DNA from: Alicyclobacillus acidocaldarius subsp. acidocaldarius Tc-4-1
GTDB taxonomy: Bacteria; Bacillota; Bacilli; Alicyclobacillales; Alicyclobacillaceae
Length of the DNA stretch: 64,000 nucleotides
Reading direction: 5' to 3'
NCBI RefSeq assembly: GCF_000219875.1
Contig: NC_017167.1
Location: 600,765-664,764, forward strand
Below the pieces are notes generated by a model. The model ran no database searches, was not told where the DNA came from, and saw only the letters and a program-made list of their open reading frames with translations. This document shows, piece by piece, positions 1 to 64,000 of this stretch (position 1 is the first letter of the stretch; every line of letters begins with the position of its first letter). Position numbers and translations under genes: made by a program.

Positions 1-534
1 GCGATTCTCGCTGGGAAACTCGCGCCGTGTTACATCGTCGGGATCGCGGTGAACCTGGACCGGCGTCGCGACGATTACGCGTTTGACGGCGCGCGCCACC
101 GCGAGTATCTGCAGTTCGTGGCGGACGAATGCATCCCGTTTCTGGATGAGCGATATCCCATGGACGATGGCCGCCGCTATATGGCCGGCATTTCGCTCGG
201 CGCGGTGGCGACGCTCAGCTTCGTGCTCGAGTATCCACAGTGGTTTCATCGGGTCATGTTGTTTTCCGGCGCCTTCTTCCCGCCGTATCAGCAGCGGGTG
301 GCCGAAGCCATCGATTTGTCGCGCCTGTACGCCTATATGTTCATCGGTGAAGACGAACGGCAGGCGAACACGCCGAGCGGCGTCTTCGACTTTTGGAGTT
401 ACAACGAGGCGATGCGAGATATCCTGATGGATCGCGGCGCCGAGGTTTCGTATCACACGGGGCCAGGCAATCACATCTGGGGCGTATGGCAGCGTCACCT
501 GGTGGCTGCGCTTTCGGAAATTGTCCTGGTCTGA
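1..534 (+). CDS. Alpha/beta-hydrolase esterase, 5' end outside window
   Basis: The reading frame is open from base 1, so the gene begins upstream and only its last 177 codons are here; the GTG at 49 is internal. The visible part holds the nucleophile elbow G-I-S-L-G followed by a helix-like stretch, an acidic turn (F-I-G-E-D-E) where the catalytic Asp is expected, and a late G-N-H-I-W-G segment that would carry the catalytic His. This order fits the putative esterase (esterase D / Fes-like) group of the alpha/beta hydrolases. No signal peptide can be judged because the N-terminus is missing. The substrate cannot be named. It lies 87 bases upstream of a second esterase gene on the same strand. 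Confidence 0.75.
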   Translation, partial: AILAGKLAPCYIVGIAVNLDRRRDDYAFDGARHREYLQFVADECIPFLDERYPMDDGRRYMAGISLGAVATLSFVLEYPQWFHRVMLFSGAFFPPYQQRVAEAIDLSRLYAYMFIGEDERQANTPSGVFDFWSYNEAMRDILMDRGAEVSYHTGPGNHIWGVWQRHLVAALSEIVLV

Positions 535-621
535 CCACGAAACGGCTCCTCTTCCCCTTGGCCGCCCGCTCATTCTGCGGTACGGTGGAAAGGTGAAGAA
601 ACGGGGTAGGGGGCGAACCAG

Positions 622-2094
622 ATGGACGTGATCGTCGAAACGCGATACGGCAAGGTGATGGGGCGAGAAGAGGATGGGATTCGCGTGTTTTTGGGCGTCC
701 CGTACGCGAAGGCGCCGGAGGGCGAACGGAGATTCTTGCCGCCGGAGCCCGTCGAGCCGTGGGCCGGTGTGCTGGATGCGCGCGCACATGGGCCTATCTG
801 CCCGCAGGTGGCCAATCCGCTGAATCCTGTTGACGGTTTCGTGCAGTCCGAAGATTGCCTGCGGTTGAACATCTACGCGCCAGCTGAGGGGACGGGCCAC
901 CCTGTGATGGTCTGGATCCACGGCGGCGCGTTCGTGTTTGGATCCGGCCAGTCTCCCTGGTATGACGGGCGCGCGTTCGCGAAGGACGGGGTGGTGCTCG
1001 TGAGCATCAACTACCGCCTTGGCCCGCTCGGCTTCCTTCACCTCGCGCACCTCGGCGGCGAAGCCTACGTCAGCTCGGGCAACGCGGGCATTTTGGATCA
1101 GATTGCCGCGCTCACGTATGTGCGCGACACCATCGAGGCGTTCGGCGGCGACCCGAACCGGGTGACGGTAGCGGGCGAATCGGCCGGCGCGTGGAGTGTC
1201 GGCACGCTTTTGGTGATGGAAGCGGCGCGTGGGTTGTTCCAGCAGGCCATTCTGCAGAGCGGCATTCCGTTTGCGTATCGGACGCCCGAGTTTGCGGAGT
1301 GGTGGACCACTCAACTGCTCGATGCGCTCGGCATCAACCAGGCGTCGTGGCACCGCCTCTTCGACGTTCCCGCCGCCGATCTCGTCGCCGTCGCAGCACG
1401 CATTCCGGCGCGGGACGGGCTGAACCTGCGCCCGGTCTTGGACGGCGTGATGCTCACGCGGTCGTTCTGGGATGCCCTGCGACACGGGCAGGCCGCGCAC
1501 GTGCCTACTCTCGCCGGATCGAACCGGGAGGAGTTGATGCTGTGGATAGCTCGCGATCCCGAGTGGCGGACGCTTTCCGACGAGGAACGCATCGCGCGCG
1601 TGGATCGGATGTGGGGGCCCCTCGGCGATCGCGCCCGAGACTACTACGTGGATGGCCGCACGGGCGACGAACTGGCCACGTGGCTCGTCCGATTCGCCTC
1701 CATGCGGAGTTTCACGTATCCCACCATCCGCGCGGCCGAGATCCAGAGCGAATACGCTCCCGTCTACCTGTACCGATTTGACTACCGGCCGAGTCAGCTC
1801 GGCGCGGCGCACGCGCTCGAAATCCCCTTCGTGTTCGGCACGTACGCCCATCCGTCGGCGCGGGTGCTCGTCGGAGACCGGCCGTCGCACGCCGCTGTCT
1901 CAGAAGCGATGCACGCGGCTTGGGTCTCCTTCGTCCGCCATGGCAGTCCGCAGGCGCCGCACCTCCCGGAGTGGCCGACCTACGACCCGAAGCGCCGCTC
2001 GACCATGATTTTCGACGAAACGTCTCGCGTCGAGGAGGATCCTAATACCGCCGAGCGCGAGCTCTGGTCCGAGATGATGAGCCTGTCCATGTGA
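622..2094 (+). CDS. Type B carboxylesterase (para-nitrobenzyl esterase family)
   Basis: A 490-residue cytosolic serine esterase, the normal length for bacterial type B carboxylesterases. It should hydrolyse short-chain carboxylic esters. The oxyanion-hole motif H-G-G-A-F is at about residues 100-104, the nucleophile motif G-E-S-A-G-A at 185-190 (Ser187), the acidic member of the triad in S-N-R-E-E near 303-304, and the His in A-A-H-A-L-E at about 397. No signal peptide is visible. The ATG is preceded by a G-rich Shine-Dalgarno sequence. A terminator follows at 2126-2153. The family assignment is firm, but the physiological substrate is unknown. Confidence 0.92.
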   Translation: MDVIVETRYGKVMGREEDGIRVFLGVPYAKAPEGERRFLPPEPVEPWAGVLDARAHGPICPQVANPLNPVDGFVQSEDCLRLNIYAPAEGTGHPVMVWIHGGAFVFGSGQSPWYDGRAFAKDGVVLVSINYRLGPLGFLHLAHLGGEAYVSSGNAGILDQIAALTYVRDTIEAFGGDPNRVTVAGESAGAWSVGTLLVMEAARGLFQQAILQSGIPFAYRTPEFAEWWTTQLLDALGINQASWHRLFDVPAADLVAVAARIPARDGLNLRPVLDGVMLTRSFWDALRHGQAAHVPTLAGSNREELMLWIARDPEWRTLSDEERIARVDRMWGPLGDRARDYYVDGRTGDELATWLVRFASMRSFTYPTIRAAEIQSEYAPVYLYRFDYRPSQLGAAHALEIPFVFGTYAHPSARVLVGDRPSHAAVSEAMHAAWVSFVRHGSPQAPHLPEWPTYDPKRRSTMIFDETSRVEEDPNTAERELWSEMMSLSM

Positions 2095-2125
2095 CCCCGC
2101 ATCGAGAGGGCGGACTGCACCAACG

Positions 2126-2153
2126 AGGCCGGTGGCATCCCCACCGGCCTTTT
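2126..2153 (+). terminator. Rho-independent terminator after carboxylesterase
   Basis: Perfect 10-bp stem AGGCCGGTGG / CCACCGGCCT with a 5-base loop, followed by TTT. It lies 31 bases after the esterase stop. Confidence 0.8.
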
Positions 2154-2211
2154 CCATGTCCATGGGCTACGGCGGAATTCGCGAAGGGGAGCGCCCAAAC
2201 TGGACGGCACG

Positions 2212-2242
2212 GGTATGTGGAAAAGCTGCTCGCTCATAGGAT
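2212..2242 (+). promoter_or_regulatory. Possible sigma-E-like promoter of prkA operon
   Basis: CATAGGAT at 2235-2242 resembles the sigma-E -10 (CATACAAT-like), and GGTATGT at 2212-2218 could be the -35. In Bacillus subtilis prkA, yhbH and spoVR are expressed in the mother cell under sigma E, which motivates the search. The match is partial and the spacing is 16 bases by one alignment, so this is a weak call. Confidence 0.3.
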
Positions 2243-2314
2243 GAGAAAAAGCCTCCTGTCACTCACCGCTTCAGACGCGAAGGCGTGCATCCGTATCGCA
2301 AGGAGGATGGGATC

Positions 2315-4213
2315 ATGGGTTTCCTGGAACGCCTGAGCTCGTATCGCGCGGAGGAGGAAGCACTTCGTTGGCGGGGCACATTCACAGACTATCTGGAACT
2401 CGTGCGTCAGAATCCCAACATCGCGAGAACGGCTCACGCTCGCATTTACGATATGATCGTCGCCGCTGGCGTGGAGACGGACGCTGACGGCAAACCGCAT
2501 TACAAGTTCTTTGAAAAGGAGATCTTTGGGCTCTCGGACACCATCGAGCGGCTCGTCGAGGAGTACTTCCACGCGGCCGCGCGAAGGCTGGACGTGCGTA
2601 AACGCATCCTGCTCCTCATGGGTCCGGTGTCGGGCGGGAAGTCGACCATCGTGACGCTTCTCAAGCGGGGGTTGGAGCAATACTCCCGCACGCCCGAGGG
2701 AGCCTTGTACGCGATTGCCGGATGCCCGATGCACGAGGAACCGCTGCACCTCATCCCGAACGAACTTCGCGCTGACTTCGAGGCGGAGTTCGGCGTCAAA
2801 ATTGAAGGCAACTTGTGCCCGAGTTGCCGCCTGAGGGTGGATGAGGAATTCGGCGGCCGGATCGAAGACGTGCCCGTGGAGCGCATTGTCCTGTCGGAGG
2901 AGCGCCGCGTCGGCATCGGCACGTTCAGTCCTTCGGATCCCAAGTCACAGGACATCGCCGATCTCACCGGCAGCGTCGACTTTTCCACTATTACCGAGTA
3001 CGGCTCAGAGTCTGATCCGCGCGCGTACCGGTTTGACGGGGAACTGAACAAGGCCAACCGCGGCTTGATGGAGTTCCAGGAGATGCTGAAGTGTGACGAG
3101 AAGTTTCTCTGGCATCTCCTCAGCCTGACGCAGGAGGGCAACTTCAAGGCCGGCAGGTTTGCGCTCATCTCCGCCGACGAGATGATCATCGCCCACACGA
3201 ACGAGGCCGAATATCGCTCGTTCATCGCCAACAAGAAGAACGAGGCGTTGCAGTCGCGCATGATCGTCATGCCCATTCCGTACAACCTGCGCGTCGACGA
3301 CGAAGTCAAAATATACGAGAAACTGGTACAACAGAGCGATCTCAAAAACGTTCACATCGCACCGCACGCTCTGCGCACGGCGGCCATCTTCTCCATTCTC
3401 ACGCGATTGAAGGAGTCGAAGAAGCAAGGCGTCGACCTGATGAAAAAGCTGTACCTGTATAACGGGCAGGCCGTCGAGGGGCTCAAAGACTCCGACGTCA
3501 AGGAGCTCAAGGCGGAGTTCCCCGACGAAGGCATGAGCGGGCTGGATCCGCGCTATATCATCAACCGGATCTCGACCGCGCTCATCCGGCGTGACACCCA
3601 GTGCATCAACGCACTCGATGTGCTGCGCGCCATTAAGGATGGGCTCGATCAGCATCCGTCCATCACGCCCGAAGACCGCGAGCGGCTGCTGAACTTCGTG
3701 GCGATGGCGCGGCGCGAATACGACGAGATGGCGAAGACCGAGGTGCAGAAGGCGTTCGTCTATTCGTTCGAGGAGTCGGCGAAAACGCTGCTCGAAAATT
3801 ACCTGGACAACGTGGAGGCGTACTGCAACTGGCAAAAGATCAAGGATCCGCTCACCGGCGAGGAGATGGACCCCGACGAGAAGCTAATGCGCTCCATCGA
3901 GGAGCAGATCGGCGTCTCTGAGAACGCCAAGCGCGCGTTCCGCGAGGAGATCCTCATCCGGATTTCGACCTATGCGCGCCGCGGCAAGAAGTTTGACTAT
4001 CACTCCCACGAGCGCCTGCGGGAGGCCATCGAGAAGAAGCTGTTCGCCGATCTCAAGGACGTTGTGAAGATCACGACTTCCACGAAGACGCCCGACGAAC
4101 AGCAGCTCAAGAAGATCAACGAGGTGACGCGCCGTCTGATCGACGAACACGGGTATTGCCCCGTGTGTGCCAATGAGCTCCTGCGCTACACCGGAAGTCT
4201 GCTCAACCGCTGA
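2315..4213 (+). CDS. prkA: PrkA serine protein kinase / AAA+ protein
   Basis: The product of 632 residues matches the usual PrkA length. The N-terminal AAA+ part carries the Walker A motif G-P-V-S-G-G-K-S-T at about residues 103-111; the C-terminal third is the PrkA-type domain. PrkA proteins act during sporulation in Bacillus; kinase and ATP-dependent protease activities have both been reported for the family. The ATG at 2315 is chosen because AAGGAGG lies 8 bases upstream; an in-frame start at 2285 has no such site. The gene opens a prkA-yhbH-spoVR run, with 15 bases to the next start. This grouping supports a sporulation or stress role. Confidence 0.95.
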   Translation: MGFLERLSSYRAEEEALRWRGTFTDYLELVRQNPNIARTAHARIYDMIVAAGVETDADGKPHYKFFEKEIFGLSDTIERLVEEYFHAAARRLDVRKRILLLMGPVSGGKSTIVTLLKRGLEQYSRTPEGALYAIAGCPMHEEPLHLIPNELRADFEAEFGVKIEGNLCPSCRLRVDEEFGGRIEDVPVERIVLSEERRVGIGTFSPSDPKSQDIADLTGSVDFSTITEYGSESDPRAYRFDGELNKANRGLMEFQEMLKCDEKFLWHLLSLTQEGNFKAGRFALISADEMIIAHTNEAEYRSFIANKKNEALQSRMIVMPIPYNLRVDDEVKIYEKLVQQSDLKNVHIAPHALRTAAIFSILTRLKESKKQGVDLMKKLYLYNGQAVEGLKDSDVKELKAEFPDEGMSGLDPRYIINRISTALIRRDTQCINALDVLRAIKDGLDQHPSITPEDRERLLNFVAMARREYDEMAKTEVQKAFVYSFEESAKTLLENYLDNVEAYCNWQKIKDPLTGEEMDPDEKLMRSIEEQIGVSENAKRAFREEILIRISTYARRGKKFDYHSHERLREAIEKKLFADLKDVVKITTSTKTPDEQQLKKINEVTRRLIDEHGYCPVCANELLRYTGSLLNR

Positions 4214-4228
4214 CAGGAGGGAGAGACC

Positions 4229-5380
4229 GTGGTCGAATTCACTCTGCAACGCGAAGACTGGTCACTCCACCGCAAAGGGCACATCGATCAAGAGCGCCAT
4301 CGCGAAAAGGTGCGTGAGGCGATTCGCGAACATCTCGCCGATCTCGTCAGCGATGAGAGCCTGATCATGTCGGACGGGAAGCAGATCATCAAGATCCCCA
4401 TCCGCTCGCTCGAAGAGTACCGTATCCGGTACAACTTTCAGAAAGGCAAACACGTCGGCACGGGATCCGGGGATACGGCCGTGGGCGATCTCGTCGCCCG
4501 CGGCAAGCCGGACACCGATGGACAACCCGGGCCGGGTCAGGGCGAGGGCGCCGGCTCCGAGCCGGGCGTCGACTACGCCGAGGCGGAGGTGACGCTGGAC
4601 GACATCCAGCAGGAGCTGTTCCGCGAACTCGAACTTCCCGATCTCGCCGAAAAGGACGAGGCGGACATGGTGGTGGATACCGTCGAGTTTCGCGACGTTC
4701 GCAAGAAGGGCATCACGGCCAACATTGACAAGAAACGGACTTTGCTTCAGGCCCTTCGCCATGCGAAGAAGGACGATCGCGTCGTCATTACGCCGGACGA
4801 TCTGCGCTACAAGACGTGGGAGACCATCGTTAAGCCGGACTCGAACGCGGTCATTCTCGCGATGATGGACCTGTCGGGATCGATGGGCCTGTTCGAGAAG
4901 TACTGTGCGCGAACCTTCTTCTTTTGGATGACGCGGTTTCTGCGGACGAAGTACGCCAACGTCCAGATTCGGTACATCGCTCACCACACGGAGGCGCATG
5001 AGGTCGACGAGGAGTATTTTTTCACCAAGGGTGAGAGCGGGGGTACCATCTGTTCGTCCGCGTATCAGTATGCGCTCGACATGGTGAACCGGGAGTATCC
5101 GCCCGAGCGGTACAACATCTATCCCATCCACTTTTCGGACGGCGACAACCTGACGTCGGACAATGAAAAATGCGTGCAATTGGTGAAGGAACTCTCCAGC
5201 GTCTCGCGCATGTTTGGGTACGCAGAGGTGAACCAGTACTCGCGTTCGTCGACGTTGATGAGTGCATACGGGAAGCTTCAGATTCCCCGGTTTCGCACGT
5301 ACGTGATACGAGACAAATCCGAGATCTACGGTGCGCTTCGTCACTTCTTTTCCCAGCAGCAAGGGGTGAAGAGCGCATGA
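4229..5380 (+). CDS. yhbH: Sporulation protein YhbH (DUF444)
   Basis: A 383-residue DUF444 protein with a GTG start after CAGGAGGGAG. The N-terminal third is charged with a Gly/Pro-rich linker (about residues 85-115). The C-terminal half looks like a von Willebrand A fold with a D-L-S-G-S metal-site motif (MIDAS type). In Bacillus yhbH mutants sporulate poorly, and the gene is habitually linked to prkA, as here. Its TGA overlaps the ATG of the next gene (ATGA), which implies translational coupling. Biochemical function is not established. Confidence 0.93.
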
Positions 5381-6816
5381 ACCATCGCGAGTTGGAAGAG
5401 CTCGAGCGCGCCATTGAGCGGATGATGGATCTGGCTCGGGCGTTCGGGCTCGACATCTACCCCATGCGGTTTGAGGTGTGTCCGGCCGATGTGCTGTACA
5501 CCTTTGGAGCGTACGGAATGCCAACCAGATTCCACCATTGGTCTTTTGGAAAGACATTCCATAAAATGAAACTCGAATACGATCTCGGTCTGAGTCGGAT
5601 CTACGAACTCGTCATCAATTCGAATCCGTGCTACGCCTTTTTGCTCGACGGAAACACGCTCTTACAAAACAAGACGGTGTGTGCACATGTGCTCGGGCAT
5701 TGCGACTTCTTCAAAAACAATGCGGCGTTCCGACACACGTCCCGAGACATGGTCGAGCGCATGGCGTCGAGCGCCGAGCGAATTTATCGTTACGAACTTG
5801 AATACGGCAGGCGCCGCGTGGAGGAGTTGCTGGACGCGGGCCTCGCCATCGCGGAACACGTGGATCCTTCCGAGGAAGGGCGCAATGCGCGCCGCGTCGC
5901 CAAGGAGCGCATGTACCGCCAGCGTTTGGGCCAACGAGCAGAGCCGCCCCGTAGGGCGCGGGAGCCAGGACCTTATGACGATTTGTTTGCGCTGGATGGT
6001 CCTCTGCCAGAGCCGGAGGAGGAGTCGATTCCTGCGCGCGTGCTCAACAAGGACGTCATGCTGTTTATCATCGAGCACAGCTCCGCCCTCGAGGAATGGG
6101 AGCGCGACATCCTCTCGATGTTGCGCGAAGAGATGCTCTATTTCTGGCCTCAGCTGGAGACGAAGATCATGAACGAGGGCTGGGCGACCTACTGGCATCT
6201 GCGCATCATGCGGGAGATGGATCTGTCGGACGAAGAGGCCGTGGAGTTCGCCAAGATGCACTCGAGCGTCGTGTTACCTTCTCGAACGAGCATCAATCCT
6301 TATCACGTCGGTCTCGCCATCTGGGAGGACATTGAGCGGCGATGGAATGAACCGACGAAAGAGGAGCAGGAGCGGTACGGAAGGCGACCGGGCGAGGGAC
6401 GGGAAAAGATGTTCGAGGTGCGCGAGATGGAGACGGACGTCTCGTTCTTGCGCAACTACTTGACCAAGGATCTCATTGAAAAACTTGACCTGTACGTGTA
6501 TCAAAAGGTGGGAAACGACTGGCGTGTGGTGGAGAAAGATTGGGAAAAGGTGCGAGATGCGCTCGTCGCTTCGCGGATCAACGGCGGAATCCCCGTGCTG
6601 TACGTGGAGGATGGTGATTATCGCCGAAACGGCGAATTGCTCATTCGTCACGCGTTTGAAGGGATGGAACTGGATCTCCGTCATCTAGAAAAGGTGTTGC
6701 CCTACTTTTACCGCCTATGGGGCCGGCCCGTTCACCTGCAGACCGTCGTCGAGGGGCGTGACGTCATCTTCAGCTATGACGGGAAGAAAGTACAGCGATC
6801 GTTCTTGAAAGATTGA
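5377..6816 (+). CDS. spoVR: Stage V sporulation protein R family (SpoVR)
   Basis: A 479-residue product whose start is the ATG overlapping the yhbH stop. A longer in-frame extension to 5170 lies wholly inside yhbH and is rejected. The sequence has the SpoVR hallmarks: an N-terminal E-V-C-P-A-D region, a H-V-L-G-H-C-D-F-F segment, a N-E-G-W-A-T-Y-W-H motif in the middle (about residues 266-274), and a C-terminal beta-rich part. In Bacillus subtilis SpoVR is needed for proper spore cortex formation. The three-gene operon ends at a terminator at 6863-6890. Confidence 0.95.
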
Positions 6817-6862
6817 GGACCATGCCTGAGCGTGCGCTCCACAAGAAGCTTTGACCCAAAGG

Positions 6863-6890
6863 CAGCCCTGCCACATAGGCGGGGCTGTTT
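6863..6890 (+). terminator. Terminator of prkA-yhbH-spoVR operon
   Basis: CAGCCCTGCC / GGCGGGGCTG stem with one mismatch-type wobble and a 5-base loop, followed by TTT, 46 bases after spoVR. Confidence 0.75.
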
Positions 6891-6995
6891 GCGTGCAAAC
6901 ATTGTTTGTTTCTTTATGAAAATTGCATCATTTCTATGCGGCAGGCGATTATGTTCGAGGTCGGAAGTCATCTCACCTGACGGAGGGGGATCCCA

Positions 6996-7973
6996 GTGAG
7001 ACTCCGACCTCGTGTGGATGCGTTTCATGCGTTTCTCACTGGACGATTTTTCTTCCGTGTCGGCGACAAGATCTTCTTGGTGGCCCTGCCGTTGATCATT
7101 CAGGGCATGGGATACGGGCCGTCGCTCCTGTCCTTTGCCAATGCAGTTCAGTACGTGGCCAACTGGGCCGGTGCACCGCTCGGAGGCTACCTAACAGAGA
7201 GGCACAGTCGAAAAGCGGTCATGCGCGCGGTGCACGCCGCGCAGGCAGCCGCCATCTTCGGCGTGATCGCCTCCCTGTCCATCAGGTCACTGTTTCCCTT
7301 CATCTTTGTATGCTCCATCTTTGTTCTCCACCTCGCGTCCATCGTGAATCGGGTCAATCGATTTTCCCTGACCGCGCTCTTGCGCGATCGCGACCAGATC
7401 CCGCAGGCGAACGCGGAAATTCAGCTGATGGAATCTGCCGCGAGACTCGTCGGACCGTGGATGGCGAAAATTGTCATCGCGCACCTGAGGTTGCGAGCCG
7501 CGCTGGGATTGGATCTGTTGTCGTTCTTGATCATGGCCATGGTGGTGTGGGTGGCCCTGCAAGTACCGGTCGGCGAGCGTCAGGAGGCTCGTTTGGCTGG
7601 CGCTCGCGCGCGTGATCTGTGGCGATGGCGGTTCGAGGGGCAGGACGGAGCGGGGAGGGTCTTATTCGTCAATGGTTTGGTCAATGTCGCCTTCACCTTT
7701 GTTTCAGGGTTCAACGTGTTCCTATGAGTTCGGTGCATCACTTGAACGTGATGGTGATATCCTGGATTTTGACCGCGACTGCCGCTGCTTCGCTGCTCTT
7801 TGGGTTCATCCTTCGCGCGAACTGGTGCAGACGTGGCTCCAGATGCGCCTCGCCGGATCGGAACTGAATCGGGCCTTTGCCGCGACATCTCATGTGCAGA
7901 AGCCATCACGCCGGTCTGGATGGTATTAGGTGGGTTCCTCGGGCGAGCGCTTGGGCCCTGGCTGCGTCGGTGT
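6996..7973 (+). pseudogene. MFS transporter, C-terminal half decayed
   Basis: An intact N-terminal half starts at GTG 6996 after a GGAGGGGG Shine-Dalgarno sequence and encodes 243 residues with about six hydrophobic segments and the MFS loop 2-3 region (G-Y-L-T-E-R-H-S-R-K). It then stops at 7727. Downstream, transporter-like pieces continue in changing frames: a hydrophobic helix around 7748-7830 in one frame, and a G-G-F-L-G-R-A-L-G-P segment near 7930-7960 in the original frame after several stops. Because several shifts and stops are needed, this looks like genuine decay and not one sequencing slip. The substrate cannot be inferred. Confidence 0.7.
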
Positions 7974-8072
7974 GCGCCGCATGTGCACTTACGTGATCTC
8001 TCAGTTTGTGGGCTTTCAAGCTGCCCGCGAGTGCGAGATCCGCGATGCGCGGTGAGCGCGGTCTGGAGTAAT

Positions 8073-8101
8073 TTGCGCCTCGGGCATGAAACTTGTAAGA
8101 T
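8073..8101 (+). promoter_or_regulatory. Sigma-A promoter of PfpI-family gene
   Basis: TTGCGC (8073-8078), 17-base spacer, TAAGAT (8096-8101), 33 bases before the chosen start codon. Confidence 0.65.
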
Positions 8102-8134
8102 GTAAGTGACATTAAAAAAGGAAGGGTGAGTCGT

Positions 8135-8803
8135 GTGGCCAAGAAAGTCCTGATGGTCGTCACGAGTGCAGACAAGATGACGGACGGGCATCCGACAGGG
8201 CTCTGGCTGTCCGAATTTGCCGAGCCGTATACGGAGTTTAAGCAGGTCGGCTATGAGGTGACGGTGGCCAGCCCTCGAGGTGGTCAGGCGCCCATCGATG
8301 AGCGCAGCGTGCAGAACGGCGAACTTCATCAGTGGCCTGAGGCGGTTGAGGTCTTGAAGCAGACCGTTCCGCTCTCTCAGGTCTCTGCGTCCGATTTCGA
8401 CGCCATTTTCTTGCCCGGTGGTCACGGCACCATGTTTGATTTCCCAAACAGCGCGGAACTCCAAGCGCTCATCCGGGCGTTTGCCGAGGCGGGGAAAGTG
8501 GTCGCCGCCGTGTGCCACGGTCCGGCTGGGTTGGTCAACGTGCGGCTCTCGAACGGCGATCCGCTCGTCAAAGGCAAACGTGTGACGGCGTTCACGGATG
8601 AGGAGGAGCGCGCCGTCAAGCTTGACGACAAGGTCCCCTTCATGTTGGAGACGCGCTTGCGCGAGCTTGGCGCGCAGTTCGTGGCCCAGCCGATGTGGTC
8701 CGATCACGTCGAACGAGATGGAAATCTTATCACGGGGCAAAACCCGCAGTCGGGCATCAGCGCTGCGAAAGCCGTCATCCAGGCGCTTGACGAAGCTCGT
8801 TGA
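8135..8803 (+). CDS. DJ-1/PfpI family protein (Hsp31-like glutamine amidotransferase fold)
   Basis: About 222 residues. The family's nucleophile-elbow cysteine is in A-V-C-H-G-P. Other typical parts are L-P-G-G-H-G, a conserved Glu early in the protein, and the late D-H-V-E-R-D-G-N-L-I-T-G-Q-N-P segment. Members related to Hsp31/YhbO act as glyoxalases, deglycases or chaperones; which applies here cannot be told. Two GTG codons are possible. The one at 8126 overlaps the AAGGAAGGG ribosome site itself, so GTG 8135 is preferred. It has its own promoter upstream and a strong terminator downstream, so it is monocistronic. Confidence 0.88.
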   Translation: MAKKVLMVVTSADKMTDGHPTGLWLSEFAEPYTEFKQVGYEVTVASPRGGQAPIDERSVQNGELHQWPEAVEVLKQTVPLSQVSASDFDAIFLPGGHGTMFDFPNSAELQALIRAFAEAGKVVAAVCHGPAGLVNVRLSNGDPLVKGKRVTAFTDEEERAVKLDDKVPFMLETRLRELGAQFVAQPMWSDHVERDGNLITGQNPQSGISAAKAVIQALDEAR

Positions 8804-8824
8804 CGCGAAGACACAAAGCTTCTC

Positions 8825-8870
8825 CAAACAGCGTCCTACTCCCATGTGGGGGCAGGGCGCTGTTTGTTTT
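8825..8870 (+). terminator. Terminator after PfpI-family gene
   Basis: CAAACAGCG (8825-8833) pairs with CGCTGTTTG (8858-8866); inner CCT/AGG and CCCA/GGG pairs extend the stem, and TTTT follows. Confidence 0.85.
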
Positions 8871-9050
8871 CGGAAAATCCAGCGGATCCTCGGGCGTGGC
8901 GTGCTGGCGACCATCGCGGGGCACGTCACAAAACCTTCATCTTTCAAGCGATTACATGTGAGGTGGTTTTGAGAGCCGGGTGGCAGATTCAATCTTGGGC
9001 GTCGAGAATGCGCGGCGCTCGAAAAACAACAACGAAGAGGAGATGGGTGT

Positions 9051-9569
9051 ATGAACCGCAAATCCATCCTGTACGTGTTGGGCGTGGCAGCGGCAGCCGC
9101 TATGGTTGTGACAGGTTGTGGCACAACCGCGAGTGCGAACAACACGGCATCGAGTGGTGCGGCGAGTACAGCCGTCACAGTAAAGCACGACCACAAGGGG
9201 GCCAGCGCTTCGAATCAGAAGGAGAACAAGACCGAGGCGAAGTCGTCCGTCAAGGCGGCGGAGACGGCCAAGTCGTCCGTGACCTTAACGGCTCCTGCCG
9301 CGGGCACGAGCGTGATGGCAGGCGGCGCGCTGAAGGTGGATGGCCGTGTCTCCGCGAACCTGGCCAAAAAGGACGTTCAGATTACGCTGACGAACAGCGA
9401 AAAGAAGGTTCTCGCTCAGCAGATTGTCGGCACCGGCAGCAACGGAAACTTCACCGACACGCTGAAACTGCCGAAGGATCTGGGGAAGACAGGCGCGGAG
9501 TTGACGCTCGAGGTCTCGGTGGTCGGCGAGAGCGGAGTCTCGAGCTCGGTCACACTTCATGTGAAGTGA
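9051..9569 (+). CDS. Lipoprotein with C-terminal Ig-like (Gmad2-type) domain
   Basis: A 172-residue exported protein. The N-terminus M-N-R-K-S followed by a hydrophobic stretch and V-V-T-G-C is a lipoprotein signal peptide, with Cys23 as the lipidated residue. Residues 25-80 are low-complexity Ala/Ser/Lys/Thr. The last about 90 residues (from V-T-L-T-A-P to the end) look like a beta-sandwich, closest to the Gmad2 immunoglobulin-like domain found in spore-germination-type proteins. The start follows GAGGAG. It stands alone and ends at the terminator at 9597-9627. A role at the cell or spore surface is inferred from the domain only. Confidence 0.75.
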   Translation: MNRKSILYVLGVAAAAAMVVTGCGTTASANNTASSGAASTAVTVKHDHKGASASNQKENKTEAKSSVKAAETAKSSVTLTAPAAGTSVMAGGALKVDGRVSANLAKKDVQITLTNSEKKVLAQQIVGTGSNGNFTDTLKLPKDLGKTGAELTLEVSVVGESGVSSSVTLHVK

Positions 9570-9596
9570 CAGATTCTCACATCGCAAATCATGTAG

Positions 9597-9627
9597 AAAA
9601 GGCGCGGGGTAGGACTCCGCGCCTTTT
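9597..9627 (+). terminator. Terminator after lipoprotein gene, intron-relic target
   Basis: AAAAGGCGCGG / CCGCGCCTTTT form a perfect 11-bp stem around a 9-base loop. The group II intron relic begins 5 bases downstream. Confidence 0.9.
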
Positions 9628-9632
9628 GATTG

Positions 9633-9814
9633 GTGCGCCCGCATGGGCGATAGCTAGGCGGTGAAAGTCCGCTGCGGGGGTTGGATGTTACCAACCGCTA
9701 GCCAAGGGTGCGGATGAGAATGCCACGCCTCGGCTCGGGCCGAAAACCGTCGAGCGATTCAAGGAGCGGATTCGGGAGCTCACCAGCCGGTCGCGTAGCA
9801 GCATGTCCATTTGA
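9633..9814 (+). mobile_element. Relic of a group IIC-like intron (5' domain I fused to maturase fragment)
   Basis: The stretch opens with GTGCGCCCGCATGGGCG, the 5' signature of bacterial group II introns. GGTGAAAGTCC, a GTTGGATGTTACCAAC hairpin and CCAAGGGTGCGG then follow in the order seen in domain I of class C introns. From about 9731 to the stop at 9812 one frame reads R-L-G-P-K-T-V-E-R-F-K-E-R-I-R-E-L-T-S-R and on to S-M-S-I. That is the start of the maturase (X) domain of intron-encoded reverse transcriptases. Most of domain I, the RT core and domains V-VI are missing, so the element is dead. Its place just after a terminator hairpin matches the known class C target preference. Confidence 0.8.
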
Positions 9815-9861
9815 AATCGAGTACGATGTAGGCGTGGGAGGGATGCCCCATCGTATGGAGT

Positions 9862-10476
9862 GTGCTCAACGTCATAGGAACAATTGCGTTTGCCCTGAGC
9901 GGTTCCATCGTTGCGACCGAAGAGCGGTATGATTGGCTCGGCGTGTATGTGCTCGGGTTCGTCGCCGCGTTCGGCGGCGGTATGATTCGCAACCTCATCG
10001 TCGGGTTGCCCGTGGCGCAGATCTGGCACCAGCCCGTCCTGTTTGTCACGGCTGCCCTGACCATCACGGCTGTCCTCATCTTGCCCTACGGATTTCTGCA
10101 TCGCTTTCGGCGGATCGTCAGCTTCTTCGACGCCATCGGCCTGGCGGCGTTCGCGGTCGAAGGCGCCATGTACGCGTATCGGGCGCACAGCACGTTCGTG
10201 ACCACCGTCGTGGCCGCGCTCATGACAGGCATTGGGGGCGGGCTCATCCGGGATCTCCTCGCCTCCCGCAAGCCGCTCGTCTTTCAGGCCGAGATCTACG
10301 CCATTTGGGCGATGCTGGCCGGCGCCGCGGTGGGGCTCGGGCTCATCCGGACGGCGTGGGAAGAATATCTGCTGTTTGCCCTCGTCGCCGCGCTTCGCAT
10401 GCTGTCCGTTCGTTGGAATTGGCATCTTCCTCGCACCGGCCCGCCGGAGGAGACCACGACGCCCTTCGGCACCTGA
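9862..10476 (+). CDS. TRIC/UPF0126 family membrane protein
   Basis: About 204 residues with six to seven hydrophobic segments and the two internal repeats of the family. The glycine-rich motif F-G-G-G-M-I-R (about residues 37-43) is echoed by G-I-G-G-G-L-I-R-D-L-L (about residues 122-132). UPF0126 proteins are bacterial relatives of TRIC cation channels. The start is uncertain: GTG 9862 is the first usable start in frame, but the best Shine-Dalgarno-like sequence (GGGAGGGA) lies about 19 bases away, and the protein may begin a few codons earlier. The intron relic ends only about 50 bases upstream, so insertion or decay may have altered the leader. Confidence 0.85.
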   Translation: MLNVIGTIAFALSGSIVATEERYDWLGVYVLGFVAAFGGGMIRNLIVGLPVAQIWHQPVLFVTAALTITAVLILPYGFLHRFRRIVSFFDAIGLAAFAVEGAMYAYRAHSTFVTTVVAALMTGIGGGLIRDLLASRKPLVFQAEIYAIWAMLAGAAVGLGLIRTAWEEYLLFALVAALRMLSVRWNWHLPRTGPPEETTTPFGT

Positions 10477-10636
10477 ACGGGTCAGACGGAGCGCCGGTTC
10501 GCACACGGCGCGCAGAAGAACTTGGAATCTCAAAAATTCCTCAAGAAATTTTCGAGGTTGGCCATGTACGCTGACGAAGAGGGTTCCATGCCCCTCAACA
10601 GCGCTCTGGCCGCCTTATGAAAGGGCGTCCGTGATC

Positions 10637-11002
10637 GTGAGACTCTGGCATGAGGCGTTGATTCCGAAGCTGCCGCGCGCGCAGCTGTTGGGCCAGCATC
10701 GGGAATGCTGTGCCCTGCGTGGACTTGGCTGGAATCGACCCCACGCGACGGTGAATTACGTCTTTCAGCATCCGTACGAGTACCTGGTCCAGTATCACCG
10801 GCTCGTCATGGAGGAGATGGAGCGCCGAGGGTACCGCGTGGATCCCGCGTGGTGGGACCCGCGCTACCGCGGCAAGCGCGCGCCGCTGGCGGATGTTGAC
10901 TCTTCCCGCTATTCCCGGTCGTCGCCCATTTATCCTGAGCACGACGACAGGTATCTGGCCGCTTGTCTCGAAAACTTACGGGCGAAGGGCATCATTCTTT
11001 GA
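10637..11002 (+). CDS. Pyrimidine dimer DNA glycosylase family protein
   Basis: About 121 residues. The motif R-L-W-H-E-A-L-I-P at the N-terminus, G-Q-H-R-E-C-C-A-L-R-G, the central H-P-Y-E-Y-L-V-Q-Y-H-R-L-V-M-E-E-M segment and R-G-Y-R-V-D-P-A-W define the small TIGR02328/Pyr_excise family. It is annotated by similarity to T4 endonuclease V-type pyrimidine-dimer glycosylases, and activity in this branch is mostly untested. The start is GTG 10637 or GTG 10631; the former places the conserved R-L-W-H at the N-terminus. The frame is open far upstream inside the TRIC gene, which is accidental. The EAL gene starts 19 bases after the stop, so the two may be co-transcribed. Confidence 0.8.
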   Translation: MRLWHEALIPKLPRAQLLGQHRECCALRGLGWNRPHATVNYVFQHPYEYLVQYHRLVMEEMERRGYRVDPAWWDPRYRGKRAPLADVDSSRYSRSSPIYPEHDDRYLAACLENLRAKGIIL

Positions 11003-11021
11003 TTGCGCGGAGGTTTTCGAG

Positions 11022-12044
11022 ATGTCGTGTCCTGGATGTGAGGTTGGGCAAGGTGGCGTCACGCTGAAGGTTCCCGAGGAAGATGTGGAGGGCGTCCTGC
11101 GTTCCCTCGCGTCTGCGCGCGCAGTCCGCTGGTCTGGCGCGTCGACGGTCTCCATGCCGCCCGATGTGTTTGTAGCTCGCGCAACGTACTGGCAAGCGTT
11201 CTTCGATACGAGCTCGTGGAGGGTCGGATTGACAGGCCCTGACGGGGCCGATGCGACGGATCGCCCGTTTGACGCGTTCGTCGAAGAGCTTCCTTCCGTC
11301 TGGATTGACGAGTTGCTCGCTAGGCGCGGCATCCAAATGGCCATGCAGCCGATTGTGGACCTGACGAAGGGGAGCGTGGTCGCCTGTGAAATGCTTGTGC
11401 GTGCCACGGCCCCGGACGGAAGCTTCGTTTCGCCGCACGCGCTCTTTGAGGCGGCCCGCGAACAATCCCGGCTCTTCGCGCTCGATCGCGCCTGTCGGAT
11501 TGAGGCCATCGCGGCGGCGAGGCGGCTGCCCGCGGACTGGGACGTCTTTGTGAATTTCATCCCGACCGCCATTTACGTGCCCGAGCATTGCCTCCAGTCC
11601 ACCTTCGCGGCCGCAGAGCAGTACGCCGTCCACCCATCCAGGCTGGTGTTTGAGGTGGTGGAGACGGAGCGCGTCGATGATGTCGCCCATCTGCGGGCCA
11701 TTCTCGCGTTCTACCGCGCGAAAGGCGTGCGCTACGCGCTCGACGACTTCGGCGAAGGATACAGCGACGAGAACATGCTGCGCGCCATCTCGCCAGATGT
11801 CGTCAAGCTGGATCGCCAATATGTCGATCACGTCGACCGCGATCCGGCCAAACGCCGCGTGGCGGAGGGGCTCGCTCGGGTGGCCCAATCGCTTGACATT
11901 CGCCTGCTGGCGGAGGGTGTCGAACGGCCCGAGGAAGCAAAGGCCCTGCTTGAACTTGGTTACACGTGGCAACAGGGGTACCTGTACGCGCGGCCGTCTC
12001 TCGAGGTGCCGGACGGATCGATTGCGCGATTGCCGCGGGCGTGA
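11022..12044 (+). CDS. EAL domain cyclic-di-GMP phosphodiesterase
   Basis: 340 residues starting at ATG 11022, with GGAGG 8 bases upstream. The N-terminus carries M-S-C-P-G-C, a possible half metal site, and about 95 residues of unassigned sequence. The EAL domain spans about 100-335. The signature is E-M-L-V-R (Glu123). The other catalytic positions are N in V-N-F-I-P (178), the E of F-E-V-V-E-T-E, the D-D-F-G pair, K in V-V-K-L-D, E in L-A-E-G-V-E-R and Q in Q-Q-G-Y-L-Y. All metal ligands and the catalytic lysine look present, so it is probably an active c-di-GMP hydrolase. There are no membrane segments. No GGDEF gene is nearby. Confidence 0.9.
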   Translation: MSCPGCEVGQGGVTLKVPEEDVEGVLRSLASARAVRWSGASTVSMPPDVFVARATYWQAFFDTSSWRVGLTGPDGADATDRPFDAFVEELPSVWIDELLARRGIQMAMQPIVDLTKGSVVACEMLVRATAPDGSFVSPHALFEAAREQSRLFALDRACRIEAIAAARRLPADWDVFVNFIPTAIYVPEHCLQSTFAAAEQYAVHPSRLVFEVVETERVDDVAHLRAILAFYRAKGVRYALDDFGEGYSDENMLRAISPDVVKLDRQYVDHVDRDPAKRRVAEGLARVAQSLDIRLLAEGVERPEEAKALLELGYTWQQGYLYARPSLEVPDGSIARLPRA

Positions 12045-12106
12045 GTTCCGGACGCGGAGCGTTTCGCTATACTACGGATCTATCTTTCGGACAGGGGGAG
12101 CATCCG

Positions 12107-13324
12107 TTGCCGACTGGAAAACCGACTGTCGCGGTGATTTCGTACCACGCGCCGCCCGTCTTAAACGCCGAATCGATTCTGGTGTGGAAGACGCTCAAGG
12201 TGCTGAGAACCTGGTTTCATCTGCGCCTCGTCACGGCGAGCGTCCCGTCGGCCGATACGACGCTCACGCTTCCGGACGACATCGAGGTGGAGCGGCTTCC
12301 CACCTGGATGCCGTCCGCGTACAAGCCGCGCCGCGCGCTCGAGAAGATCATTGGGCGGTTCGCCGACGAGGCGTGGCTGTGGGCGAGGCAGGCGCCGGCC
12401 TCCATGAAGGTGCCCGTCGATCTCCTCTACAGCCGATCCCAGCCGGGCGCGAGCCATTTGCTCGCGCTCCGGTGGAAGCTGCGGACGGGGAAACCGTGGA
12501 TCGCCCAGTTCAGCGATCCTTGGGCACACAATCCGTACCACGCGGGGCGCACGCCGAGGCGGAAGGCGTTCGACGAGGCGAATGAGCGGGCGGTCGTCGC
12601 CAAGGCGGACGCGCTCATCTTTCCTACGAAGGAGATCCTCGAGCAGTACATTCATTTGTATCCGCACGTGCCCGTCGCGGATAAGTCGATGGTCCTGCCT
12701 CATCACTTCATGCCAGAGCTTTACCCGGAGCGCGTGGAGCGCCCGGCGGAGATCGCGGACAAGTTGCTCTTTGCGTACCTCGGCGACTTCTATGGACAGC
12801 GTTCGCCGGAGCCGTTTCTTGCGGGGCTCGAAAAGGCCCTGGCCGCGCGGCCCGACATGCGACAACGCGTGGCCGTGGAGTTCTACGGCAATGTCGAGTC
12901 GAAGTTTGAACCGCTCGTCGCGCGGGCGCCCATCCCGATTCGCAAGGGACGGGTGTCGTATCTCGACAGCCTTGCGCGCATGCGGCAGGCGGACGTGCTC
13001 GTCCTCATCGATGCGCCATCGGCCACGGGCCGCAATCCGTTTTTGGCCTCGAAGCTCATCGATTATTTGGGGGCAGGAAGGAAGATACTGGGTATTACGG
13101 ACGTGGAAGGGACCGCCGCGGACATCCTTCGCGCCGAGGGACATCCCGTCGTCAGTCCGCGCGACGTGGACGGGATCGCGTCGGTGATGGTGGCGCTGAT
13201 GGACGCGTACCAGCGCGGCGAGTCATTTTCCGTGCCCGTGCCCATGGCGTACTCCAGTGAAGAAGTCGTCGCGAAACTCGCGGCTCGCATGGAGCGTCTG
13301 TTGGGGGAGACACACATGAAGTGA
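12107..13324 (+). CDS. Glycosyltransferase, GT4-like (GT-B fold)
   Basis: 405 residues from TTG 12107, which follows GGGGGAG by 7 bases. The first strand and loop read T-V-A-V-I-S-Y-H-A-P-P-V. A mid-protein F-S-D-P-W-A-H-N-P-Y segment is typical of the acceptor-side domain. The C-terminal domain contains L-L-F-A-Y-L-G-D-F-Y-G-Q-R-S and an N-P-F-L-A-S-K-L-I-D-Y-L-G-A-G motif, the usual nucleotide-sugar binding part of GT4 enzymes. There is no signal peptide. It heads a co-directional run with APS kinase (9-base gap) and sulfotransferase. This suggests the glycan it builds is sulfated. Donor sugar and acceptor are unknown. Confidence 0.87.
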   Translation: MPTGKPTVAVISYHAPPVLNAESILVWKTLKVLRTWFHLRLVTASVPSADTTLTLPDDIEVERLPTWMPSAYKPRRALEKIIGRFADEAWLWARQAPASMKVPVDLLYSRSQPGASHLLALRWKLRTGKPWIAQFSDPWAHNPYHAGRTPRRKAFDEANERAVVAKADALIFPTKEILEQYIHLYPHVPVADKSMVLPHHFMPELYPERVERPAEIADKLLFAYLGDFYGQRSPEPFLAGLEKALAARPDMRQRVAVEFYGNVESKFEPLVARAPIPIRKGRVSYLDSLARMRQADVLVLIDAPSATGRNPFLASKLIDYLGAGRKILGITDVEGTAADILRAEGHPVVSPRDVDGIASVMVALMDAYQRGESFSVPVPMAYSSEEVVAKLAARMERLLGETHMK

Positions 13325-13333
13325 GGGTGAGCG

Positions 13334-13969
13334 ATGAGCACCATTGTGTGGCAGCCGACGCCGGTGACGAAGGCGGACAGGCGCCGATTGAACGGGCATT
13401 CGAGCTGTGTGGTGTGGTTGACGGGTCTGTCAGGCGCGGGCAAGTCGACCATCGCCTGTGCGCTGGAGCTCGCGCTGCACGAGCGAGGCGTGCGGACGTA
13501 TCTGCTGGACGGGGACAACCTCCGCCACGGGCTCAATCGCGATCTCGGCTTTTCGGCCGACCATCGGACAGAGAACATCCGCCGGGCGGCGGAGGTGGCA
13601 AAGCTGTTCGTGGATGCGGGCGTCATCGCCATCTGTAGCCTCATTTCGCCATATCGGCGGGATCGGGAGGCGGCTCGCGCGCTATTTGAGCCAGGGGAGT
13701 TTATCGAGGTTTTCGTCGACTGCCCGGTCGAGGTGTGCAAGGCGCGCGATCCGAAGGGGCTCTATCGGCGAGCGCTGGCGGGGGAAATCCAGGGTTTTAC
13801 GGGGATCGACGATCCATACGAGCCGCCGCTAGCCCCGGATGTCGTGGTGAAGACGGCTTGCATGCCCATCCACGAGTGCGTCAAGTCCATTCTCCATCAC
13901 CTTGAACAAACGGGCCACCTGGGTCTGCGGGACGGCGCCGCGGGCGAGCGGGCGGCCGGGGAAAGGTAG
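13334..13969 (+). CDS. cysC: Adenylylsulfate (APS) kinase
   Basis: 211 residues. The P-loop G-L-S-G-A-G-K-S-T is at residues 31-39, followed by the APS-kinase signatures [17 protein letters not shown] and R-T-E-N-I-R-R. Later come [10 protein letters not shown] and D-P-K-G-L-Y-R-R-A. The reaction is ATP + APS to PAPS + ADP. The last about 20 residues are a Gly/Ala/Arg-rich tail. There are no sulfate-assimilation genes (sat, cysH) in the window. Instead it sits between a glycosyltransferase and a sulfotransferase, with 3 bases to the latter, so its PAPS is probably used for sulfation and not for cysteine synthesis. Confidence 0.95.
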
Positions 13970-13972
13970 GGG

Positions 13973-14899
13973 ATGGACGTGACGCGACCCAATTTCTTCA
14001 TCGTCGGCGCGGCGAAGTGCGGCACGAGCTCGCTCGATCGTTATTTGAGCCAGCACCCGGACATCTACATTCCGCCAAAGAAAGAGGCGCATTTCTTCTC
14101 CATCCCTGATTTTCCCGAGCGTTTCACGGGCCCCGGCGACGAGGGCATGAACCTGTACACGATTCGCGATGAGGCTGCGTACCTCAAACTGTTTGACGGC
14201 GTTCGTGGTGAGCGGGCCGTCGGCGAGGCATCGGTGTTTTACCTGTTCTATCCTGGTACGGCGCAGCGCATCTATGACGCGTACCCCGACGCCAAGATCC
14301 TCATCATGCTGCGCAATCCGGTCGATCGCGCCTTTTCGGCCTACATGCACCTGGTCCGCGACGAGCGAGAAACGCTTTCGTTCCGCGAGTCGCTCGCCAA
14401 GGAAGAGGAGCGGATCCGGCAACACTACGAGCCGCTGTGGTATTATCGTGCCGTCGGCCTGTATGCGGCGCAGGTCAAGCGGTATCTCGACGTGTTCGGG
14501 CGAGATCAGGTCAAGGTCATCCTGTTTGCGGATTTTGCGCGCGATCCCGTCCAGGTGGTTCGGGATTGCTGCGCGTTCCTTGGCGTGTCCACGGAGTTCG
14601 TTCCAGACACCTCGATTCGCCACAACGAGTCAGGCGTGCCCAAATCGAGAGCGCTCTACAACTTCATCGCGAAGCCGAACGCACTGAAGGAAATCGTCAA
14701 GCCGTTCATTCCGGCGGCGGTGCGCGAGCGGTTGGGCAACCAGGCGAAGTCGATGGTGCTCGGGCGGATGGAAATGGAGCCCGACCTTCGGGAAGAGCTG
14801 ACCGCCTTTTTTGCGCCGGACGTGGAGCGGCTCGAGGCGCTCATCCATCGCGACTTGTCCGCGTGGCGGCGACCGGCGCGAGCCGCAGGATCGCAGTGA
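13973..14899 (+). CDS. PAPS-dependent sulfotransferase
   Basis: 308 residues, with ATG 13973 following AAAGGTAGGGG. The 5'-phosphosulfate-binding loop is G-A-A-K-C-G-T-S-S-L at about residues 12-21. The 3'-phosphate-binding motif is R-N-P-V-D-R-A-F-S-A-Y at about 111-121. Both match the Sulfotransferase_1 / heparan-sulfate-type family. Residues E-A-S-V-F-Y-L lie between them. No membrane segment is seen, so it should be cytosolic and act on a precursor before export. Directly downstream of APS kinase, it is the likely consumer of PAPS. Sugar or lipid acceptor is unknown. Confidence 0.92.
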   Translation: MDVTRPNFFIVGAAKCGTSSLDRYLSQHPDIYIPPKKEAHFFSIPDFPERFTGPGDEGMNLYTIRDEAAYLKLFDGVRGERAVGEASVFYLFYPGTAQRIYDAYPDAKILIMLRNPVDRAFSAYMHLVRDERETLSFRESLAKEEERIRQHYEPLWYYRAVGLYAAQVKRYLDVFGRDQVKVILFADFARDPVQVVRDCCAFLGVSTEFVPDTSIRHNESGVPKSRALYNFIAKPNALKEIVKPFIPAAVRERLGNQAKSMVLGRMEMEPDLREELTAFFAPDVERLEALIHRDLSAWRRPARAAGSQ

Positions 14900-14915
14900 G
14901 ACGGGAGGGAAGCGC

Positions 14916-15401
14916 ATGGAGGTTTTGGAGGCGATTCGGGGGCGCCGGCACATCAAGCAGTTCAAGCCGGATCCTATCGATGAAGCGACGTGGATGAGTT
15001 GGTTGCAGGAGGCGACGAACGCGCCGAACCACAAGATGACCGAGCCCTGGGAGATCATCGTCGTCGGGCCGGAAGCGAGGATGAATCTGCGCCACGGCGC
15101 GAACTTTGGCGATGCGCCGGTCGTCCTCGCGGTACTCAGCAAGCGGGGCGCTTCGCAAATCGAGCGCGATGAGAACCTGATGGCCGTCGCGTGCTTCCTT
15201 GAAAACTTGAGCCTCATCGCGGAGGCTCACGGCGCGGGCATCCGCTGGACATCCATCGGTTGGCAGGAGCACGCGCGCCAGGTGCTCGGTGTGTCGGACG
15301 AGTACGACATTGCGAACATCATCGGGTTGGGCTATCCGGAGGAAGTGCCGCCCGCAAAGCCGCGCACGCCCATCGCCGAGAAGATTCGGCGGGTGCCGTG
15401 A
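14916..15401 (+). CDS. Nitroreductase family protein (short)
   Basis: 161 residues from ATG 14916 with GGGAGGGA upstream; the frame is open further 5' but inside the sulfotransferase gene. The N-terminal M-E-V-L-E-A-I-R-G-R-R-H-I-K-Q-F is the FMN-phosphate-binding start of nitroreductases. N-A-P-N-H-K-M-T-E-P-W, the M-A-V-A-C-F-L-E-N-L-S-L-I-A helix and a C-terminal I-I-G-L-G-Y-P-E-E segment complete the fold. It is shorter than classical NfsA/NfsB enzymes. Its stop overlaps the aroA start by one base. The natural electron acceptor cannot be deduced. Confidence 0.87.
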   Translation: MEVLEAIRGRRHIKQFKPDPIDEATWMSWLQEATNAPNHKMTEPWEIIVVGPEARMNLRHGANFGDAPVVLAVLSKRGASQIERDENLMAVACFLENLSLIAEAHGAGIRWTSIGWQEHARQVLGVSDEYDIANIIGLGYPEEVPPAKPRTPIAEKIRRVP

Positions 15402-16753
15402 TGGCGGACGCGAGGCAGGCGGCGGATCTGGAGGCGAGATCGCCCTGGGCGCTCGGGGGATACAGGCTCGCGCGGGTGGGGCCTGTGCGCGGCCCGGTGG
15501 ACGCGGACGTGCGCGTGCCGGGATCGAAGAGCGTGACCAACCGGGCGCTCGTCATCGCCGCTATGGCGGAGGGCGAGTCGGTGTTGTCGGGCATCCTGCG
15601 AAGCGACGACGCGTATTGGTGCATCGAGGCGCTGCGCGAGCTCGGCGTCCCGGTTGAGGTGGAGGGAGACGTCGTGCGCATGACCGGCTGCGGCGGGCAG
15701 TTTCCGCGAAGTGACGCGCGCGTCTACACCGGCGCGGGCGGCACGACGGCGAGGTTTCTCACGGCCGCGCTCGCAGCCTCAACGGGCGAGTATGAAATCC
15801 GCGGTAGCAGGCGGATGAACGAGCGGCCGATGGGCGAGCTGTTTCGGGCCCTGCGGGCGCTTGGGGCCGAAATCGAGCCGCTGGAGCGCCCGGACACGCT
15901 GCCCATTCGCCTCAGGGCTCGAGGGCTCGCAGGCGGAGAGGTCGCGATGTCGGGCGCGCAATCGTCCCAGTTTGTGAGCGGGGTGCTCATCGCGGCGCCC
16001 TACGCGCGCGCGCCGGTGAGCGTGCGCATCGTGGATCACATTGTCCAGCACGCCTACGTCCACATCACGCTCGACATGATGCGGGCGTTCGGCGCGACGT
16101 GCGCGGCTGCGGACGATCTCGCCGTCATCTCGGTCGAGCCGGGTGGCTACCGCGGCCGCTCCTGCGATATCGAGGCGGACGCGTCCACGGCCTGCTACTT
16201 CTTCGCCGCCGCGGCTGTGACGGGCGGCCGCGTGCGCGTGACGAATCTCACGCGCGACACGCGCCAGCCCGACGTTCACTTCATCGACGTGCTCGCGAAG
16301 ATGGGATGTCAGGTGGAGTCGTCACCTGCGGGCATCGAGGTCAGAGGCCCCGAGAAGCTTCGCGGCGGTTTCTCCGTCAGCATGAAGGAGATGTCGGATC
16401 AGACCCTGACGCTCGCGTTCCTCGCGCCGTTTGCGGACGGGCCGATTGAAATCACCGGCGTGGGTCATATCCGGCATCACGAGTCGGACCGCATCCGGGT
16501 CATCGTCGAGAGCCTCGCGCGCGTGGGCGTCCGCGCCGAAGAGCGGGAAGACGGCGTCGTCGTGTACCCGGGCGCGCCCCAGCCCGCGGTGCTTCCGTCC
16601 TACGACGACCACCGCGTGGCCATGGCGCTTTCGGTGCTCGCGCTGCGCGCGGAGGGCATTGAAATTGAGGATCCGGGCTGCGTGTCAAAGACGTGCCCAA
16701 CGTTTTTCCATCACTTGCGCGAGATGGGCGTTTTGGTCGATCTCGTCCCATGA
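15401..16753 (+). CDS. aroA: 3-phosphoshikimate 1-carboxyvinyltransferase (EPSP synthase)
   Basis: 450 residues. It makes EPSP from shikimate-3-phosphate and phosphoenolpyruvate in the aromatic amino-acid route. Family signatures visible are V-P-G-S-K-S-V-T-N-R-A at the substrate site, G-A-G-G-T-T-A-R-F-L, S-A-Q-S-S-Q-F-V-S-G, and S-Y-D-D-H-R-V-A-M-A near the C-terminus. The ATG at 15401 overlaps the preceding stop, indicating coupling; it adds a short N-terminal extension relative to many homologues. No other shikimate genes are nearby, so its place in the glycan/sulfation run looks like chance operon membership. Confidence 0.95.
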   Translation: MADARQAADLEARSPWALGGYRLARVGPVRGPVDADVRVPGSKSVTNRALVIAAMAEGESVLSGILRSDDAYWCIEALRELGVPVEVEGDVVRMTGCGGQFPRSDARVYTGAGGTTARFLTAALAASTGEYEIRGSRRMNERPMGELFRALRALGAEIEPLERPDTLPIRLRARGLAGGEVAMSGAQSSQFVSGVLIAAPYARAPVSVRIVDHIVQHAYVHITLDMMRAFGATCAAADDLAVISVEPGGYRGRSCDIEADASTACYFFAAAAVTGGRVRVTNLTRDTRQPDVHFIDVLAKMGCQVESSPAGIEVRGPEKLRGGFSVSMKEMSDQTLTLAFLAPFADGPIEITGVGHIRHHESDRIRVIVESLARVGVRAEEREDGVVVYPGAPQPAVLPSYDDHRVAMALSVLALRAEGIEIEDPGCVSKTCPTFFHHLREMGVLVDLVP

Positions 16754-16756
16754 AGA

Positions 16757-16794
16757 GAGGCTGCTCACGGCGCATGGCGCGCCGGGGCAGCCTC
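16757..16794. terminator. Bidirectional stem-loop between aroA and RND pump
   Basis: GAGGCTGC (16757-16764) pairs with GCAGCCTC (16787-16794). It lies between converging genes and overlaps the last codons of the RND gene. The T-tracts are short. Confidence 0.5.
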
Positions 16795-19700
16795 CGTTTG
16801 TTCGTCGCGCTTGCCTGCGATGGCCATATATACCGCGGGCACCAAAAGCAGCGTGACCAGGGTGGAGAACGTCAGTCCAAACGCGATGACCGTGGCCATG
16901 GACGCGAGCGTCTCCGCGCCTTTTCCGTAGCCAATCACGAGCGGAAGCATGGCGAGCACCGTCGTCGCCGTGCTCATGAGGATGGGGCGCAGTCGAACGG
17001 GCCCAGCTTCCATGAGCGCTTCGCGCAGAGGCTTGCCTTCTCGGCGCAGCCGGTTGGCGTAGTCCACCAGCACAATCGCGTTGTTCGCGACGAGGCCCAT
17101 CACCATGATCACGCCAATGGCCGAGTCCACGTTGAGCGATCGGTGCGTGAGCGTGAGTCCGAGCGCCGCGCCGATGAAGGTCGGCGGCAGCGAGAACATG
17201 ATGACAAACGGCGTCAGCAGGGACTCGAATAGGCTCGCCATGAGCATGTACAAAAGTGCCACGGAGAACAGGAACGCCCACAGCATGTCGAACATCGTCT
17301 GGCGGAGGAAGGCCCCGCCTTGGCCGAACCCCACACTGTACCCTTCGGGAACGCGAATCGATTTCAGCTGCTTGACGAGTTCCAGCTGCGCGCGGCCCTG
17401 CGTGATGCCGTACGGCGTCGCGGTCACCTCGACGGTTCGAACCCCGTTGATGTGCGTGATGCTCGGCGGCTCCGAGCCGTTCGAGACGGTGCCGAGCTTC
17501 GTGACCGGGACCATCTGCCCCGCCTGATTCTCCACCGTCAGATCCTGCAGGTGGTTCAGGTTCTGCGCATAGCTCGGCGGCAGTTCGACGACGATATTGT
17601 AGGTGTTGCCGTTCACGTCGTATGTCGAGGCGATTTGCCCGCCGACGTCCGCCTTCAGCACGCTCTCCACGGCTTGCGCTGTGAGTCCGTATTCCGCGAG
17701 CGAGGACGGATCCAGCGTCAACGTGACGTTGGGCATGGCCGCCGTGGCGCCATTTTGGATGTCCTCTAGGCCGTGCACTCGGTGCATGGCCGCCGCCACC
17801 TGATTCGCGAGCCGCGTCAATTCGGCGACGTCAGGCCCTTGAATCTCCACCGATATCTGATCCGACGCCGGACCGCTTGAGCCATTGGCGGACGCCGCAG
17901 CCGCGGTGACCGTGGCGCCCGAAATGGATTGGGCAAGCTGATTGAACTGCGACGTCATCGTTTCAACCGCTTGGCTCGAGACGGCATTCTCGAACCGCAC
18001 GGTGAGCGTAGCCTGGTTGGTGGCAGGCAGCGCGGCGTAAGAGTTGCCGCCGATCTGCGCGTCGATTTGTTGAATCCCGTGGAGATGCGCGCGGGCGAGC
18101 ACCTCCACGCGCTTCGTCACCTTCTCCGTCGCCGCGAGCGAGGTGCCGGGTGGCGTCTGCACGCTCACCGTCATCTCGTCTTCGCCCACGTTCGGCACCA
18201 ATTCAAAACCGATCTTCGGCACCATGGCCACACTCGCCACGAACATGAGGGCCGTAACGGTGAAAATCGTCTTCCGGTGCGACAGGCTGAAGGCGAGCAG
18301 GCGGCGGTACAGTTCCGTCAGCCCGTGCATGAAGCGCGCGGACCAGTCAAACGGTGCGTACCAGCGCATGGGCGCGTCTCGACCCGGCAGGCGATCCGGC
18401 TCGTCGAACCGCCGGCCCCTGAGAAGCCGCGACGCGAGCATCGGCGTGAAGGTGAGCGCCACGAACAGCGCGGCCACGTGTGAAAACGAGACCGTGAGCG
18501 ACAGCGGCTTGAAAAACTGCCCGGCGATGCCCGGTACGAAGATGGACGGCGCAAAGACGCTGATCTGCGCGCACGCGGCCACGAATACGGCCAGGCCCAC
18601 CTCTTCGGTGCCGATCACGGCAGCTTCCATCGGGCGGAGGCCGCGCTGGCGAGACCGGAAGATGGACTCCAGCACGACGATGGAAAAGTCGACGAGCGAG
18701 CCGAGGCCCACCGCGAGCGATCCCAGCGTGATGGAGTTGATGGAGAGCCCGGCAGCGGCCATGAGCGCGAAGGTCGACAGCGTGGCGATGGGGATGGCCA
18801 CTGCCACCACGATGGTGGAGCGAACGCTGCGCAGAATCAGCAGGATGACCAGGATCCCGAAGATGAACCCGAGCACCGTGTGGTTGACCACGGTGTGGAT
18901 GGTGTCGCGAACGGGCTGTGCGTCGTCCGTGAGCACCTCCAGGTGCACGCCGGGCGGCAGCTGCGCTTCAATGGACGGGAGCGCCTGCCACACGCCGTTT
19001 GAGACTTGCACGATGTTGGCGTCGGACGCCTGCGAAATGGACAGGGTCACGGCCGGCGCGTCGTTCACCGTGCTCACGAGTTCGACGGGCGCATGGCCGT
19101 CCTCAATCTGAGCGATGTCCTTGAGCCTGACGTCGCCGCGCAGAGGCAACGGAATCTCGAGATCTCCAAGTTGAGATGCGGATCCAATCTCCCCGTTCAC
19201 ATGGAGGGGGATGAGGAGATTGCCCTTTTGGACCTGCCCGGCGTCCGCCGAGAGGTTGTTGGCGGCGATGGCATTCACCACCTGCTCGATGCTCAGATGG
19301 TACGTCTTCAGCTTGTCCGGATCCACCTCGACGGTGATCTGGCGCACGAGCCCGCCCGCCTCCTGGACGCCCGCAACGCCGTTCAGCCGCTCAATGGCCG
19401 GCTCTACGACGTTGGTCGCCGCGTCGGACACGGTCTGCAGGGAAACGCCCTTCGATCCGTACACGGCAATGCGCATGATGGGCAGGCTGTTGGGGTCGAA
19501 CTGCTGCACAAGCGGCGTCGTGGCGTCGGACGGGAGTTCCGGCTGAACCCGGTTCACGAGGCTGCGCATCTGGTTCAGTTCCTCGTCCAGATTGACGCCG
19601 TAGTTGAATTCCACAATCACGAGCGAACTTCCGGCCGTCGATTGCGACTCAATGAGGTTCACGCCCGAGAGCCCCTCGAGCGCCTGCTCGAGCGGGTGGG

Positions 19701-19890
19701 AAATCTGTTTTTCCACTTCTTCCGGCGAGGCGCCGTTACACGATGTGACCACCGCTGCCACGGGCAGGTTCAGCTTCGGAAACAGCTCTTCCGGCAGGTG
19801 GAGGAGCGCAAAGACGCCGACCGCGACGAGCGCAATCATGAGCATGGTGATGGTGACGGGGCGGCGAATGGAGAATTTGGCAAGTTGCAC
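16765..19890 (-). CDS. RND (AcrB/SwrC-type) efflux transporter
   Basis: 1041 residues, the length of a full HAE-type RND pump. It begins A-K-F-S-I-R-R-P-V-T-I-T-M-L with the first membrane helix and shows the two large extracytoplasmic loops and two blocks of membrane helices. A-V-G-L-G-S-L-V-D-F-S-I-V-V-L-E in TM4 carries the proton-relay acidic residue. GTG start, with GAAAGGAGCC upstream on the minus strand. Gram-positive members include Bacillus SwrC, which exports surfactin and confers resistance. No periplasmic adaptor gene is adjacent, as expected for such hosts. The substrate is unknown. Confidence 0.93.
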   Translation of the reverse strand: MQLAKFSIRRPVTITMLMIALVAVGVFALLHLPEELFPKLNLPVAAVVTSCNGASPEEVEKQISHPLEQALEGLSGVNLIESQSTAGSSLVIVEFNYGVNLDEELNQMRSLVNRVQPELPSDATTPLVQQFDPNSLPIMRIAVYGSKGVSLQTVSDAATNVVEPAIERLNGVAGVQEAGGLVRQITVEVDPDKLKTYHLSIEQVVNAIAANNLSADAGQVQKGNLLIPLHVNGEIGSASQLGDLEIPLPLRGDVRLKDIAQIEDGHAPVELVSTVNDAPAVTLSISQASDANIVQVSNGVWQALPSIEAQLPPGVHLEVLTDDAQPVRDTIHTVVNHTVLGFIFGILVILLILRSVRSTIVVAVAIPIATLSTFALMAAAGLSINSITLGSLAVGLGSLVDFSIVVLESIFRSRQRGLRPMEAAVIGTEEVGLAVFVAACAQISVFAPSIFVPGIAGQFFKPLSLTVSFSHVAALFVALTFTPMLASRLLRGRRFDEPDRLPGRDAPMRWYAPFDWSARFMHGLTELYRRLLAFSLSHRKTIFTVTALMFVASVAMVPKIGFELVPNVGEDEMTVSVQTPPGTSLAATEKVTKRVEVLARAHLHGIQQIDAQIGGNSYAALPATNQATLTVRFENAVSSQAVETMTSQFNQLAQSISGATVTAAAASANGSSGPASDQISVEIQGPDVAELTRLANQVAAAMHRVHGLEDIQNGATAAMPNVTLTLDPSSLAEYGLTAQAVESVLKADVGGQIASTYDVNGNTYNIVVELPPSYAQNLNHLQDLTVENQAGQMVPVTKLGTVSNGSEPPSITHINGVRTVEVTATPYGITQGRAQLELVKQLKSIRVPEGYSVGFGQGGAFLRQTMFDMLWAFLFSVALLYMLMASLFESLLTPFVIMFSLPPTFIGAALGLTLTHRSLNVDSAIGVIMVMGLVANNAIVLVDYANRLRREGKPLREALMEAGPVRLRPILMSTATTVLAMLPLVIGYGKGAETLASMATVIAFGLTFSTLVTLLLVPAVYMAIAGKRDEQTEAAPARHAP

Positions 19891-19992
19891 GATCCCGGCT
19901 CCTTTCTTCCGTCTATCGTCGCCGGACGGGCCGCCATTTGCAAGCCAATCCAGAAGAAAAAACGAGAGACGGAGGAGGAGCCGGGGCGTGCC

Positions 19993-21060
19993 TCAGGCAT
20001 TCAGAATGTCCTGGCGGCCGAACCGGAGAAAGGCCGCGGCCAGAAGCACCACGGTCCAGACGAGGAGAACCGCGACGCCCTGGGCGAGCGTGACCGGAGA
20101 GCCGACGGTAAAGGCGGTGCCACCGGCGAGATCGCCATACAGGCTGAGATGGGTGGTGAAAAGCATTCTCACCCAGGATTGGCCGCGCGCCATGGCGGCC
20201 ACCACGAAGCCGATGATGATGGAACCCATGGCCGCCGACGTGCTCACCATCGCGGATGGAAAGAGGACGGAGCAGGTGAAGGCAATGGAGGCCACCGCCA
20301 TCATGGCGCCCGCCACGAGCGCGCTCTGCAGCAAAAATGCATGCCACATCGGCCAGACCACGGCGTGATCGTAAAGCGCGACGGGCGTGGATTGAAGGGC
20401 ACCCGGCTGCGTGAAGAATCGCACGTGGACGTTGAGCCACTCGGGCTGCATCGCGCCCTGAGGGCCGTCGATGGCCAGGGCGACACCCAAAAACGCGAAA
20501 CAGAGCAGAAAGGACAGCGCGGCGGACGACGCCACGGAGACGAGCCATTTGCCAAAGAGCAGCGTGCGCCGGCGCACGGGCCGCACCACCAGCAGCTTGA
20601 TGGTCCCCTGGGTCATTTCGCCGGCCACCATGTCGCCGACGAGGATTACGACGAGCAGCGGGATGAACGTCTTCGTGGCGGCGCCCACAAACTGACTCGT
20701 CTCTGCCCACCCGTTCAACAGGTTAGGCGAGATGGGCCCGACGTCATGCGCCAGGCGGTAACGATCCTCCTGTACGCGCTGCTGGAGGGATGCCAGCGCC
20801 TGAGCCGCGCCGGCGGAGGTGGGGGACTGGCGTTCGAGCAGGCTGAGCTGCGCCTGCGCGGCTGCAAGATCGGTCTTGGCGTTCGCCTTCCAGTCGGCGG
20901 ATACCGCCTGGGTCGGCACGCGGCTGTAAATTTGCTTCTCATGATGCTCCCCGAGCGCAAGCATCCCCACGAGGCATAGGGCGAGCGCCACCACGACGGC
21001 GAGCCGCCTGCGGCGCACGAGCTTCATCCATTCGTTTTGCACGACGCGCCAGAGCGTCAT
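19993..21060 (-). CDS. ABC-2 type permease
   Basis: 355 residues. A short cytosolic start (V-Q-N-E-W-M-K-L-V-R-R-R-R) leads into a first helix. A long extracytoplasmic coiled stretch rich in Ala/Gln (about 55-125) follows, then five to six helices, including L-L-V-V-I-L-V-G-D-M-V-A-G-E-M-T-Q-G-T-I, the elbow motif of ABC-2 permeases such as NatB. Its ATG overlaps the stop of the upstream ATPase gene (ATGA), so the two form one exporter. Last gene of the GntR-led run. Confidence 0.88.
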   Translation of the reverse strand: MTLWRVVQNEWMKLVRRRRLAVVVALALCLVGMLALGEHHEKQIYSRVPTQAVSADWKANAKTDLAAAQAQLSLLERQSPTSAGAAQALASLQQRVQEDRYRLAHDVGPISPNLLNGWAETSQFVGAATKTFIPLLVVILVGDMVAGEMTQGTIKLLVVRPVRRRTLLFGKWLVSVASSAALSFLLCFAFLGVALAIDGPQGAMQPEWLNVHVRFFTQPGALQSTPVALYDHAVVWPMWHAFLLQSALVAGAMMAVASIAFTCSVLFPSAMVSTSAAMGSIIIGFVVAAMARGQSWVRMLFTTHLSLYGDLAGGTAFTVGSPVTLAQGVAVLLVWTVVLLAAAFLRFGRQDILNA

Positions 21061-21971
21061 GGCGCATCCCCTCCCGACTCTGCGCCTGTGAGCGCGAGAA
21101 ACGATTGCTCCAGTCCACCGGTGCGCGCCGCTTCATAGACGTCGAACCCGGCTCCGACGAGATCGCGAAGGAGCTTCGCGACACGGGCGTCGTCAAGATG
21201 GTGGACGACGAGCTTGGCGTCGCTTCCTTCGACTTCAAATCCGCGCGCCCGGAGCCATTCGGTCGCCTCGTCCCACCGCGAGACGCGCAGGCGCAGGGAG
21301 CCAGCCCCTGCGCGAAGCTCCGCCACGCTCGCCTCGGCGATGATCCTGCCCTGTTGCAGCACGGCGACGCGATCGCACATCTGCTCGACCTCCGAGAGCA
21401 GGTGGCTGGAGACGAAGACGGCCAAGCCTTCGGCGGCGAGGGTGCGGATGAGTTCGCGGAACTCGCGAATGCCGGCCGGATCGAGCCCATTCGTGGGCTC
21501 GTCGAGCACGAGCAGCTTCGGATCGGCAATCAGAGCCTGGGCGACGCCGAGGCGTTGCCGCATGCCGAGCGAATACCGCTTGACCTTGTCGTCAATGCGA
21601 TCCTGGAGCCCGACGCGTTTGGCCACGCGCTCGATGCGCTCCTGGACGCGATCGACCCCGGCCAGCCGCGCGTAGTGGAGCAGGTTCTGGCGGCCGGTCA
21701 GATACCCGTACATCTCGGGATTTTCGACGATGGCGCCGAGGTATCGCTTTGCGCTGACGGGATCGCGCTCGACGTCGTGACCGCACACCTGGATGGCGCC
21801 GCGCGTGGGCCGTATGAGCCCGACAATCATGCGGATGGTCGTGGTCTTGCCAGCGCCGTTCGGCCCGAGGAAGCCGTACACTTCGCCCGCGCGCACGCTC
21901 ATATTCAGCTGGCGGACGATCTCGCGGCGCCCGATGCGTTTGGTGACGTCAAACAGTTGCAACACGTTCAT
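21057..21971 (-). CDS. ABC transporter ATP-binding protein (partner of 19993-21060)
   Basis: 304 residues from ATG 21971, with AGAGGAGG upstream; a longer frame to 22370 runs inside the neighbouring permease and is rejected. Walker A is G-P-N-G-A-G-K-T-T, the signature Y-S-L-G-M-R-Q-R-L and Walker B L-L-V-L-D-E-P-T-N-G-L-D-P; the H-loop is S-S-H-L-L. The C-terminal about 90 residues form the extra domain common in drug/bacitracin-type exporters. It is coupled to the downstream permease, and its 5' end overlaps the upstream permease stop by 4 bases. Confidence 0.93.
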   Translation of the reverse strand: MNVLQLFDVTKRIGRREIVRQLNMSVRAGEVYGFLGPNGAGKTTTIRMIVGLIRPTRGAIQVCGHDVERDPVSAKRYLGAIVENPEMYGYLTGRQNLLHYARLAGVDRVQERIERVAKRVGLQDRIDDKVKRYSLGMRQRLGVAQALIADPKLLVLDEPTNGLDPAGIREFRELIRTLAAEGLAVFVSSHLLSEVEQMCDRVAVLQQGRIIAEASVAELRAGAGSLRLRVSRWDEATEWLRARGFEVEGSDAKLVVHHLDDARVAKLLRDLVGAGFDVYEAARTGGLEQSFLALTGAESGGDAP

Positions 21972-22948
21972 GGGTTCCACCTCCTCTTTCGGTACACGCC
22001 CGCGCGATCCAAGGCGGCGAAGATTGCGCCGGATCCCACGAGCCAGACGCACACCGCTTCGATCGCGGCCGCCTTGCCCTGGCCGAGATTGACCGCGTGA
22101 TCGATCCACGTGGCCAGGATGAAGCCCGCGAGCAGCGAGATGCCAAGGGCCAGCAGGCGACGGTAGGCTCCAAACGGAAACGTTTCCTCCACCAGTTCCA
22201 GCGGCAGGCGTTCGAATAGCCGGACTCCGAGCACCAGCCAGCAGGCGATCCACGCAGCGAACCACAGCGCGTACGCCGCCAGGGACGCATCCGTGACCGT
22301 GTCGAGCAGCGTCAGAGGCGAAAGCTGGATCACATCGCTGTACAGATGCATGGATGGCATCGCCGCCCACTTGCTATCTACGTAATGGATGAGCGTGCCC
22401 ACGTACATCGGAAAACCTGCGACACCGAGGGCGCAAACGTACGCCAACGCGACGCTCGTGATGGTCGCACCTGCCGCTACACCCAGGCTCCAGGCCGCGA
22501 GGTAGACGAGGAGCCGCTTCAGGAGCACGTGAACGAGCAGCGTCGGACTCGCCGGCATGCCGGCGATGGCGTCGAGGGCGCACACGTAGAGGAGCACCAA
22601 AAGATGGCTCGCGACGAGCGCACCTCCCGTGAGGCCCGCGTGGATGGTGTACACGTCCTTCCGCCGGATGGGTCCGGCGAGAAGGCTTAGGACCTCTCCG
22701 CGGCGCGTGACGAGTCCGAGCGAGAGCACGCCTAACAACATGGCCCAGAAGATACTGAGGTCCATCTGATACGCGGGTTGGCCCAGCGCGGTGCGCTCGA
22801 GATTTTGGCGCAAGAGGCTCATCGAGTCGGGATTCAGAAACGGAAGAAGCCAGTTTCGCGCCAGGACCAACGGCGTGGCGATGAGCCACCCGTTCAAGGA
22901 ACGCCACGCGTACCACCAAACGGCGCTACGCGGTCCCATCCGTGTCAC
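21968..22948 (-). CDS. ABC transporter permease (partner of 22926-23846)
   Basis: About 326 residues with six or more hydrophobic segments. GTG 22948 is chosen because AAAGGAGGG lies 8 bases upstream; ATG 22939 is the alternative. The start lies inside the end of the preceding ATPase gene (23-base overlap) and the stop overlaps the next ATPase start, so translation is tightly coupled. No soluble domain or named family motif was recognised; the role follows from position between two ATPases and the hydrophobicity. Confidence 0.8.
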   Translation of the reverse strand: MTRMGPRSAVWWYAWRSLNGWLIATPLVLARNWLLPFLNPDSMSLLRQNLERTALGQPAYQMDLSIFWAMLLGVLSLGLVTRRGEVLSLLAGPIRRKDVYTIHAGLTGGALVASHLLVLLYVCALDAIAGMPASPTLLVHVLLKRLLVYLAAWSLGVAAGATITSVALAYVCALGVAGFPMYVGTLIHYVDSKWAAMPSMHLYSDVIQLSPLTLLDTVTDASLAAYALWFAAWIACWLVLGVRLFERLPLELVEETFPFGAYRRLLALGISLLAGFILATWIDHAVNLGQGKAAAIEAVCVWLVGSGAIFAALDRAGVYRKRRWNP

Positions 22949-23846
22949 GCGCGTATCCCTCCTTTCGCATGAGCCAGCGGAACCACTCCTCGAGCGGCAG
23001 GCGTTCCTGCACCACGGCGGGCTCGGCGCCGGCGTCGCGCAACTTCGCCATGAGATGTGGGAGGGCGTTTCGCTCCACCATGGCGCTCCATCGGTCTCCG
23101 CTATCCCGCTCCCAGGTGAGTGCACATCCTCCAGCGTCGAGTGCCTGCTTGCCCTCTGGCCGCACTGAGATTTTGACGAACCGCTCCTTCGCGTCTTCCA
23201 GTTGGCCCGACCAAATCGACCGCCCTTTGAACATCACCGTGGCGCTGTCCGCGAGCCGCTCCATGGCGTCGAGATCGTGCGTGGCCACAAGAATCGTGGT
23301 GCCCGCGTCGGCTGCCTCGCCGAGCAGCCACTGCCAGATCTGCCTTTGCACGACCGGATCGAGTCCCGTGGTCGGTTCGTCGAGCAGGAGGAGGCGCGGC
23401 CGCATGGCGAGCGCGAGGGCGAGTTTGGCCTGCATGCGCATTCCCGGGGAAAAGCGTCGGATGCGCTCGTCCGTCGGCAGTTCGAGGCTTCTCACCAGCC
23501 CGCGAAACCGATGAGCGTCAAAGCGGGGGTACACGCGCGCCGCAAATCGGGCCCAGTCGCTCAGACGGAAGCGCGTTGGCAGCGAGATGACAGGGTCCAC
23601 GAGTGCCATCGCCGCGCGCCACTCGGGTTGGTCCCAGGGCGCAATGCGAGCGCCCCTCCAGGCTATTTCCCCTTCGTCCGGCCTGTACAGCCCCGCAATG
23701 ACGCGCAGAAGCGTGGTCTTGCCGGAGCCGTTGGCGCCCAAGACCGCGTGGACAGAGCCCTCGCCCGCCGAGAGCGTGGCGGCCGAAAGTGCCGTATTCT
23801 TCCCGATGCGCTTGGACAAATCGCGGACCGAGAGGACGGCCTCCAT
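22926..23846 (-). CDS. ABC transporter ATP-binding protein (YtrB-like)
   Basis: 306 residues. Walker A is G-A-N-G-S-G-K-T-T, the signature F-S-P-G-M-R-M-Q-A-K (a degenerate L-S-G-G-Q), Walker B L-L-L-L-D-E-P-T-T-G-L-D-P, with T-H-D as H-loop. The F-S-P-G-M-R/M pattern and the gene order GntR-ATPase-permease resemble the Bacillus ytr operon. The ATG is immediately downstream of the gntR stop, and its AGGAGGAG site lies in the gntR 3' end. Confidence 0.9.
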   Translation of the reverse strand: MEAVLSVRDLSKRIGKNTALSAATLSAGEGSVHAVLGANGSGKTTLLRVIAGLYRPDEGEIAWRGARIAPWDQPEWRAAMALVDPVISLPTRFRLSDWARFAARVYPRFDAHRFRGLVRSLELPTDERIRRFSPGMRMQAKLALALAMRPRLLLLDEPTTGLDPVVQRQIWQWLLGEAADAGTTILVATHDLDAMERLADSATVMFKGRSIWSGQLEDAKERFVKISVRPEGKQALDAGGCALTWERDSGDRWSAMVERNALPHLMAKLRDAGAEPAVVQERLPLEEWFRWLMRKEGYARDTDGTA

Positions 23847-24257
23847 TCACATCTCCTCCTTTCCTTCGGCTCCGCGCGCGGCGTCACGCGCCTGGCGAAA
23901 CATCCGCTCGAACTCGTCTTCCGCGAGGCCCAGGTGGTAGGCCTCAATCCACGCGAGCCGCAGGGAGTCGCGGAGTTTTTCGATGCGCTCCTCGACATCG
24001 GGCGGCCTCTGCCCTGGGCTCGCCACGAACGTGCCCCGGCCTCGGACGACCTCGATCACGCGGCTTCGCTCGAGCTCCTGATACGCCTTCGCGACGGTGT
24101 TGTGGTTGATGGCGAGGGAGACAGCGAGATCCCGCACGGAGGGCAGGCGATCGCCGGGCTTCAGCCAGCCAGCTGCCACCGCCCCTTTGATGCCGTCCAC
24201 AATCTGCTGATAGACCGGCGTGGGAGACCGGGGGTCCACCTGAAGCCACACGGCCAT
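23847..24257 (-). CDS. GntR-family regulator, YtrA subfamily
   Basis: About 136 residues: an N-terminal winged helix (P-V-Y-Q-Q-I-V-D-G-I ... R-L-P-S-V-R-D-L-A ... N-H-N-T-V-A-K-A-Y-Q-E-L-E) and only a short two-helix C-terminal part, as in YtrA regulators. Start options are GTG 24260, ATG 24257 and GTG 24251; the last leaves M-W-L-Q-V-D-P-R-S-P-T-P, the typical YtrA beginning, and has the best spacing from AAGGGGG. The gene is first in the two-ABC operon and most likely represses it through the palindrome at 24301-24329. Confidence 0.9.
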   Translation of the reverse strand: MAVWLQVDPRSPTPVYQQIVDGIKGAVAAGWLKPGDRLPSVRDLAVSLAINHNTVAKAYQELERSRVIEVVRGRGTFVASPGQRPPDVEERIEKLRDSLRLAWIEAYHLGLAEDEFERMFRQARDAARGAEGKEEM

Positions 24258-24300
24258 CACCCCCTTGGCGGACGTTTGTGGGCGCGCTCGGCGAGTGTCT

Positions 24301-24329
24301 CATGTGTACTAGTTCGAATAGTACACATG
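24301..24329. promoter_or_regulatory. Palindromic operator of the GntR/ABC operon
   Basis: Perfect 11-bp inverted repeat CATGTGTACTA / TAGTACACATG separated by 7 bases. It lies directly downstream of the -10, over the expected transcription start. This is an ideal site for autorepression by the YtrA-like product. Confidence 0.8.
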
Positions 24330-24330
24330 C

Positions 24331-24359
24331 ATCATACGGGGGCTGGACGCCGATGTCAA
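24331..24359 (-). promoter_or_regulatory. Sigma-A promoter of the GntR/ABC operon
   Basis: On the minus strand: TTGACA (24359-24354), a 17-base spacer and TATGAT (24336-24331). This is the best sigma-A match seen in the window. Confidence 0.85.
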
Positions 24360-24387
24360 GCGGCCGGGCAGGAGGTGCCGGCAGACT

Positions 24388-25329
24388 TCAGGCGTCCCAC
24401 TTACTCCGCGGAATGTCGTAGATCATGCCGTCGTGCGCGAGCAGCGTGTTGGGGAAAACGGCTCGGGCCTCCGCGAGGAACTCGTCCTCCTCGGTCCGCT
24501 CGTAGCGCGCGCTCAGATGCGTGAGGATGAGGCACTTGGCCCCTGCCTCCCGCGCGATCTCGGCGGCTTGGCGCGCCGTGCTGTGGAAGAAGGCCGAGGC
24601 GAGATGCGCATGTCGATCCAGGAACGTTGCTTCGTGCACGAGACAGTCGGCGCCGCGCGCCAGTTCCACCGCGGCCTTACATGGCCTCGTGTCGCCGAGG
24701 ATGGCGATGACGCGTCCGGGTTCGGCCGGATCGACGAAATCGGCCGCGCGCAGCCGCCGTCCATCGGGGAGGGTCACGTCCTCACCGGCCTTGAGCCGCG
24801 CCCAGAGGGGGCTCGGTTGAAGGCCCTCCGCGCGGAGCTGCTCCGCATGGAGGCGGCCGGGGAAGGGCGCCTCTTCAATTCGGTAGCCGTAGGAGGGTAT
24901 GGCGTGATCGAGGAGTGCCGCGCGCACGGTATACAGCCCTTCGCGGAAGGGCTCGGGCTCGGGTGACGTCCACTCATGAAATTGGATCGCGTAGCTGAGG
25001 TGCGTCTGACTCAGATCGAGGGTGGCGCGGACGAACGCTCGGATACCGGCTGGGCCGTAGAGCTGCAACGGTCCGACGTTCTCTGGAAACGACCGCGTGC
25101 TGAGGAGCCCCGGAAGGCCGAAGATGTGATCGCCGTGGAGGTGTGTGATGAAGACGCGATCGACCCGGTTGGGGCCGAACGGCGCGTCGAACATGCGGTG
25201 CTGCGTCGCTTCGCCGCAGTCGAACAGCCATACGGTGCTGTCCTCCCGGGTCAGGCGAAGCGCGATGGCGGTCACGTTGCGGCGCCGGGAAGGGGCCCCG
25301 GCGCCCGTGCCGAGAAAGATGAGCTCCAT
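24388..25329 (-). CDS. rnz: Ribonuclease Z
   Basis: 313 residues; the tRNA 3'-processing endonuclease. The metallo-beta-lactamase motif H-L-H-G-D-H is at residues 63-68. Other metal ligands are in L-G-D-T-R-P and L-T-H-L-S-A-R-Y, and the exosite arm is the H-A-I-P-S-Y-G-Y-R-I-E-E segment. ATG 25329 gives the standard start M-E-L-I-F-L-G-T-G with AGAGGA 8 bases upstream; ATG 25338 is less well placed, and the frame continues meaninglessly to 25785 inside the MFS gene. It follows the MFS gene by 20 bases and is probably co-transcribed with it. Confidence 0.95.
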   Translation of the reverse strand: MELIFLGTGAGAPSRRRNVTAIALRLTREDSTVWLFDCGEATQHRMFDAPFGPNRVDRVFITHLHGDHIFGLPGLLSTRSFPENVGPLQLYGPAGIRAFVRATLDLSQTHLSYAIQFHEWTSPEPEPFREGLYTVRAALLDHAIPSYGYRIEEAPFPGRLHAEQLRAEGLQPSPLWARLKAGEDVTLPDGRRLRAADFVDPAEPGRVIAILGDTRPCKAAVELARGADCLVHEATFLDRHAHLASAFFHSTARQAAEIAREAGAKCLILTHLSARYERTEEDEFLAEARAVFPNTLLAHDGMIYDIPRSKWDA

Positions 25330-25349
25330 ACCGTTCATCCTCTGCCGCG

Positions 25350-26558
25350 TCAGTGGGCCACGTATTGGATGTGGCGCAGATGGTTTCGTCCCATCCACAG
25401 TACCATGATGGCCACCACGACGCCTAGGCATCCGATGAAAAACGGCATGGCGGGTCCGACCGCATCGCTGAGCTTCCCCGCCAGCCAGGGGGCAACCGCG
25501 CCGCCCACGAAGCGGACGAAGCTGTATGCGGCGGATGCGGTGGGCCGCTCGACGGGGGCCGCCTGCATGACCGCGGTCGTGATGACCGTGTTGTTGACGC
25601 CGAGGAAGGCGCCGGCGAGGATGATGCAGATGACGAGCGTCAGCCGCGAGTGCACGCTCAGGCCCATAACCAAGAGGTCCAGGGCGAACAGCGCGAGGAT
25701 GGTGTACATGACCGGCAGGATGCCGAACTTCTCTGCCAGCCACGGAGCGACGAAGACCGACGTGACGGCGAGCAGGATGCCCCATCCGAAATACGTGTAG
25801 CCGATGCCGATGGCGGACATGTGCAGCGGATACGGGCCGTAGCCGAGCAGCGTGAAGAAGCCGAAGTTGTAAAACAGGCTCGTCAACCCGAGCGTCAACA
25901 GGCTGAGGTGCCCGAGCGCCCGAAACGGCGCCGCGATGGAGGCGCGGTGCGCAGGCTTGGGCACGCCGCGGAGAAAGAGCAGGACGGCCACAAATCCGAT
26001 GGCCATGAGCATCGCCACGCCGTAGAACGGATAGCGCCAGCTGTGCTCGCCAAGCGTCCCGCCGAGGAGGGGCCCCACGGAGATGCCAAGCCCGAGAGCG
26101 GCCTCGTACAGGATGATAGCGCTCGCCGCGGTGCCTCTCGCGGCCGACACGATGACGGAAAGCGCGGTGGCGATGAACATGGCGTTGCCGAGGCCCCAGC
26201 CGCCGCGGAAGCCGACGATTTGGCCGACGCTGTTCGACCGACCGGCGAGGAAGGAAAAGACGATGATCAGCGCGAGGCCGCAGAGCAGCGTGTACTTCGG
26301 GCCAATGCGGGTCGAAATGAATCCGGTGAACACCATCATGCAGCCGGTGACAAGCATATAGCTCGTAAAGAGGAGCTCCGTCTGGGCCTTGGTGGCGTGG
26401 AGTTGCGCCGAGATCGCGGGTAAAATCGGATCAACCAGCCCAAGCCCCATGAAGGCTACCACGCAGGCAAAGGCGACGGCCCAGACGGGCGCAGGCTGCC
26501 GCAGGATGTTCGACTCCGCGTGATCGAACTCCTGTGCGACATCGGGTTGCGCGGACAC
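25350..26558 (-). CDS. MFS multidrug-type transporter (DHA1)
   Basis: 402 residues with 12 predicted helices from GTG 26558, which follows AAAGGAGG by 8 bases; a longer frame to 26621 lacks a site and crosses the operator. Loop 2-3 reads F-I-S-T-R-I-G-P-K-Y-T, and helix 5 contains the antiporter-like L-G-L-G-I-S-V-G-P-L-L-G-G. It is divergent from marR with a shared palindrome between them, the usual arrangement of a MarR-controlled drug exporter. The substrate is unknown. Confidence 0.9.
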   Translation of the reverse strand: MSAQPDVAQEFDHAESNILRQPAPVWAVAFACVVAFMGLGLVDPILPAISAQLHATKAQTELLFTSYMLVTGCMMVFTGFISTRIGPKYTLLCGLALIIVFSFLAGRSNSVGQIVGFRGGWGLGNAMFIATALSVIVSAARGTAASAIILYEAALGLGISVGPLLGGTLGEHSWRYPFYGVAMLMAIGFVAVLLFLRGVPKPAHRASIAAPFRALGHLSLLTLGLTSLFYNFGFFTLLGYGPYPLHMSAIGIGYTYFGWGILLAVTSVFVAPWLAEKFGILPVMYTILALFALDLLVMGLSVHSRLTLVICIILAGAFLGVNNTVITTAVMQAAPVERPTASAAYSFVRFVGGAVAPWLAGKLSDAVGPAMPFFIGCLGVVVAIMVLWMGRNHLRHIQYVAH

Positions 26559-26644
26559 GTGGAATTCCTCCTTTCGTGTGACGGCCAACGAGAGCGTGAG
26601 CCCCAAGTTGTTCAGGGACACGAGAAATGAACTCTACACAACTA

Positions 26645-26657
26645 TTGTATTATACAA
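26645..26657. promoter_or_regulatory. MarR-type palindrome between MFS and marR genes
   Basis: Perfect inverted repeat TTGTAT-T-ATACAA. On the minus strand it contains TATAAT, a ready -10 for the MFS gene. The copy sits 36 bases upstream of the marR start and 87 bases from the MFS start. Confidence 0.65.
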
Positions 26658-26692
26658 CTATCACGCTGAAAATGCACCCAAAGGAGGCCGAC

Positions 26693-27160
26693 ATGGATCA
26701 GGCCAGCATGGACTCGTTCGACTCGTTCGAAGCGTTGGAGCGCGAAATGGCCATCTTCGCGCGGCGGCTTGAGGGCGCACGTCAGTCGTGGCGCAAGCAT
26801 CGGGAGATTGACCGCTCGGCGTATCTGATTTTACTGGCGCTGCGCGAGGAGGGAGAGCTCACCGCAGGGCAGCTCGCCGCGCGGTTTTTGCTCGACATTT
26901 CAACCATCAGCCGGCAGATCACGCCGCTTGTCGCGGCGGGTTGGATTGCCAAGGAGCGAGATGAGGAGGACAAGCGCCAACTCCGCCTGACCATCACCGA
27001 GGCGGGGGTGGAGGCGCTCGAGGCCACGCGCGCGTCCCGCATCGAGCTGTATCGAGAGCTTGTGGGGGACTGGACAGAGGAGGAGCGAAGGACGTTCCTC
27101 AGCCTTTTGCGCCGTCTCAACGAGCGAATTTGGGCAAGGCAGCAGGCGGAGCGCACATGA
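26693..27160 (+). CDS. MarR-family transcriptional regulator
   Basis: 155 residues. ATG 26693 has AAAGGAGG just upstream; a start at 26627 would put the operator inside the coding region. The winged helix runs through E-L-T-A-G-Q-L-A-A-R-F-L-L-D-I-S-T-I-S-R and the wing K-E-R-D-E-E-D-K-R-Q-L-R-L-T-I-T-E, the MarR hallmark D-x-R-D-K-R in variant form. Helices before and after form the dimer interface. It overlaps the antiporter gene by 4 bases (ATGA), so both share a transcript. It probably controls the MFS gene and itself. Confidence 0.93.
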   Translation: MDQASMDSFDSFEALEREMAIFARRLEGARQSWRKHREIDRSAYLILLALREEGELTAGQLAARFLLDISTISRQITPLVAAGWIAKERDEEDKRQLRLTITEAGVEALEATRASRIELYRELVGDWTEEERRTFLSLLRRLNERIWARQQAERT

Positions 27161-28635
27161 GCCTGGTCAGTGTCGTGAGCGTCGTCGTGGCGGTGGTGCT
27201 CCTCTCGGGCGTCTTTATCGCGAGCGCTCACAGCCGGATGGGCCTTCCGGCGATGGTGGGGTTCGTCGCGCTCGGCTGCGCCATCGCCGCGCTGGATCCG
27301 GATCTGCTGACCGCCATTTCCCCGGACGTGGCCACGAATCTCAGTTCATTGGCGCTCGCGATGATTCTCTTCGACGGAGGGCTGCATACGACGCCCCAGC
27401 GCGTGCGCCGGGTGTTCTGGCCGGCCATGTCTTTGGCCACGCTCGGCGTCCTCGCGCAGAGCGCTATCATGACCGCCTTGGCGCATGCGGTCCTGCGCCT
27501 GCCGTGGCTCTCGTCGGCGATGCTCGGCGTGGCCGCGAGTTCCACGGATGCCGCCAGTGTGTTCAGCGCGCTCGGCAACACGTCCCTCAAGGCGAGGTTG
27601 GCCGACGTACTCGAGGTGGAGTCGGGCACCAATGACCCGATGACGTTCTTTTTGATGACGGTCCTCATCGATCTCGCTCGGACAGGGCGTCCCGGGCTCC
27701 GCCCGCTCGAGGTGGCCGTGCTCTTCGCGGCCCAAATGGGCATCGGGCTCGGCGTCGGACTCGCCGCCGGGTATCTCGGCCGGAAACTTCTCGCCGCGGC
27801 GCGGCTCGACACACCGGGCCTCTATCCAGCCGTGACGTTGGCGATGGCGCTCCTGTCGTTCGGCATGGCGCAGTCGATGTCTGGGAGCGGTTTTCTCGCG
27901 GTCTACCTGACCGGCGTTGTGATGGCGGGCGGGCGCATGAGCGAGCGCTTGGCGGTGCTCCGCTTCCACGAAGGGCTCGCTTGGATTGTGCAAATTGTGA
28001 TGTTTGTCGTGCTCGGATTTTTCCTTGTTCCCCGCGATTTTGCCGACGTGGCGGTGCCAGGGCTTCTCCTCGCCTACGGTGCCATCTTCGTGGCTCGCCC
28101 GGCCGCCGTGTGGCTGTCGACTCTCTTCTTCAGAATGACCGCAGAGGAGCGCTGGTTCATCGCGTGGGCCGGGCTCCGCGGCGCGGCACCCATCGTCCTC
28201 ATCTTGTTTGCCGTCGAGGCGCACGTCCAGGGCTACATCGCGCTCGTGGAGGTCGTGTTTTTCGTCGTGCTCGTCTCCGCGCTGGTTCAGGGCATGACGG
28301 TCGAGTGGCTCGCCGAGAGATTCGGACTCGTCCAGTCCACGCCGCCCGAATCGATGTGCGAACTGCTCGCTATCGCGCGCGAAGCTGCGGTCATGGTGCC
28401 CATTGTGGTGATGCCGGGATCGCCACGCGCCGGAAAGAGGCTGCGCGATCTCGCCTTTCCGCCCGACACCCTGTGCTACGCCGTGGTGCGCGGCGGCAAA
28501 GCCATCGTCCCGCGCGGGAGCACCCGAATCCGAGAAGGCGATCACCTGCTCGTCCTGGCCCACGAAGGCGCCGTCAGCGAACTTAAGCGGCTGTTTCAGG
28601 AGGATCAGGTGGGGCACGCAGAGGCGCTGCCATGA
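27157..28635 (+). CDS. CPA1-type potassium or sodium/proton antiporter (NhaP2/CvrA-like)
   Basis: 492 residues. About 12 membrane helices occupy residues 5-390, including the antiporter core A-S-S-T-D-A-A-S-V-F-S-A-L and E-V-E-S-G-T-N-D-P, the conserved Asp pair region of CPA1 exchangers. The C-terminal about 85 residues form a soluble TrkA-C/RCK-C-like regulatory domain (R-G-G-K-A-I-V-P-R-G-S-T-R-I-R-E-G-D). This domain order is typical of NhaP2/CvrA. The ATG 27157 overlaps the marR stop. Translational coupling to a MarR regulator suggests expression under stress; ion specificity is not readable. Confidence 0.9.
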   Translation: MSLVSVVSVVVAVVLLSGVFIASAHSRMGLPAMVGFVALGCAIAALDPDLLTAISPDVATNLSSLALAMILFDGGLHTTPQRVRRVFWPAMSLATLGVLAQSAIMTALAHAVLRLPWLSSAMLGVAASSTDAASVFSALGNTSLKARLADVLEVESGTNDPMTFFLMTVLIDLARTGRPGLRPLEVAVLFAAQMGIGLGVGLAAGYLGRKLLAAARLDTPGLYPAVTLAMALLSFGMAQSMSGSGFLAVYLTGVVMAGGRMSERLAVLRFHEGLAWIVQIVMFVVLGFFLVPRDFADVAVPGLLLAYGAIFVARPAAVWLSTLFFRMTAEERWFIAWAGLRGAAPIVLILFAVEAHVQGYIALVEVVFFVVLVSALVQGMTVEWLAERFGLVQSTPPESMCELLAIAREAAVMVPIVVMPGSPRAGKRLRDLAFPPDTLCYAVVRGGKAIVPRGSTRIREGDHLLVLAHEGAVSELKRLFQEDQVGHAEALP

Positions 28636-28647
28636 GGACCACCTAGG

Positions 28648-28671
28648 GCCGCGACGCGCGAATTTCGCGGC
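28648..28671. terminator. Weak stem-loop between converging antiporter and small gene
   Basis: GCCGCGA / TCGCGGC around a 10-base loop, without a clear T-tract on either side. Confidence 0.35.
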
Positions 28672-28824
28672 TCACGAGTGCTCCTCACTGCGCGGCTTCT
28701 CGTCTCCTTCGTCCTTGATGGATGGGAAGCCGGGTAGCTCTTCGGCCATCTCGAGCAGGAGGTCGTCATCCTCCTCGTCGTCGAAATGAGGCCGAAACCA
28801 TGCCGGTTTGGTGCGAACCCGCAT
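28672..28824 (-). CDS. Small acidic hypothetical protein (50 aa)
   Basis: A 50-codon frame from ATG 28824 with GAGGGA 7 bases upstream. The product begins basic (M-R-V-R-T-K-P-A-W-F-R-P) and then becomes strongly acidic (D-D-E-E-D-D-D-L-L-L-E-M-A-E-E-L). It ends in a charged tail. No membrane segment or cysteine is present. The good ribosome site and the coherent composition argue that it is real; no family was recognised. It is transcribed away from the ABC transporter genes, with a Crp/Fnr-like site between them. Confidence 0.55.
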   Translation of the reverse strand: MRVRTKPAWFRPHFDDEEDDDLLLEMAEELPGFPSIKDEGDEKPRSEEHS

Positions 28825-28911
28825 TGTACGTCCCTCGCCTTCCGCTTGCGGGTCGGTGGATATCCCCATGATACCGCATGGGCGCGCACCTCGCATGGCG
28901 CATGCTCGGCG

Positions 28912-28927
28912 TGTGACATTTGTCACA
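28912..28927. promoter_or_regulatory. Crp/Fnr-family binding site (TGTGA-N6-TCACA)
   Basis: TGTGACATTTGTCACA is a full match to the Crp/Fnr consensus, with perfect 7-bp arms. It lies 85 bases upstream of the ABC ATPase start and 88 bases upstream of the small minus-strand gene, so it could serve either. Confidence 0.7.
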
Positions 28928-29011
28928 TCCCGCCGATGACGGCGTTCACTGGTCGGCAAAGCTCATACCGGGTAGGATCGACATCAAGATGGGACCTGGA
29001 GGCGATGTCCT

Positions 29012-29935
29012 TTGGCGGCAGCCGCCATTTCGGTGGAGCACGTTTCGAAGCGGTTTGGCGCGATTCACGCGGTGGACGATGTCACGTTCGATGTCGAGCC
29101 CGGCACTATCGTGGCCCTGCTTGGGCCGAACGGGGCCGGCAAGACCACGCTCATCTCCATGATTCTGGGACTGTCGCAGCCGACCCATGGTTCGGTGCGG
29201 GTCTTTGGCCACCGCCCGCGCGATCGCGCCGCGCGAGAGCGGCTCGGGGTCATGTTGCAGAACGTGACCCTGCCGCAGAGCGTGAAGGTGAAGGAACTTG
29301 TGGCGTGGTTCCGCAGCTTCTACCCGCATCCGTTGCCGGCGGACAACCTCCTTCAGATGGCCGGCATCGAACATCTCGCAGAGCGGGAGGCCGTGAAGCT
29401 GTCCGGCGGCGAGCAGCGGCGGCTCCAGTTCGCCCTCGCCATGGCGGGCGATCCGGCGTTGCTCCTGCTGGACGAGCCGACGACGGGCATGGACGTCGAG
29501 TCGCGGCGGGCGTTTTGGGACAGCCTGCGCAGCTTCGTGTATGACGGCCGGCGCACGCTTCTGCTAACCACGCATCACTTGGAGGAGGCCGAGTCCGTCG
29601 CCGATCGCGTCATCTTGCTCAAGGGCGGCCGGGTGATCGCGGACGGGAGCCTTGCCGAGATCAAGGCGCAGGCCGGACATCGGTATGTGAGCTTTATCGC
29701 GGGGCCGCGGTGCACGAAGGAAGAGATCGAACAGCTTCCGTACGTCCGGAGCGTGCGGTACAGCGGACGCCACGTGCGAATTGAGACGGATCGGCCGGAC
29801 GACGTGCTTCGCGCCATCATCTTGCGCGATCTCGACGCCTCGTCGTTTGAAGTCTCGCAGGGTGCGCTTGAGGATGCGTTCGTCGCCCTGACGGAGTTGG
29901 ACGACCGTCTCGAAGAGAGGGGGGTGACCCGATGA
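29012..29935 (+). CDS. ABC-2 transporter ATP-binding protein (YvfR-like)
   Basis: 307 residues from TTG 29012, with TGGAGG 9 bases upstream. Walker A is G-P-N-G-A-G-K-T-T, the signature L-S-G-G-E-Q-R-R, Walker B L-L-L-L-D-E-P-T-T-G-M-D and H-loop T-T-H-H. The C-terminal about 80 residues form the accessory domain of drug-type ABC-2 ATPases. It overlaps the permease start by 4 bases. The arrangement ATPase-permease-histidine kinase-response regulator mirrors Bacillus yvfRS-yvfTU and similar linearmycin/DesKR-linked systems, which suggests inducible export or membrane-stress defence. Confidence 0.92.
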   Translation: MAAAAISVEHVSKRFGAIHAVDDVTFDVEPGTIVALLGPNGAGKTTLISMILGLSQPTHGSVRVFGHRPRDRAARERLGVMLQNVTLPQSVKVKELVAWFRSFYPHPLPADNLLQMAGIEHLAEREAVKLSGGEQRRLQFALAMAGDPALLLLDEPTTGMDVESRRAFWDSLRSFVYDGRRTLLLTTHHLEEAESVADRVILLKGGRVIADGSLAEIKAQAGHRYVSFIAGPRCTKEEIEQLPYVRSVRYSGRHVRIETDRPDDVLRAIILRDLDASSFEVSQGALEDAFVALTELDDRLEERGVTR

Positions 29936-30684
29936 ATTCGTGGCTTCTGGAGTGGCGTATCGAGGTCCTTCGGAACGTGCGCAATCGCCGGTTTTTCATC
30001 TTCACCCTGTTGTTTCCGGTCGGGTTCTACCTCCTGTATGTGAATCTGTACGGCCGGCACGCGCAGGTGGGCGGGATCGAGTGGTCGAAGTATTTTCTCA
30101 TCTCCATGTCCGTGTTCGGCGTCGTGGGCACGGGGCTGAACGGCAACGCGGTGCGGGTGGCCATCGAGCGGACGCAGGGATGGACGAGCTGGATGCTCAC
30201 GACCCCTCGCCCGGCTGCCCAGGCGGTGACGACGAAGATCGCGGCGAACGTGGTGGTGAACGCCATCGCCATCGCCATCATGTTCTTGGTCGGCGCGTTC
30301 GTGGAACACGTCCGGATGCCGGCCGGCGAATGGCTTGGTTGCGGTGCGGCAACGGTATTCGGCGCGCTAGTGTTCACCGCGCTTGGCATTTTGATTGGGC
30401 ATATCGGTGGTCGCGAGGCCGCGCAAATTCTCGCGAGCATCGTGTATTTCCTAATCTCCATTGCGGGCGGGCTGTGGATACCGATTCAGGTCCTACCGCC
30501 GTTTTTCCAGCATCTTGCGCTCTGGATGCCGATCTACCGGCTGGCGGATATCGCCTGGTCTCTCATCGGGCAGCGCACCGTCCAGTGGAGCGATGTGGCC
30601 GTTCTTCTCGCCTACCTGATTGGCTTTGTGCTCTTGGCGGCGTGGGTGTCGACGCGGCCGCGGGAGGTTCGTTCTGTCGCATGA
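29932..30684 (+). CDS. ABC-2 type permease (YvfS-like)
   Basis: 250 residues with six membrane helices, starting ATG 29932 inside the ATPase stop. The N-terminus W-L-L-E-W-R-I-E-V-L-R-N-V-R-N-R-R-F-F and the first helix are typical of ABC-2 permeases. So is the late F-F-Q-H-L-A-L-W-M-P-I-Y-R motif (about residues 189-201). It pairs with the ATPase at 29012-29935. The histidine kinase gene starts 36 bases downstream. Confidence 0.9.
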   Translation: MNSWLLEWRIEVLRNVRNRRFFIFTLLFPVGFYLLYVNLYGRHAQVGGIEWSKYFLISMSVFGVVGTGLNGNAVRVAIERTQGWTSWMLTTPRPAAQAVTTKIAANVVVNAIAIAIMFLVGAFVEHVRMPAGEWLGCGAATVFGALVFTALGILIGHIGGREAAQILASIVYFLISIAGGLWIPIQVLPPFFQHLALWMPIYRLADIAWSLIGQRTVQWSDVAVLLAYLIGFVLLAAWVSTRPREVRSVA

Positions 30685-30720
30685 GGAAAGCGTAGGCTTA
30701 ACAGTCGGGAGGCTGTCGAC

Positions 30721-31877
30721 ATGAGGCGGAAACTCCGCCGAGGCGCCATCGAGACGATGATCTTCTTCTTGCTGCAACTGGTGTATCCCGCCTCGTTTTG
30801 TTGGGACTTCCGGTGCGGGCCATGGCGGCTGGCCTAGGGAGCCTTGCCGCCTTTGGAGCGCTTTACGTCGTGGCTTTTCTCACGCCGCGCAACAGCCCTT
30901 GGCGAATCGCGGCGTTCTTCGGGCAATTGGCCATCCTCCTGACGCTGATGGCCGCCTTCAGTCTGAACTACGTGTATCTCCTCTTCTACCCCGTTGCGAC
31001 CATCCTCTACGGGCCTCTTCGGCGCACCATGGCGCTCTTCGTTGTCCTGTGCGCGAGCGTCGGCGCGCTCGTGGCCGTCGAGCGGGCCCATCATATCCCA
31101 TTCCCGCAGGGGTTTCATTACCTCTTGATTGGCGCCTTGTTCGGCGGAAGCATCCTGATTTACATGATGCGCGCCTGGGCGGCGCTCGAGCAGACCAACG
31201 CGCGGCTTCAGGCGGCTCAGAGCGAGATTGCGCGGCTCAGCCAGGCCGAGGAACGGGCGCGCATCGGGCGCGACCTGCACGATCTTTTGGGCCACCAGTT
31301 GTCGCTCATCACGCTGAAGGCGCAGGTGGCCGGGCGCATTCTGGAGCGCACGGGGGACGTTCCTCGAGCGCGCGACGAGATCGAACAGATTGAACGGGTG
31401 AGCCGCGCGACGCTCGAATCGGTGCGCGCGTATGTGGCCGACATGCGCGCGACGGACTGGCAGGACGCCTGGCGCGCCGCGGAAGAAGTGCTCGCAGCTG
31501 CAGGCATCGAGGCGCACATGGCGTGCGAGATGGACGCTGTGCCGAAGACGGTGGAGCATGCGTACGCGATGTGCCTGCGCGAGGCCGTAACGAACGTCGT
31601 CCGGCACAGCGGCGCCAGGCGATGCGCGGTCCGCATGTGGCGGGACGGGCCGCTCGTGGTGCTTGCCGTCGCAGACGACGGCGAAGGAGCGGCAGAATTC
31701 GCGACGATCCCGACCTGCGGCGGGAGCGGCATTGCCGGCATGCGCGCTCGGATGGCGCAGATTGGCGGGGAGTGCGAGCGATTGGGACGGGACGACTGGC
31801 GCCGACGAGCCCTCGGATGGCCCGAGTTTGAGCCGGGCTGGGTCGTGGTGCTGAAGGCCCCCGTTCCCATCGAGTGA
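30721..31877 (+). CDS. NarL-type sensor histidine kinase (DesK/YvfT-like), apparent frameshift
   Basis: The ATG at 30721 has GGGAGG 8 bases upstream and encodes the expected N-terminus and first helix (I-F-F-L-L-Q-L-V-Y-P-A-S-F). That frame ends at 30836. The rest of the kinase is in the frame that is open from about 30783 to 31877, so one base seems missing at the TTTT run near 30795-30798. The second part holds further helices, the HisKA_3 site R-I-G-R-D-L-H-D-L-L-G-H and an ATPase domain with a long loop. A TTG at 30798 could start a shorter protein but has no ribosome site. Partner: the response regulator at 31892. Confidence 0.8.
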
Positions 31878-31891
31878 CGGGAGGGTCTGCC

Positions 31892-32494
31892 GTGATACGC
31901 GTGTTATTGGCGGAGGATCAAGGCTTAGTGTCCGATGCGATTGCGACGCTCCTCGCTCTGGAGGGCGACTTTGACGTGGTCGCCACTGCGGGTGACGGCG
32001 AGGAGGCGGTGGCGAAAGCCCTCGCCTTGCGGCCCGACCTTGCGCTGTTGGACATCGAGATGCCCAAACTGAGCGGGCTCGACGCCGCGGCGCGCATCCT
32101 GCGGGACGTGCCAGGCGTGCGCGTGGTTTTGCTCACCACCTTCGCGCGGCCTGGCTACCTCAGGCGCGCCTTGCAGGCCGGGGTGCATGGTTACCTGTTG
32201 AAAGACGGCAAAGTCGAGCAGCTCGCGGCTCACCTTCGTTCCATCATGGCAGGCCAGCGCGTGTTCGATCCCGCCCTGATGATGGCGGCCATCGAGACGG
32301 ATAATCCGCTGTCTGCGCGCGAGATCGACGTGCTGCGGCTCGCCAAGCGCGGACTCACCACGCGGCAGATGGCCAAGGAACTGTTCCTCTCCGAGGGCAC
32401 GGTCCGCAATTACTTGTCTGGCGCTTTGGCCAAGCTCGGCTGCGCCACACGCCAGGAGGCCATCCGCAAGGCGGACGACATGGGTTGGCTGTGA
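31892..32494 (+). CDS. NarL/DesR-type response regulator
   Basis: 200 residues from GTG 31892, with GGGAGGG upstream. The receiver domain has the acidic pair E-D near residues 8-9, phospho-acceptor Asp in L-A-L-L-D-I-E-M-P-K (about residue 53), T in L-L-T-T-F and K in L-L-K-D-G. The C-terminal LuxR-type helix-turn-helix contains L-S-A-R-E-I-D-V-L-R-L-A and L-F-L-S-E-G-T-V-R-N-Y-L. It follows the kinase by 14 bases and should regulate the linked ABC genes; no direct repeat that would be its site was identified. Confidence 0.93.
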   Translation: MIRVLLAEDQGLVSDAIATLLALEGDFDVVATAGDGEEAVAKALALRPDLALLDIEMPKLSGLDAAARILRDVPGVRVVLLTTFARPGYLRRALQAGVHGYLLKDGKVEQLAAHLRSIMAGQRVFDPALMMAAIETDNPLSAREIDVLRLAKRGLTTRQMAKELFLSEGTVRNYLSGALAKLGCATRQEAIRKADDMGWL

Positions 32495-32563
32495 TCGGCC
32501 GCCGTGATCGCCCGGATGGAAACGCGTACAATGGACATGACCACCATGGGGAGGGGAGTGTCG

Positions 32564-33286
32564 ATGCGACTCGCGTTTTTCTCGGACGTGCACGGAAACG
32601 AGCTGGCCCTCGATGCGGTCATTGGCGATCTGCGGCAAGTGGGATGCGATGGCGTCTATGTACTCGGCGATCTCGCCTTTCGGGGCTATGCGCCGAAGGC
32701 GTGTGTGGAGAAGGTCGTCGAGGTGGCAGACAAGGTCATCCGCGGCAACGCCGACGAATGGGTGGTGCGCGGCGTGCGGCCCGGCGAGGTGCCGGAGGAG
32801 CGGCGCGCCGGCATGGACGAGGAGGCAGCCTTTGCACGGGGGTTGCTCAACCGAGCGGAACTCGAATACCTCGCCAACTTGCCGCTGCTGCTCCAGGAGG
32901 AGTCGCCGTTTGGGCGCTGGCTCGCCTTTCACGCCACGCCGCTCGATGCGTTTCCTGTGGTGGCGGCCGACGCGCCGGATGAGGACATCGAGTCGCGCAT
33001 CTTCGCCGGCTGGGGCGCGCGTCTGTACCTATACGGCCACATTCATGTGCCGTATGTCCGCGATATCCGTGGGAGGACGGTCGTCAACCTCGGCAGCGTC
33101 GGCATGCCGTTCGACGGCGTGCCCCAGGCCTCGTACGTCATCCTGCACGTGGATGGGGACGCGTTCCGCGTGGAACATCGCAGGGTTCCCTACGACGTGG
33201 AGGCCGCGTGCAGGCGATACGACGAGATCGGCTATCCGGCGGCTGACGTGATGAAGCGGGTGTTACGCGCCGCGCGACCCGTCTGA
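32564..33286 (+). CDS. Metallophosphoesterase (calcineurin-like, YfcE/MJ0936-type)
   Basis: 240 residues. ATG 32564 follows GGGAGGGGAG; upstream in-frame ATGs lack sites. The metal-binding motifs D-V-H-G-N (F-S-D-V-H-G-N-E-L), G-D-L-A-F-R-G, G-N-A-D-E and the late G-H-I-H-V-P-Y with N-L-G-S-V-G-M-P define the family. Substrates range from phosphodiesters to protein phosphates, so no specific reaction is assigned. Its 3' end overlaps the convergent UDG-like gene by 24 bases. Confidence 0.9.
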   Translation: MRLAFFSDVHGNELALDAVIGDLRQVGCDGVYVLGDLAFRGYAPKACVEKVVEVADKVIRGNADEWVVRGVRPGEVPEERRAGMDEEAAFARGLLNRAELEYLANLPLLLQEESPFGRWLAFHATPLDAFPVVAADAPDEDIESRIFAGWGARLYLYGHIHVPYVRDIRGRTVVNLGSVGMPFDGVPQASYVILHVDGDAFRVEHRRVPYDVEAACRRYDEIGYPAADVMKRVLRAARPV

Positions 33287-33961
33287 TTCGAGCTGGACGG
33301 CGAGCTCCGCGCCGGCCAGGCCCACGGCCTCGACCACGCGCTCCACGGCCTTGGCGTATTGCGCGCGATCCCAGCTGTTGTACGACGGGTGAGGCACGCC
33401 GTCGATCACGTCCCACTTCTCGTCTGCCACGTCGGCCAGCGCGAAGAACTTCTGCGCAAACCGCCCACAGGGAACGAGGGTGATGGCGCGGCCGCGGTAG
33501 GCCTCGAGCTTTTTGCGCAAGTCGTTTGCGAGATAGGACTGAATGTCCTGTTGGCGCGGGTCGGCGAATGACCACTTCTGGTTCTGCGTGCGGACGGCAT
33601 TCATCGCCTCAAACCAGTCGGCGTACCGAACCTGAATGTCGCGCGGGTACGCGGCCGCCTGCAAGGGAATGTTGCACACGTTCATCAGACCAATCGCGGA
33701 GAGGCGCGGCCGTTTCGCGCCTGTCTCCGCATTTTTCTTCACCATGCGGCCGAGCGGCAGGTGGCCATATTCCGGGCCGAAGATGTGTCGCGACATGGTG
33801 GCCCCAGACGATCCCGCCACTGGCGCGCCGTGGCGAAGTTCCTGGATGTGCGGAGATTCCAGGATGAAAAGCACCGTGGACGTATCCAGCACGATGTCCG
33901 GCACTCGGTAATCCTTAGAAAGGGCATCCACGAGGTCTGCAAACGTCGTCACGAGCTCCAT
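33263..33961 (-). CDS. Uracil-DNA glycosylase superfamily-like protein
   Basis: 232 residues. Two spaced motifs resemble the UDG fold: I-V-L-D-T-S-T-V-L-F-I-L-E-S-P-H early (motif A position, normally G-E-x-P-G), and P-H-P-S-Y-N-S-W late (motif B position, normally H-P-S). Between them lie N-V-C-N-I-P-L-Q and L-V-P-C-G-R-F-A, also where UDGs carry N and the L-x-P-x-G strand. The usual catalytic Asp/Asn of motif A is replaced (E-S-P-H), so it may be a distant or repurposed member. A product name beyond superfamily is not justified. ATG 33961 follows AAAGGCGGGA. Confidence 0.6.
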   Translation of the reverse strand: MELVTTFADLVDALSKDYRVPDIVLDTSTVLFILESPHIQELRHGAPVAGSSGATMSRHIFGPEYGHLPLGRMVKKNAETGAKRPRLSAIGLMNVCNIPLQAAAYPRDIQVRYADWFEAMNAVRTQNQKWSFADPRQQDIQSYLANDLRKKLEAYRGRAITLVPCGRFAQKFFALADVADEKWDVIDGVPHPSYNSWDRAQYAKAVERVVEAVGLAGAELAVQLESDGSRGA

Positions 33962-34379
33962 CGAACGTCCCGCCTTTGCAAGGGTTCAGGGATACGTGCG
34001 CGCCATGGAAGCGCAACCACGCGATACGTCCATTGTAACATGGTTTAAATTGCCTACCCACAAGCAATACTAGGTTGCGGGATTTGTGACGCCGCGGCAG
34101 GAGGCCCGGAGCGAAGAGGCCCGCGCCTTATCGTTTCAAGCATGCTTTGCTTATTGAACGTTTTTCAAAATCGTCATATTGTCAAGCGCGCCGCTCCGCG
34201 AAATATGTCGGGCCAAGTGGTATCATCAACTTGGCGATGGAGCGCGCCGCAATGGCCCGCAGACTGCGATGCGTGCAATCGTTCCGGTCGGATGGTTTCG
34301 TTGTCGATCGTCGTCTGCAAACGGGGGGGCGCCGCGGAAGTTTCGCAACAGATAGGACAGAAGGGAGACGAAAGCGACG
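33962..34379. other. Intergenic region upstream of qox operon
   Basis: 418 bases without a convincing gene. It holds a direct repeat GAGGCCCG (34101-34108, 34116-34123), the promoter at 34154-34182, and a long untranslated leader before qoxA. Short open frames here have no ribosome sites. Confidence 0.6.
34154..34182 (+). promoter_or_regulatory. Sigma-A promoter of qox operon
   Basis: TTGAAC (34154-34159), 17-base spacer, TATTGT (34177-34182). The predicted leader of about 190 bases before the qoxA start is long. Confidence 0.6.
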
Positions 34380-35219
34380 ATGAAGCCAAAAGGGCGTCGA
34401 GTGGGAGGACTGATTGGGCTCATTGGTTTTACGGTACTCGCACTCACGGGATGCGACAGCCCGAAGTATTGGCCGGTTCTGAGCCCGCAGGGGCCAGTGG
34501 CTCGGAGCGAGTATTATCTCATTATCTATTCGTTCATCTTGATGCTGCTTGTCGTCTTGGCCGTGTTCATCCTGTTTTTCTGGGTGATCATCAAGTACCG
34601 GGCGCGGCCTGACAACGCGGATTACGTGCCGCCGGAGATTGAGGGCAACGCCAAGCTCGAGACCCTGTGGACCGTGATTCCGATTCTGGTCGTGATTGCC
34701 CTTGCCATTCCGACGGTCGCCGTGACGTACAAGCTGGTCTACCCGCCGAAGGTCGAGGCGGCGACGGCCAAGGTCGTGGGCAAGTCCATCACAATCGACG
34801 TCATTTCGGAGCAGTGGAAATGGGTGTTCAAGTACCCGGCTCAGAACATCGAGACGGTCAACTATGTGGACATCCCGGCGGGCGTCCCTGTCAATTTCCA
34901 GCTCACCTCGAGCGGGCCGATGAACACGTTCTGGGTGCCTGCGCTCGGCGGCATGGAATTTACGATGCCGAATATGGATCTGAGGCTGTGGCTGGAAGCC
35001 GACCACCCAGGCAGCTATCTCGGGCGCGGCGCTCAGTACAATGGACGGGGATTTGCACACATGACGTTCACGGTCAACGCGCTCTCGCCGACGGACTTTG
35101 AAAGCTGGGTCAAGAGCGTTCAGCAGACCGCACCCAAATTGACGCAGCAGGCCGAAGCGCAGATCAACCAACCCGGTCTCGTCGGCAAGCTGACCTTCTC
35201 GTCGACGACGCCAGAGTAA
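34380..35219 (+). CDS. qoxA: Quinol oxidase subunit II
   Basis: 279 residues. The signal peptide ends in V-L-A-L-T-G-C, a lipobox, so the mature N-terminal Cys is probably lipidated. Two membrane helices follow (about 45-68 and 95-117), then an extracytoplasmic cupredoxin domain. The domain contains S-E-Q-W-K-W-V-F-K-Y-P but lacks the Cys-x-x-x-Cys and His ligands of the CuA centre. The enzyme should therefore take electrons from menaquinol and not cytochrome c. First gene of qoxABCD-ctaA. Confidence 0.93.
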   Translation: MKPKGRRVGGLIGLIGFTVLALTGCDSPKYWPVLSPQGPVARSEYYLIIYSFILMLLVVLAVFILFFWVIIKYRARPDNADYVPPEIEGNAKLETLWTVIPILVVIALAIPTVAVTYKLVYPPKVEAATAKVVGKSITIDVISEQWKWVFKYPAQNIETVNYVDIPAGVPVNFQLTSSGPMNTFWVPALGGMEFTMPNMDLRLWLEADHPGSYLGRGAQYNGRGFAHMTFTVNALSPTDFESWVKSVQQTAPKLTQQAEAQINQPGLVGKLTFSSTTPE

Positions 35220-35263
35220 GCTTGTTCGCAGACGCGAATTCAGGGATGAAAGGGGAAGCGAGC

Positions 35264-37228
35264 ATGCACGGAGTGGTCAATTGGGCCGTACATTTCTTCA
35301 TGCTCGACGAAGGTCCGCTCATTTGGCTGTCCGACTTCTTGATCATTTGTGCGTCGCTCGGCATCGTGGTGGTCCTCACCAAGTTCCGCTTGTGGAAGTG
35401 GCTCTGGGACGAGTGGCTGACGACGGTCGATCACAAGAAGATCGGCATCATGTACATGATCGCGGCCATCCTGATGCTGTTCCGCGGAGGTACCGACGGC
35501 CTCCTGATGCGCGCACAGCTCGCGTGGCCGAACATGCACTTCCTGAGTGCGGATCACTATGATCAGATTTTCACCACGCACGGCACCATCATGATCCTGT
35601 TCATGGCGATGCCGGCCATCATCGGTTTCTTCAACGTGGCGGTGCCGCTCCAGATTGGTTGCCGCGACGTCGCGTTCCCGTACCTAAACGCCATTTCGTT
35701 CTGGCTGTTCTTCTTCGCAGCGCTGTTGTTCAACCTGTCCTTCGTCGTCGGCGGTTCGCCGGATGGCGGTTGGACCAGCTATCCGCCTTACGTTGAGAAC
35801 CAGTTCGATCCAGGTCCCGGCGAGAACTATTACCTCGTCGCGCTGTCCATCACCGGTATCGGTACCATCGCGACCGGTATCAACTTCCTTGTGACCATCC
35901 TGCGGATGCGCGCGCCGGGCATGACATTCATGCGCATGCCGATGTTCACCTGGTCCGTCTTCGTGACGTCTGTGATCATCCTGTTTGCGTTCCCGGTGCT
36001 CGCCGTGGCGCTGGCGCTGTTGCTGATCGATCGCGACTTCGGATCGCACTTCTTCACCGTGAATGGCGGCGGCGCGCCGATGCAGTACGTGAACCTGTTC
36101 TGGTTCTGGGGTCACCCGGAGGTGTACATCGTCATCTTGCCCATCTTCGGGCTCATGTCCGAGGTCATCAGCACCTTTTCGCACAAGCGGATTTTCGGGT
36201 ATTCCGCCATGGTGGTGTCCATGGTGGCCATCGCCATCCTGAGCTTCGTGACCTGGGTGCACCACTTCTTCACGATGGGCGCCGGTCCGGGCGTCAACTC
36301 GTTCTTCGGCGTGTCGACGATGGCCATCGCTATTCCGACGGGCGTCAAGGTGTTCAACTGGATTTTCACCATGCACAAAGGGCGGCTGGAGTTTAAGACC
36401 GCGATGCTGTGGAGCCTGGGTGTCATTCCCAACTTCCTCATCGGCGGCCTGACGGGTGTCATGCTGGCCGTGCCGCCTGCAGACTATCAGTATCACAACT
36501 CGTACTTCCTGATTGCCCACTTCCACTACACGCTCATCGGCGGTACGGTGTTCGGCGTGTTCTCGGGCCTGTACTACTGGTGGCCGAAGATGTTTGGTGT
36601 GTTGCTCAACGAGAAGTTGGGACGTTGGCATTTCTGGACGTTCATGATTGGGTTCAACATCTGCTTCTTCCCGCAGTTCTTCCTCGGCTTCATGGGGATG
36701 ACGCGGCGGATGTACACGTATCCGGCTGGCTATGGCTGGGGTGTCGTGAACCTGATCTCGACCATCGGCGCCTTCCTGATGGGCGTGGCGTTCATCATCT
36801 TCGTCTACAACATCCTGTGGAGCGCGCGCTATGGCGAGCGCGATACGACGGGCGATCCGTGGGATGGCCGCACGCTCGAGTGGGCGACCACTTCGCCTGC
36901 GCCGCACTATAACTTCGCCATCATTCCGACGGTCAAGGGCCGCGACGCTTGGTGGCTGATGAAGCAAAACGGCGAGTCCATCAACGGGCCGAAGGGCGTG
37001 CCGTTCCGGCCGATTCACATGCCGAACAACTCGGGCCGTCCGTTCATCATGAGCGCCCTGTTCTTCATCATGGGCGCGGGGTTTGTGTTCCAGTGGTGGA
37101 TCTTGGCCATCGTTGGGTTTGTGGGCGTGCTCATCTGCATGGCGCAGCGCTCGTTCGAGTATGACGACTCGCACTACATCCCGGTCGAGGAGATCGAAAA
37201 GACCGAGGCCGCGGCGGGGAGGTTGTAA
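35264..37228 (+). CDS. qoxB: Quinol oxidase subunit I
   Basis: 654 residues from ATG 35264, with AAAGGGG 8 bases upstream. It is the catalytic heme-copper subunit, with more than 12 membrane helices. Visible ligands are the low-spin heme His in F-T-T-H-G-T, CuB His and the cross-linked Tyr in W-G-H-P-E-V-Y, the CuB His pair in W-V-H-H-F-F, and the heme His pair in I-A-H-F-H-Y. This is the A-family pattern with H-P-E-V-Y. It reduces oxygen to water with proton pumping. Confidence 0.95.
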   Translation: MHGVVNWAVHFFMLDEGPLIWLSDFLIICASLGIVVVLTKFRLWKWLWDEWLTTVDHKKIGIMYMIAAILMLFRGGTDGLLMRAQLAWPNMHFLSADHYDQIFTTHGTIMILFMAMPAIIGFFNVAVPLQIGCRDVAFPYLNAISFWLFFFAALLFNLSFVVGGSPDGGWTSYPPYVENQFDPGPGENYYLVALSITGIGTIATGINFLVTILRMRAPGMTFMRMPMFTWSVFVTSVIILFAFPVLAVALALLLIDRDFGSHFFTVNGGGAPMQYVNLFWFWGHPEVYIVILPIFGLMSEVISTFSHKRIFGYSAMVVSMVAIAILSFVTWVHHFFTMGAGPGVNSFFGVSTMAIAIPTGVKVFNWIFTMHKGRLEFKTAMLWSLGVIPNFLIGGLTGVMLAVPPADYQYHNSYFLIAHFHYTLIGGTVFGVFSGLYYWWPKMFGVLLNEKLGRWHFWTFMIGFNICFFPQFFLGFMGMTRRMYTYPAGYGWGVVNLISTIGAFLMGVAFIIFVYNILWSARYGERDTTGDPWDGRTLEWATTSPAPHYNFAIIPTVKGRDAWWLMKQNGESINGPKGVPFRPIHMPNNSGRPFIMSALFFIMGAGFVFQWWILAIVGFVGVLICMAQRSFEYDDSHYIPVEEIEKTEAAAGRL

Positions 37229-37231
37229 GGC

Positions 37232-37867
37232 ATGTCGAATGCGAACACGGCGGTTCACGGGGATCACCACCCCGTGAACCCCAACGTTCCGCTCGAGTAT
37301 CACGAGGAAGAAAACAGCCTGCGCATCACCGGCTTTTGGCTCTTCCTTGGCCAGGACATGATCCTGTTCTCGAGCCTGTTTGCGACGTACATCGTGATGC
37401 ATGGCCGCGTCGCAGGCGGGCCCACTTCTCAGCAACTGTTTGACGTCACAGGATTCACGATTGAAACGATTGCCCTGTTGTTCTCGTCGTTCACCTGCGG
37501 TCTTGCCACCTATGAAATGCGGCGAGGTCATCGCAATGCCGTCATTGGCTGGATTCTCGTGACGATGGCGCTTGGCCTTGTGTTCCTCGGCTTCGAGGTG
37601 ACCGAGTTCATTCACGACGTCGGGATTGGGGCCACCCTTCAGCGAAGCGGATTTCTGTCCGCGTTCTATATCCTGGTGGGTACGCACGGAAGTCACGTGA
37701 CCGTCGGTCTGCTCTGGGTGACATTGCTCATCTTTCAACTGTTGCGCCGCGGCATCACGCCGGTCACCGCGCGCAAGGTGTTCTTGTGGAGCATTTACTG
37801 GCACTTCCTCGACGCCGTCTGGATTTTCATCTTTACGGTCGTATACCTCACCGGGAAGGTGATCTGA
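37232..37867 (+). CDS. qoxC: Quinol oxidase subunit III
   Basis: 211 residues with a His/Pro-rich cytosolic start and five membrane helices, as in quinol-oxidase subunit III. F-E-V-T-E-F near the middle carries the conserved Glu, and V-G-T-H-G-S-H-V-T-V-G-L is the family signature. ATG 37232 is 3 bases after qoxB. Confidence 0.93.
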   Translation: MSNANTAVHGDHHPVNPNVPLEYHEEENSLRITGFWLFLGQDMILFSSLFATYIVMHGRVAGGPTSQQLFDVTGFTIETIALLFSSFTCGLATYEMRRGHRNAVIGWILVTMALGLVFLGFEVTEFIHDVGIGATLQRSGFLSAFYILVGTHGSHVTVGLLWVTLLIFQLLRRGITPVTARKVFLWSIYWHFLDAVWIFIFTVVYLTGKVI

Positions 37868-37868
37868 C

Positions 37869-38189
37869 GTGGAAGCCAAGGAGCACAAGTTCCACCGCGA
37901 GGAGGGCTTCCCCTGGAAGCACATCCTCGGCCTGTTTTTGTCCCTGTTGTTAACGGCCATTGCGTTCTGGCTAGCGCTTGCGACGCATCAGCCGCCGGCG
38001 CTCGTCATCACCATCATCGTCATCCTCGGTGTGGGGCAGCTCTTGGTCCAGCTGTACATGTTCATGCACTTCACGGAGAGCGACGATCGCGCCTGGCAGG
38101 TTCCGGCCATCTACTTTGGGCTGTTCATCGTGTTCTGCGTCGTCGGAGGATCCATCTGGATTATGACCTTCAAATCGATCGTGGCGTGA
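37869..38189 (+). CDS. qoxD: Quinol oxidase subunit IV
   Basis: 106 residues, three membrane helices, GTG start one base after the qoxC stop. The final hairpin contains Q-L-Y-M-F-M-H-F, the cytochrome o/aa3 subunit IV (CyoD-type) signature. It stabilises the CuB site during assembly in known systems. Confidence 0.92.
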   Translation: MEAKEHKFHREEGFPWKHILGLFLSLLLTAIAFWLALATHQPPALVITIIVILGVGQLLVQLYMFMHFTESDDRAWQVPAIYFGLFIVFCVVGGSIWIMTFKSIVA

Positions 38190-38219
38190 TGGTCGGAGGG
38201 CCCGCGAGGGGGTGAGAAG

Positions 38220-39227
38220 ATGATCAGGAGCCGCGGCTTCGGGGTGTTTGTGTTCGTCATCGCCATCCTTTCGGCGGTGCAGAACTTCATCGTGAACGGC
38301 ATCGGCTTCCTTGACGCGTACACGGGCTCGGCGTTCGGATGTGGGCACGAGTGGTTCCTGTGCAACGGTCAGGTTCTACCGAGCCTTCAGGCCCTCGAGA
38401 AGTCGCTCAGCATGTTCATTGAATTCATGCACCGCGTGGGCGTTCCCATCCTCACAATTCTGCTGCTCGTCTCCGCGGTGAGCGCCTTGTTGAGGTATCG
38501 GGGATGGCGTGAGATTCAACTGTTTGTCGCCCTGAGCATCTTCTTCGTCCTCCTTGAGGCGGTCCTCGGCGGGCTCGCGGTGGTGTACAACGAGCCCGCT
38601 TCGGTCATCGCGACGCATTTCGGCGTGTCGCTCTTGGCCTTTGCCTGTACCGTGCTCCTGGCCATCTATGTGCGCCGGGCCGAGCGCGTATACGGAGAGT
38701 ACCTCGCGACGGGCGTCAAGCTTCCGCTGCGCGACGAGGCCCCGAGCGTCGGCTTTCGCTGGTTTGCGTGGCTTGGCGTTCCGATTCTCTACCTCGATAT
38801 GTACATCGGGGCGTACATCTCGTCGAGCGGCGCGGGCGATGCGTTTCGGGGGCTTCCGTTTCCGACCGAGTCGGGGATTTACAATTTCCATGACGCGCTG
38901 CTCCTCGATTGGGTCCATCGCTCCTTCGCGCTGTTTTTGGTGCTCTGGATGTTGACGCTTGTGGCGTGGACGAACCGGTTGAAGGCTGAGCGCCCGGACT
39001 TGTTCCGCGGCGCGGTGTTTGCCCTGGTGTTTGTCGTGCTTCAGGCGTTGTCTGGCGTATATTTGATTGCTTCGCACGTGAGCATCCAGGCGTTCATGTT
39101 GCACGTGTCCATTGTGTCCGGTCTGTTTGTGTCGCTCCTTTATGTGGCGTTTCAGTCCGTCCCTCCGTTTGTTCCGGCCGCGAGCCGAAACGCGGTGGAT
39201 GTGGGACGGGAGCGAACGGCGCATTGA
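38220..39227 (+). CDS. ctaA: Heme A synthase (CtaA/COX15 family)
   Basis: 335 residues with eight membrane helices in two similar halves. The first extracytoplasmic loop has the cysteine pair G-C-G-H-E-W-F-L-C-N-G; the heme-ligand histidines are in F-M-H-R, T-H-F, W-V-H-R and S-H-V-S. CtaA converts heme O to heme A, which the linked aa3-type oxidase needs. ATG 38220 follows GAGGGGGTG. The heme O synthase gene (ctaB) is not in the window. A strong terminator ends the operon. Confidence 0.9.
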   Translation: MIRSRGFGVFVFVIAILSAVQNFIVNGIGFLDAYTGSAFGCGHEWFLCNGQVLPSLQALEKSLSMFIEFMHRVGVPILTILLLVSAVSALLRYRGWREIQLFVALSIFFVLLEAVLGGLAVVYNEPASVIATHFGVSLLAFACTVLLAIYVRRAERVYGEYLATGVKLPLRDEAPSVGFRWFAWLGVPILYLDMYIGAYISSSGAGDAFRGLPFPTESGIYNFHDALLLDWVHRSFALFLVLWMLTLVAWTNRLKAERPDLFRGAVFALVFVVLQALSGVYLIASHVSIQAFMLHVSIVSGLFVSLLYVAFQSVPPFVPAASRNAVDVGRERTAH

Positions 39228-39240
39228 GTTGTGTTTTCGA

Positions 39241-39280
39241 GAGCCTGCTGGTCGCCGCTTGGCGCCGGCAGGCTCTTTTT
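39241..39280 (+). terminator. Terminator of qox-ctaA operon
   Basis: GAGCCTGC / GCAGGCTC outer stem, with further inner GGxCGCC/GGCGxC pairing and TTTTT at 39276-39280. Confidence 0.9.
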
Positions 39281-39402
39281 GACTTGTTGTTGGTCAAATG
39301 CGGCACTAGCCAAACGTGCAATCCAACCTCTAAACTAGGGGATTAGAGCGCGCATGACGCGCGGTGAGTGGATAGGAAAAGGTCTGGAGGTGGCTCGGTC
39401 GC

Positions 39403-40773
39403 ATGGCATTTCGTCTTATCCGCCTCGGATGCGCCGCGCTTGCTGCGGCCGCGTCGTTGGCCGTGTACAGTCCCGCGGTGCGGGCAGAACGCTCGACGTC
39501 GCCTCCGGTTTCGACCGAGTCGCTCATTCCTCGCGAAGACGTGTTGAACGTTCAGCTCGGTCCCGTTCCCTACGTCGTCGGAGAAGACGCCTCCGCATGG
39601 CCTTCCATTGTGTCGCAGGCGGCTGTGGTGATGGACATGGACACGGGCGTTGTAGTCTACGCCAAGCACCCCACAGCACTTCACTACCCCGCCAGCATTA
39701 CGAAGATCATGACGGCGCTCCTCGCCCTGCGGCTCGGGCACCTGACCGATGTGTTGACGGCCTCCACCGATGCGGTCCGCCAACCCCCGGACAAGCTGTA
39801 CATGCGCGCCGGCGAGAAGGAGACACTGAAAGATTTGCTGTACGGCCTGCTGATCGATTCCGCCAACGATGCCGCGGTCGAGATCGCCGAGCGATACGGC
39901 GGCAGCGTGGCCCACTTCGCGGACATGATGAACGCGGAAGCGCGAGCTCTAGGCGCCACCCATACGCATTTCGTGAACCCCAGCGGGCTGCCGGACCCTC
40001 GCCACGTCACCACCGCGTACGACATGGCGTTAATCGCCCGCGCGGCGATGCAGATCCCAGAGTTTCGCACGATTGTCGATACGCGATCCTACCCGTGGAA
40101 GGGAACCGCGTGGCAGGCGACGCTCACCAACTTGAATCGCATGCTGTTCACGTATCCGGGCGCCATTGGCGTCAAAACGGGATTTACGAGCGTGGCGCAT
40201 GAAACCCTTGTCGTGGCCGCCAAGCGAGGCGGTACGACATTTCTCGCAGTGCTGATGGACTGTCCCACGGACGCGCAAATCCGCCAGGATGCCACGGACT
40301 TGCTCAATTTCGCGTTTGCGCACTATCAGACGCAGCGCATTCTACCCGCCGGATACCGAGCGGGCTTTGTCTCGGCGCGCGATGGGAAGGATCCCGTCAT
40401 CACGCCAGAGCCGGTCCTCGCGACGGTGCCCCTCGGTCACCCTCTCGATGTGGAGAACGTGTTGCACGAGCAGGCGCCGCTCCATGCAGCGCCGAAGGGA
40501 ACGGTGGCGGGGGAACTCGATCTCGTCGATGTCTCGACGGGCAAAAAGCTCGGCACGGTGCCGCTGGTGCTCGCGGAGCCATACCAACCCGTACCAAAGC
40601 CCATTCCGTGGGTCAAGCTTGCTGCGCGCACTGGCACGGCGGTGGTGCTGATGGCGGCCCTTGTGTCTGGGTGGCGTCGGCGCAGACGGTCGCGCTTGTC
40701 CTCGCGCGCTCGCGTCGTGCGCGTCCAGCCGTGGCAGGAATCCTGGCAGAGCGCGCGGCGGGGCCGCAGGTAG
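39403..40773 (+). CDS. D-alanyl-D-alanine carboxypeptidase (DacF-like PBP)
   Basis: 456 residues. The signal peptide (about residues 1-28) ends A-V-R-A. Active-site motifs are S-I-T-K (98-101), S-A-N (153-155) and K-T-G (258-260), so the S11 peptidase domain is intact. A C-terminal beta domain (about 330-400) and a last helix (about 415-435) with a very Arg-rich cytosolic tail anchor it to the membrane. It trims pentapeptide side chains of peptidoglycan; DacF-type enzymes of Bacilli act in spore cortex or general wall maturation, and which role applies here is not resolved. GGAGG precedes the ATG. Confidence 0.93.
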   Translation: MAFRLIRLGCAALAAAASLAVYSPAVRAERSTSPPVSTESLIPREDVLNVQLGPVPYVVGEDASAWPSIVSQAAVVMDMDTGVVVYAKHPTALHYPASITKIMTALLALRLGHLTDVLTASTDAVRQPPDKLYMRAGEKETLKDLLYGLLIDSANDAAVEIAERYGGSVAHFADMMNAEARALGATHTHFVNPSGLPDPRHVTTAYDMALIARAAMQIPEFRTIVDTRSYPWKGTAWQATLTNLNRMLFTYPGAIGVKTGFTSVAHETLVVAAKRGGTTFLAVLMDCPTDAQIRQDATDLLNFAFAHYQTQRILPAGYRAGFVSARDGKDPVITPEPVLATVPLGHPLDVENVLHEQAPLHAAPKGTVAGELDLVDVSTGKKLGTVPLVLAEPYQPVPKPIPWVKLAARTGTAVVLMAALVSGWRRRRRSRLSSRARVVRVQPWQESWQSARRGRR

Positions 40774-40781
40774 GAGGCTCG

Positions 40782-41417
40782 TCACGCGAGGACGCGCGCG
40801 ATGGCCACGCCGTCAAACATGGGCAAGAGGGTGCTCACGAGGCGCGGATCTTCGAACAATCGGCGATGGAGTTCCCTGAGCGCGACCGGCGTGGGGCTTT
40901 GGGCCGACGGATCGAACACCCGATCTCGACCAAACGCGTTGTCAAAGACGATGAGGCCGCCGGGGGACAAAAGATGGAGCACGAGGTCGAGATATCGCGG
41001 GTAGTTTGGCTTATCGGCGTCGACAAAGGCGAGGTCAAATCGATGCCCATCCGCGCGCAGGCGGGCCAGCGTCTCCGCGGCGTCCCCCAGGGCAATGTCG
41101 ACGCGATCGCCAAGTCTCGCGGCGTCGATGTGGTGCCGGGCGAGATCGGCATGCTCGGCGCGAGACTCGAGCGTGATGAGCCGCGCGCCGGGGCGGAGGC
41201 CGCGCGCGATGCAGATGGCGCTGTAGCCGGCGTATGTGCCAATTTCGAGCGCGGCGCCCGCGCTCATGGCGAGTTGCGTGAGGAACCGGCCGAGCGCTGG
41301 CGAGACGCACATGTCGGGCCACCCGCGCTGCAAGAGCGCGTGCCGAATGGCGTCTCGGACGGGATCGGGCGGCAGGATGGCTTCGATGTACCGCTCGCGA
41401 TGGCGAGGTTCGGACAA
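40782..41417 (-). CDS. SAM-dependent O-methyltransferase (class I, CCoAOMT-like)
   Basis: 211 residues from TTG 41417, which has AAGGAGGGAG upstream; the frame runs on to 41651 without a site. Motif I is L-E-I-G-T-Y-A-G-Y-S, followed by L-I-T-L-E-S-R and the metal-site stretch L-A-F-V-D-A-D-K-P-N-Y. L-I-V-F-D-N-A-F comes later. This is the divalent-cation-dependent catechol/caffeoyl-CoA OMT type (methyltransferase_3). The acceptor is unknown. Confidence 0.9.
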   Translation of the reverse strand: MSEPRHRERYIEAILPPDPVRDAIRHALLQRGWPDMCVSPALGRFLTQLAMSAGAALEIGTYAGYSAICIARGLRPGARLITLESRAEHADLARHHIDAARLGDRVDIALGDAAETLARLRADGHRFDLAFVDADKPNYPRYLDLVLHLLSPGGLIVFDNAFGRDRVFDPSAQSPTPVALRELHRRLFEDPRLVSTLLPMFDGVAIARVLA

Positions 41418-41513
41418 GGTGACTCCCTCCTTCGCATACGATGCGAGTGTATCCGCTTTGGATGCCGCTGTCACGCCTGTGCGAACGCGCACCGTCCCTC
41501 GCTCGTCTATCAG

Positions 41514-41542
41514 TTGGTGCGGATGCGCTTTCGGATTAGAAT
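41514..41542 (+). promoter_or_regulatory. Sigma-A promoter of the phosphodiester glycosidase gene
   Basis: TTGGTG (41514-41519), 17-base spacer, TAGAAT (41537-41542), about 80 bases before the start codon. Confidence 0.6.
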
Positions 41543-41623
41543 GTTGTTGATTGCGCGGTGGGCGCGGCCGAGGCCGCTGCCCAATCACAGGCCTGTCCAG
41601 GCCGAAATGGGTGAAAACGCAGA

Positions 41624-42682
41624 ATGGACGAGCGTCGACCAACGCGCACACGTCGGGAGAAGCAGCCCAAGAGCCCAGGTCCGCGAAAGCCGCGCCGGGG
41701 CCTGCGCGCGCTCCTGTACGTGGCGTTTACCCTGGTGTTTGGTTACGTGTCCACAGTGCTGTGGATCTTCGAAGGGCCGTTTACGAATTTGAAGAAGTAC
41801 ATCATCGAGAGCGTGGATCAGACCCGCCATGCGTACTTGCTGCGGCCCATGTCGCTTTTCTTGGTTTCAGAGGCCACCATCAAAAAGTACGCGCTGCCGG
41901 ACAACCTGAGCGGGCCGACCATTCCCATCCAAGACATCCAGCGGCGCGACTTCAGTCATATCAACGATCCGACCGTGCAGATGATCACGCTGCGCGAGCC
42001 GACGTTCAACGCCTTCATCCTCTTAGTTAAAGATCCGAAGCGCATCCGCGTGGTGGCGACGAAATACTTGCACGTGCGCGGCGAGACCGTCATGCAGATG
42101 GTGCAGGATTCTGGCGCCATCGCGGGGATCAACGCCGGCGGCTTTGTCGACACCAACTGGCAGGGTACCGGCGCGTATCCGCAGGGGATCACCATCACGG
42201 ACGGGAAGCTCGTCTCCATGACGGGATCGCCCAATCAGCCGCAGCCGGTGATTGCCTTCACCAAGGAGGGCCAGATGATTGCGGGGACGTACTCGCTCAA
42301 TCAGCTGCGCTCGCTCGACGTGTGGCAGTGCGTCGGGTTTGGGCCGGTGCTCGTGGAAAACGGCAAGCCGACGGTGTCCGCCGAGAACTACGCGGTGAAT
42401 CCCCGCACGGCCATTGGGCAGACGAAGGACGGCACCGTCATCCTGCTCGTGACGGACGGGCGGTATGCCACGGGGCCGAACGACGTGGGCGCGAGCTTTG
42501 CGGACGTCGCGCGCATCATGCTGCAGTTCCACGCGGATATCGCGGCCAATCTCGACGGCGGATCGTCCGCCACGTTCGTCTACAAGGGGCGCATGTGGAA
42601 CCGGCCCGTCGACATCCTCGGCGCCCGCGCGGTGGCCACGTCCATCGTGGTGATGCCGGAAGGCGGTGGCAAGCGTGGCTAA
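41624..42682 (+). CDS. Phosphodiester glycosidase (NAGPA domain) membrane protein
   Basis: 352 residues. A basic Arg/Pro-rich cytosolic start is followed by one helix (about 28-50). An extracytoplasmic NAGPA domain covers about 130-345, with I-A-G-I-N-A-G-G-F, N-P-R-T-A-I-G and the late N-L-D-G-G-S-S-A-T-F motif. In Bacillus YoeB-related and phage homologues this domain removes sugars linked through phosphodiesters, so teichoic-acid or exopolysaccharide processing is plausible. The ribosome site is weak. The next gene overlaps by a few bases, which suggests a partner. Confidence 0.85.
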   Translation: MDERRPTRTRREKQPKSPGPRKPRRGLRALLYVAFTLVFGYVSTVLWIFEGPFTNLKKYIIESVDQTRHAYLLRPMSLFLVSEATIKKYALPDNLSGPTIPIQDIQRRDFSHINDPTVQMITLREPTFNAFILLVKDPKRIRVVATKYLHVRGETVMQMVQDSGAIAGINAGGFVDTNWQGTGAYPQGITITDGKLVSMTGSPNQPQPVIAFTKEGQMIAGTYSLNQLRSLDVWQCVGFGPVLVENGKPTVSAENYAVNPRTAIGQTKDGTVILLVTDGRYATGPNDVGASFADVARIMLQFHADIAANLDGGSSATFVYKGRMWNRPVDILGARAVATSIVVMPEGGGKRG

Positions 42683-43571
42683 CCGCGTGTGGCCGAAACT
42701 TGTGGGCATCGCAGCGGTCATCACGGCGCTGCAGTTGCCCCTCTTCTACCACTACAATCGCCTGCTCGGATCGAGCGCCAATGCGGTGGACAACATCACC
42801 GTGTCGCCGGCGCAGGAGCAGGCGGAACAGAAGGAGATTGCGGCGCTCAAAAAACAGTATCGCTTCGTCACCGTGTCGGCGGACGGCCAGTACGTGGCGT
42901 ATCTGGACTCGAAAAACGTGTTGCACGTCATGGATCTCGCAAGCAAACAGGAACTGTGCGCGGCGAATAACCCTTACACCGTCCAGTACGTCGAATGGAT
43001 CGAGGACGAGCGGCTGTTCGTCGGCGAAGAGGTTCAGCCGGGCGACCTCGAGCTGAAGACAGTCGATGTGCCGAGCGGCGTGCAGACCATCGTCACGCGC
43101 TTCGAAGGGCTGCCGGCGGACGCCTCGTTCACGAAGATCACGTTCAGCACGTACACGAACGACATCTACATTCTCATCAACGGCGGCACGTCGAGTTCGC
43201 TCTACCATATCGGCACGATGAGCAACGTCTCGCTCGTGCCGACGGGCGGGCGGTATATTAAAAACATCGCCATCACGCAGACCGGGAGCAAGCTATACTT
43301 CGAGGATTACGCGGACGGAAGCTTCAACGTCCTGTCGCTTGACGATCAGGGCACGATTCGCCTCATCAAGCGCGACGCGGCGCTCGTCGCGGTGGTGGGG
43401 AACACGCTGTACTACGGCGACATCAACAGCCAGGGCCTCGTGACGTCCGTGTACAGGTACAATGCCGCCACGGGCGCCTCCACGCTCGTCAAGACGCTGG
43501 CGGCGCCGACCTTAGCGGCGAATATCGAAGTGACGGACAGCGGCGCTGTGCAGGTGAATGCGCCCACCTGA
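42675..43571 (+). CDS. Membrane-anchored beta-propeller-like protein, unknown function
   Basis: About 298 residues. A single helix near the N-terminus (P-K-L-V-G-I-A-A-V-I-T-A-L-Q-L-P) and a short Gln/Glu-rich spacer lead to repeated beta-rich units: F-V-T-V-S-A-D-G-Q-Y-V-A-Y-L-D, I-T-F-S-T-Y-T-N-D-I-Y-I-L, I-A-I-T-Q-T-G-S-K-L-Y-F-E. These look like TolB/WD-type propeller blades. No catalytic motif is visible. GTG 42675 overlaps the glycosidase gene by 8 bases (GTG 42666 is an alternative), so the two products probably act together outside the membrane. Confidence 0.7.
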   Translation: MANRVWPKLVGIAAVITALQLPLFYHYNRLLGSSANAVDNITVSPAQEQAEQKEIAALKKQYRFVTVSADGQYVAYLDSKNVLHVMDLASKQELCAANNPYTVQYVEWIEDERLFVGEEVQPGDLELKTVDVPSGVQTIVTRFEGLPADASFTKITFSTYTNDIYILINGGTSSSLYHIGTMSNVSLVPTGGRYIKNIAITQTGSKLYFEDYADGSFNVLSLDDQGTIRLIKRDAALVAVVGNTLYYGDINSQGLVTSVYRYNAATGASTLVKTLAAPTLAANIEVTDSGAVQVNAPT

Positions 43572-43598
43572 CGCCCGCCTGAGGCGCCGAGCGAAGCG

Positions 43599-43607
<9 letters not shown>
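43563..43607. terminator. Bidirectional inverted repeat between converging genes
   Basis: Perfect 12-bp arms CCCACCTGACGC (43563-43574) and GCGTCAGGTGGG (43596-43607), with a small GC-rich hairpin inside. The arms cover both stop codons. T-tracts are lacking. Confidence 0.55.
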
Positions 43608-45688
<2,081 letters not shown>

Positions 45689-45704
45689 CAGGCTCGTCCC
45701 TTCG

Positions 45705-46472
45705 TCATTCCACATAGATCATTTTGATGGTCATGCCGCCATCGACCACGAAGTTTTGCCCGGTGATGAACGAGGCGCCGTCCGATGCGAGGAACCGGCA
45801 CACTTCCGCGATGTCCTCGGGGCGACCGACGCGTCCCACCGGGTGCTGGGCGTGATCGATGGGGCGCAGATCGGGCACCGTGCGAAGCGAGGACTTCTTC
45901 CACTCGGACACCTCGATCCACCCTGGAGAGATGGCGTTCACGCGCACCTCCGGGCCCAGGCTCACGGCCAGCGCGTGCGTGAGCGCGAGTATGCCGCCTT
46001 TGGAGGCAGAGTACGGCTCCGTGTTCGGTTCCGACATGAGCGCCCGTGTGGAGGCGATATTAACGATACATCCTCGGGTCTTGCGAAGGAGCGGCGCGGC
46101 GTGCTTGGCCATGAGAAACGGCCCGCGCAGGTTGACGGCGAGGATGCGATCCCACACTTCGGCTGGGAGTTCCTCCAGGGGAACGCCCGGGAAGCCGAGG
46201 CCCGCGTTGTTGACGACGAGATCGAGCCGGGAAAACGCGGTTTCGACCTCGCGAACGAGCGACTGCACCGACGATTCATCCGCTACGTCGGTGTGCACAA
46301 ATCGTGCCTGCACCCGGCCTTCGCTTTGGGCCAGTTCCGCTTCCGCCTCGCGGCCCGCCTCCTCGTCCACCTCCGCGATGACGACCTGCCAGCCGTCCTC
46401 CCAGAAGGTTTTCGCGATGGCGCGGCCGATGCCCTGGCCGCCCCCTGTCACAATGGCCACACGCGTGTCCAA
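45705..46472 (-). CDS. Short-chain dehydrogenase/reductase
   Basis: 255 residues from TTG 46472 (AGAAGG upstream), giving M-D-T-R-V-A-I-V-T-G-G-G-Q-G-I-G, the complete Rossmann motif. N-N-A-G, catalytic Ser in N-I-A-S-T-R and Y-S-A-S-K are intact, and the C-terminal G-Q-N-F-V-V-D-G-G is classical. Upstream in-frame starts lack sites. First gene of the oxidoreductase run. Confidence 0.92.
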   Translation of the reverse strand: MDTRVAIVTGGGQGIGRAIAKTFWEDGWQVVIAEVDEEAGREAEAELAQSEGRVQARFVHTDVADESSVQSLVREVETAFSRLDLVVNNAGLGFPGVPLEELPAEVWDRILAVNLRGPFLMAKHAAPLLRKTRGCIVNIASTRALMSEPNTEPYSASKGGILALTHALAVSLGPEVRVNAISPGWIEVSEWKKSSLRTVPDLRPIDHAQHPVGRVGRPEDIAEVCRFLASDGASFITGQNFVVDGGMTIKMIYVE

Positions 46473-46572
46473 AACGTTCACCTTCTTATGCGAGCTCGGT
46501 TTCTCTTTCACGATAACGCAGAATGAGGCGCGTTCCAAGACATGGAGAATGCGGCTTGTGCGTGCGAGCAAC

Positions 46573-46608
46573 AAAAATATCCTCCTGCGGCGAACCGCCA
46601 GGAGGATA
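46573..46608 (-). terminator. Terminator of DUF420 gene
   Basis: On the minus strand TATCCTCCTG pairs with CAGGAGGATA around a GC hairpin, followed by TTTTTG. Confidence 0.85.
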
Positions 46609-46634
46609 GGGGAGGCAGCCGGACGACGCGCGTC

Positions 46635-47096
46635 TCAGCGCCCGAGATACGAATACAAGAGGCCCGCCGCTTGACCCGGCGTGTAGACGATGTAGAGTAA
46701 GATGAACACCACCAGCCCAGTGGCCGCCGTTACAAACCAGGTGACAAGCGTCCAAGGGGCAATCTTTCGATGACGTGAAAAGCGCGCGCGCGACGCATAC
46801 ACGAGCGTGATGACTCCGAGAATGGCCGCCACCGTCGCGAGCACGGAGTGGACCTGGAGAAACCCGTAGTAGAACGGGCGCATGGCTTTTGGCCCGCCGA
46901 ACTCGTTGTCGCCCAGGAGCACCGTCTTCAGCGCGTAGATGATGAAAAAGAGTGCGGCAAACACGACGCCTCGGAGCATCCATCGCCGATGCACACGCAC
47001 GCGGTGATGCCGGATGTGGTACCAGCCCACGATGAAACATGCCACGCTTATCAATATACAGGCCTCGTTGATGTACGAAAACACGATGGCCAGCAC
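46635..47096 (-). CDS. DUF420 membrane protein (CtaM/YozB family)
   Basis: 153 residues with five membrane helices. GTG 47096 is chosen since GCGAGGTGAGG precedes it and a TACAAT -10-like hexamer lies just upstream, which would make an ATG at 47132 untranscribed. Family features are Y-H-I-R-H-H-R-V-R-V-H-R-R-W-M-L after helix 1 and H-S-V-L-A-T in a later helix. Members such as staphylococcal CtaM are needed for maturation of heme A-containing oxidases, which fits an organism with the qox operon although it is 7 kb away. Confidence 0.87.
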   Translation of the reverse strand: MLAIVFSYINEACILISVACFIVGWYHIRHHRVRVHRRWMLRGVVFAALFFIIYALKTVLLGDNEFGGPKAMRPFYYGFLQVHSVLATVAAILGVITLVYASRARFSRHRKIAPWTLVTWFVTAATGLVVFILLYIVYTPGQAAGLLYSYLGR

Positions 47097-47190
47097 GCGC
47101 CTCACCTCGCCATTCTGCGCGTATTGTAGCATGCCCGACTAGGACGTGCATCTTCACCTCGGGCGCGGCTTGGCGCGCGCAGGCATGTGT

Positions 47191-47275
47191 CAGTGTTCGT
47201 TCGGAATTACCAGGGGGCCAAATCGCCAGTCTTCGTTCAGCGTCGGTTAAGACTTGGCTCAGGCGGCGTTCAGCG
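47191..47275 (+). promoter_or_regulatory. Direct repeats upstream of gtrA/two-component operon
   Basis: CAGTGTTCGTTC (47191-47202) and CAGTCTTCGTTC (47227-47238) match at 11 of 12 positions, 36 bases apart. CGTTCAGCG occurs at 47234-47242 and again at 47267-47275. Direct repeats at about three helical turns suit an OmpR-type regulator, possibly the one encoded downstream. Confidence 0.45.
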
Positions 47276-47313
47276 ACAGGGTGTACGCTGCAATCGATGA
47301 GGAGCGTGACCTG

Positions 47314-47744
47314 ATGGGGCGAATGCGTGAGAGCCCGCGCCTGAGCCGGCAAGTCCTGGTGTTCGCCGCAGTGGGCGTGCTCAACACGGCCGTCGACACC
47401 GGCGTCTTTTTGGGCTTGCGGCGCTGTGCCACGTCGCCTCGGCCGTGGCTCAGGTGGTATCCTATGCCTGTGGAATGGTGAACAGCTTCGCCTGGAACCG
47501 CGCCGTGACGTTTCAGGCCGGCGCGTTTCGCTGGGGGGAAGTCGCCCGCTTCGCGGCGGTGAACGGCGTGTCGCTCGCGGCCTCCGCCGTGAGCATCGGG
47601 CTCTTGTCGCGCGAGGGATGGTCCCTCGTCGCGGCGAAGGCGGTGGTCACCCTCGGAACTTGGAGTCTCAATTTTGTCGGATCGAAATGGTGGGTTTGGC
47701 GCCATGCCAGGGGACAATCGAGTGACTCTGTACGATCCGTCTAA
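47314..47744 (+). CDS. GtrA-like membrane protein, apparent frameshift
   Basis: ATG 47314 follows GAGGAG. The first part (to about 47410) encodes S-R-Q-V-L-V-F-A-A-V-G-V-L-N-T-A-V-D-T-G, helix 1 of GtrA proteins. The rest, A-Q-V-V-S-Y-A-C-G-M-V-N-S-F-A-W-N-R (the GtrA signature) and two more helices, is in another frame. Adding one base at the TTTTT run around 47406-47410 joins the two parts into one normal four-helix protein of about 143 residues. GtrA proteins are thought to move lipid-linked sugars across the membrane. The 3' end overlaps the response regulator gene. Confidence 0.75.
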
Positions 47745-48411
47745 GGTTCGCGTGTTGGTCGTCGATGACGAGCCGAGCATCGTCAAATTCTTGGAGTTTG
47801 GCCTGCGGCGAGAAGGGTATTGGGTGCAGACCGCTCGCGACGGCGTGGAGGCCATCGCCAAGGCGCGCGAGTCCATGCCGCACGTCTGCATTCTGGATGT
47901 GATGATGCCCGGCCCGGACGGCTTCGAGGTGTGCCGGATGCTGAAGGGCATGGGCAACGTCGCCGTCATCCTGCTCACTGCGCGCGATGCCATCGACGAT
48001 CGCGTCAAAGGGCTTCTCGGCGGCGCCGATGACTACGTCGTCAAGCCATTCAGTTTTGAGGAGCTCCTCGCGCGCATTCACGCTCGCGTTCGCAACCAGT
48101 TTCCGAGCCTGCTCAAGCAGCAGGAGATCGGTCCGTTTGTGATCGACGACGCCCGCAAGGAGATCTCGTTCCGCGGCGAAACCCTGAAGTTGTCGTCGAC
48201 CGAATACGAGCTTTTGCGCTATCTTCTGCAGAATCACGGGCTCGTGCTGAGCAAGGCGCAGATCCTCGATCACGTCTGGGGCTACGATTTCAACGGCCAG
48301 GACAACATCGTCGAGGTCTATATCAGTGCGCTGCGCGAGAAGCTGGGCGACCGGGATCGGACGCTCATTCGCACCCTTCGCGGCCAGGGCTACCGGGTGG
48401 ATCTGCCATGA
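47722..48411 (+). CDS. OmpR/PhoB-family response regulator
   Basis: 229 residues from GTG 47722 (AGGGGA upstream); longer in-frame starts lie within gtrA. The receiver has V-V-D-D-E-P, phospho-Asp in C-I-L-D-V-M-M-P-G (about residue 59), T in L-L-T-A-R and K in V-V-K-P-F. The winged-helix part shows L-S-S-T-E-Y-E-L-L and the terminal R-T-L-R-G-Q-G-Y-R. It is coupled to the kinase by ATGA overlap. Confidence 0.95.
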   Translation: MTLYDPSKVRVLVVDDEPSIVKFLEFGLRREGYWVQTARDGVEAIAKARESMPHVCILDVMMPGPDGFEVCRMLKGMGNVAVILLTARDAIDDRVKGLLGGADDYVVKPFSFEELLARIHARVRNQFPSLLKQQEIGPFVIDDARKEISFRGETLKLSSTEYELLRYLLQNHGLVLSKAQILDHVWGYDFNGQDNIVEVYISALREKLGDRDRTLIRTLRGQGYRVDLP

Positions 48412-49997
48412 GCGCGGTTGTCCGGTTCGCGCATGTTGCCGCCGTCACCGCGAGGCGGGCCGCTGGAGGTGTGCGCGCTTTCGCCCGCCACCTGCTGGCG
48501 GCCGTTTCCCGGGCGTACGTACGGCTCCGCTCGGCGACGCTCGCGCTTCACCTTTCGCTCGTCACCTACGCCGTGATGATCGCCGCCATTGCGCTCGTCG
48601 GCGCCCTGCAGGCGCTCTTTCTTCGCCAGTTCCTCCTCGCGGAGACGGCGAGGTCGCTCCATCAGGAGCTCATGGACGTCCCGGCGCAGGCGTGGATCTG
48701 GCTGGCCAACGGATCCAGTGGCGCTGAGCCTTCCGGGCCGCCGTTTCGCCTCGGGCCCCTGCCGTTTCTCGCGGCGCGCGGCAGCCTCGCGTACGTGGAT
48801 CCGTCCGGTCAGGTGCACCCCATCTACGCGCCGCATGGGCTGCCGGTCCTGTCGCGCGAGACGTACGAGGCCATGCTCAACTTCGGCGTGCCGGCGTCCG
48901 CGTATCAGCTCGCCTCGACGAGCCACGGGCGCGATCTCGTCGTGACGGCCCTCATCGGGCCGCCGGATCGCCCGCTCGGCCTGGCGCAGGTGAGCGTGCC
49001 GACGAACGAGATTGACGCGCTAGTCGCGCGGCAGATGCTGCTCTACGGCGTAGTGGCGTTCGCGGTGCTGGTGACCGCGCTCGCCGCGTACCGGGCGCTC
49101 ATCCGCAGGGCGCTCGTCCCGCTTCACCGCGTGGTGGAGCACGCGCAGCGCATTGACGCCGGCAACCTCGACGAGCGTTTCGAGGTGCGCCCGGGCATGC
49201 AGGCGGAGGTGCGGTCGCTCGCCGCGTCGTTCAACGGCATGCTGGATCGTTTGGCGCGCGCGTTTTGGGCGGAGCGGGACGCGAAGGAGCGCATGCGGCA
49301 GTTTGTCGCGGACGCCTCGCACGAGCTGCGCACGCCGCTCACGGCACTGAGCGGCTACCTCGAGGTGCTGCAGAAGGGCGGGGACTTTACGGAAGAGGAG
49401 TGGCGGGAAGCGCTTCAGCAGATGCACGCGGAGGCCAGGCGGTTGACCGGGCTTGTGGAACAAATGCTCAGGCTTGCCCGCGCCGAGGACGTGCGCGCGT
49501 CGTGGGCAGGCGAGAAGCGCGAATGTGTGCGGCTCGGGACCCTCGTCATGTCGCTCGACGCGCTGTGGCGCGGGCTGTGTGGGTCTCGCGAGCTGACGTA
49601 TCGCATCGAGGGCGATCCGGCCGTCTTCGCGGATCCGGACGCTTTGAAGCAGGTCTTGTTCAACCTCGTGCAGAATGCCGTGCAGCACACGCCTGAAGAG
49701 GGCGGCGAAATTGCCATCTCCGTGTGGACGGACGGGTGCGAGGCCAAGCTCGCGGTGGCGGACAACGGCGTCGGCATTCCCAAGGCGCATCAGCCATACG
49801 TGTTTGAGCGATTCTATCGCGTGGACGAGGCGCGATCGCGCGCGAAAGGCGGCGCAGGGCTCGGGCTCGCCATCTGCAAGGCAATTGTGGAGGCGCACGG
49901 CGGCGGGATCGAGTGCGAGAGCGAGCCAGGTGAGGGCGCCGTGTTCACCGTGACGCTGCCCGTGGCGAGGCCGTATGGCGCTCGCGACCGCGGATAG
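48408..49997 (+). CDS. OmpR-type sensor histidine kinase
   Basis: 529 residues. Domain order: a basic N-terminal cytosolic segment, TM1 (about 50-75), an extracytoplasmic sensor loop of about 130 residues, TM2 (about 208-228), HAMP, HisKA with F-V-A-D-A-S-H-E-L-R-T-P, and HATPase with N-L-V-Q-N-A-V-Q-H, D-N-G-V-G-I-P, F-E-R-F-Y-R and G-G-A-G-L-G-L-A-I. All N, G1, F and G2 boxes are present. Its signal is unknown; linkage to gtrA suggests a cell-envelope stimulus. Confidence 0.95.
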   Translation: MSAVVRFAHVAAVTARRAAGGVRAFARHLLAAVSRAYVRLRSATLALHLSLVTYAVMIAAIALVGALQALFLRQFLLAETARSLHQELMDVPAQAWIWLANGSSGAEPSGPPFRLGPLPFLAARGSLAYVDPSGQVHPIYAPHGLPVLSRETYEAMLNFGVPASAYQLASTSHGRDLVVTALIGPPDRPLGLAQVSVPTNEIDALVARQMLLYGVVAFAVLVTALAAYRALIRRALVPLHRVVEHAQRIDAGNLDERFEVRPGMQAEVRSLAASFNGMLDRLARAFWAERDAKERMRQFVADASHELRTPLTALSGYLEVLQKGGDFTEEEWREALQQMHAEARRLTGLVEQMLRLARAEDVRASWAGEKRECVRLGTLVMSLDALWRGLCGSRELTYRIEGDPAVFADPDALKQVLFNLVQNAVQHTPEEGGEIAISVWTDGCEAKLAVADNGVGIPKAHQPYVFERFYRVDEARSRAKGGAGLGLAICKAIVEAHGGGIECESEPGEGAVFTVTLPVARPYGARDRG

Positions 49998-50009
49998 GGG
50001 GAGATGCGC

Positions 50010-50321
50010 GTGGAAGTGAAAGTGACAGATGCGGCAAAGGAGCGGCTGGTGGCCATGGGCGTGCCGGAAGGCAGCCGCCTTCGCCTGAAGGCCGACATCG
50101 AGGCGCACGTGAGCTGTGCGTGCCAGATCGACATCCACATGATCGCCGACGGCGCGCCGCCGCTCGCCGTGTCGCTCGGCTACGACGTGCGCGTGGACGA
50201 GGAAACCCAAAAGCTGTTGGGCGAAGAAGAGCCGCTCGTGCTCGACTACGTCCCCTTGAGCGGGCTGGTGTTGCGTTCGCCGTACGAGACGCTCGCGCAT
50301 AACATCCAGGTGGAGGCGTGA
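50010..50321 (+). CDS. HesB/IscA-like (Fe-S biosynthesis domain) protein
   Basis: 103 residues from GTG 50010, which is 6 bases after GGGGGAG; ATG 50004 touches that site. The beta-rich fold begins V-K-V-T-D-A-A-K-E-R-L. Only one cysteine pair is present, C-x-C in V-S-C-A-C-Q-I, and the C-terminal Cys-Gly-Cys of true A-type carriers is missing. It resembles the YqkB/YneR branch, whose role is unclear. It follows the kinase gene closely. Confidence 0.75.
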   Translation: MEVKVTDAAKERLVAMGVPEGSRLRLKADIEAHVSCACQIDIHMIADGAPPLAVSLGYDVRVDEETQKLLGEEEPLVLDYVPLSGLVLRSPYETLAHNIQVEA

Positions 50322-50326
50322 ACCGA

Positions 50327-50347
50327 GGGGCGCTGGTGAGGCGCCCC
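50327..50347. terminator. Stem-loop between converging HesB-like and SDR genes
   Basis: GGGGCGC / GCGCCCC around a 7-base loop, with no T-tract. Confidence 0.45.
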
Positions 50348-51000
50348 GACCGATGTCAGTACGCCGTCCAGCCCGCGTCGGCGATCACGACGGCCCCGTT
50401 CACGAAGCTCGCCTCATCCGACGCGAGAAACAGGGCCACGTTCGCGATCTCCTCGGGCTTGCCCGTGCGCGGGTTGATGCCCATTCCCGCCATGGCTGCC
50501 TGCACCCCAATGGACGACGGATCGACATTCGGGCTCGAGCCCATGATGTTCGTCTCCACGCCGCCGGGCGCGATGGCGTTGCAGCGAATGCCGAAGCGCG
50601 CGTACTGGTAGGCGACGTTCTTGGTCAGACCCACGACGGCGTGTTTGGAGGCCGTGTACGCCGCGCCCGCGCGGGAACCAAACAGGCCTCCCACCGATGC
50701 GATGTTGACAATCGCGCCGCGCCCTTTGTCCATCATGAGGGGCAGCGCCCTGCGAAGGGCGCGCATCGGCCCCGTGACATTGACCGCAAACACGCGCTCC
50801 CACAACTCGTCCGTGACCTCGTGAGCTGCTTTCATGCCGTCCATGATCCCCGCGTTGTTGACGAGGATGTCGATCCCGCCGAACACATCGACCGCGCGTT
50901 GAATCATGCCATCGACATCGTCCGCGGAAGCCACGTTGGCGACGCAGGTCTCGACGCGGCCGCCCGCGCTGCGGATTTCGTCGGCGACGGATGCCAGACC

Positions 51001-51200
51001 GTTCTGCGATTCATGGACAAATGTCCACTTCTCGCTTCCTGCTTCTACGACCCGTGACTAGCAGCCGAAGGCCGCCCCGTCAGAGGGATCTCCACAGGCG
51101 TCACTTCCCGCGGAACTCGCGGTACTGATTCTCAAAAGATTTTTCGCTGCGTTGATGTCGCGGTCATGCCGCGTGCTGCACGCCGGGCACGTCCACTCCC
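51001..51200 (-). ncRNA. Candidate omega RNA (TnpB guide RNA scaffold)
   Basis: By analogy with characterised TnpB systems, the right end of the element together with the last part of tnpB should encode the scaffold. The guide should begin at the element edge (minus strand from 50998-51000 onward). Seen here: GAAGCAGGAAGC and a TGGAC/GTCCA hairpin just before the edge. The 5' limit is a guess. Confidence 0.45.
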
Positions 51201-52209
51201 GTGCCGACAATGGCAGCTCGCTTATCACGTACCCGCACGCCGAGCACGTCTTGCTGCTCGCGTAAAACCGTGGTGCCACGATGAGTTCCGAGCCGTACCA
51301 CGTACACTTGTACGTCAACATTCGCCGAAACTCGCCAAAACCCACGTCCGAAATGGCTCGCGCCAACGCTCGATTCTGCACCATGCCTCGCACATGCAGG
51401 TCTTCCATGGCGATTGCTCGCTTGGTTTTCGCGAGCTCCGTCGTCACTTTGTGCAAAAAGTCCTGACGTATGTTGCGGATCTTCCGGTGCAGCCGAGCAA
51501 GCGCCAGCGCCGACTTCCGCCGATTTCGCGAGCCTGGTTTCTTTCGGCTATGCCGCTTCGATAACCGCCTTAAGCGGCGAAGGTATCGGGCGAGCGGCTT
51601 TGGCGCCTCGATTTTCGTCCCGTCAGACAACGTCAAAAACCACGAGACCCCCAGATCCACATCCACCGGCTCGCCCGAAGGTGGAACAGGGTCCGGAATC
51701 TCCGTTTCTGCCGACAAACTCACATACCATCGGTCCGCCTCCCGCTTGACCGTCGCCGACAGGATTCGGCCTTCGACATGCGGTTTTTCTTTCAGCCGAA
51801 TCCGCCCGAGCCGAGGCAGTTGTATGGCGTTGTCCAAGACGCGAATCGAACCCGTCAGGCGAAATGAATCGTCGCGCCCTTTTTTCTTGAAGCGAGGGAA
51901 TCCGACCCTGCGTCCCTCCTTCAACCCGCGAAAAAAGTGTTGAAACGCGCGATCCAAGTCCCGCAGCGCTTCCTGCGGGGCGCATTTGGAGACCTCGTAC
52001 ATCCACGGGAAGTCGGTTTTCTTCAGGCGGTTGAGTTCCCGATGCTGTTCGATGGCGTTCGTGCTTTGCCCCGTCTCTTCATAGAGCGCGATGCGTCTGG
52101 CAAGCCCCCAATTGTACGCAAATCGGGCCGCACCTGCGTGCTTGGCAAGCAGGCTCCGTTGCATCCGATTCGGCGCCAACTCATACCGATACGCCCGATG
52201 AATCTTCAC
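51058..52209 (-). CDS. tnpB: TnpB RNA-guided nuclease-type transposon protein
   Basis: 383 residues, full length for compact TnpB. GTG 52209 has GGAGG 9 bases upstream. The N-terminal wedge region is rich in basic residues. The RuvC-like centre is complete: Asp185 in V-D-V-D-L-G-V-S-W, Glu269 in I-A-M-E-D-L-H-V, Asp351 in H-D-R-D-I-N-A-A-K-N. The zinc finger has Cys322/325 and Cys341/344. TnpB proteins cut DNA guided by an RNA from the element end and help keep the transposon. Overlaps the recombinase gene by 29 bases. Confidence 0.95.
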   Translation of the reverse strand: MKIHRAYRYELAPNRMQRSLLAKHAGAARFAYNWGLARRIALYEETGQSTNAIEQHRELNRLKKTDFPWMYEVSKCAPQEALRDLDRAFQHFFRGLKEGRRVGFPRFKKKGRDDSFRLTGSIRVLDNAIQLPRLGRIRLKEKPHVEGRILSATVKREADRWYVSLSAETEIPDPVPPSGEPVDVDLGVSWFLTLSDGTKIEAPKPLARYLRRLRRLSKRHSRKKPGSRNRRKSALALARLHRKIRNIRQDFLHKVTTELAKTKRAIAMEDLHVRGMVQNRALARAISDVGFGEFRRMLTYKCTWYGSELIVAPRFYASSKTCSACGYVISELPLSAREWTCPACSTRHDRDINAAKNLLRISTASSAGSDACGDPSDGAAFGC

Positions 52210-52769
52210 GTTTGAAAACCTCCAAAGCGCGCTTGGCGCGGTGACGAGCGGAACGTCGCCCGTACAACCGCGCGCAAAACGACGTGAGGACTTCGATCAT
52301 GTCTTGCACCAAGTCGTCCTTGACCTCGCCTGGCTCCACGACGAGGATTCGTCGGCCTTGAGCCGCCAAAGCCGCCTCGACGTATTCAAACCCGAACCGC
52401 ATGAGCCGATCCCGATGCTCCACCACAATCGTATGCGCATCTGGATTGGACAGTAGTTTCATGAGCTTCGGTCGATGTCCGTTGAGCCCCGAGCCGATTT
52501 CCGTGACCGCCTTGACCACGACAAGCCTCTGTTCCGTTGCAAATTCCATGAGTCGTGCGATTTGGCGATCCAAATCGGCTTTTTGATCGGCGCTTGACAC
52601 GCGGGCATACAAGGCCACGGCATTCTCCGTGGAAGACTCGGGTTCGTGAACAAGGATGGTGCCCGAAGGAGTTTGCTCAAAAGGCACGGGCATCCGGCCT
52701 TCTTTTACCCCAACGCCAGGCGGTCTTGTACGTGATTCCATTCTTTCTTGCCCAATCACTGATTTTCAT
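52181..52769 (-). pseudogene. tnpA: IS607-type serine recombinase (TnpA), one-base frameshift
   Basis: The N-terminus starts at ATG 52769: M-K-I-S-D-W-A-R-K-N-G-I-T-Y-K-T-A-W-R-W, the MerR-like DNA-binding helix of IS607 recombinases. After 20 codons the frame is lost. The continuation K-E-G-R-M-P-V-P-F and the recombinase domain (A-L-Y-A-R-V-S-S with the catalytic Ser, then E-H-R-D-R-L-M-R-F-G) are in another frame. Reading GGG in place of GGGG at 52708-52711 restores W-R-W-V-K-E-G-R. With the frame as given, a 192-codon product without the DNA-binding helix is possible. Confidence 0.8.
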
Positions 52770-53096
52770 AGAAATGAAATACATCAAATGTACATGATTG
52801 TCCATCATTCAATGAGCAGTTCTCAGCCCTCGGCGGCGATGTCGACCGCGAGCACGCGTGCACCCTCCTGAGCAAAACGAATGGCCATCGCGCGGCCCAT
52901 GCCGGATGCCGCACCTGTGATGACAGCGACGCGATCTTCCAGGCGCAAGAAGAAGACCTCCCTTATGCATGAAAAATGTTTATCATTGAAAACATTCGTG
53001 ATGGCGCGAGGGAATCCTGCGGCTTTGGAGACGCGGATGAGGCAAGGGGGCGGTACGCGACAGCGCGGCCAAGCCAGGGGCCTATCGCACGCGAAT

Positions 53097-53126
53097 ACGA
53101 AAAAATCCGCGCAACAATGCGCGGAT
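53097..53126 (-). terminator. Terminator of tRNA-Pro
   Basis: On the minus strand ATCCGCGC pairs with GCGCGGAT, followed by a run of six T. It lies 14 bases beyond the tRNA 3' end. Confidence 0.85.
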
Positions 53127-53139
53127 TTTCGATCTTGAG

Positions 53140-53215
53140 TGGTCGGAATGACAGGACTCGAACCTGCGACCTCACGGTCCCGAACCGTGCGCTCTACCAC
53201 CTGAGCTACATTCCG
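53140..53215 (-). tRNA. tRNA-Pro (anticodon CGG)
   Basis: 76 bases with encoded CCA. Acceptor CGGAATG pairs perfectly with CATTCCG, D-arm GCTC/GAGC, anticodon arm CACGG-TTCGGGA-CCGTG with CGG at the decoding position, T-arm GCAGG-TTCGAGT-CCTGT. It reads CCG codons. Confidence 0.95.
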
Positions 53216-53314
53216 TCGCCTTGACGCCTCAAAGCGGACAGCGATAAATATAGCAGAGGGCACCTTCCTCGTCAAGGCCTTTTTGTGGAAAAGGGATGCC
53301 TGAGATGCTTTCCA

Positions 53315-54115
53315 TCAGACAAGCTCTCCAAATGCATATACGCTGTTGGCGAGTGAGCCGTATTGCCAATCGCGATGCAAAAGCCTCCCTTGTGGCCGCT
53401 CTTCACCAGCACCCATCGCGTAAAATAGCGGGATCAAGTGCTCCACGCCCCACGACGGCGCGGCCCACTCCGCATACGGCGCCTCTTCGCGGTAGGCAAA
53501 CAGCGCATCGACGTCCCCTTCGGAGATGCGCGATTCGAGCCAGCGCTCGAACGCCTCCGCCCAGGCTTCCGGCTGGCCGTCCTCCCGGTTCCATTGAAGC
53601 ATACGCAGGTTGTGCACCGTCGCACCGCTTCCAATGATCAAAACGCTCTCTTGTCGCAGGGGTGCGAGCGCCCGGCCAATTTGGAACTGATGTTCCGGGC
53701 GAAGCGCCGGATCGACGGACATCGAGACGACGGGGATGGACGCATCCGGGAAGATGCGAGACAGAATCGTCCAGACGCCGTGGTCGAAGCCGCGGGCTAG
53801 GTCCAGGCGCGCTTCGATCCCGGCGCTCACGAGAAGTTCTTGGATTCGAACGGCCAGCGCAGGGTCTCCTGGGGCTGGATATCGGATCTGGTACAGCGTC
53901 TCTGGGAAACCGTAGAAGTCGTGGATCGTGTCGGGTTGAGGCGATGCCGAGATGGTCTGAACTCCTTCGGTCCAGTGGGCGCTGAACACGACGATGGAGC
54001 GCGGGACAGGGAGATCGCGCGACAACTGATCCAGGTAACGTCCGTAGACACTGTCCTCGATCGCCACCATCGGGGAACCGTGGGCGATAAACAGGCTTGG
54101 CATTTCGCGAGTCAT
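53315..54115 (-). CDS. DODA-type extradiol aromatic ring-opening dioxygenase family protein
   Basis: 266 residues. Metal ligands and active-site histidines typical of class III extradiol dioxygenases (LigB fold, YgiD/DODA branch) are visible: L-F-I-A-H-G-S-P, V-F-S-A-H-W, R-G-F-D-H-G-V-W, V-H-N-L-R and V-E-H-L-I-P-L. Such proteins open catechol-type rings; the bacterial YgiD group acts on DOPA in vitro, but native substrates are unsettled. The start ATG has GAGAGAAG upstream on the minus strand. Monocistronic by position. Confidence 0.88.
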   Translation of the reverse strand: MTREMPSLFIAHGSPMVAIEDSVYGRYLDQLSRDLPVPRSIVVFSAHWTEGVQTISASPQPDTIHDFYGFPETLYQIRYPAPGDPALAVRIQELLVSAGIEARLDLARGFDHGVWTILSRIFPDASIPVVSMSVDPALRPEHQFQIGRALAPLRQESVLIIGSGATVHNLRMLQWNREDGQPEAWAEAFERWLESRISEGDVDALFAYREEAPYAEWAAPSWGVEHLIPLFYAMGAGEERPQGRLLHRDWQYGSLANSVYAFGELV

Positions 54116-54201
54116 AAAGGTACTTCTCTCCTTGTGGGAGGAATTTTTCCTCTCCGTTCAGAATGGAATGCAGATACGCCTGATTGTCATGGGAGGGGAC
54201 G

Positions 54202-54755
54202 ATGTTTTACCAGACGATTGACGATGATTTGAGGCTTCGGCTGTTGGAACCCAGAGATGCCGACGCCTTGTTCCGACTGCTGGATGAGTCGCGCGCCTAC
54301 CTGCGCGAGTGGCTGCCGTTTTGGACGACAATCAGAGTTCGGCGGACACGCGAGCGTTTATTCAGTCTGGTCTCCAACGATATGCGGCTCAGAACGGCGC
54401 CGAGATTGGCCTATGGTACCGAGGCGAGATCGCCGGTGTGCTGGGGTTGCACTACATCGATTGGGCCAATCGATCGACGAGCCTCGGCTATTGGCTGGGC
54501 GAGCGATATCAGGGCAAAGGAATCATGACCCGGGCTTGCAAGGCCGTGATCGACATCCTGTTTCGTGAATACGGCCTGAATCGCGTGGAGATCCGCGCCG
54601 CGACAGGCAACTACAAGAGCCGGGCCGTCGCGGAACGGCTTGGCTTCCAGTACGAAGGCTGCAAACGACAAGCCGAGTGGCTGTACGACCACTACGTCGA
54701 TCACGCCGTGTACAGCATCCTCGCGGAAGAGTGGCGAAGCCTGCAAGCCCGGTGA
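54202..54755 (+). CDS. GNAT acetyltransferase (RimJ/RimL type), apparent frameshift
   Basis: ATG 54202 follows GGAGGGG. The first 38 codons give R-L-R-L-L-E-P-R-D-A-D-A-L-F-R-L-L and L-R-E-W-L-P-F, the standard RimJ/RimL N-terminus. The frame then breaks, and the remainder (L-D-D-N-Q-S-S-A-D-T-R-A-F-I ... G-Y-W-L-G-E-R-Y-Q-G-K-G-I-M-T with the acetyl-CoA loop) is one frame over. One extra T at the TTTT run at about 54319-54322 rejoins them into a normal protein of about 184 residues. Members acetylate ribosomal-protein N-termini or other amines. Confidence 0.78.
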
Positions 54756-54765
54756 CGCCAGGCGC

Positions 54766-55269
54766 CTACCAAACTTTCCGCATCTCAATCTCGTCGTGCA
54801 GCGGAATGCCATCGAGGCCGAGGCGCGGAATCGACGGCTTTCGCTTCCGCGCCTCGTCGATGGCACCCACGTGCACGGCGTGAAACCGGTAGCCACGCCG
54901 CTGGTAGAATCGCATCGCTTTCAGATTGTCGTTCGATGTGATGAGCGTCACGCGCGGGACGCCGACCCATTTCGCCCTATCTTCCACCGCCTGCAACAAG
55001 CGCGTCCCCACGCCGATGCCTTCCACCAGGCTGTTCAGGCTCAGCAGTTCACATTCTTCGTCCAGGACCACGAACGTGGCGGCACCGACGTAGGCGCCGC
55101 CCTTCACCGCGATGACGGCTTCGACATCTTCCAGTCGGTACACCCTGCCGCGCGAGACCATCGTTTCGCCGCCCCATTCGCGGTTCCATAAGTCGAGGAG
55201 CCACTGTCGATCCGCCTCTCGCTGCGGGCGAATCACTTGAATGGTGTGGTGAGTCCGGGAAAGCTCCAT
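54766..55269 (-). CDS. GNAT N-acetyltransferase
   Basis: 167 residues. The acetyl-CoA-binding segment is L-N-S-L-V-E-G-I-G-V-G-T-R-L-L (a variant of Q/R-x-x-G-x-G/A), followed by A-M-R-F-Y-Q-R-R-G-Y-R, the typical fourth-motif helix. The N-terminal V-I-R-P-Q-R-E-A-D and W-L-L-D-L-W-N-R-E-W are common in the YhfP/YjdJ-like group. The substrate is unknown. It converges on the RimL-like gene with only 10 bases between. Confidence 0.85.
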   Translation of the reverse strand: MELSRTHHTIQVIRPQREADRQWLLDLWNREWGGETMVSRGRVYRLEDVEAVIAVKGGAYVGAATFVVLDEECELLSLNSLVEGIGVGTRLLQAVEDRAKWVGVPRVTLITSNDNLKAMRFYQRRGYRFHAVHVGAIDEARKRKPSIPRLGLDGIPLHDEIEMRKVW

Positions 55270-55332
55270 GGGTTCATCACTCCTCGGCGCCGCTCTTCGA
55301 TGCGAACACGTGATCGCGTTCGTTGGACAGAC

Positions 55333-55341
55333 CTGCTATAC
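55333..55341 (+). promoter_or_regulatory. Extended -10 promoter element of pcrA
   Basis: TGCTATACT: a TGn extension with TATACT, 37 bases before the pcrA start. No good -35 is seen. Confidence 0.5.
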
Positions 55342-55378
55342 TGATCAATAACACAACGGTGCGTGCAAAGGGTGATGG

Positions 55379-59745
<4,367 letters not shown>

Positions 59746-59786
59746 GCCTCGTAGATCAGGCAGGACTTCACGCTCACTCGACGAGC

Positions 59787-59816
59787 AAAAAAGCGGGCTG
59801 GCGTGTTGCCAGCCCG
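59787..59816 (-). terminator. Terminator oriented on the minus strand downstream of ligA
   Basis: CGGGCTGGC / GCCAGCCCG stem with a 5-base loop. On the minus strand it is followed by GC and six T; on the plus strand only AAATT follows. It may also end ligA transcripts weakly. Confidence 0.6.
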
Positions 59817-60317
59817 AAATTGAGGATGGGTTGCGGTGTTCGTCCCCGACATGCTGCCCTTCGCCGCGCTTTGGCCACTCGTTCTCCCGCCGCTTCGGTG
59901 GCCACGCGATGGAGGCGCCTGCCTCGCCGTGGACAACCGCCCGCGTGCGAAGGCGATTCACCGATGGGGGCCGCCGCGGACATCGGTGAGCTCGCCCCGG
60001 TGTGCACGCCTGTGCCAAACGTGTTTTGCGATTGCCCCGGCACCATGATCATGCCTCGAGGTAGGCGATAAGGGAAATACATGTTTTGTATATGAATGAT
60101 AAATCAATTCTTATCACTCCTGTCATCTTGCTGTAACCAAGTGGCGGTATACTCTACCTACACACGGCGGACATTCTCCCCTATCTGGCGTGTCTTGCAA
60201 AATTGCATATTGACGATTCAGCTTTTCCGTTGCCACAATCATAGGAGCGAAGGTAGATTTGGTTGTCAATCGCTTACATAGGTTGATACATCGTGAATTC
60301 GACAGGGTGATTCGGAC
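59817..60317. other. Intergenic region between ligA and metallopeptidase
   Basis: About 500 bases. The left half is G+C-rich with overlapping open frames on both strands. None has a convincing ribosome site with a stop before the minus-strand terminator. The right half (about 60065-60290) is A+T-rich and likely holds the promoter of the peptidase gene. A minus-strand small RNA or small gene ending at 59787 is possible. Confidence 0.45.
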
Positions 60318-61715
60318 ATGCGGAGTCGGTGGATGGGCGGATTTTTGGCCGCAAGTCTCGTGGCACTCGGGACCATGGGCGCAATGGGGGATGGGGCAAG
60401 CGGAGCCCTGGACATGCATCGGCAGGCGGCTTCGGTTGCCGATGGCAGCAAAGCGGTGAAGGAGGCGACAGCGTCCGCGCCCTCCGACGTACCCGGCGTT
60501 CACTTCTCTCTTCCGTTTTTCTTCGGACCGCCGGTGAAAATCGTGACCTTTGGCTCCGGCATTCCTTCGTCCGAGGTCACGCACATTCAAAATCTTCTCA
60601 ATCGTGTGAATTCCATTCAGCGCATTCGCGACTTTCTCGGCGTTCGCATGAACCACACGGCGACCATTGTCCTCGTGAAAAACGCGTCGGACTACCAAGC
60701 GGAACTCCGCCAGCTCGGCGTGTCGGCCGGGGACGCGTCCAGTCTTTCCGAGGACTCCAATGGTTTCACGCTCGGCAGCACGGTCGTCATTCCGTTGTTC
60801 CAAAATCCTACGGACGTGGACTTGGCTAACGTGTTGACCCATGAGCTCACGCACGTGGACATCAACCAGCACATTTCGAACATTCCCAGTTGGATGAATG
60901 AAGGCATGGCGGTCTACATGGGGATGAACGGTCAAAAAGCCATCGAGAATCCCGTCGATTTCGCGAGCGATGAGAAGCAGGACGCCGAGGACATTCTGCA
61001 GGTTGTCCAATCGAATCAACTGGTCCCTCTGACGGGCAGCGAGGCCGCCATCCTGTCCGGCCAGGAGACCTATGATTACGAGTTGCAGGACTGGCTAGCG
61101 GTATGCTATCTCATCGCGCACTACGGCAAGTCGTCCATTCAGACGCTGGTTCGCCATCTGGAATCAGAGAATCCCAACCAAGCGTTTTTCGACACCTATG
61201 GCGAGACGGTGTCAGCGTTCAACGCCCAATTCACCAAAGCCCTCAAGCAGTCCGCCAGCGTGGCCAGCGCGGGCGCGTCGCTCGAAATCAGCATTTCTCC
61301 GTCTTATCACGGCGAAATTTTCGTGCAACCGCCCAACCAGGCCGTCGGCCACGGATTCAAGGCTGAGCCGGGAACGCACCATGTGACCGTGACGCCTTCT
61401 GGACAAGTGCAGGCCGACCTGCCGTCGGTCGGGACGAAGAAGAGCAAGATTCCGGCCACACCCGGGACGATGTACGTTTCGCTGTTGCCACAGCGGTTCG
61501 GGAACGTGGACGGCCAGAAGTTGCTCGATGCCGAGATGGAAATTCAGATTCAAAACGGCCTGTACACCTTCGAAAATGCGTGGGAAGAACTCGAAAATAA
61601 CCCGATGTACGATCCGTCCTATCTGCCGGAGGTGCTGGGCGTCTCCATCACGGCCATCCACGACGAGGCTCCGAATGATCCCATTCTCACCATGCTGAAC
61701 GCCGAAAACGCATGA
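60318..61715 (+). CDS. Secreted zinc metallopeptidase-like protein (gluzincin type)
   Basis: 465 residues. The signal peptide has M-R-S-R-W followed by a hydrophobic core up to about residue 30. A catalytic-type domain carries L-T-H-E-L-T-H-V-D (the H-E-x-x-H zinc motif) and, about 18 residues on, W-M-N-E-G-M-A-V-Y-M, supplying the third Glu ligand. This matches the peptidase MA-like pattern. The C-terminal about 150 residues are beta-rich and unassigned. It occupies the position that yerH/camS has between ligA and gatC in Bacillus. Targets are unknown. No clear Shine-Dalgarno sequence precedes the ATG. Confidence 0.75.
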   Translation: MRSRWMGGFLAASLVALGTMGAMGDGASGALDMHRQAASVADGSKAVKEATASAPSDVPGVHFSLPFFFGPPVKIVTFGSGIPSSEVTHIQNLLNRVNSIQRIRDFLGVRMNHTATIVLVKNASDYQAELRQLGVSAGDASSLSEDSNGFTLGSTVVIPLFQNPTDVDLANVLTHELTHVDINQHISNIPSWMNEGMAVYMGMNGQKAIENPVDFASDEKQDAEDILQVVQSNQLVPLTGSEAAILSGQETYDYELQDWLAVCYLIAHYGKSSIQTLVRHLESENPNQAFFDTYGETVSAFNAQFTKALKQSASVASAGASLEISISPSYHGEIFVQPPNQAVGHGFKAEPGTHHVTVTPSGQVQADLPSVGTKKSKIPATPGTMYVSLLPQRFGNVDGQKLLDAEMEIQIQNGLYTFENAWEELENNPMYDPSYLPEVLGVSITAIHDEAPNDPILTMLNAENA

Positions 61716-61750
61716 GACATCGTCCACATGAGGACACAGGAGGGAACAAA

Positions 61751-61784
61751 GGGCCACCTCGCGATGGCCTTCGCGAGGTGGCCC
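61751..61784. terminator. Bidirectional terminator between metallopeptidase and small membrane protein genes
   Basis: Perfect 14-bp stem GGGCCACCTCGCGA / TCGCGAGGTGGCCC with a 6-base loop. CTTCTG follows on the plus strand and TTTGTTCC on the minus strand. Confidence 0.75.
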
Positions 61785-61812
61785 CTTCTGACGAATCGCG
61801 GCGATGCGCGCG

Positions 61813-61965
61813 TCAGTTGCGCGAGCGAAGGAATTCCTGTACTGAGAGCTTTTGCTCCGTGCGCGCGTGAAAGAATGCGATGCGGTTGGAATACCGGCCG
61901 GCGATGAAGGACGCCGGGATGACGACGGCGAGGGTGACGAGCAGGTCATGCATGGTCAAGGTCAT
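61813..61965 (-). CDS. Small single-span membrane protein (50 aa)
   Basis: A 50-codon frame from ATG 61965 with GGGAGGGG just upstream. The sequence has one hydrophobic stretch (L-L-V-T-L-A-V-V-I-P-A-S-F-I-A-G, about residues 8-23). A basic segment follows (R-Y-S-N-R), then a short polar tail ending E-F-L-R-S-R-N. No family was recognised. The strong ribosome site and its own terminator support a real gene; ATG 61953 is an alternative start. Confidence 0.6.
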   Translation of the reverse strand: MTLTMHDLLVTLAVVIPASFIAGRYSNRIAFFHARTEQKLSVQEFLRSRN

Positions 61966-62087
61966 AGGCCCCTCCCTGCAATGTGGTCCTTCATTCGCTC
62001 TATGTCTATGAGATCCCGAGGAGGGACATGACTGAACCGGGCGCATCTGCGCCTCTCAGGGGAAAATCGGCATCCATGGCCGGCCTG

Positions 62088-62096
62088 TGCTATAAT
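62088..62096 (+). promoter_or_regulatory. Extended -10 promoter of gatCAB
   Basis: TGCTATAAT, a consensus -10 with TGn extension, 68 bases before the gatC start. No strong -35 is seen. Confidence 0.6.
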
Positions 62097-62164
62097 CCCG
62101 AGAGGAACTTCGTCTGACAAACCTCATGACCATCCAATGGCACCCTGGAGAAGGAGGATGCTCA

Positions 62165-62467
62165 TTGAAGATCACCGATGAGACGGTGAGTCACGTCGCC
62201 AAACTTGCGCGGCTGTGGCTTCATCCTCAGGAACTCTCGCAACTCGTTCCCCAGTTAAACGACATTCTCGAGTACGCCGCAAAACTGCAGAGCGTCTCGT
62301 TGGACGGCGTGGAGCCGACAAGTCACCCGTTCCATGAGGTGAATGTGGTGCGCCCGGACGTGCCCCGCGAAAGCCTGTCGAGAGTGGAAGCGCTCCGCAA
62401 TGCGCCGGATCAGGATCAGGGCATGGTGCGCGTTCCGGCGGTTTTGGAAGGAGGGGGCGGCGCATGA
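62165..62467 (+). CDS. gatC: Aspartyl/glutamyl-tRNA amidotransferase subunit C
   Basis: 100 residues from TTG 62165, which has AAGGAGG 8 bases upstream. The N-terminus I-T-D-E-T-V-S-H-V-A-K-L-A-R-L, the middle L-N-D-I-L-E-Y and V-E-P-T-S-H-P are GatC landmarks. GatC ties GatA to GatB in the enzyme that converts Glu-tRNA(Gln) and Asp-tRNA(Asn) to Gln- and Asn-tRNA. Confidence 0.95.
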   Translation: MKITDETVSHVAKLARLWLHPQELSQLVPQLNDILEYAAKLQSVSLDGVEPTSHPFHEVNVVRPDVPRESLSRVEALRNAPDQDQGMVRVPAVLEGGGGA

Positions 62468-63918
62468 GTACTCCGACGGTGAAGGAGATCCTCCGGTCCA
62501 TCGCGGCAGGGGAGACCAAGGCGCGCGACTGGGTGGAGCAGTCGCTCCGCGCGATTCGCGAGATTGACGGCCGTCTGAAGGCGTTCCTCCTCGTGGATGA
62601 GGAGCAGGCGCTCGCGGCGGCGGACCGGATCGATCGCGCCAAGATGTATCAGCATGCACCGCTTCGCGGCGTTCCGTACGCGGCCAAGGACAACATCGTC
62701 ACGCGGGGCGTGCGGACCACGGCCGCGTCCCGCATCCTCGAGAATTACATACCGCCTTACAACGCCACCGTGATTGACAAGCTGCAGCAGGCCGCGGCCG
62801 TGATGGTGGGCAAGACGAACATGGACGAGTTCGCGATGGGATCGTCCACGGAGACGTCCGCGTTCCAGAAGACCGCGAACCCGTACGGCGAGGACCGCGT
62901 GCCCGGCGGATCCAGCGGCGGGTCGGCGGCGGCGGTGGCGGCCGGACTGGTGCCGTTCGCACTGGGTTCGGACACGGGTGGATCCATTCGCCAACCGGCG
63001 GCGTTCACCGGCTGCTTCGGCATGAAGCCCACGTACGGACGGGTGTCCCGGTACGGGCTTATCGCGTTTGCGTCATCGCTCGATCAGATCGGCCCGTTCA
63101 CGCGGACGGCGGAGGACGCGGCGCTCGTGCTGAACGCCATCTGCGGCCACGATCCGCTGGATTCCACCTCAAGCCGCCAGCCGGTGCCCAATTTCGCGGA
63201 CGGGATCGACAGGGGCGTCAAGGGCGTGCGCGTGGGTATCGTGCGCCACCTGCCGGAAGAGGGGCTTGAGCCGGGCGTGAAGGCGGCGGTCCATCGCGCC
63301 ATTCAACAGCTCGAGGCGGAGGGCGCTGAAGTGGTGGAGATTGAGCTGCCGCACATGGAGTACGCGGTGGCGACGTACTATCTCATCGCGCCGGCGGAGG
63401 CGTCGTCGAACCTCGCTCGCTACGACGGCGTGCGGTACGGGCGGCGCGCGGAAGCGTCGAGCCTCATTGAGATGTATGAGCGGTCGCGCAGCGAGGGCTT
63501 CGGCATGGAGGTCAAGCGCCGGATCATCATCGGCACCTATGCCCTGTCCTCCGGATATTACGACGCGTACTACAAGCGGGCGCAGCAGATGAGGACGCTC
63601 ATCCGCCAGGACTACGAACGGGCGTTTGAGGCGTGCGACGTGATCGCCATGCCGACGGCGCCGACGACGGCGTTTAAGCTCGGCGAGAAGCTGGACAACC
63701 CGCTGCAGATGTACCTGAACGACATCTACACCATTCCGGCCAATCTCGCGGGCCTGCCGGGTGCGAGCGTGCCGTGCGGATTTGTGGACGGGCTGCCCGT
63801 GGGGCTGCAGCTCATTGGCCGGCCATTCGATGAGGCGACCATTTTGCGCGTGGCGCACGCGTACGAGCAGGTGCGCGACTTCGCGTGGCCGAAACCGGTG
63901 CTGGGGGTGGCAGAATGA
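62464..63918 (+). CDS. gatA: Aspartyl/glutamyl-tRNA amidotransferase subunit A
   Basis: 484 residues, amidase signature family. The Ser-cisSer-Lys triad is visible: Lys in A-A-K-D-N-I, and two Ser in [10 protein letters not shown] and D-T-G-G-S-I-R-Q-P. GatA frees ammonia from glutamine for GatB. It overlaps gatC and gatB by ATGA at both ends. Confidence 0.97.
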
Positions 63919-64000
63919 ACTACGAGACGATCATCGGCCTCGAGGTGCACGTCGAGCTGAAGACGGACACCAAGATCTTCTGCGGCTGCCGCAACGACAG
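63915..64000 (+). CDS. gatB: Aspartyl/glutamyl-tRNA amidotransferase subunit B (5' end only)
   Basis: Only 28 codons are inside the window. They begin [17 protein letters not shown] and reach C-G-C-R-N-D, the conserved GatB N-terminus. The start overlaps the gatA stop. Confidence 0.93.

What the first reader, a model, noticed from the sequence alone, without database searches (positions are those of the whole stretch)
50999..52828. IS607-family element bounded to the base by an in-frame empty-site reconstruction
Both halves of an SDR gene flank a tnpA-tnpB element. GG occurs at both junctions (50999-51000 and 52827-52828). Keeping one GG and deleting the rest gives GAG-GGT-CTG in the correct frame, and the restored protein reads A-A-E-G-L-A-S-V-A-D-E-I as SDR proteins do. 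This fits serine-recombinase insertion at a GG core without target duplication. The lack of decay in either half suggests a recent insertion.
Basis: partly seen in the sequence, partly recalled or inferred. Interest (0 to 1): 0.72.

Follow-up and report, generated by a model that had tools for sequence, protein, structure and literature searches.

The report
IS607 jumping gene inside dehydrogenase gene
A known kind of bacterial jumping gene has inserted, without duplicating host DNA, into a dehydrogenase gene that related species carry uninterrupted at that point; it is an ordinary member of its family with an unusually well-defined insertion footprint.

Summary
Five same-genus relatives carry the SDR gene uninterrupted across this site, gap-free, with one GG where the window has two. 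The host genome has nine full copies, one internally deleted copy, a fragment and a solo left end; the ten copies with both ends share the same boundaries. It is an IS607-family tnpA-tnpB insertion sequence.

Refinements: (i) the site is more than GG. The left junction reads purine-GGG in 10 of 10 own copies and 4 of 4 in relatives. In the window it is GAGGG, one of two published IS607 TnpB target-adjacent motifs (PMC11061315, passages), though TnpA alone may also favour (G)GG (PMC6188088, passage). (ii) The SDR halves are undecayed, but this copy's tnpA is frameshifted. tnpA is disrupted in 8 of 14 copies; tnpB is open and full length in 14 of 14. (iii) Own copies are mosaics of one another, suggesting gene conversion.

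Likely mechanism: TnpA-mediated circle insertion at GG, then TnpB guided by the right flank cutting emptied sites; circle and cutting are inferred. Verdict: new member of a known kind, modest interest.

The parts
50999..52828 (-). IS607-family element, both GG copies included
   Evidence: Copies and empty sites
52827..52828 (-). GG core at the left end (upstream of tnpA)
50999..51000 (-). GG core at the right end
52827..52831 (-). GAGGG at the left junction, proposed TnpB target-adjacent motif (includes the core)
   Evidence: RGGG in 14 of 14 copies; published motif in passages of PMC11061315
52181..52769 (-). tnpA region, IS607-type serine transposase; frameshifted in its N-terminal part in this copy (intact copies exist elsewhere in the genome)
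   Evidence: NF033518, PF00239, comparison of copies
51058..52209 (-). tnpB, RNA-guided nuclease family, 383 aa, open
   Evidence: PF01385, PF07282, PF12323; NF040570; motifs
51001..51125 (-). Proposed omega RNA scaffold, overlapping the tnpB 3' end and running to the right end
   Evidence: Block conserved in L186 and L190, where tnpB ends before it; folds
50979..50998 (-). Proposed guide segment: first 20 bases of SDR sequence after the right end (length assumed)
   Evidence: Position only; its first 16 bases with GG have one exact match in the genome
52829..52948 (-). SDR gene, first 40 codons (TTG start inferred)
50356..50998 (-). SDR gene, remainder to the stop codon
   Evidence: PF13561

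Best explanation
An IS607-family insertion sequence. TnpA, a serine transposase (in this copy's history, its own or that of an intact copy), exchanged a circular form joined through GG with a GG in the SDR gene, leaving one GG at each end and no duplicated host DNA; codon 41 of the SDR gene is split and the gene should be inactive. TnpB, loaded with an RNA that ends at the right end and continues into SDR sequence, is expected to recognise the emptied site, where the guide match follows GAGGG, and cut it, so that repair from a chromosome still holding the element restores it. At the occupied right junction the same match follows AACGG, so it should be spared. Shown here: family, ends, empty sites, junction motif, open tnpB, conserved right-end block. 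Inferred: the circle, action in trans, the RNA's function, cutting and repair.
For: IS607 transposase model 189 bits against a cut-off of 110; 10 of 10 own copies with identical ends; gap-free empty SDR site in 5 same-genus relatives; gap-free junctions at three further insertion sites (L010 4 of 4, L013 5 of 5, L015 3 of 3 loci); RGGG at 14 of 14 left junctions against a 7.1% background; GAGGG is a measured TAM of some IS607 TnpBs (PMC11061315, passages); tnpB open in 14 of 14 with catalytic and zinc motifs; GG overlap and circular intermediate are the published IS607 model (PMC4058570 and PMC6188088, passages).
Against: Core GG is kept in only 1 of 3 relatives' loci at L015 and 2 of 4 at L010; the L017 site is intergenic and aligns only with indels. 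The G before GG is absent in the two closest relatives (G013, G002) at the SDR and L013 sites, so it must be strain-specific there. Covariation support for the right-end RNA is weak. Window TnpB scores below the cut-off of the IS607_TnpB model and is closer to IS200_TnpB, also below that cut-off. No activity was tested.
Confidence: 0.9

Rival explanations
1. The RGGG footprint is set by TnpA target choice alone, and TnpB's motif merely follows it.
For: Passage of PMC6188088: insertions of IS607 with orfA only, pooled with orfAB ones, prefer (G)GG. tnpA-deleted copies also sit at RGGG, as expected if they were placed before the deletion or in trans.
Against: The same passage finds no further sequence preference, whereas here the purine before GGG is 14 of 14 and GAGGG is a measured TAM. 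One related element (L179) lacks GGG yet persists, which does not separate the two.
Confidence: 0.45
2. The two SDR pieces were never one gene here, or a different two-base placement of the ends is right.
For: None found.
Against: Uninterrupted orthologues of matching length in five same-genus relatives; shifting the core one base left breaks the frame and the length match.
Confidence: 0.01
3. tnpA disruption and intact tnpB reflect chance or sequencing error and not selection to keep tnpB.
For: Two of eight tnpA lesions are frameshifts in short homopolymer runs (L009, L010). pN/pS is similar for tnpB (0.21) and tnpA (0.26) in ten own copies. The fragment L019 has a damaged tnpB.
Against: All eight lesions in tnpA by length alone has probability about 2e-4, six about 1.5e-3, if lesions are independent. 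IStrons show the same loss of ORF A (PMC4227781, passages).
Confidence: 0.35

Closest known systems
IS607 family (IS607, IS1535, ISC1926, ISC1904)
   Same: Serine transposase plus tnpB, GG overlap, no target duplication (PMC6188088 and PMC4058570, passages). Closest solved TnpA relative: the IS1535 transposase, 6dgb.
   Different: Strict RGGG left junction; this copy's tnpA is frameshifted.
IS607 TnpBs with RAGATH-18-derived guide RNAs (ISFba1)
   Same: GAGGG beside the left end, as for 4 of 22 strains there (passages).
   Different: No Rfam family matched the element at E up to 1; window TnpB is nearer to the solved TnpBs 8h1j and 8bf8/8ex9 and to a designed nuclease 9yyg than to the other natural match above E 1e-40, 8iaz. 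That 8bf8/8ex9 is ISDra2 TnpB is recalled.
Group B IStrons
   Same: IS607-type ORF A, GG-ending targets, ORF A often lost while ORF B stays (PMC4227781, passages).
   Different: No intron matched in the element.

Membership tests
IS607 family | Serine-recombinase transposase of IS607 type | tested here: met
   NF033518 above its cut-off in the window copy; N-terminal part out of frame in this copy, in frame in L011-L014
IS607 family | Insertion at GG without target duplication | tested here: met
IS607 family | No terminal inverted repeats | tested here: inconclusive
   No repeats within either end; repeats between the two ends were not searched
IS607 family | Circular intermediate | not testable with these tools
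   Needs DNA from cells
TnpB (OMEGA) nuclease | RuvC D-E-D and zinc-finger motifs | tested here: met
   Motif patterns in the window copy; TnpB models
TnpB (OMEGA) nuclease | Structured right-end RNA with guide from the flank | tested here: inconclusive
   Conserved block, z -1.97, 5 of 39 pairs with a kept double change and covariation term -0.32
TnpB (OMEGA) nuclease | TAM-dependent guided cleavage | not testable with these tools
   Junction motif only
RAGATH-18-derived reRNA class | Match to a curated RNA family | tested here: inconclusive
   No match in 50700-53300 at E up to 1 other than a tRNA and weak leucine-leader hits outside the element; whether Rfam holds a RAGATH-18 model was not checked
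IStron | Group I intron in the element | tested here: not met
   No intron match

The most novel reading that the evidence does not exclude
In this lineage the element persists largely as nuclease-only copies: TnpB, not TnpA, decides which insertions survive (only those preceded by an RGGG motif), tnpA is free to decay while tnpB is kept, and repair of TnpB cuts also shuffles sequence between copies, explaining the mosaics.
Probability: 0.2. Interest if true: 0.5.

Novelty: new member of a known kind. Interest (0 to 1): 0.25.

Why it matters
A family of ten copies with base-exact ends and natural empty sites is a clean test set for one open point: whether the G-rich junction of IS607 elements comes from the transposase's target choice or from later survival under TnpB. 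It also shows transposase decay beside an intact nuclease gene in an element without an intron; the IStron survey noted such decay for IStrons and contrasted it with IS607 elements (PMC4227781, passage).

Tried and rejected
Rejected: an ancestrally split SDR gene. Rejected: a core placed one base further left, which breaks frame and length agreement. Rejected: IStron (no intron match). Led nowhere: searches with the left and right ends alone found no small non-autonomous derivatives, only one clear extra left end of 27 bases at G000:C1:1792944-1792970. The repeat search looked inside each junction region separately and found nothing. Reading TAM-contact residues from alignments to solved TnpBs was not decisive. 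A paper search for Alicyclobacillus acidocaldarius with IS607 listed two papers; I saw only the listing and abstract starts. A search joining TnpB with gene conversion listed one paper.

Dropped before counts: dN/dS pairs with G002, whose internal SDR deletion scrambled that alignment, and G014, which was aligned but not put in the pairs; L018 and the fragment L019 from the mosaic test, which used nine copies; L180, an exact duplicate of L179 over 5,985 bases; L017 from the clean empty sites. Of the nine other copies, flanks of four were searched. Of the matches, 13 places were fetched.

Full report
What is there. The window is 600765-664764 of a single 3,124,048-base contig. The genus is Alicyclobacillus by inference: three named Alicyclobacillus loci give the same alignment figures as three same-genus genomes. 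On the minus strand, 40 codons of an SDR dehydrogenase (52948-52829, TTG start inferred) are followed by GG, an element, GG, and the rest of the gene down to 50356. The element encodes an IS607-type serine transposase (tnpA) and a TnpB.

Boundaries. A search of the own genome with the element gave 12 matches: nine full-length copies, one internally deleted copy in two pieces, and one fragment. In an alignment of the nine full copies, shared sequence begins and ends at the GGs. All ten copies with both ends read GGG-NNN-AGAACTGCTCA at the left and GCAGAACGG at the right. Of 14 other same-genus genomes searched, three hold the element: one copy each in G002 and G014, two in G010, both internally deleted. 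Their left ends fit the same pattern; of their right ends three read CAGAACGG and one, L122, CAGGACGG.

Empty sites. At the SDR site five same-genus relatives run through the junction without a gap; one more distant locus spans it with a one-base gap each way and lacks GG there, and four alignments did not reach it. I searched flanks of four of the nine other copies. At L010, L013 and L015 the junction itself is gap-free in 4 of 4, 5 of 5 and 3 of 3 loci, but the core GG is present in only 2 of 4, 5 of 5 and 1 of 3 (L131 has gaps about 20 bases away). L017 is intergenic and aligned only with indels. No target duplication was seen.

Junction motif. The left junction is RGGG in 10 of 10 own copies and 4 of 4 in relatives. 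Of 10,008 GG dinucleotides in the window, both strands, 19.3% are preceded by G and 7.1% by RG; binomial chances of 10 of 10 are 7e-8 and 3e-12. A solo left end elsewhere reads GAGGG as well. The base after the right GG is T in 9 of 14 copies, against 16.9%. In related elements (61-71% TnpA identity), read by eye, 7 of 7 left ends outside genome G223 are RGGG; in G223 4 of 5 distinct copies are and L179 is not. Passages of PMC11061315 report TAMs AGGAG (18 of 22 strains) or GAGGG (4 of 22) for IS607 TnpBs. A passage of PMC6188088 reports a preferred (G)GG target in a compilation of IS607 insertions with orfA alone and with orfAB. Either enzyme or both may therefore set the footprint. At the SDR and L013 sites the relatives G013 and G002 have A before GG, so the G there is probably particular to this strain; GG exchange with the element's own ends, which carry C before the right GG, would not bring it in.

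State of the genes. In the 14 copies tnpB is open: 382 or 383 residues from the KIHRAYRY start in 13, and 398 with an altered tail in L018. My motif patterns missed two motifs in L122 and L123; the residues are there with small changes around them. The fragment L019 has a damaged tnpB and no ends. tnpA is disrupted in 8 of 14: frameshift, stop or deletion in L009 (the window copy), L010, L015, L016, L017 and L018, and deletions in L122 and L123. If lesions fell by gene length and were independent, eight of eight in tnpA has probability about 2e-4, and six, without the two homopolymer frameshifts, about 1.5e-3. pN/pS in ten own copies is 0.21 for tnpB and 0.26 for tnpA, a weak contrast.

Mosaic copies. 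Among the nine full own copies, 1118 of 2080 pairs of informative biallelic sites fail the four-gamete test, with a minimum of 20 exchanges. Within 100 bases 38% of pairs are incompatible, against 54% in permutations, 0 of 500 as low. Gene conversion is the simplest cause; a link to TnpB cuts is speculation.

Recency. SDR dN/dS is 0.087 between this strain and G013; own against G009 and G010 gives 0.113 and 0.077, and pairs among those three relatives 0.092-0.120. Codon changes are 32 silent to 6 replacement on the own lineage and 13 to 3 on the G013 lineage. Most divergence thus preceded the break. The nearest copy differs by 11 substitutions.

Guide RNA. A right-end block is conserved in L186 and L190, where tnpB ends before it. 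The strand folds with z -1.97. The consensus fold has 39 pairs, 5 with a kept double change, and a covariation term of -0.32. No Rfam family matched. The first 16 bases of the predicted guide with GG match the genome exactly once, at the element's own junction, and once more with two mismatches.

Conclusion. This is a clean, ordinary IS607 insertion. What is added is the strict RGGG footprint, the contrast of disrupted tnpA with open tnpB, and the mosaic copies.

Noticed in passing
L193 (G000:C1:32000-50000) and L192 (G000:C1:2800000-2818000): Two of the ten copies (L012, L014) sit with their right ends beside CRISPR-like arrays of the same repeat: 21 repeats at 38241-39708 about 80 bases from L012, and 9 repeats from 2812021 about 450 bases from L014, which has cas4- and cas1-like ORFs on its other side (names by eye, no family search). 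How many arrays the genome has was not checked.
   Followed up: partly
L025 (genome G002): The SDR orthologue in G002 has an internal deletion of about 240 bases well downstream of the insertion point, ending in a short repeated stretch, so the gene seems dispensable.
   Followed up: no
window 52824-52826 and the same place in the other copies: The three bases between the left GG and AGAAC vary between copies (CTG, CCG, TCA, TTG) although neighbouring bases and the right end are nearly fixed.
   Followed up: no
L120 and L121, right flanks: In both copies the host sequence after the right GG begins TTGAGAG, close to the element's own left end TTGAGAA; chance or a trace of an earlier insertion.
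   Followed up: no
window 53143-53215: A tRNA gene lies upstream of the SDR start on the same strand; weak, sub-threshold leucine-leader matches lie beside it.
   Followed up: no
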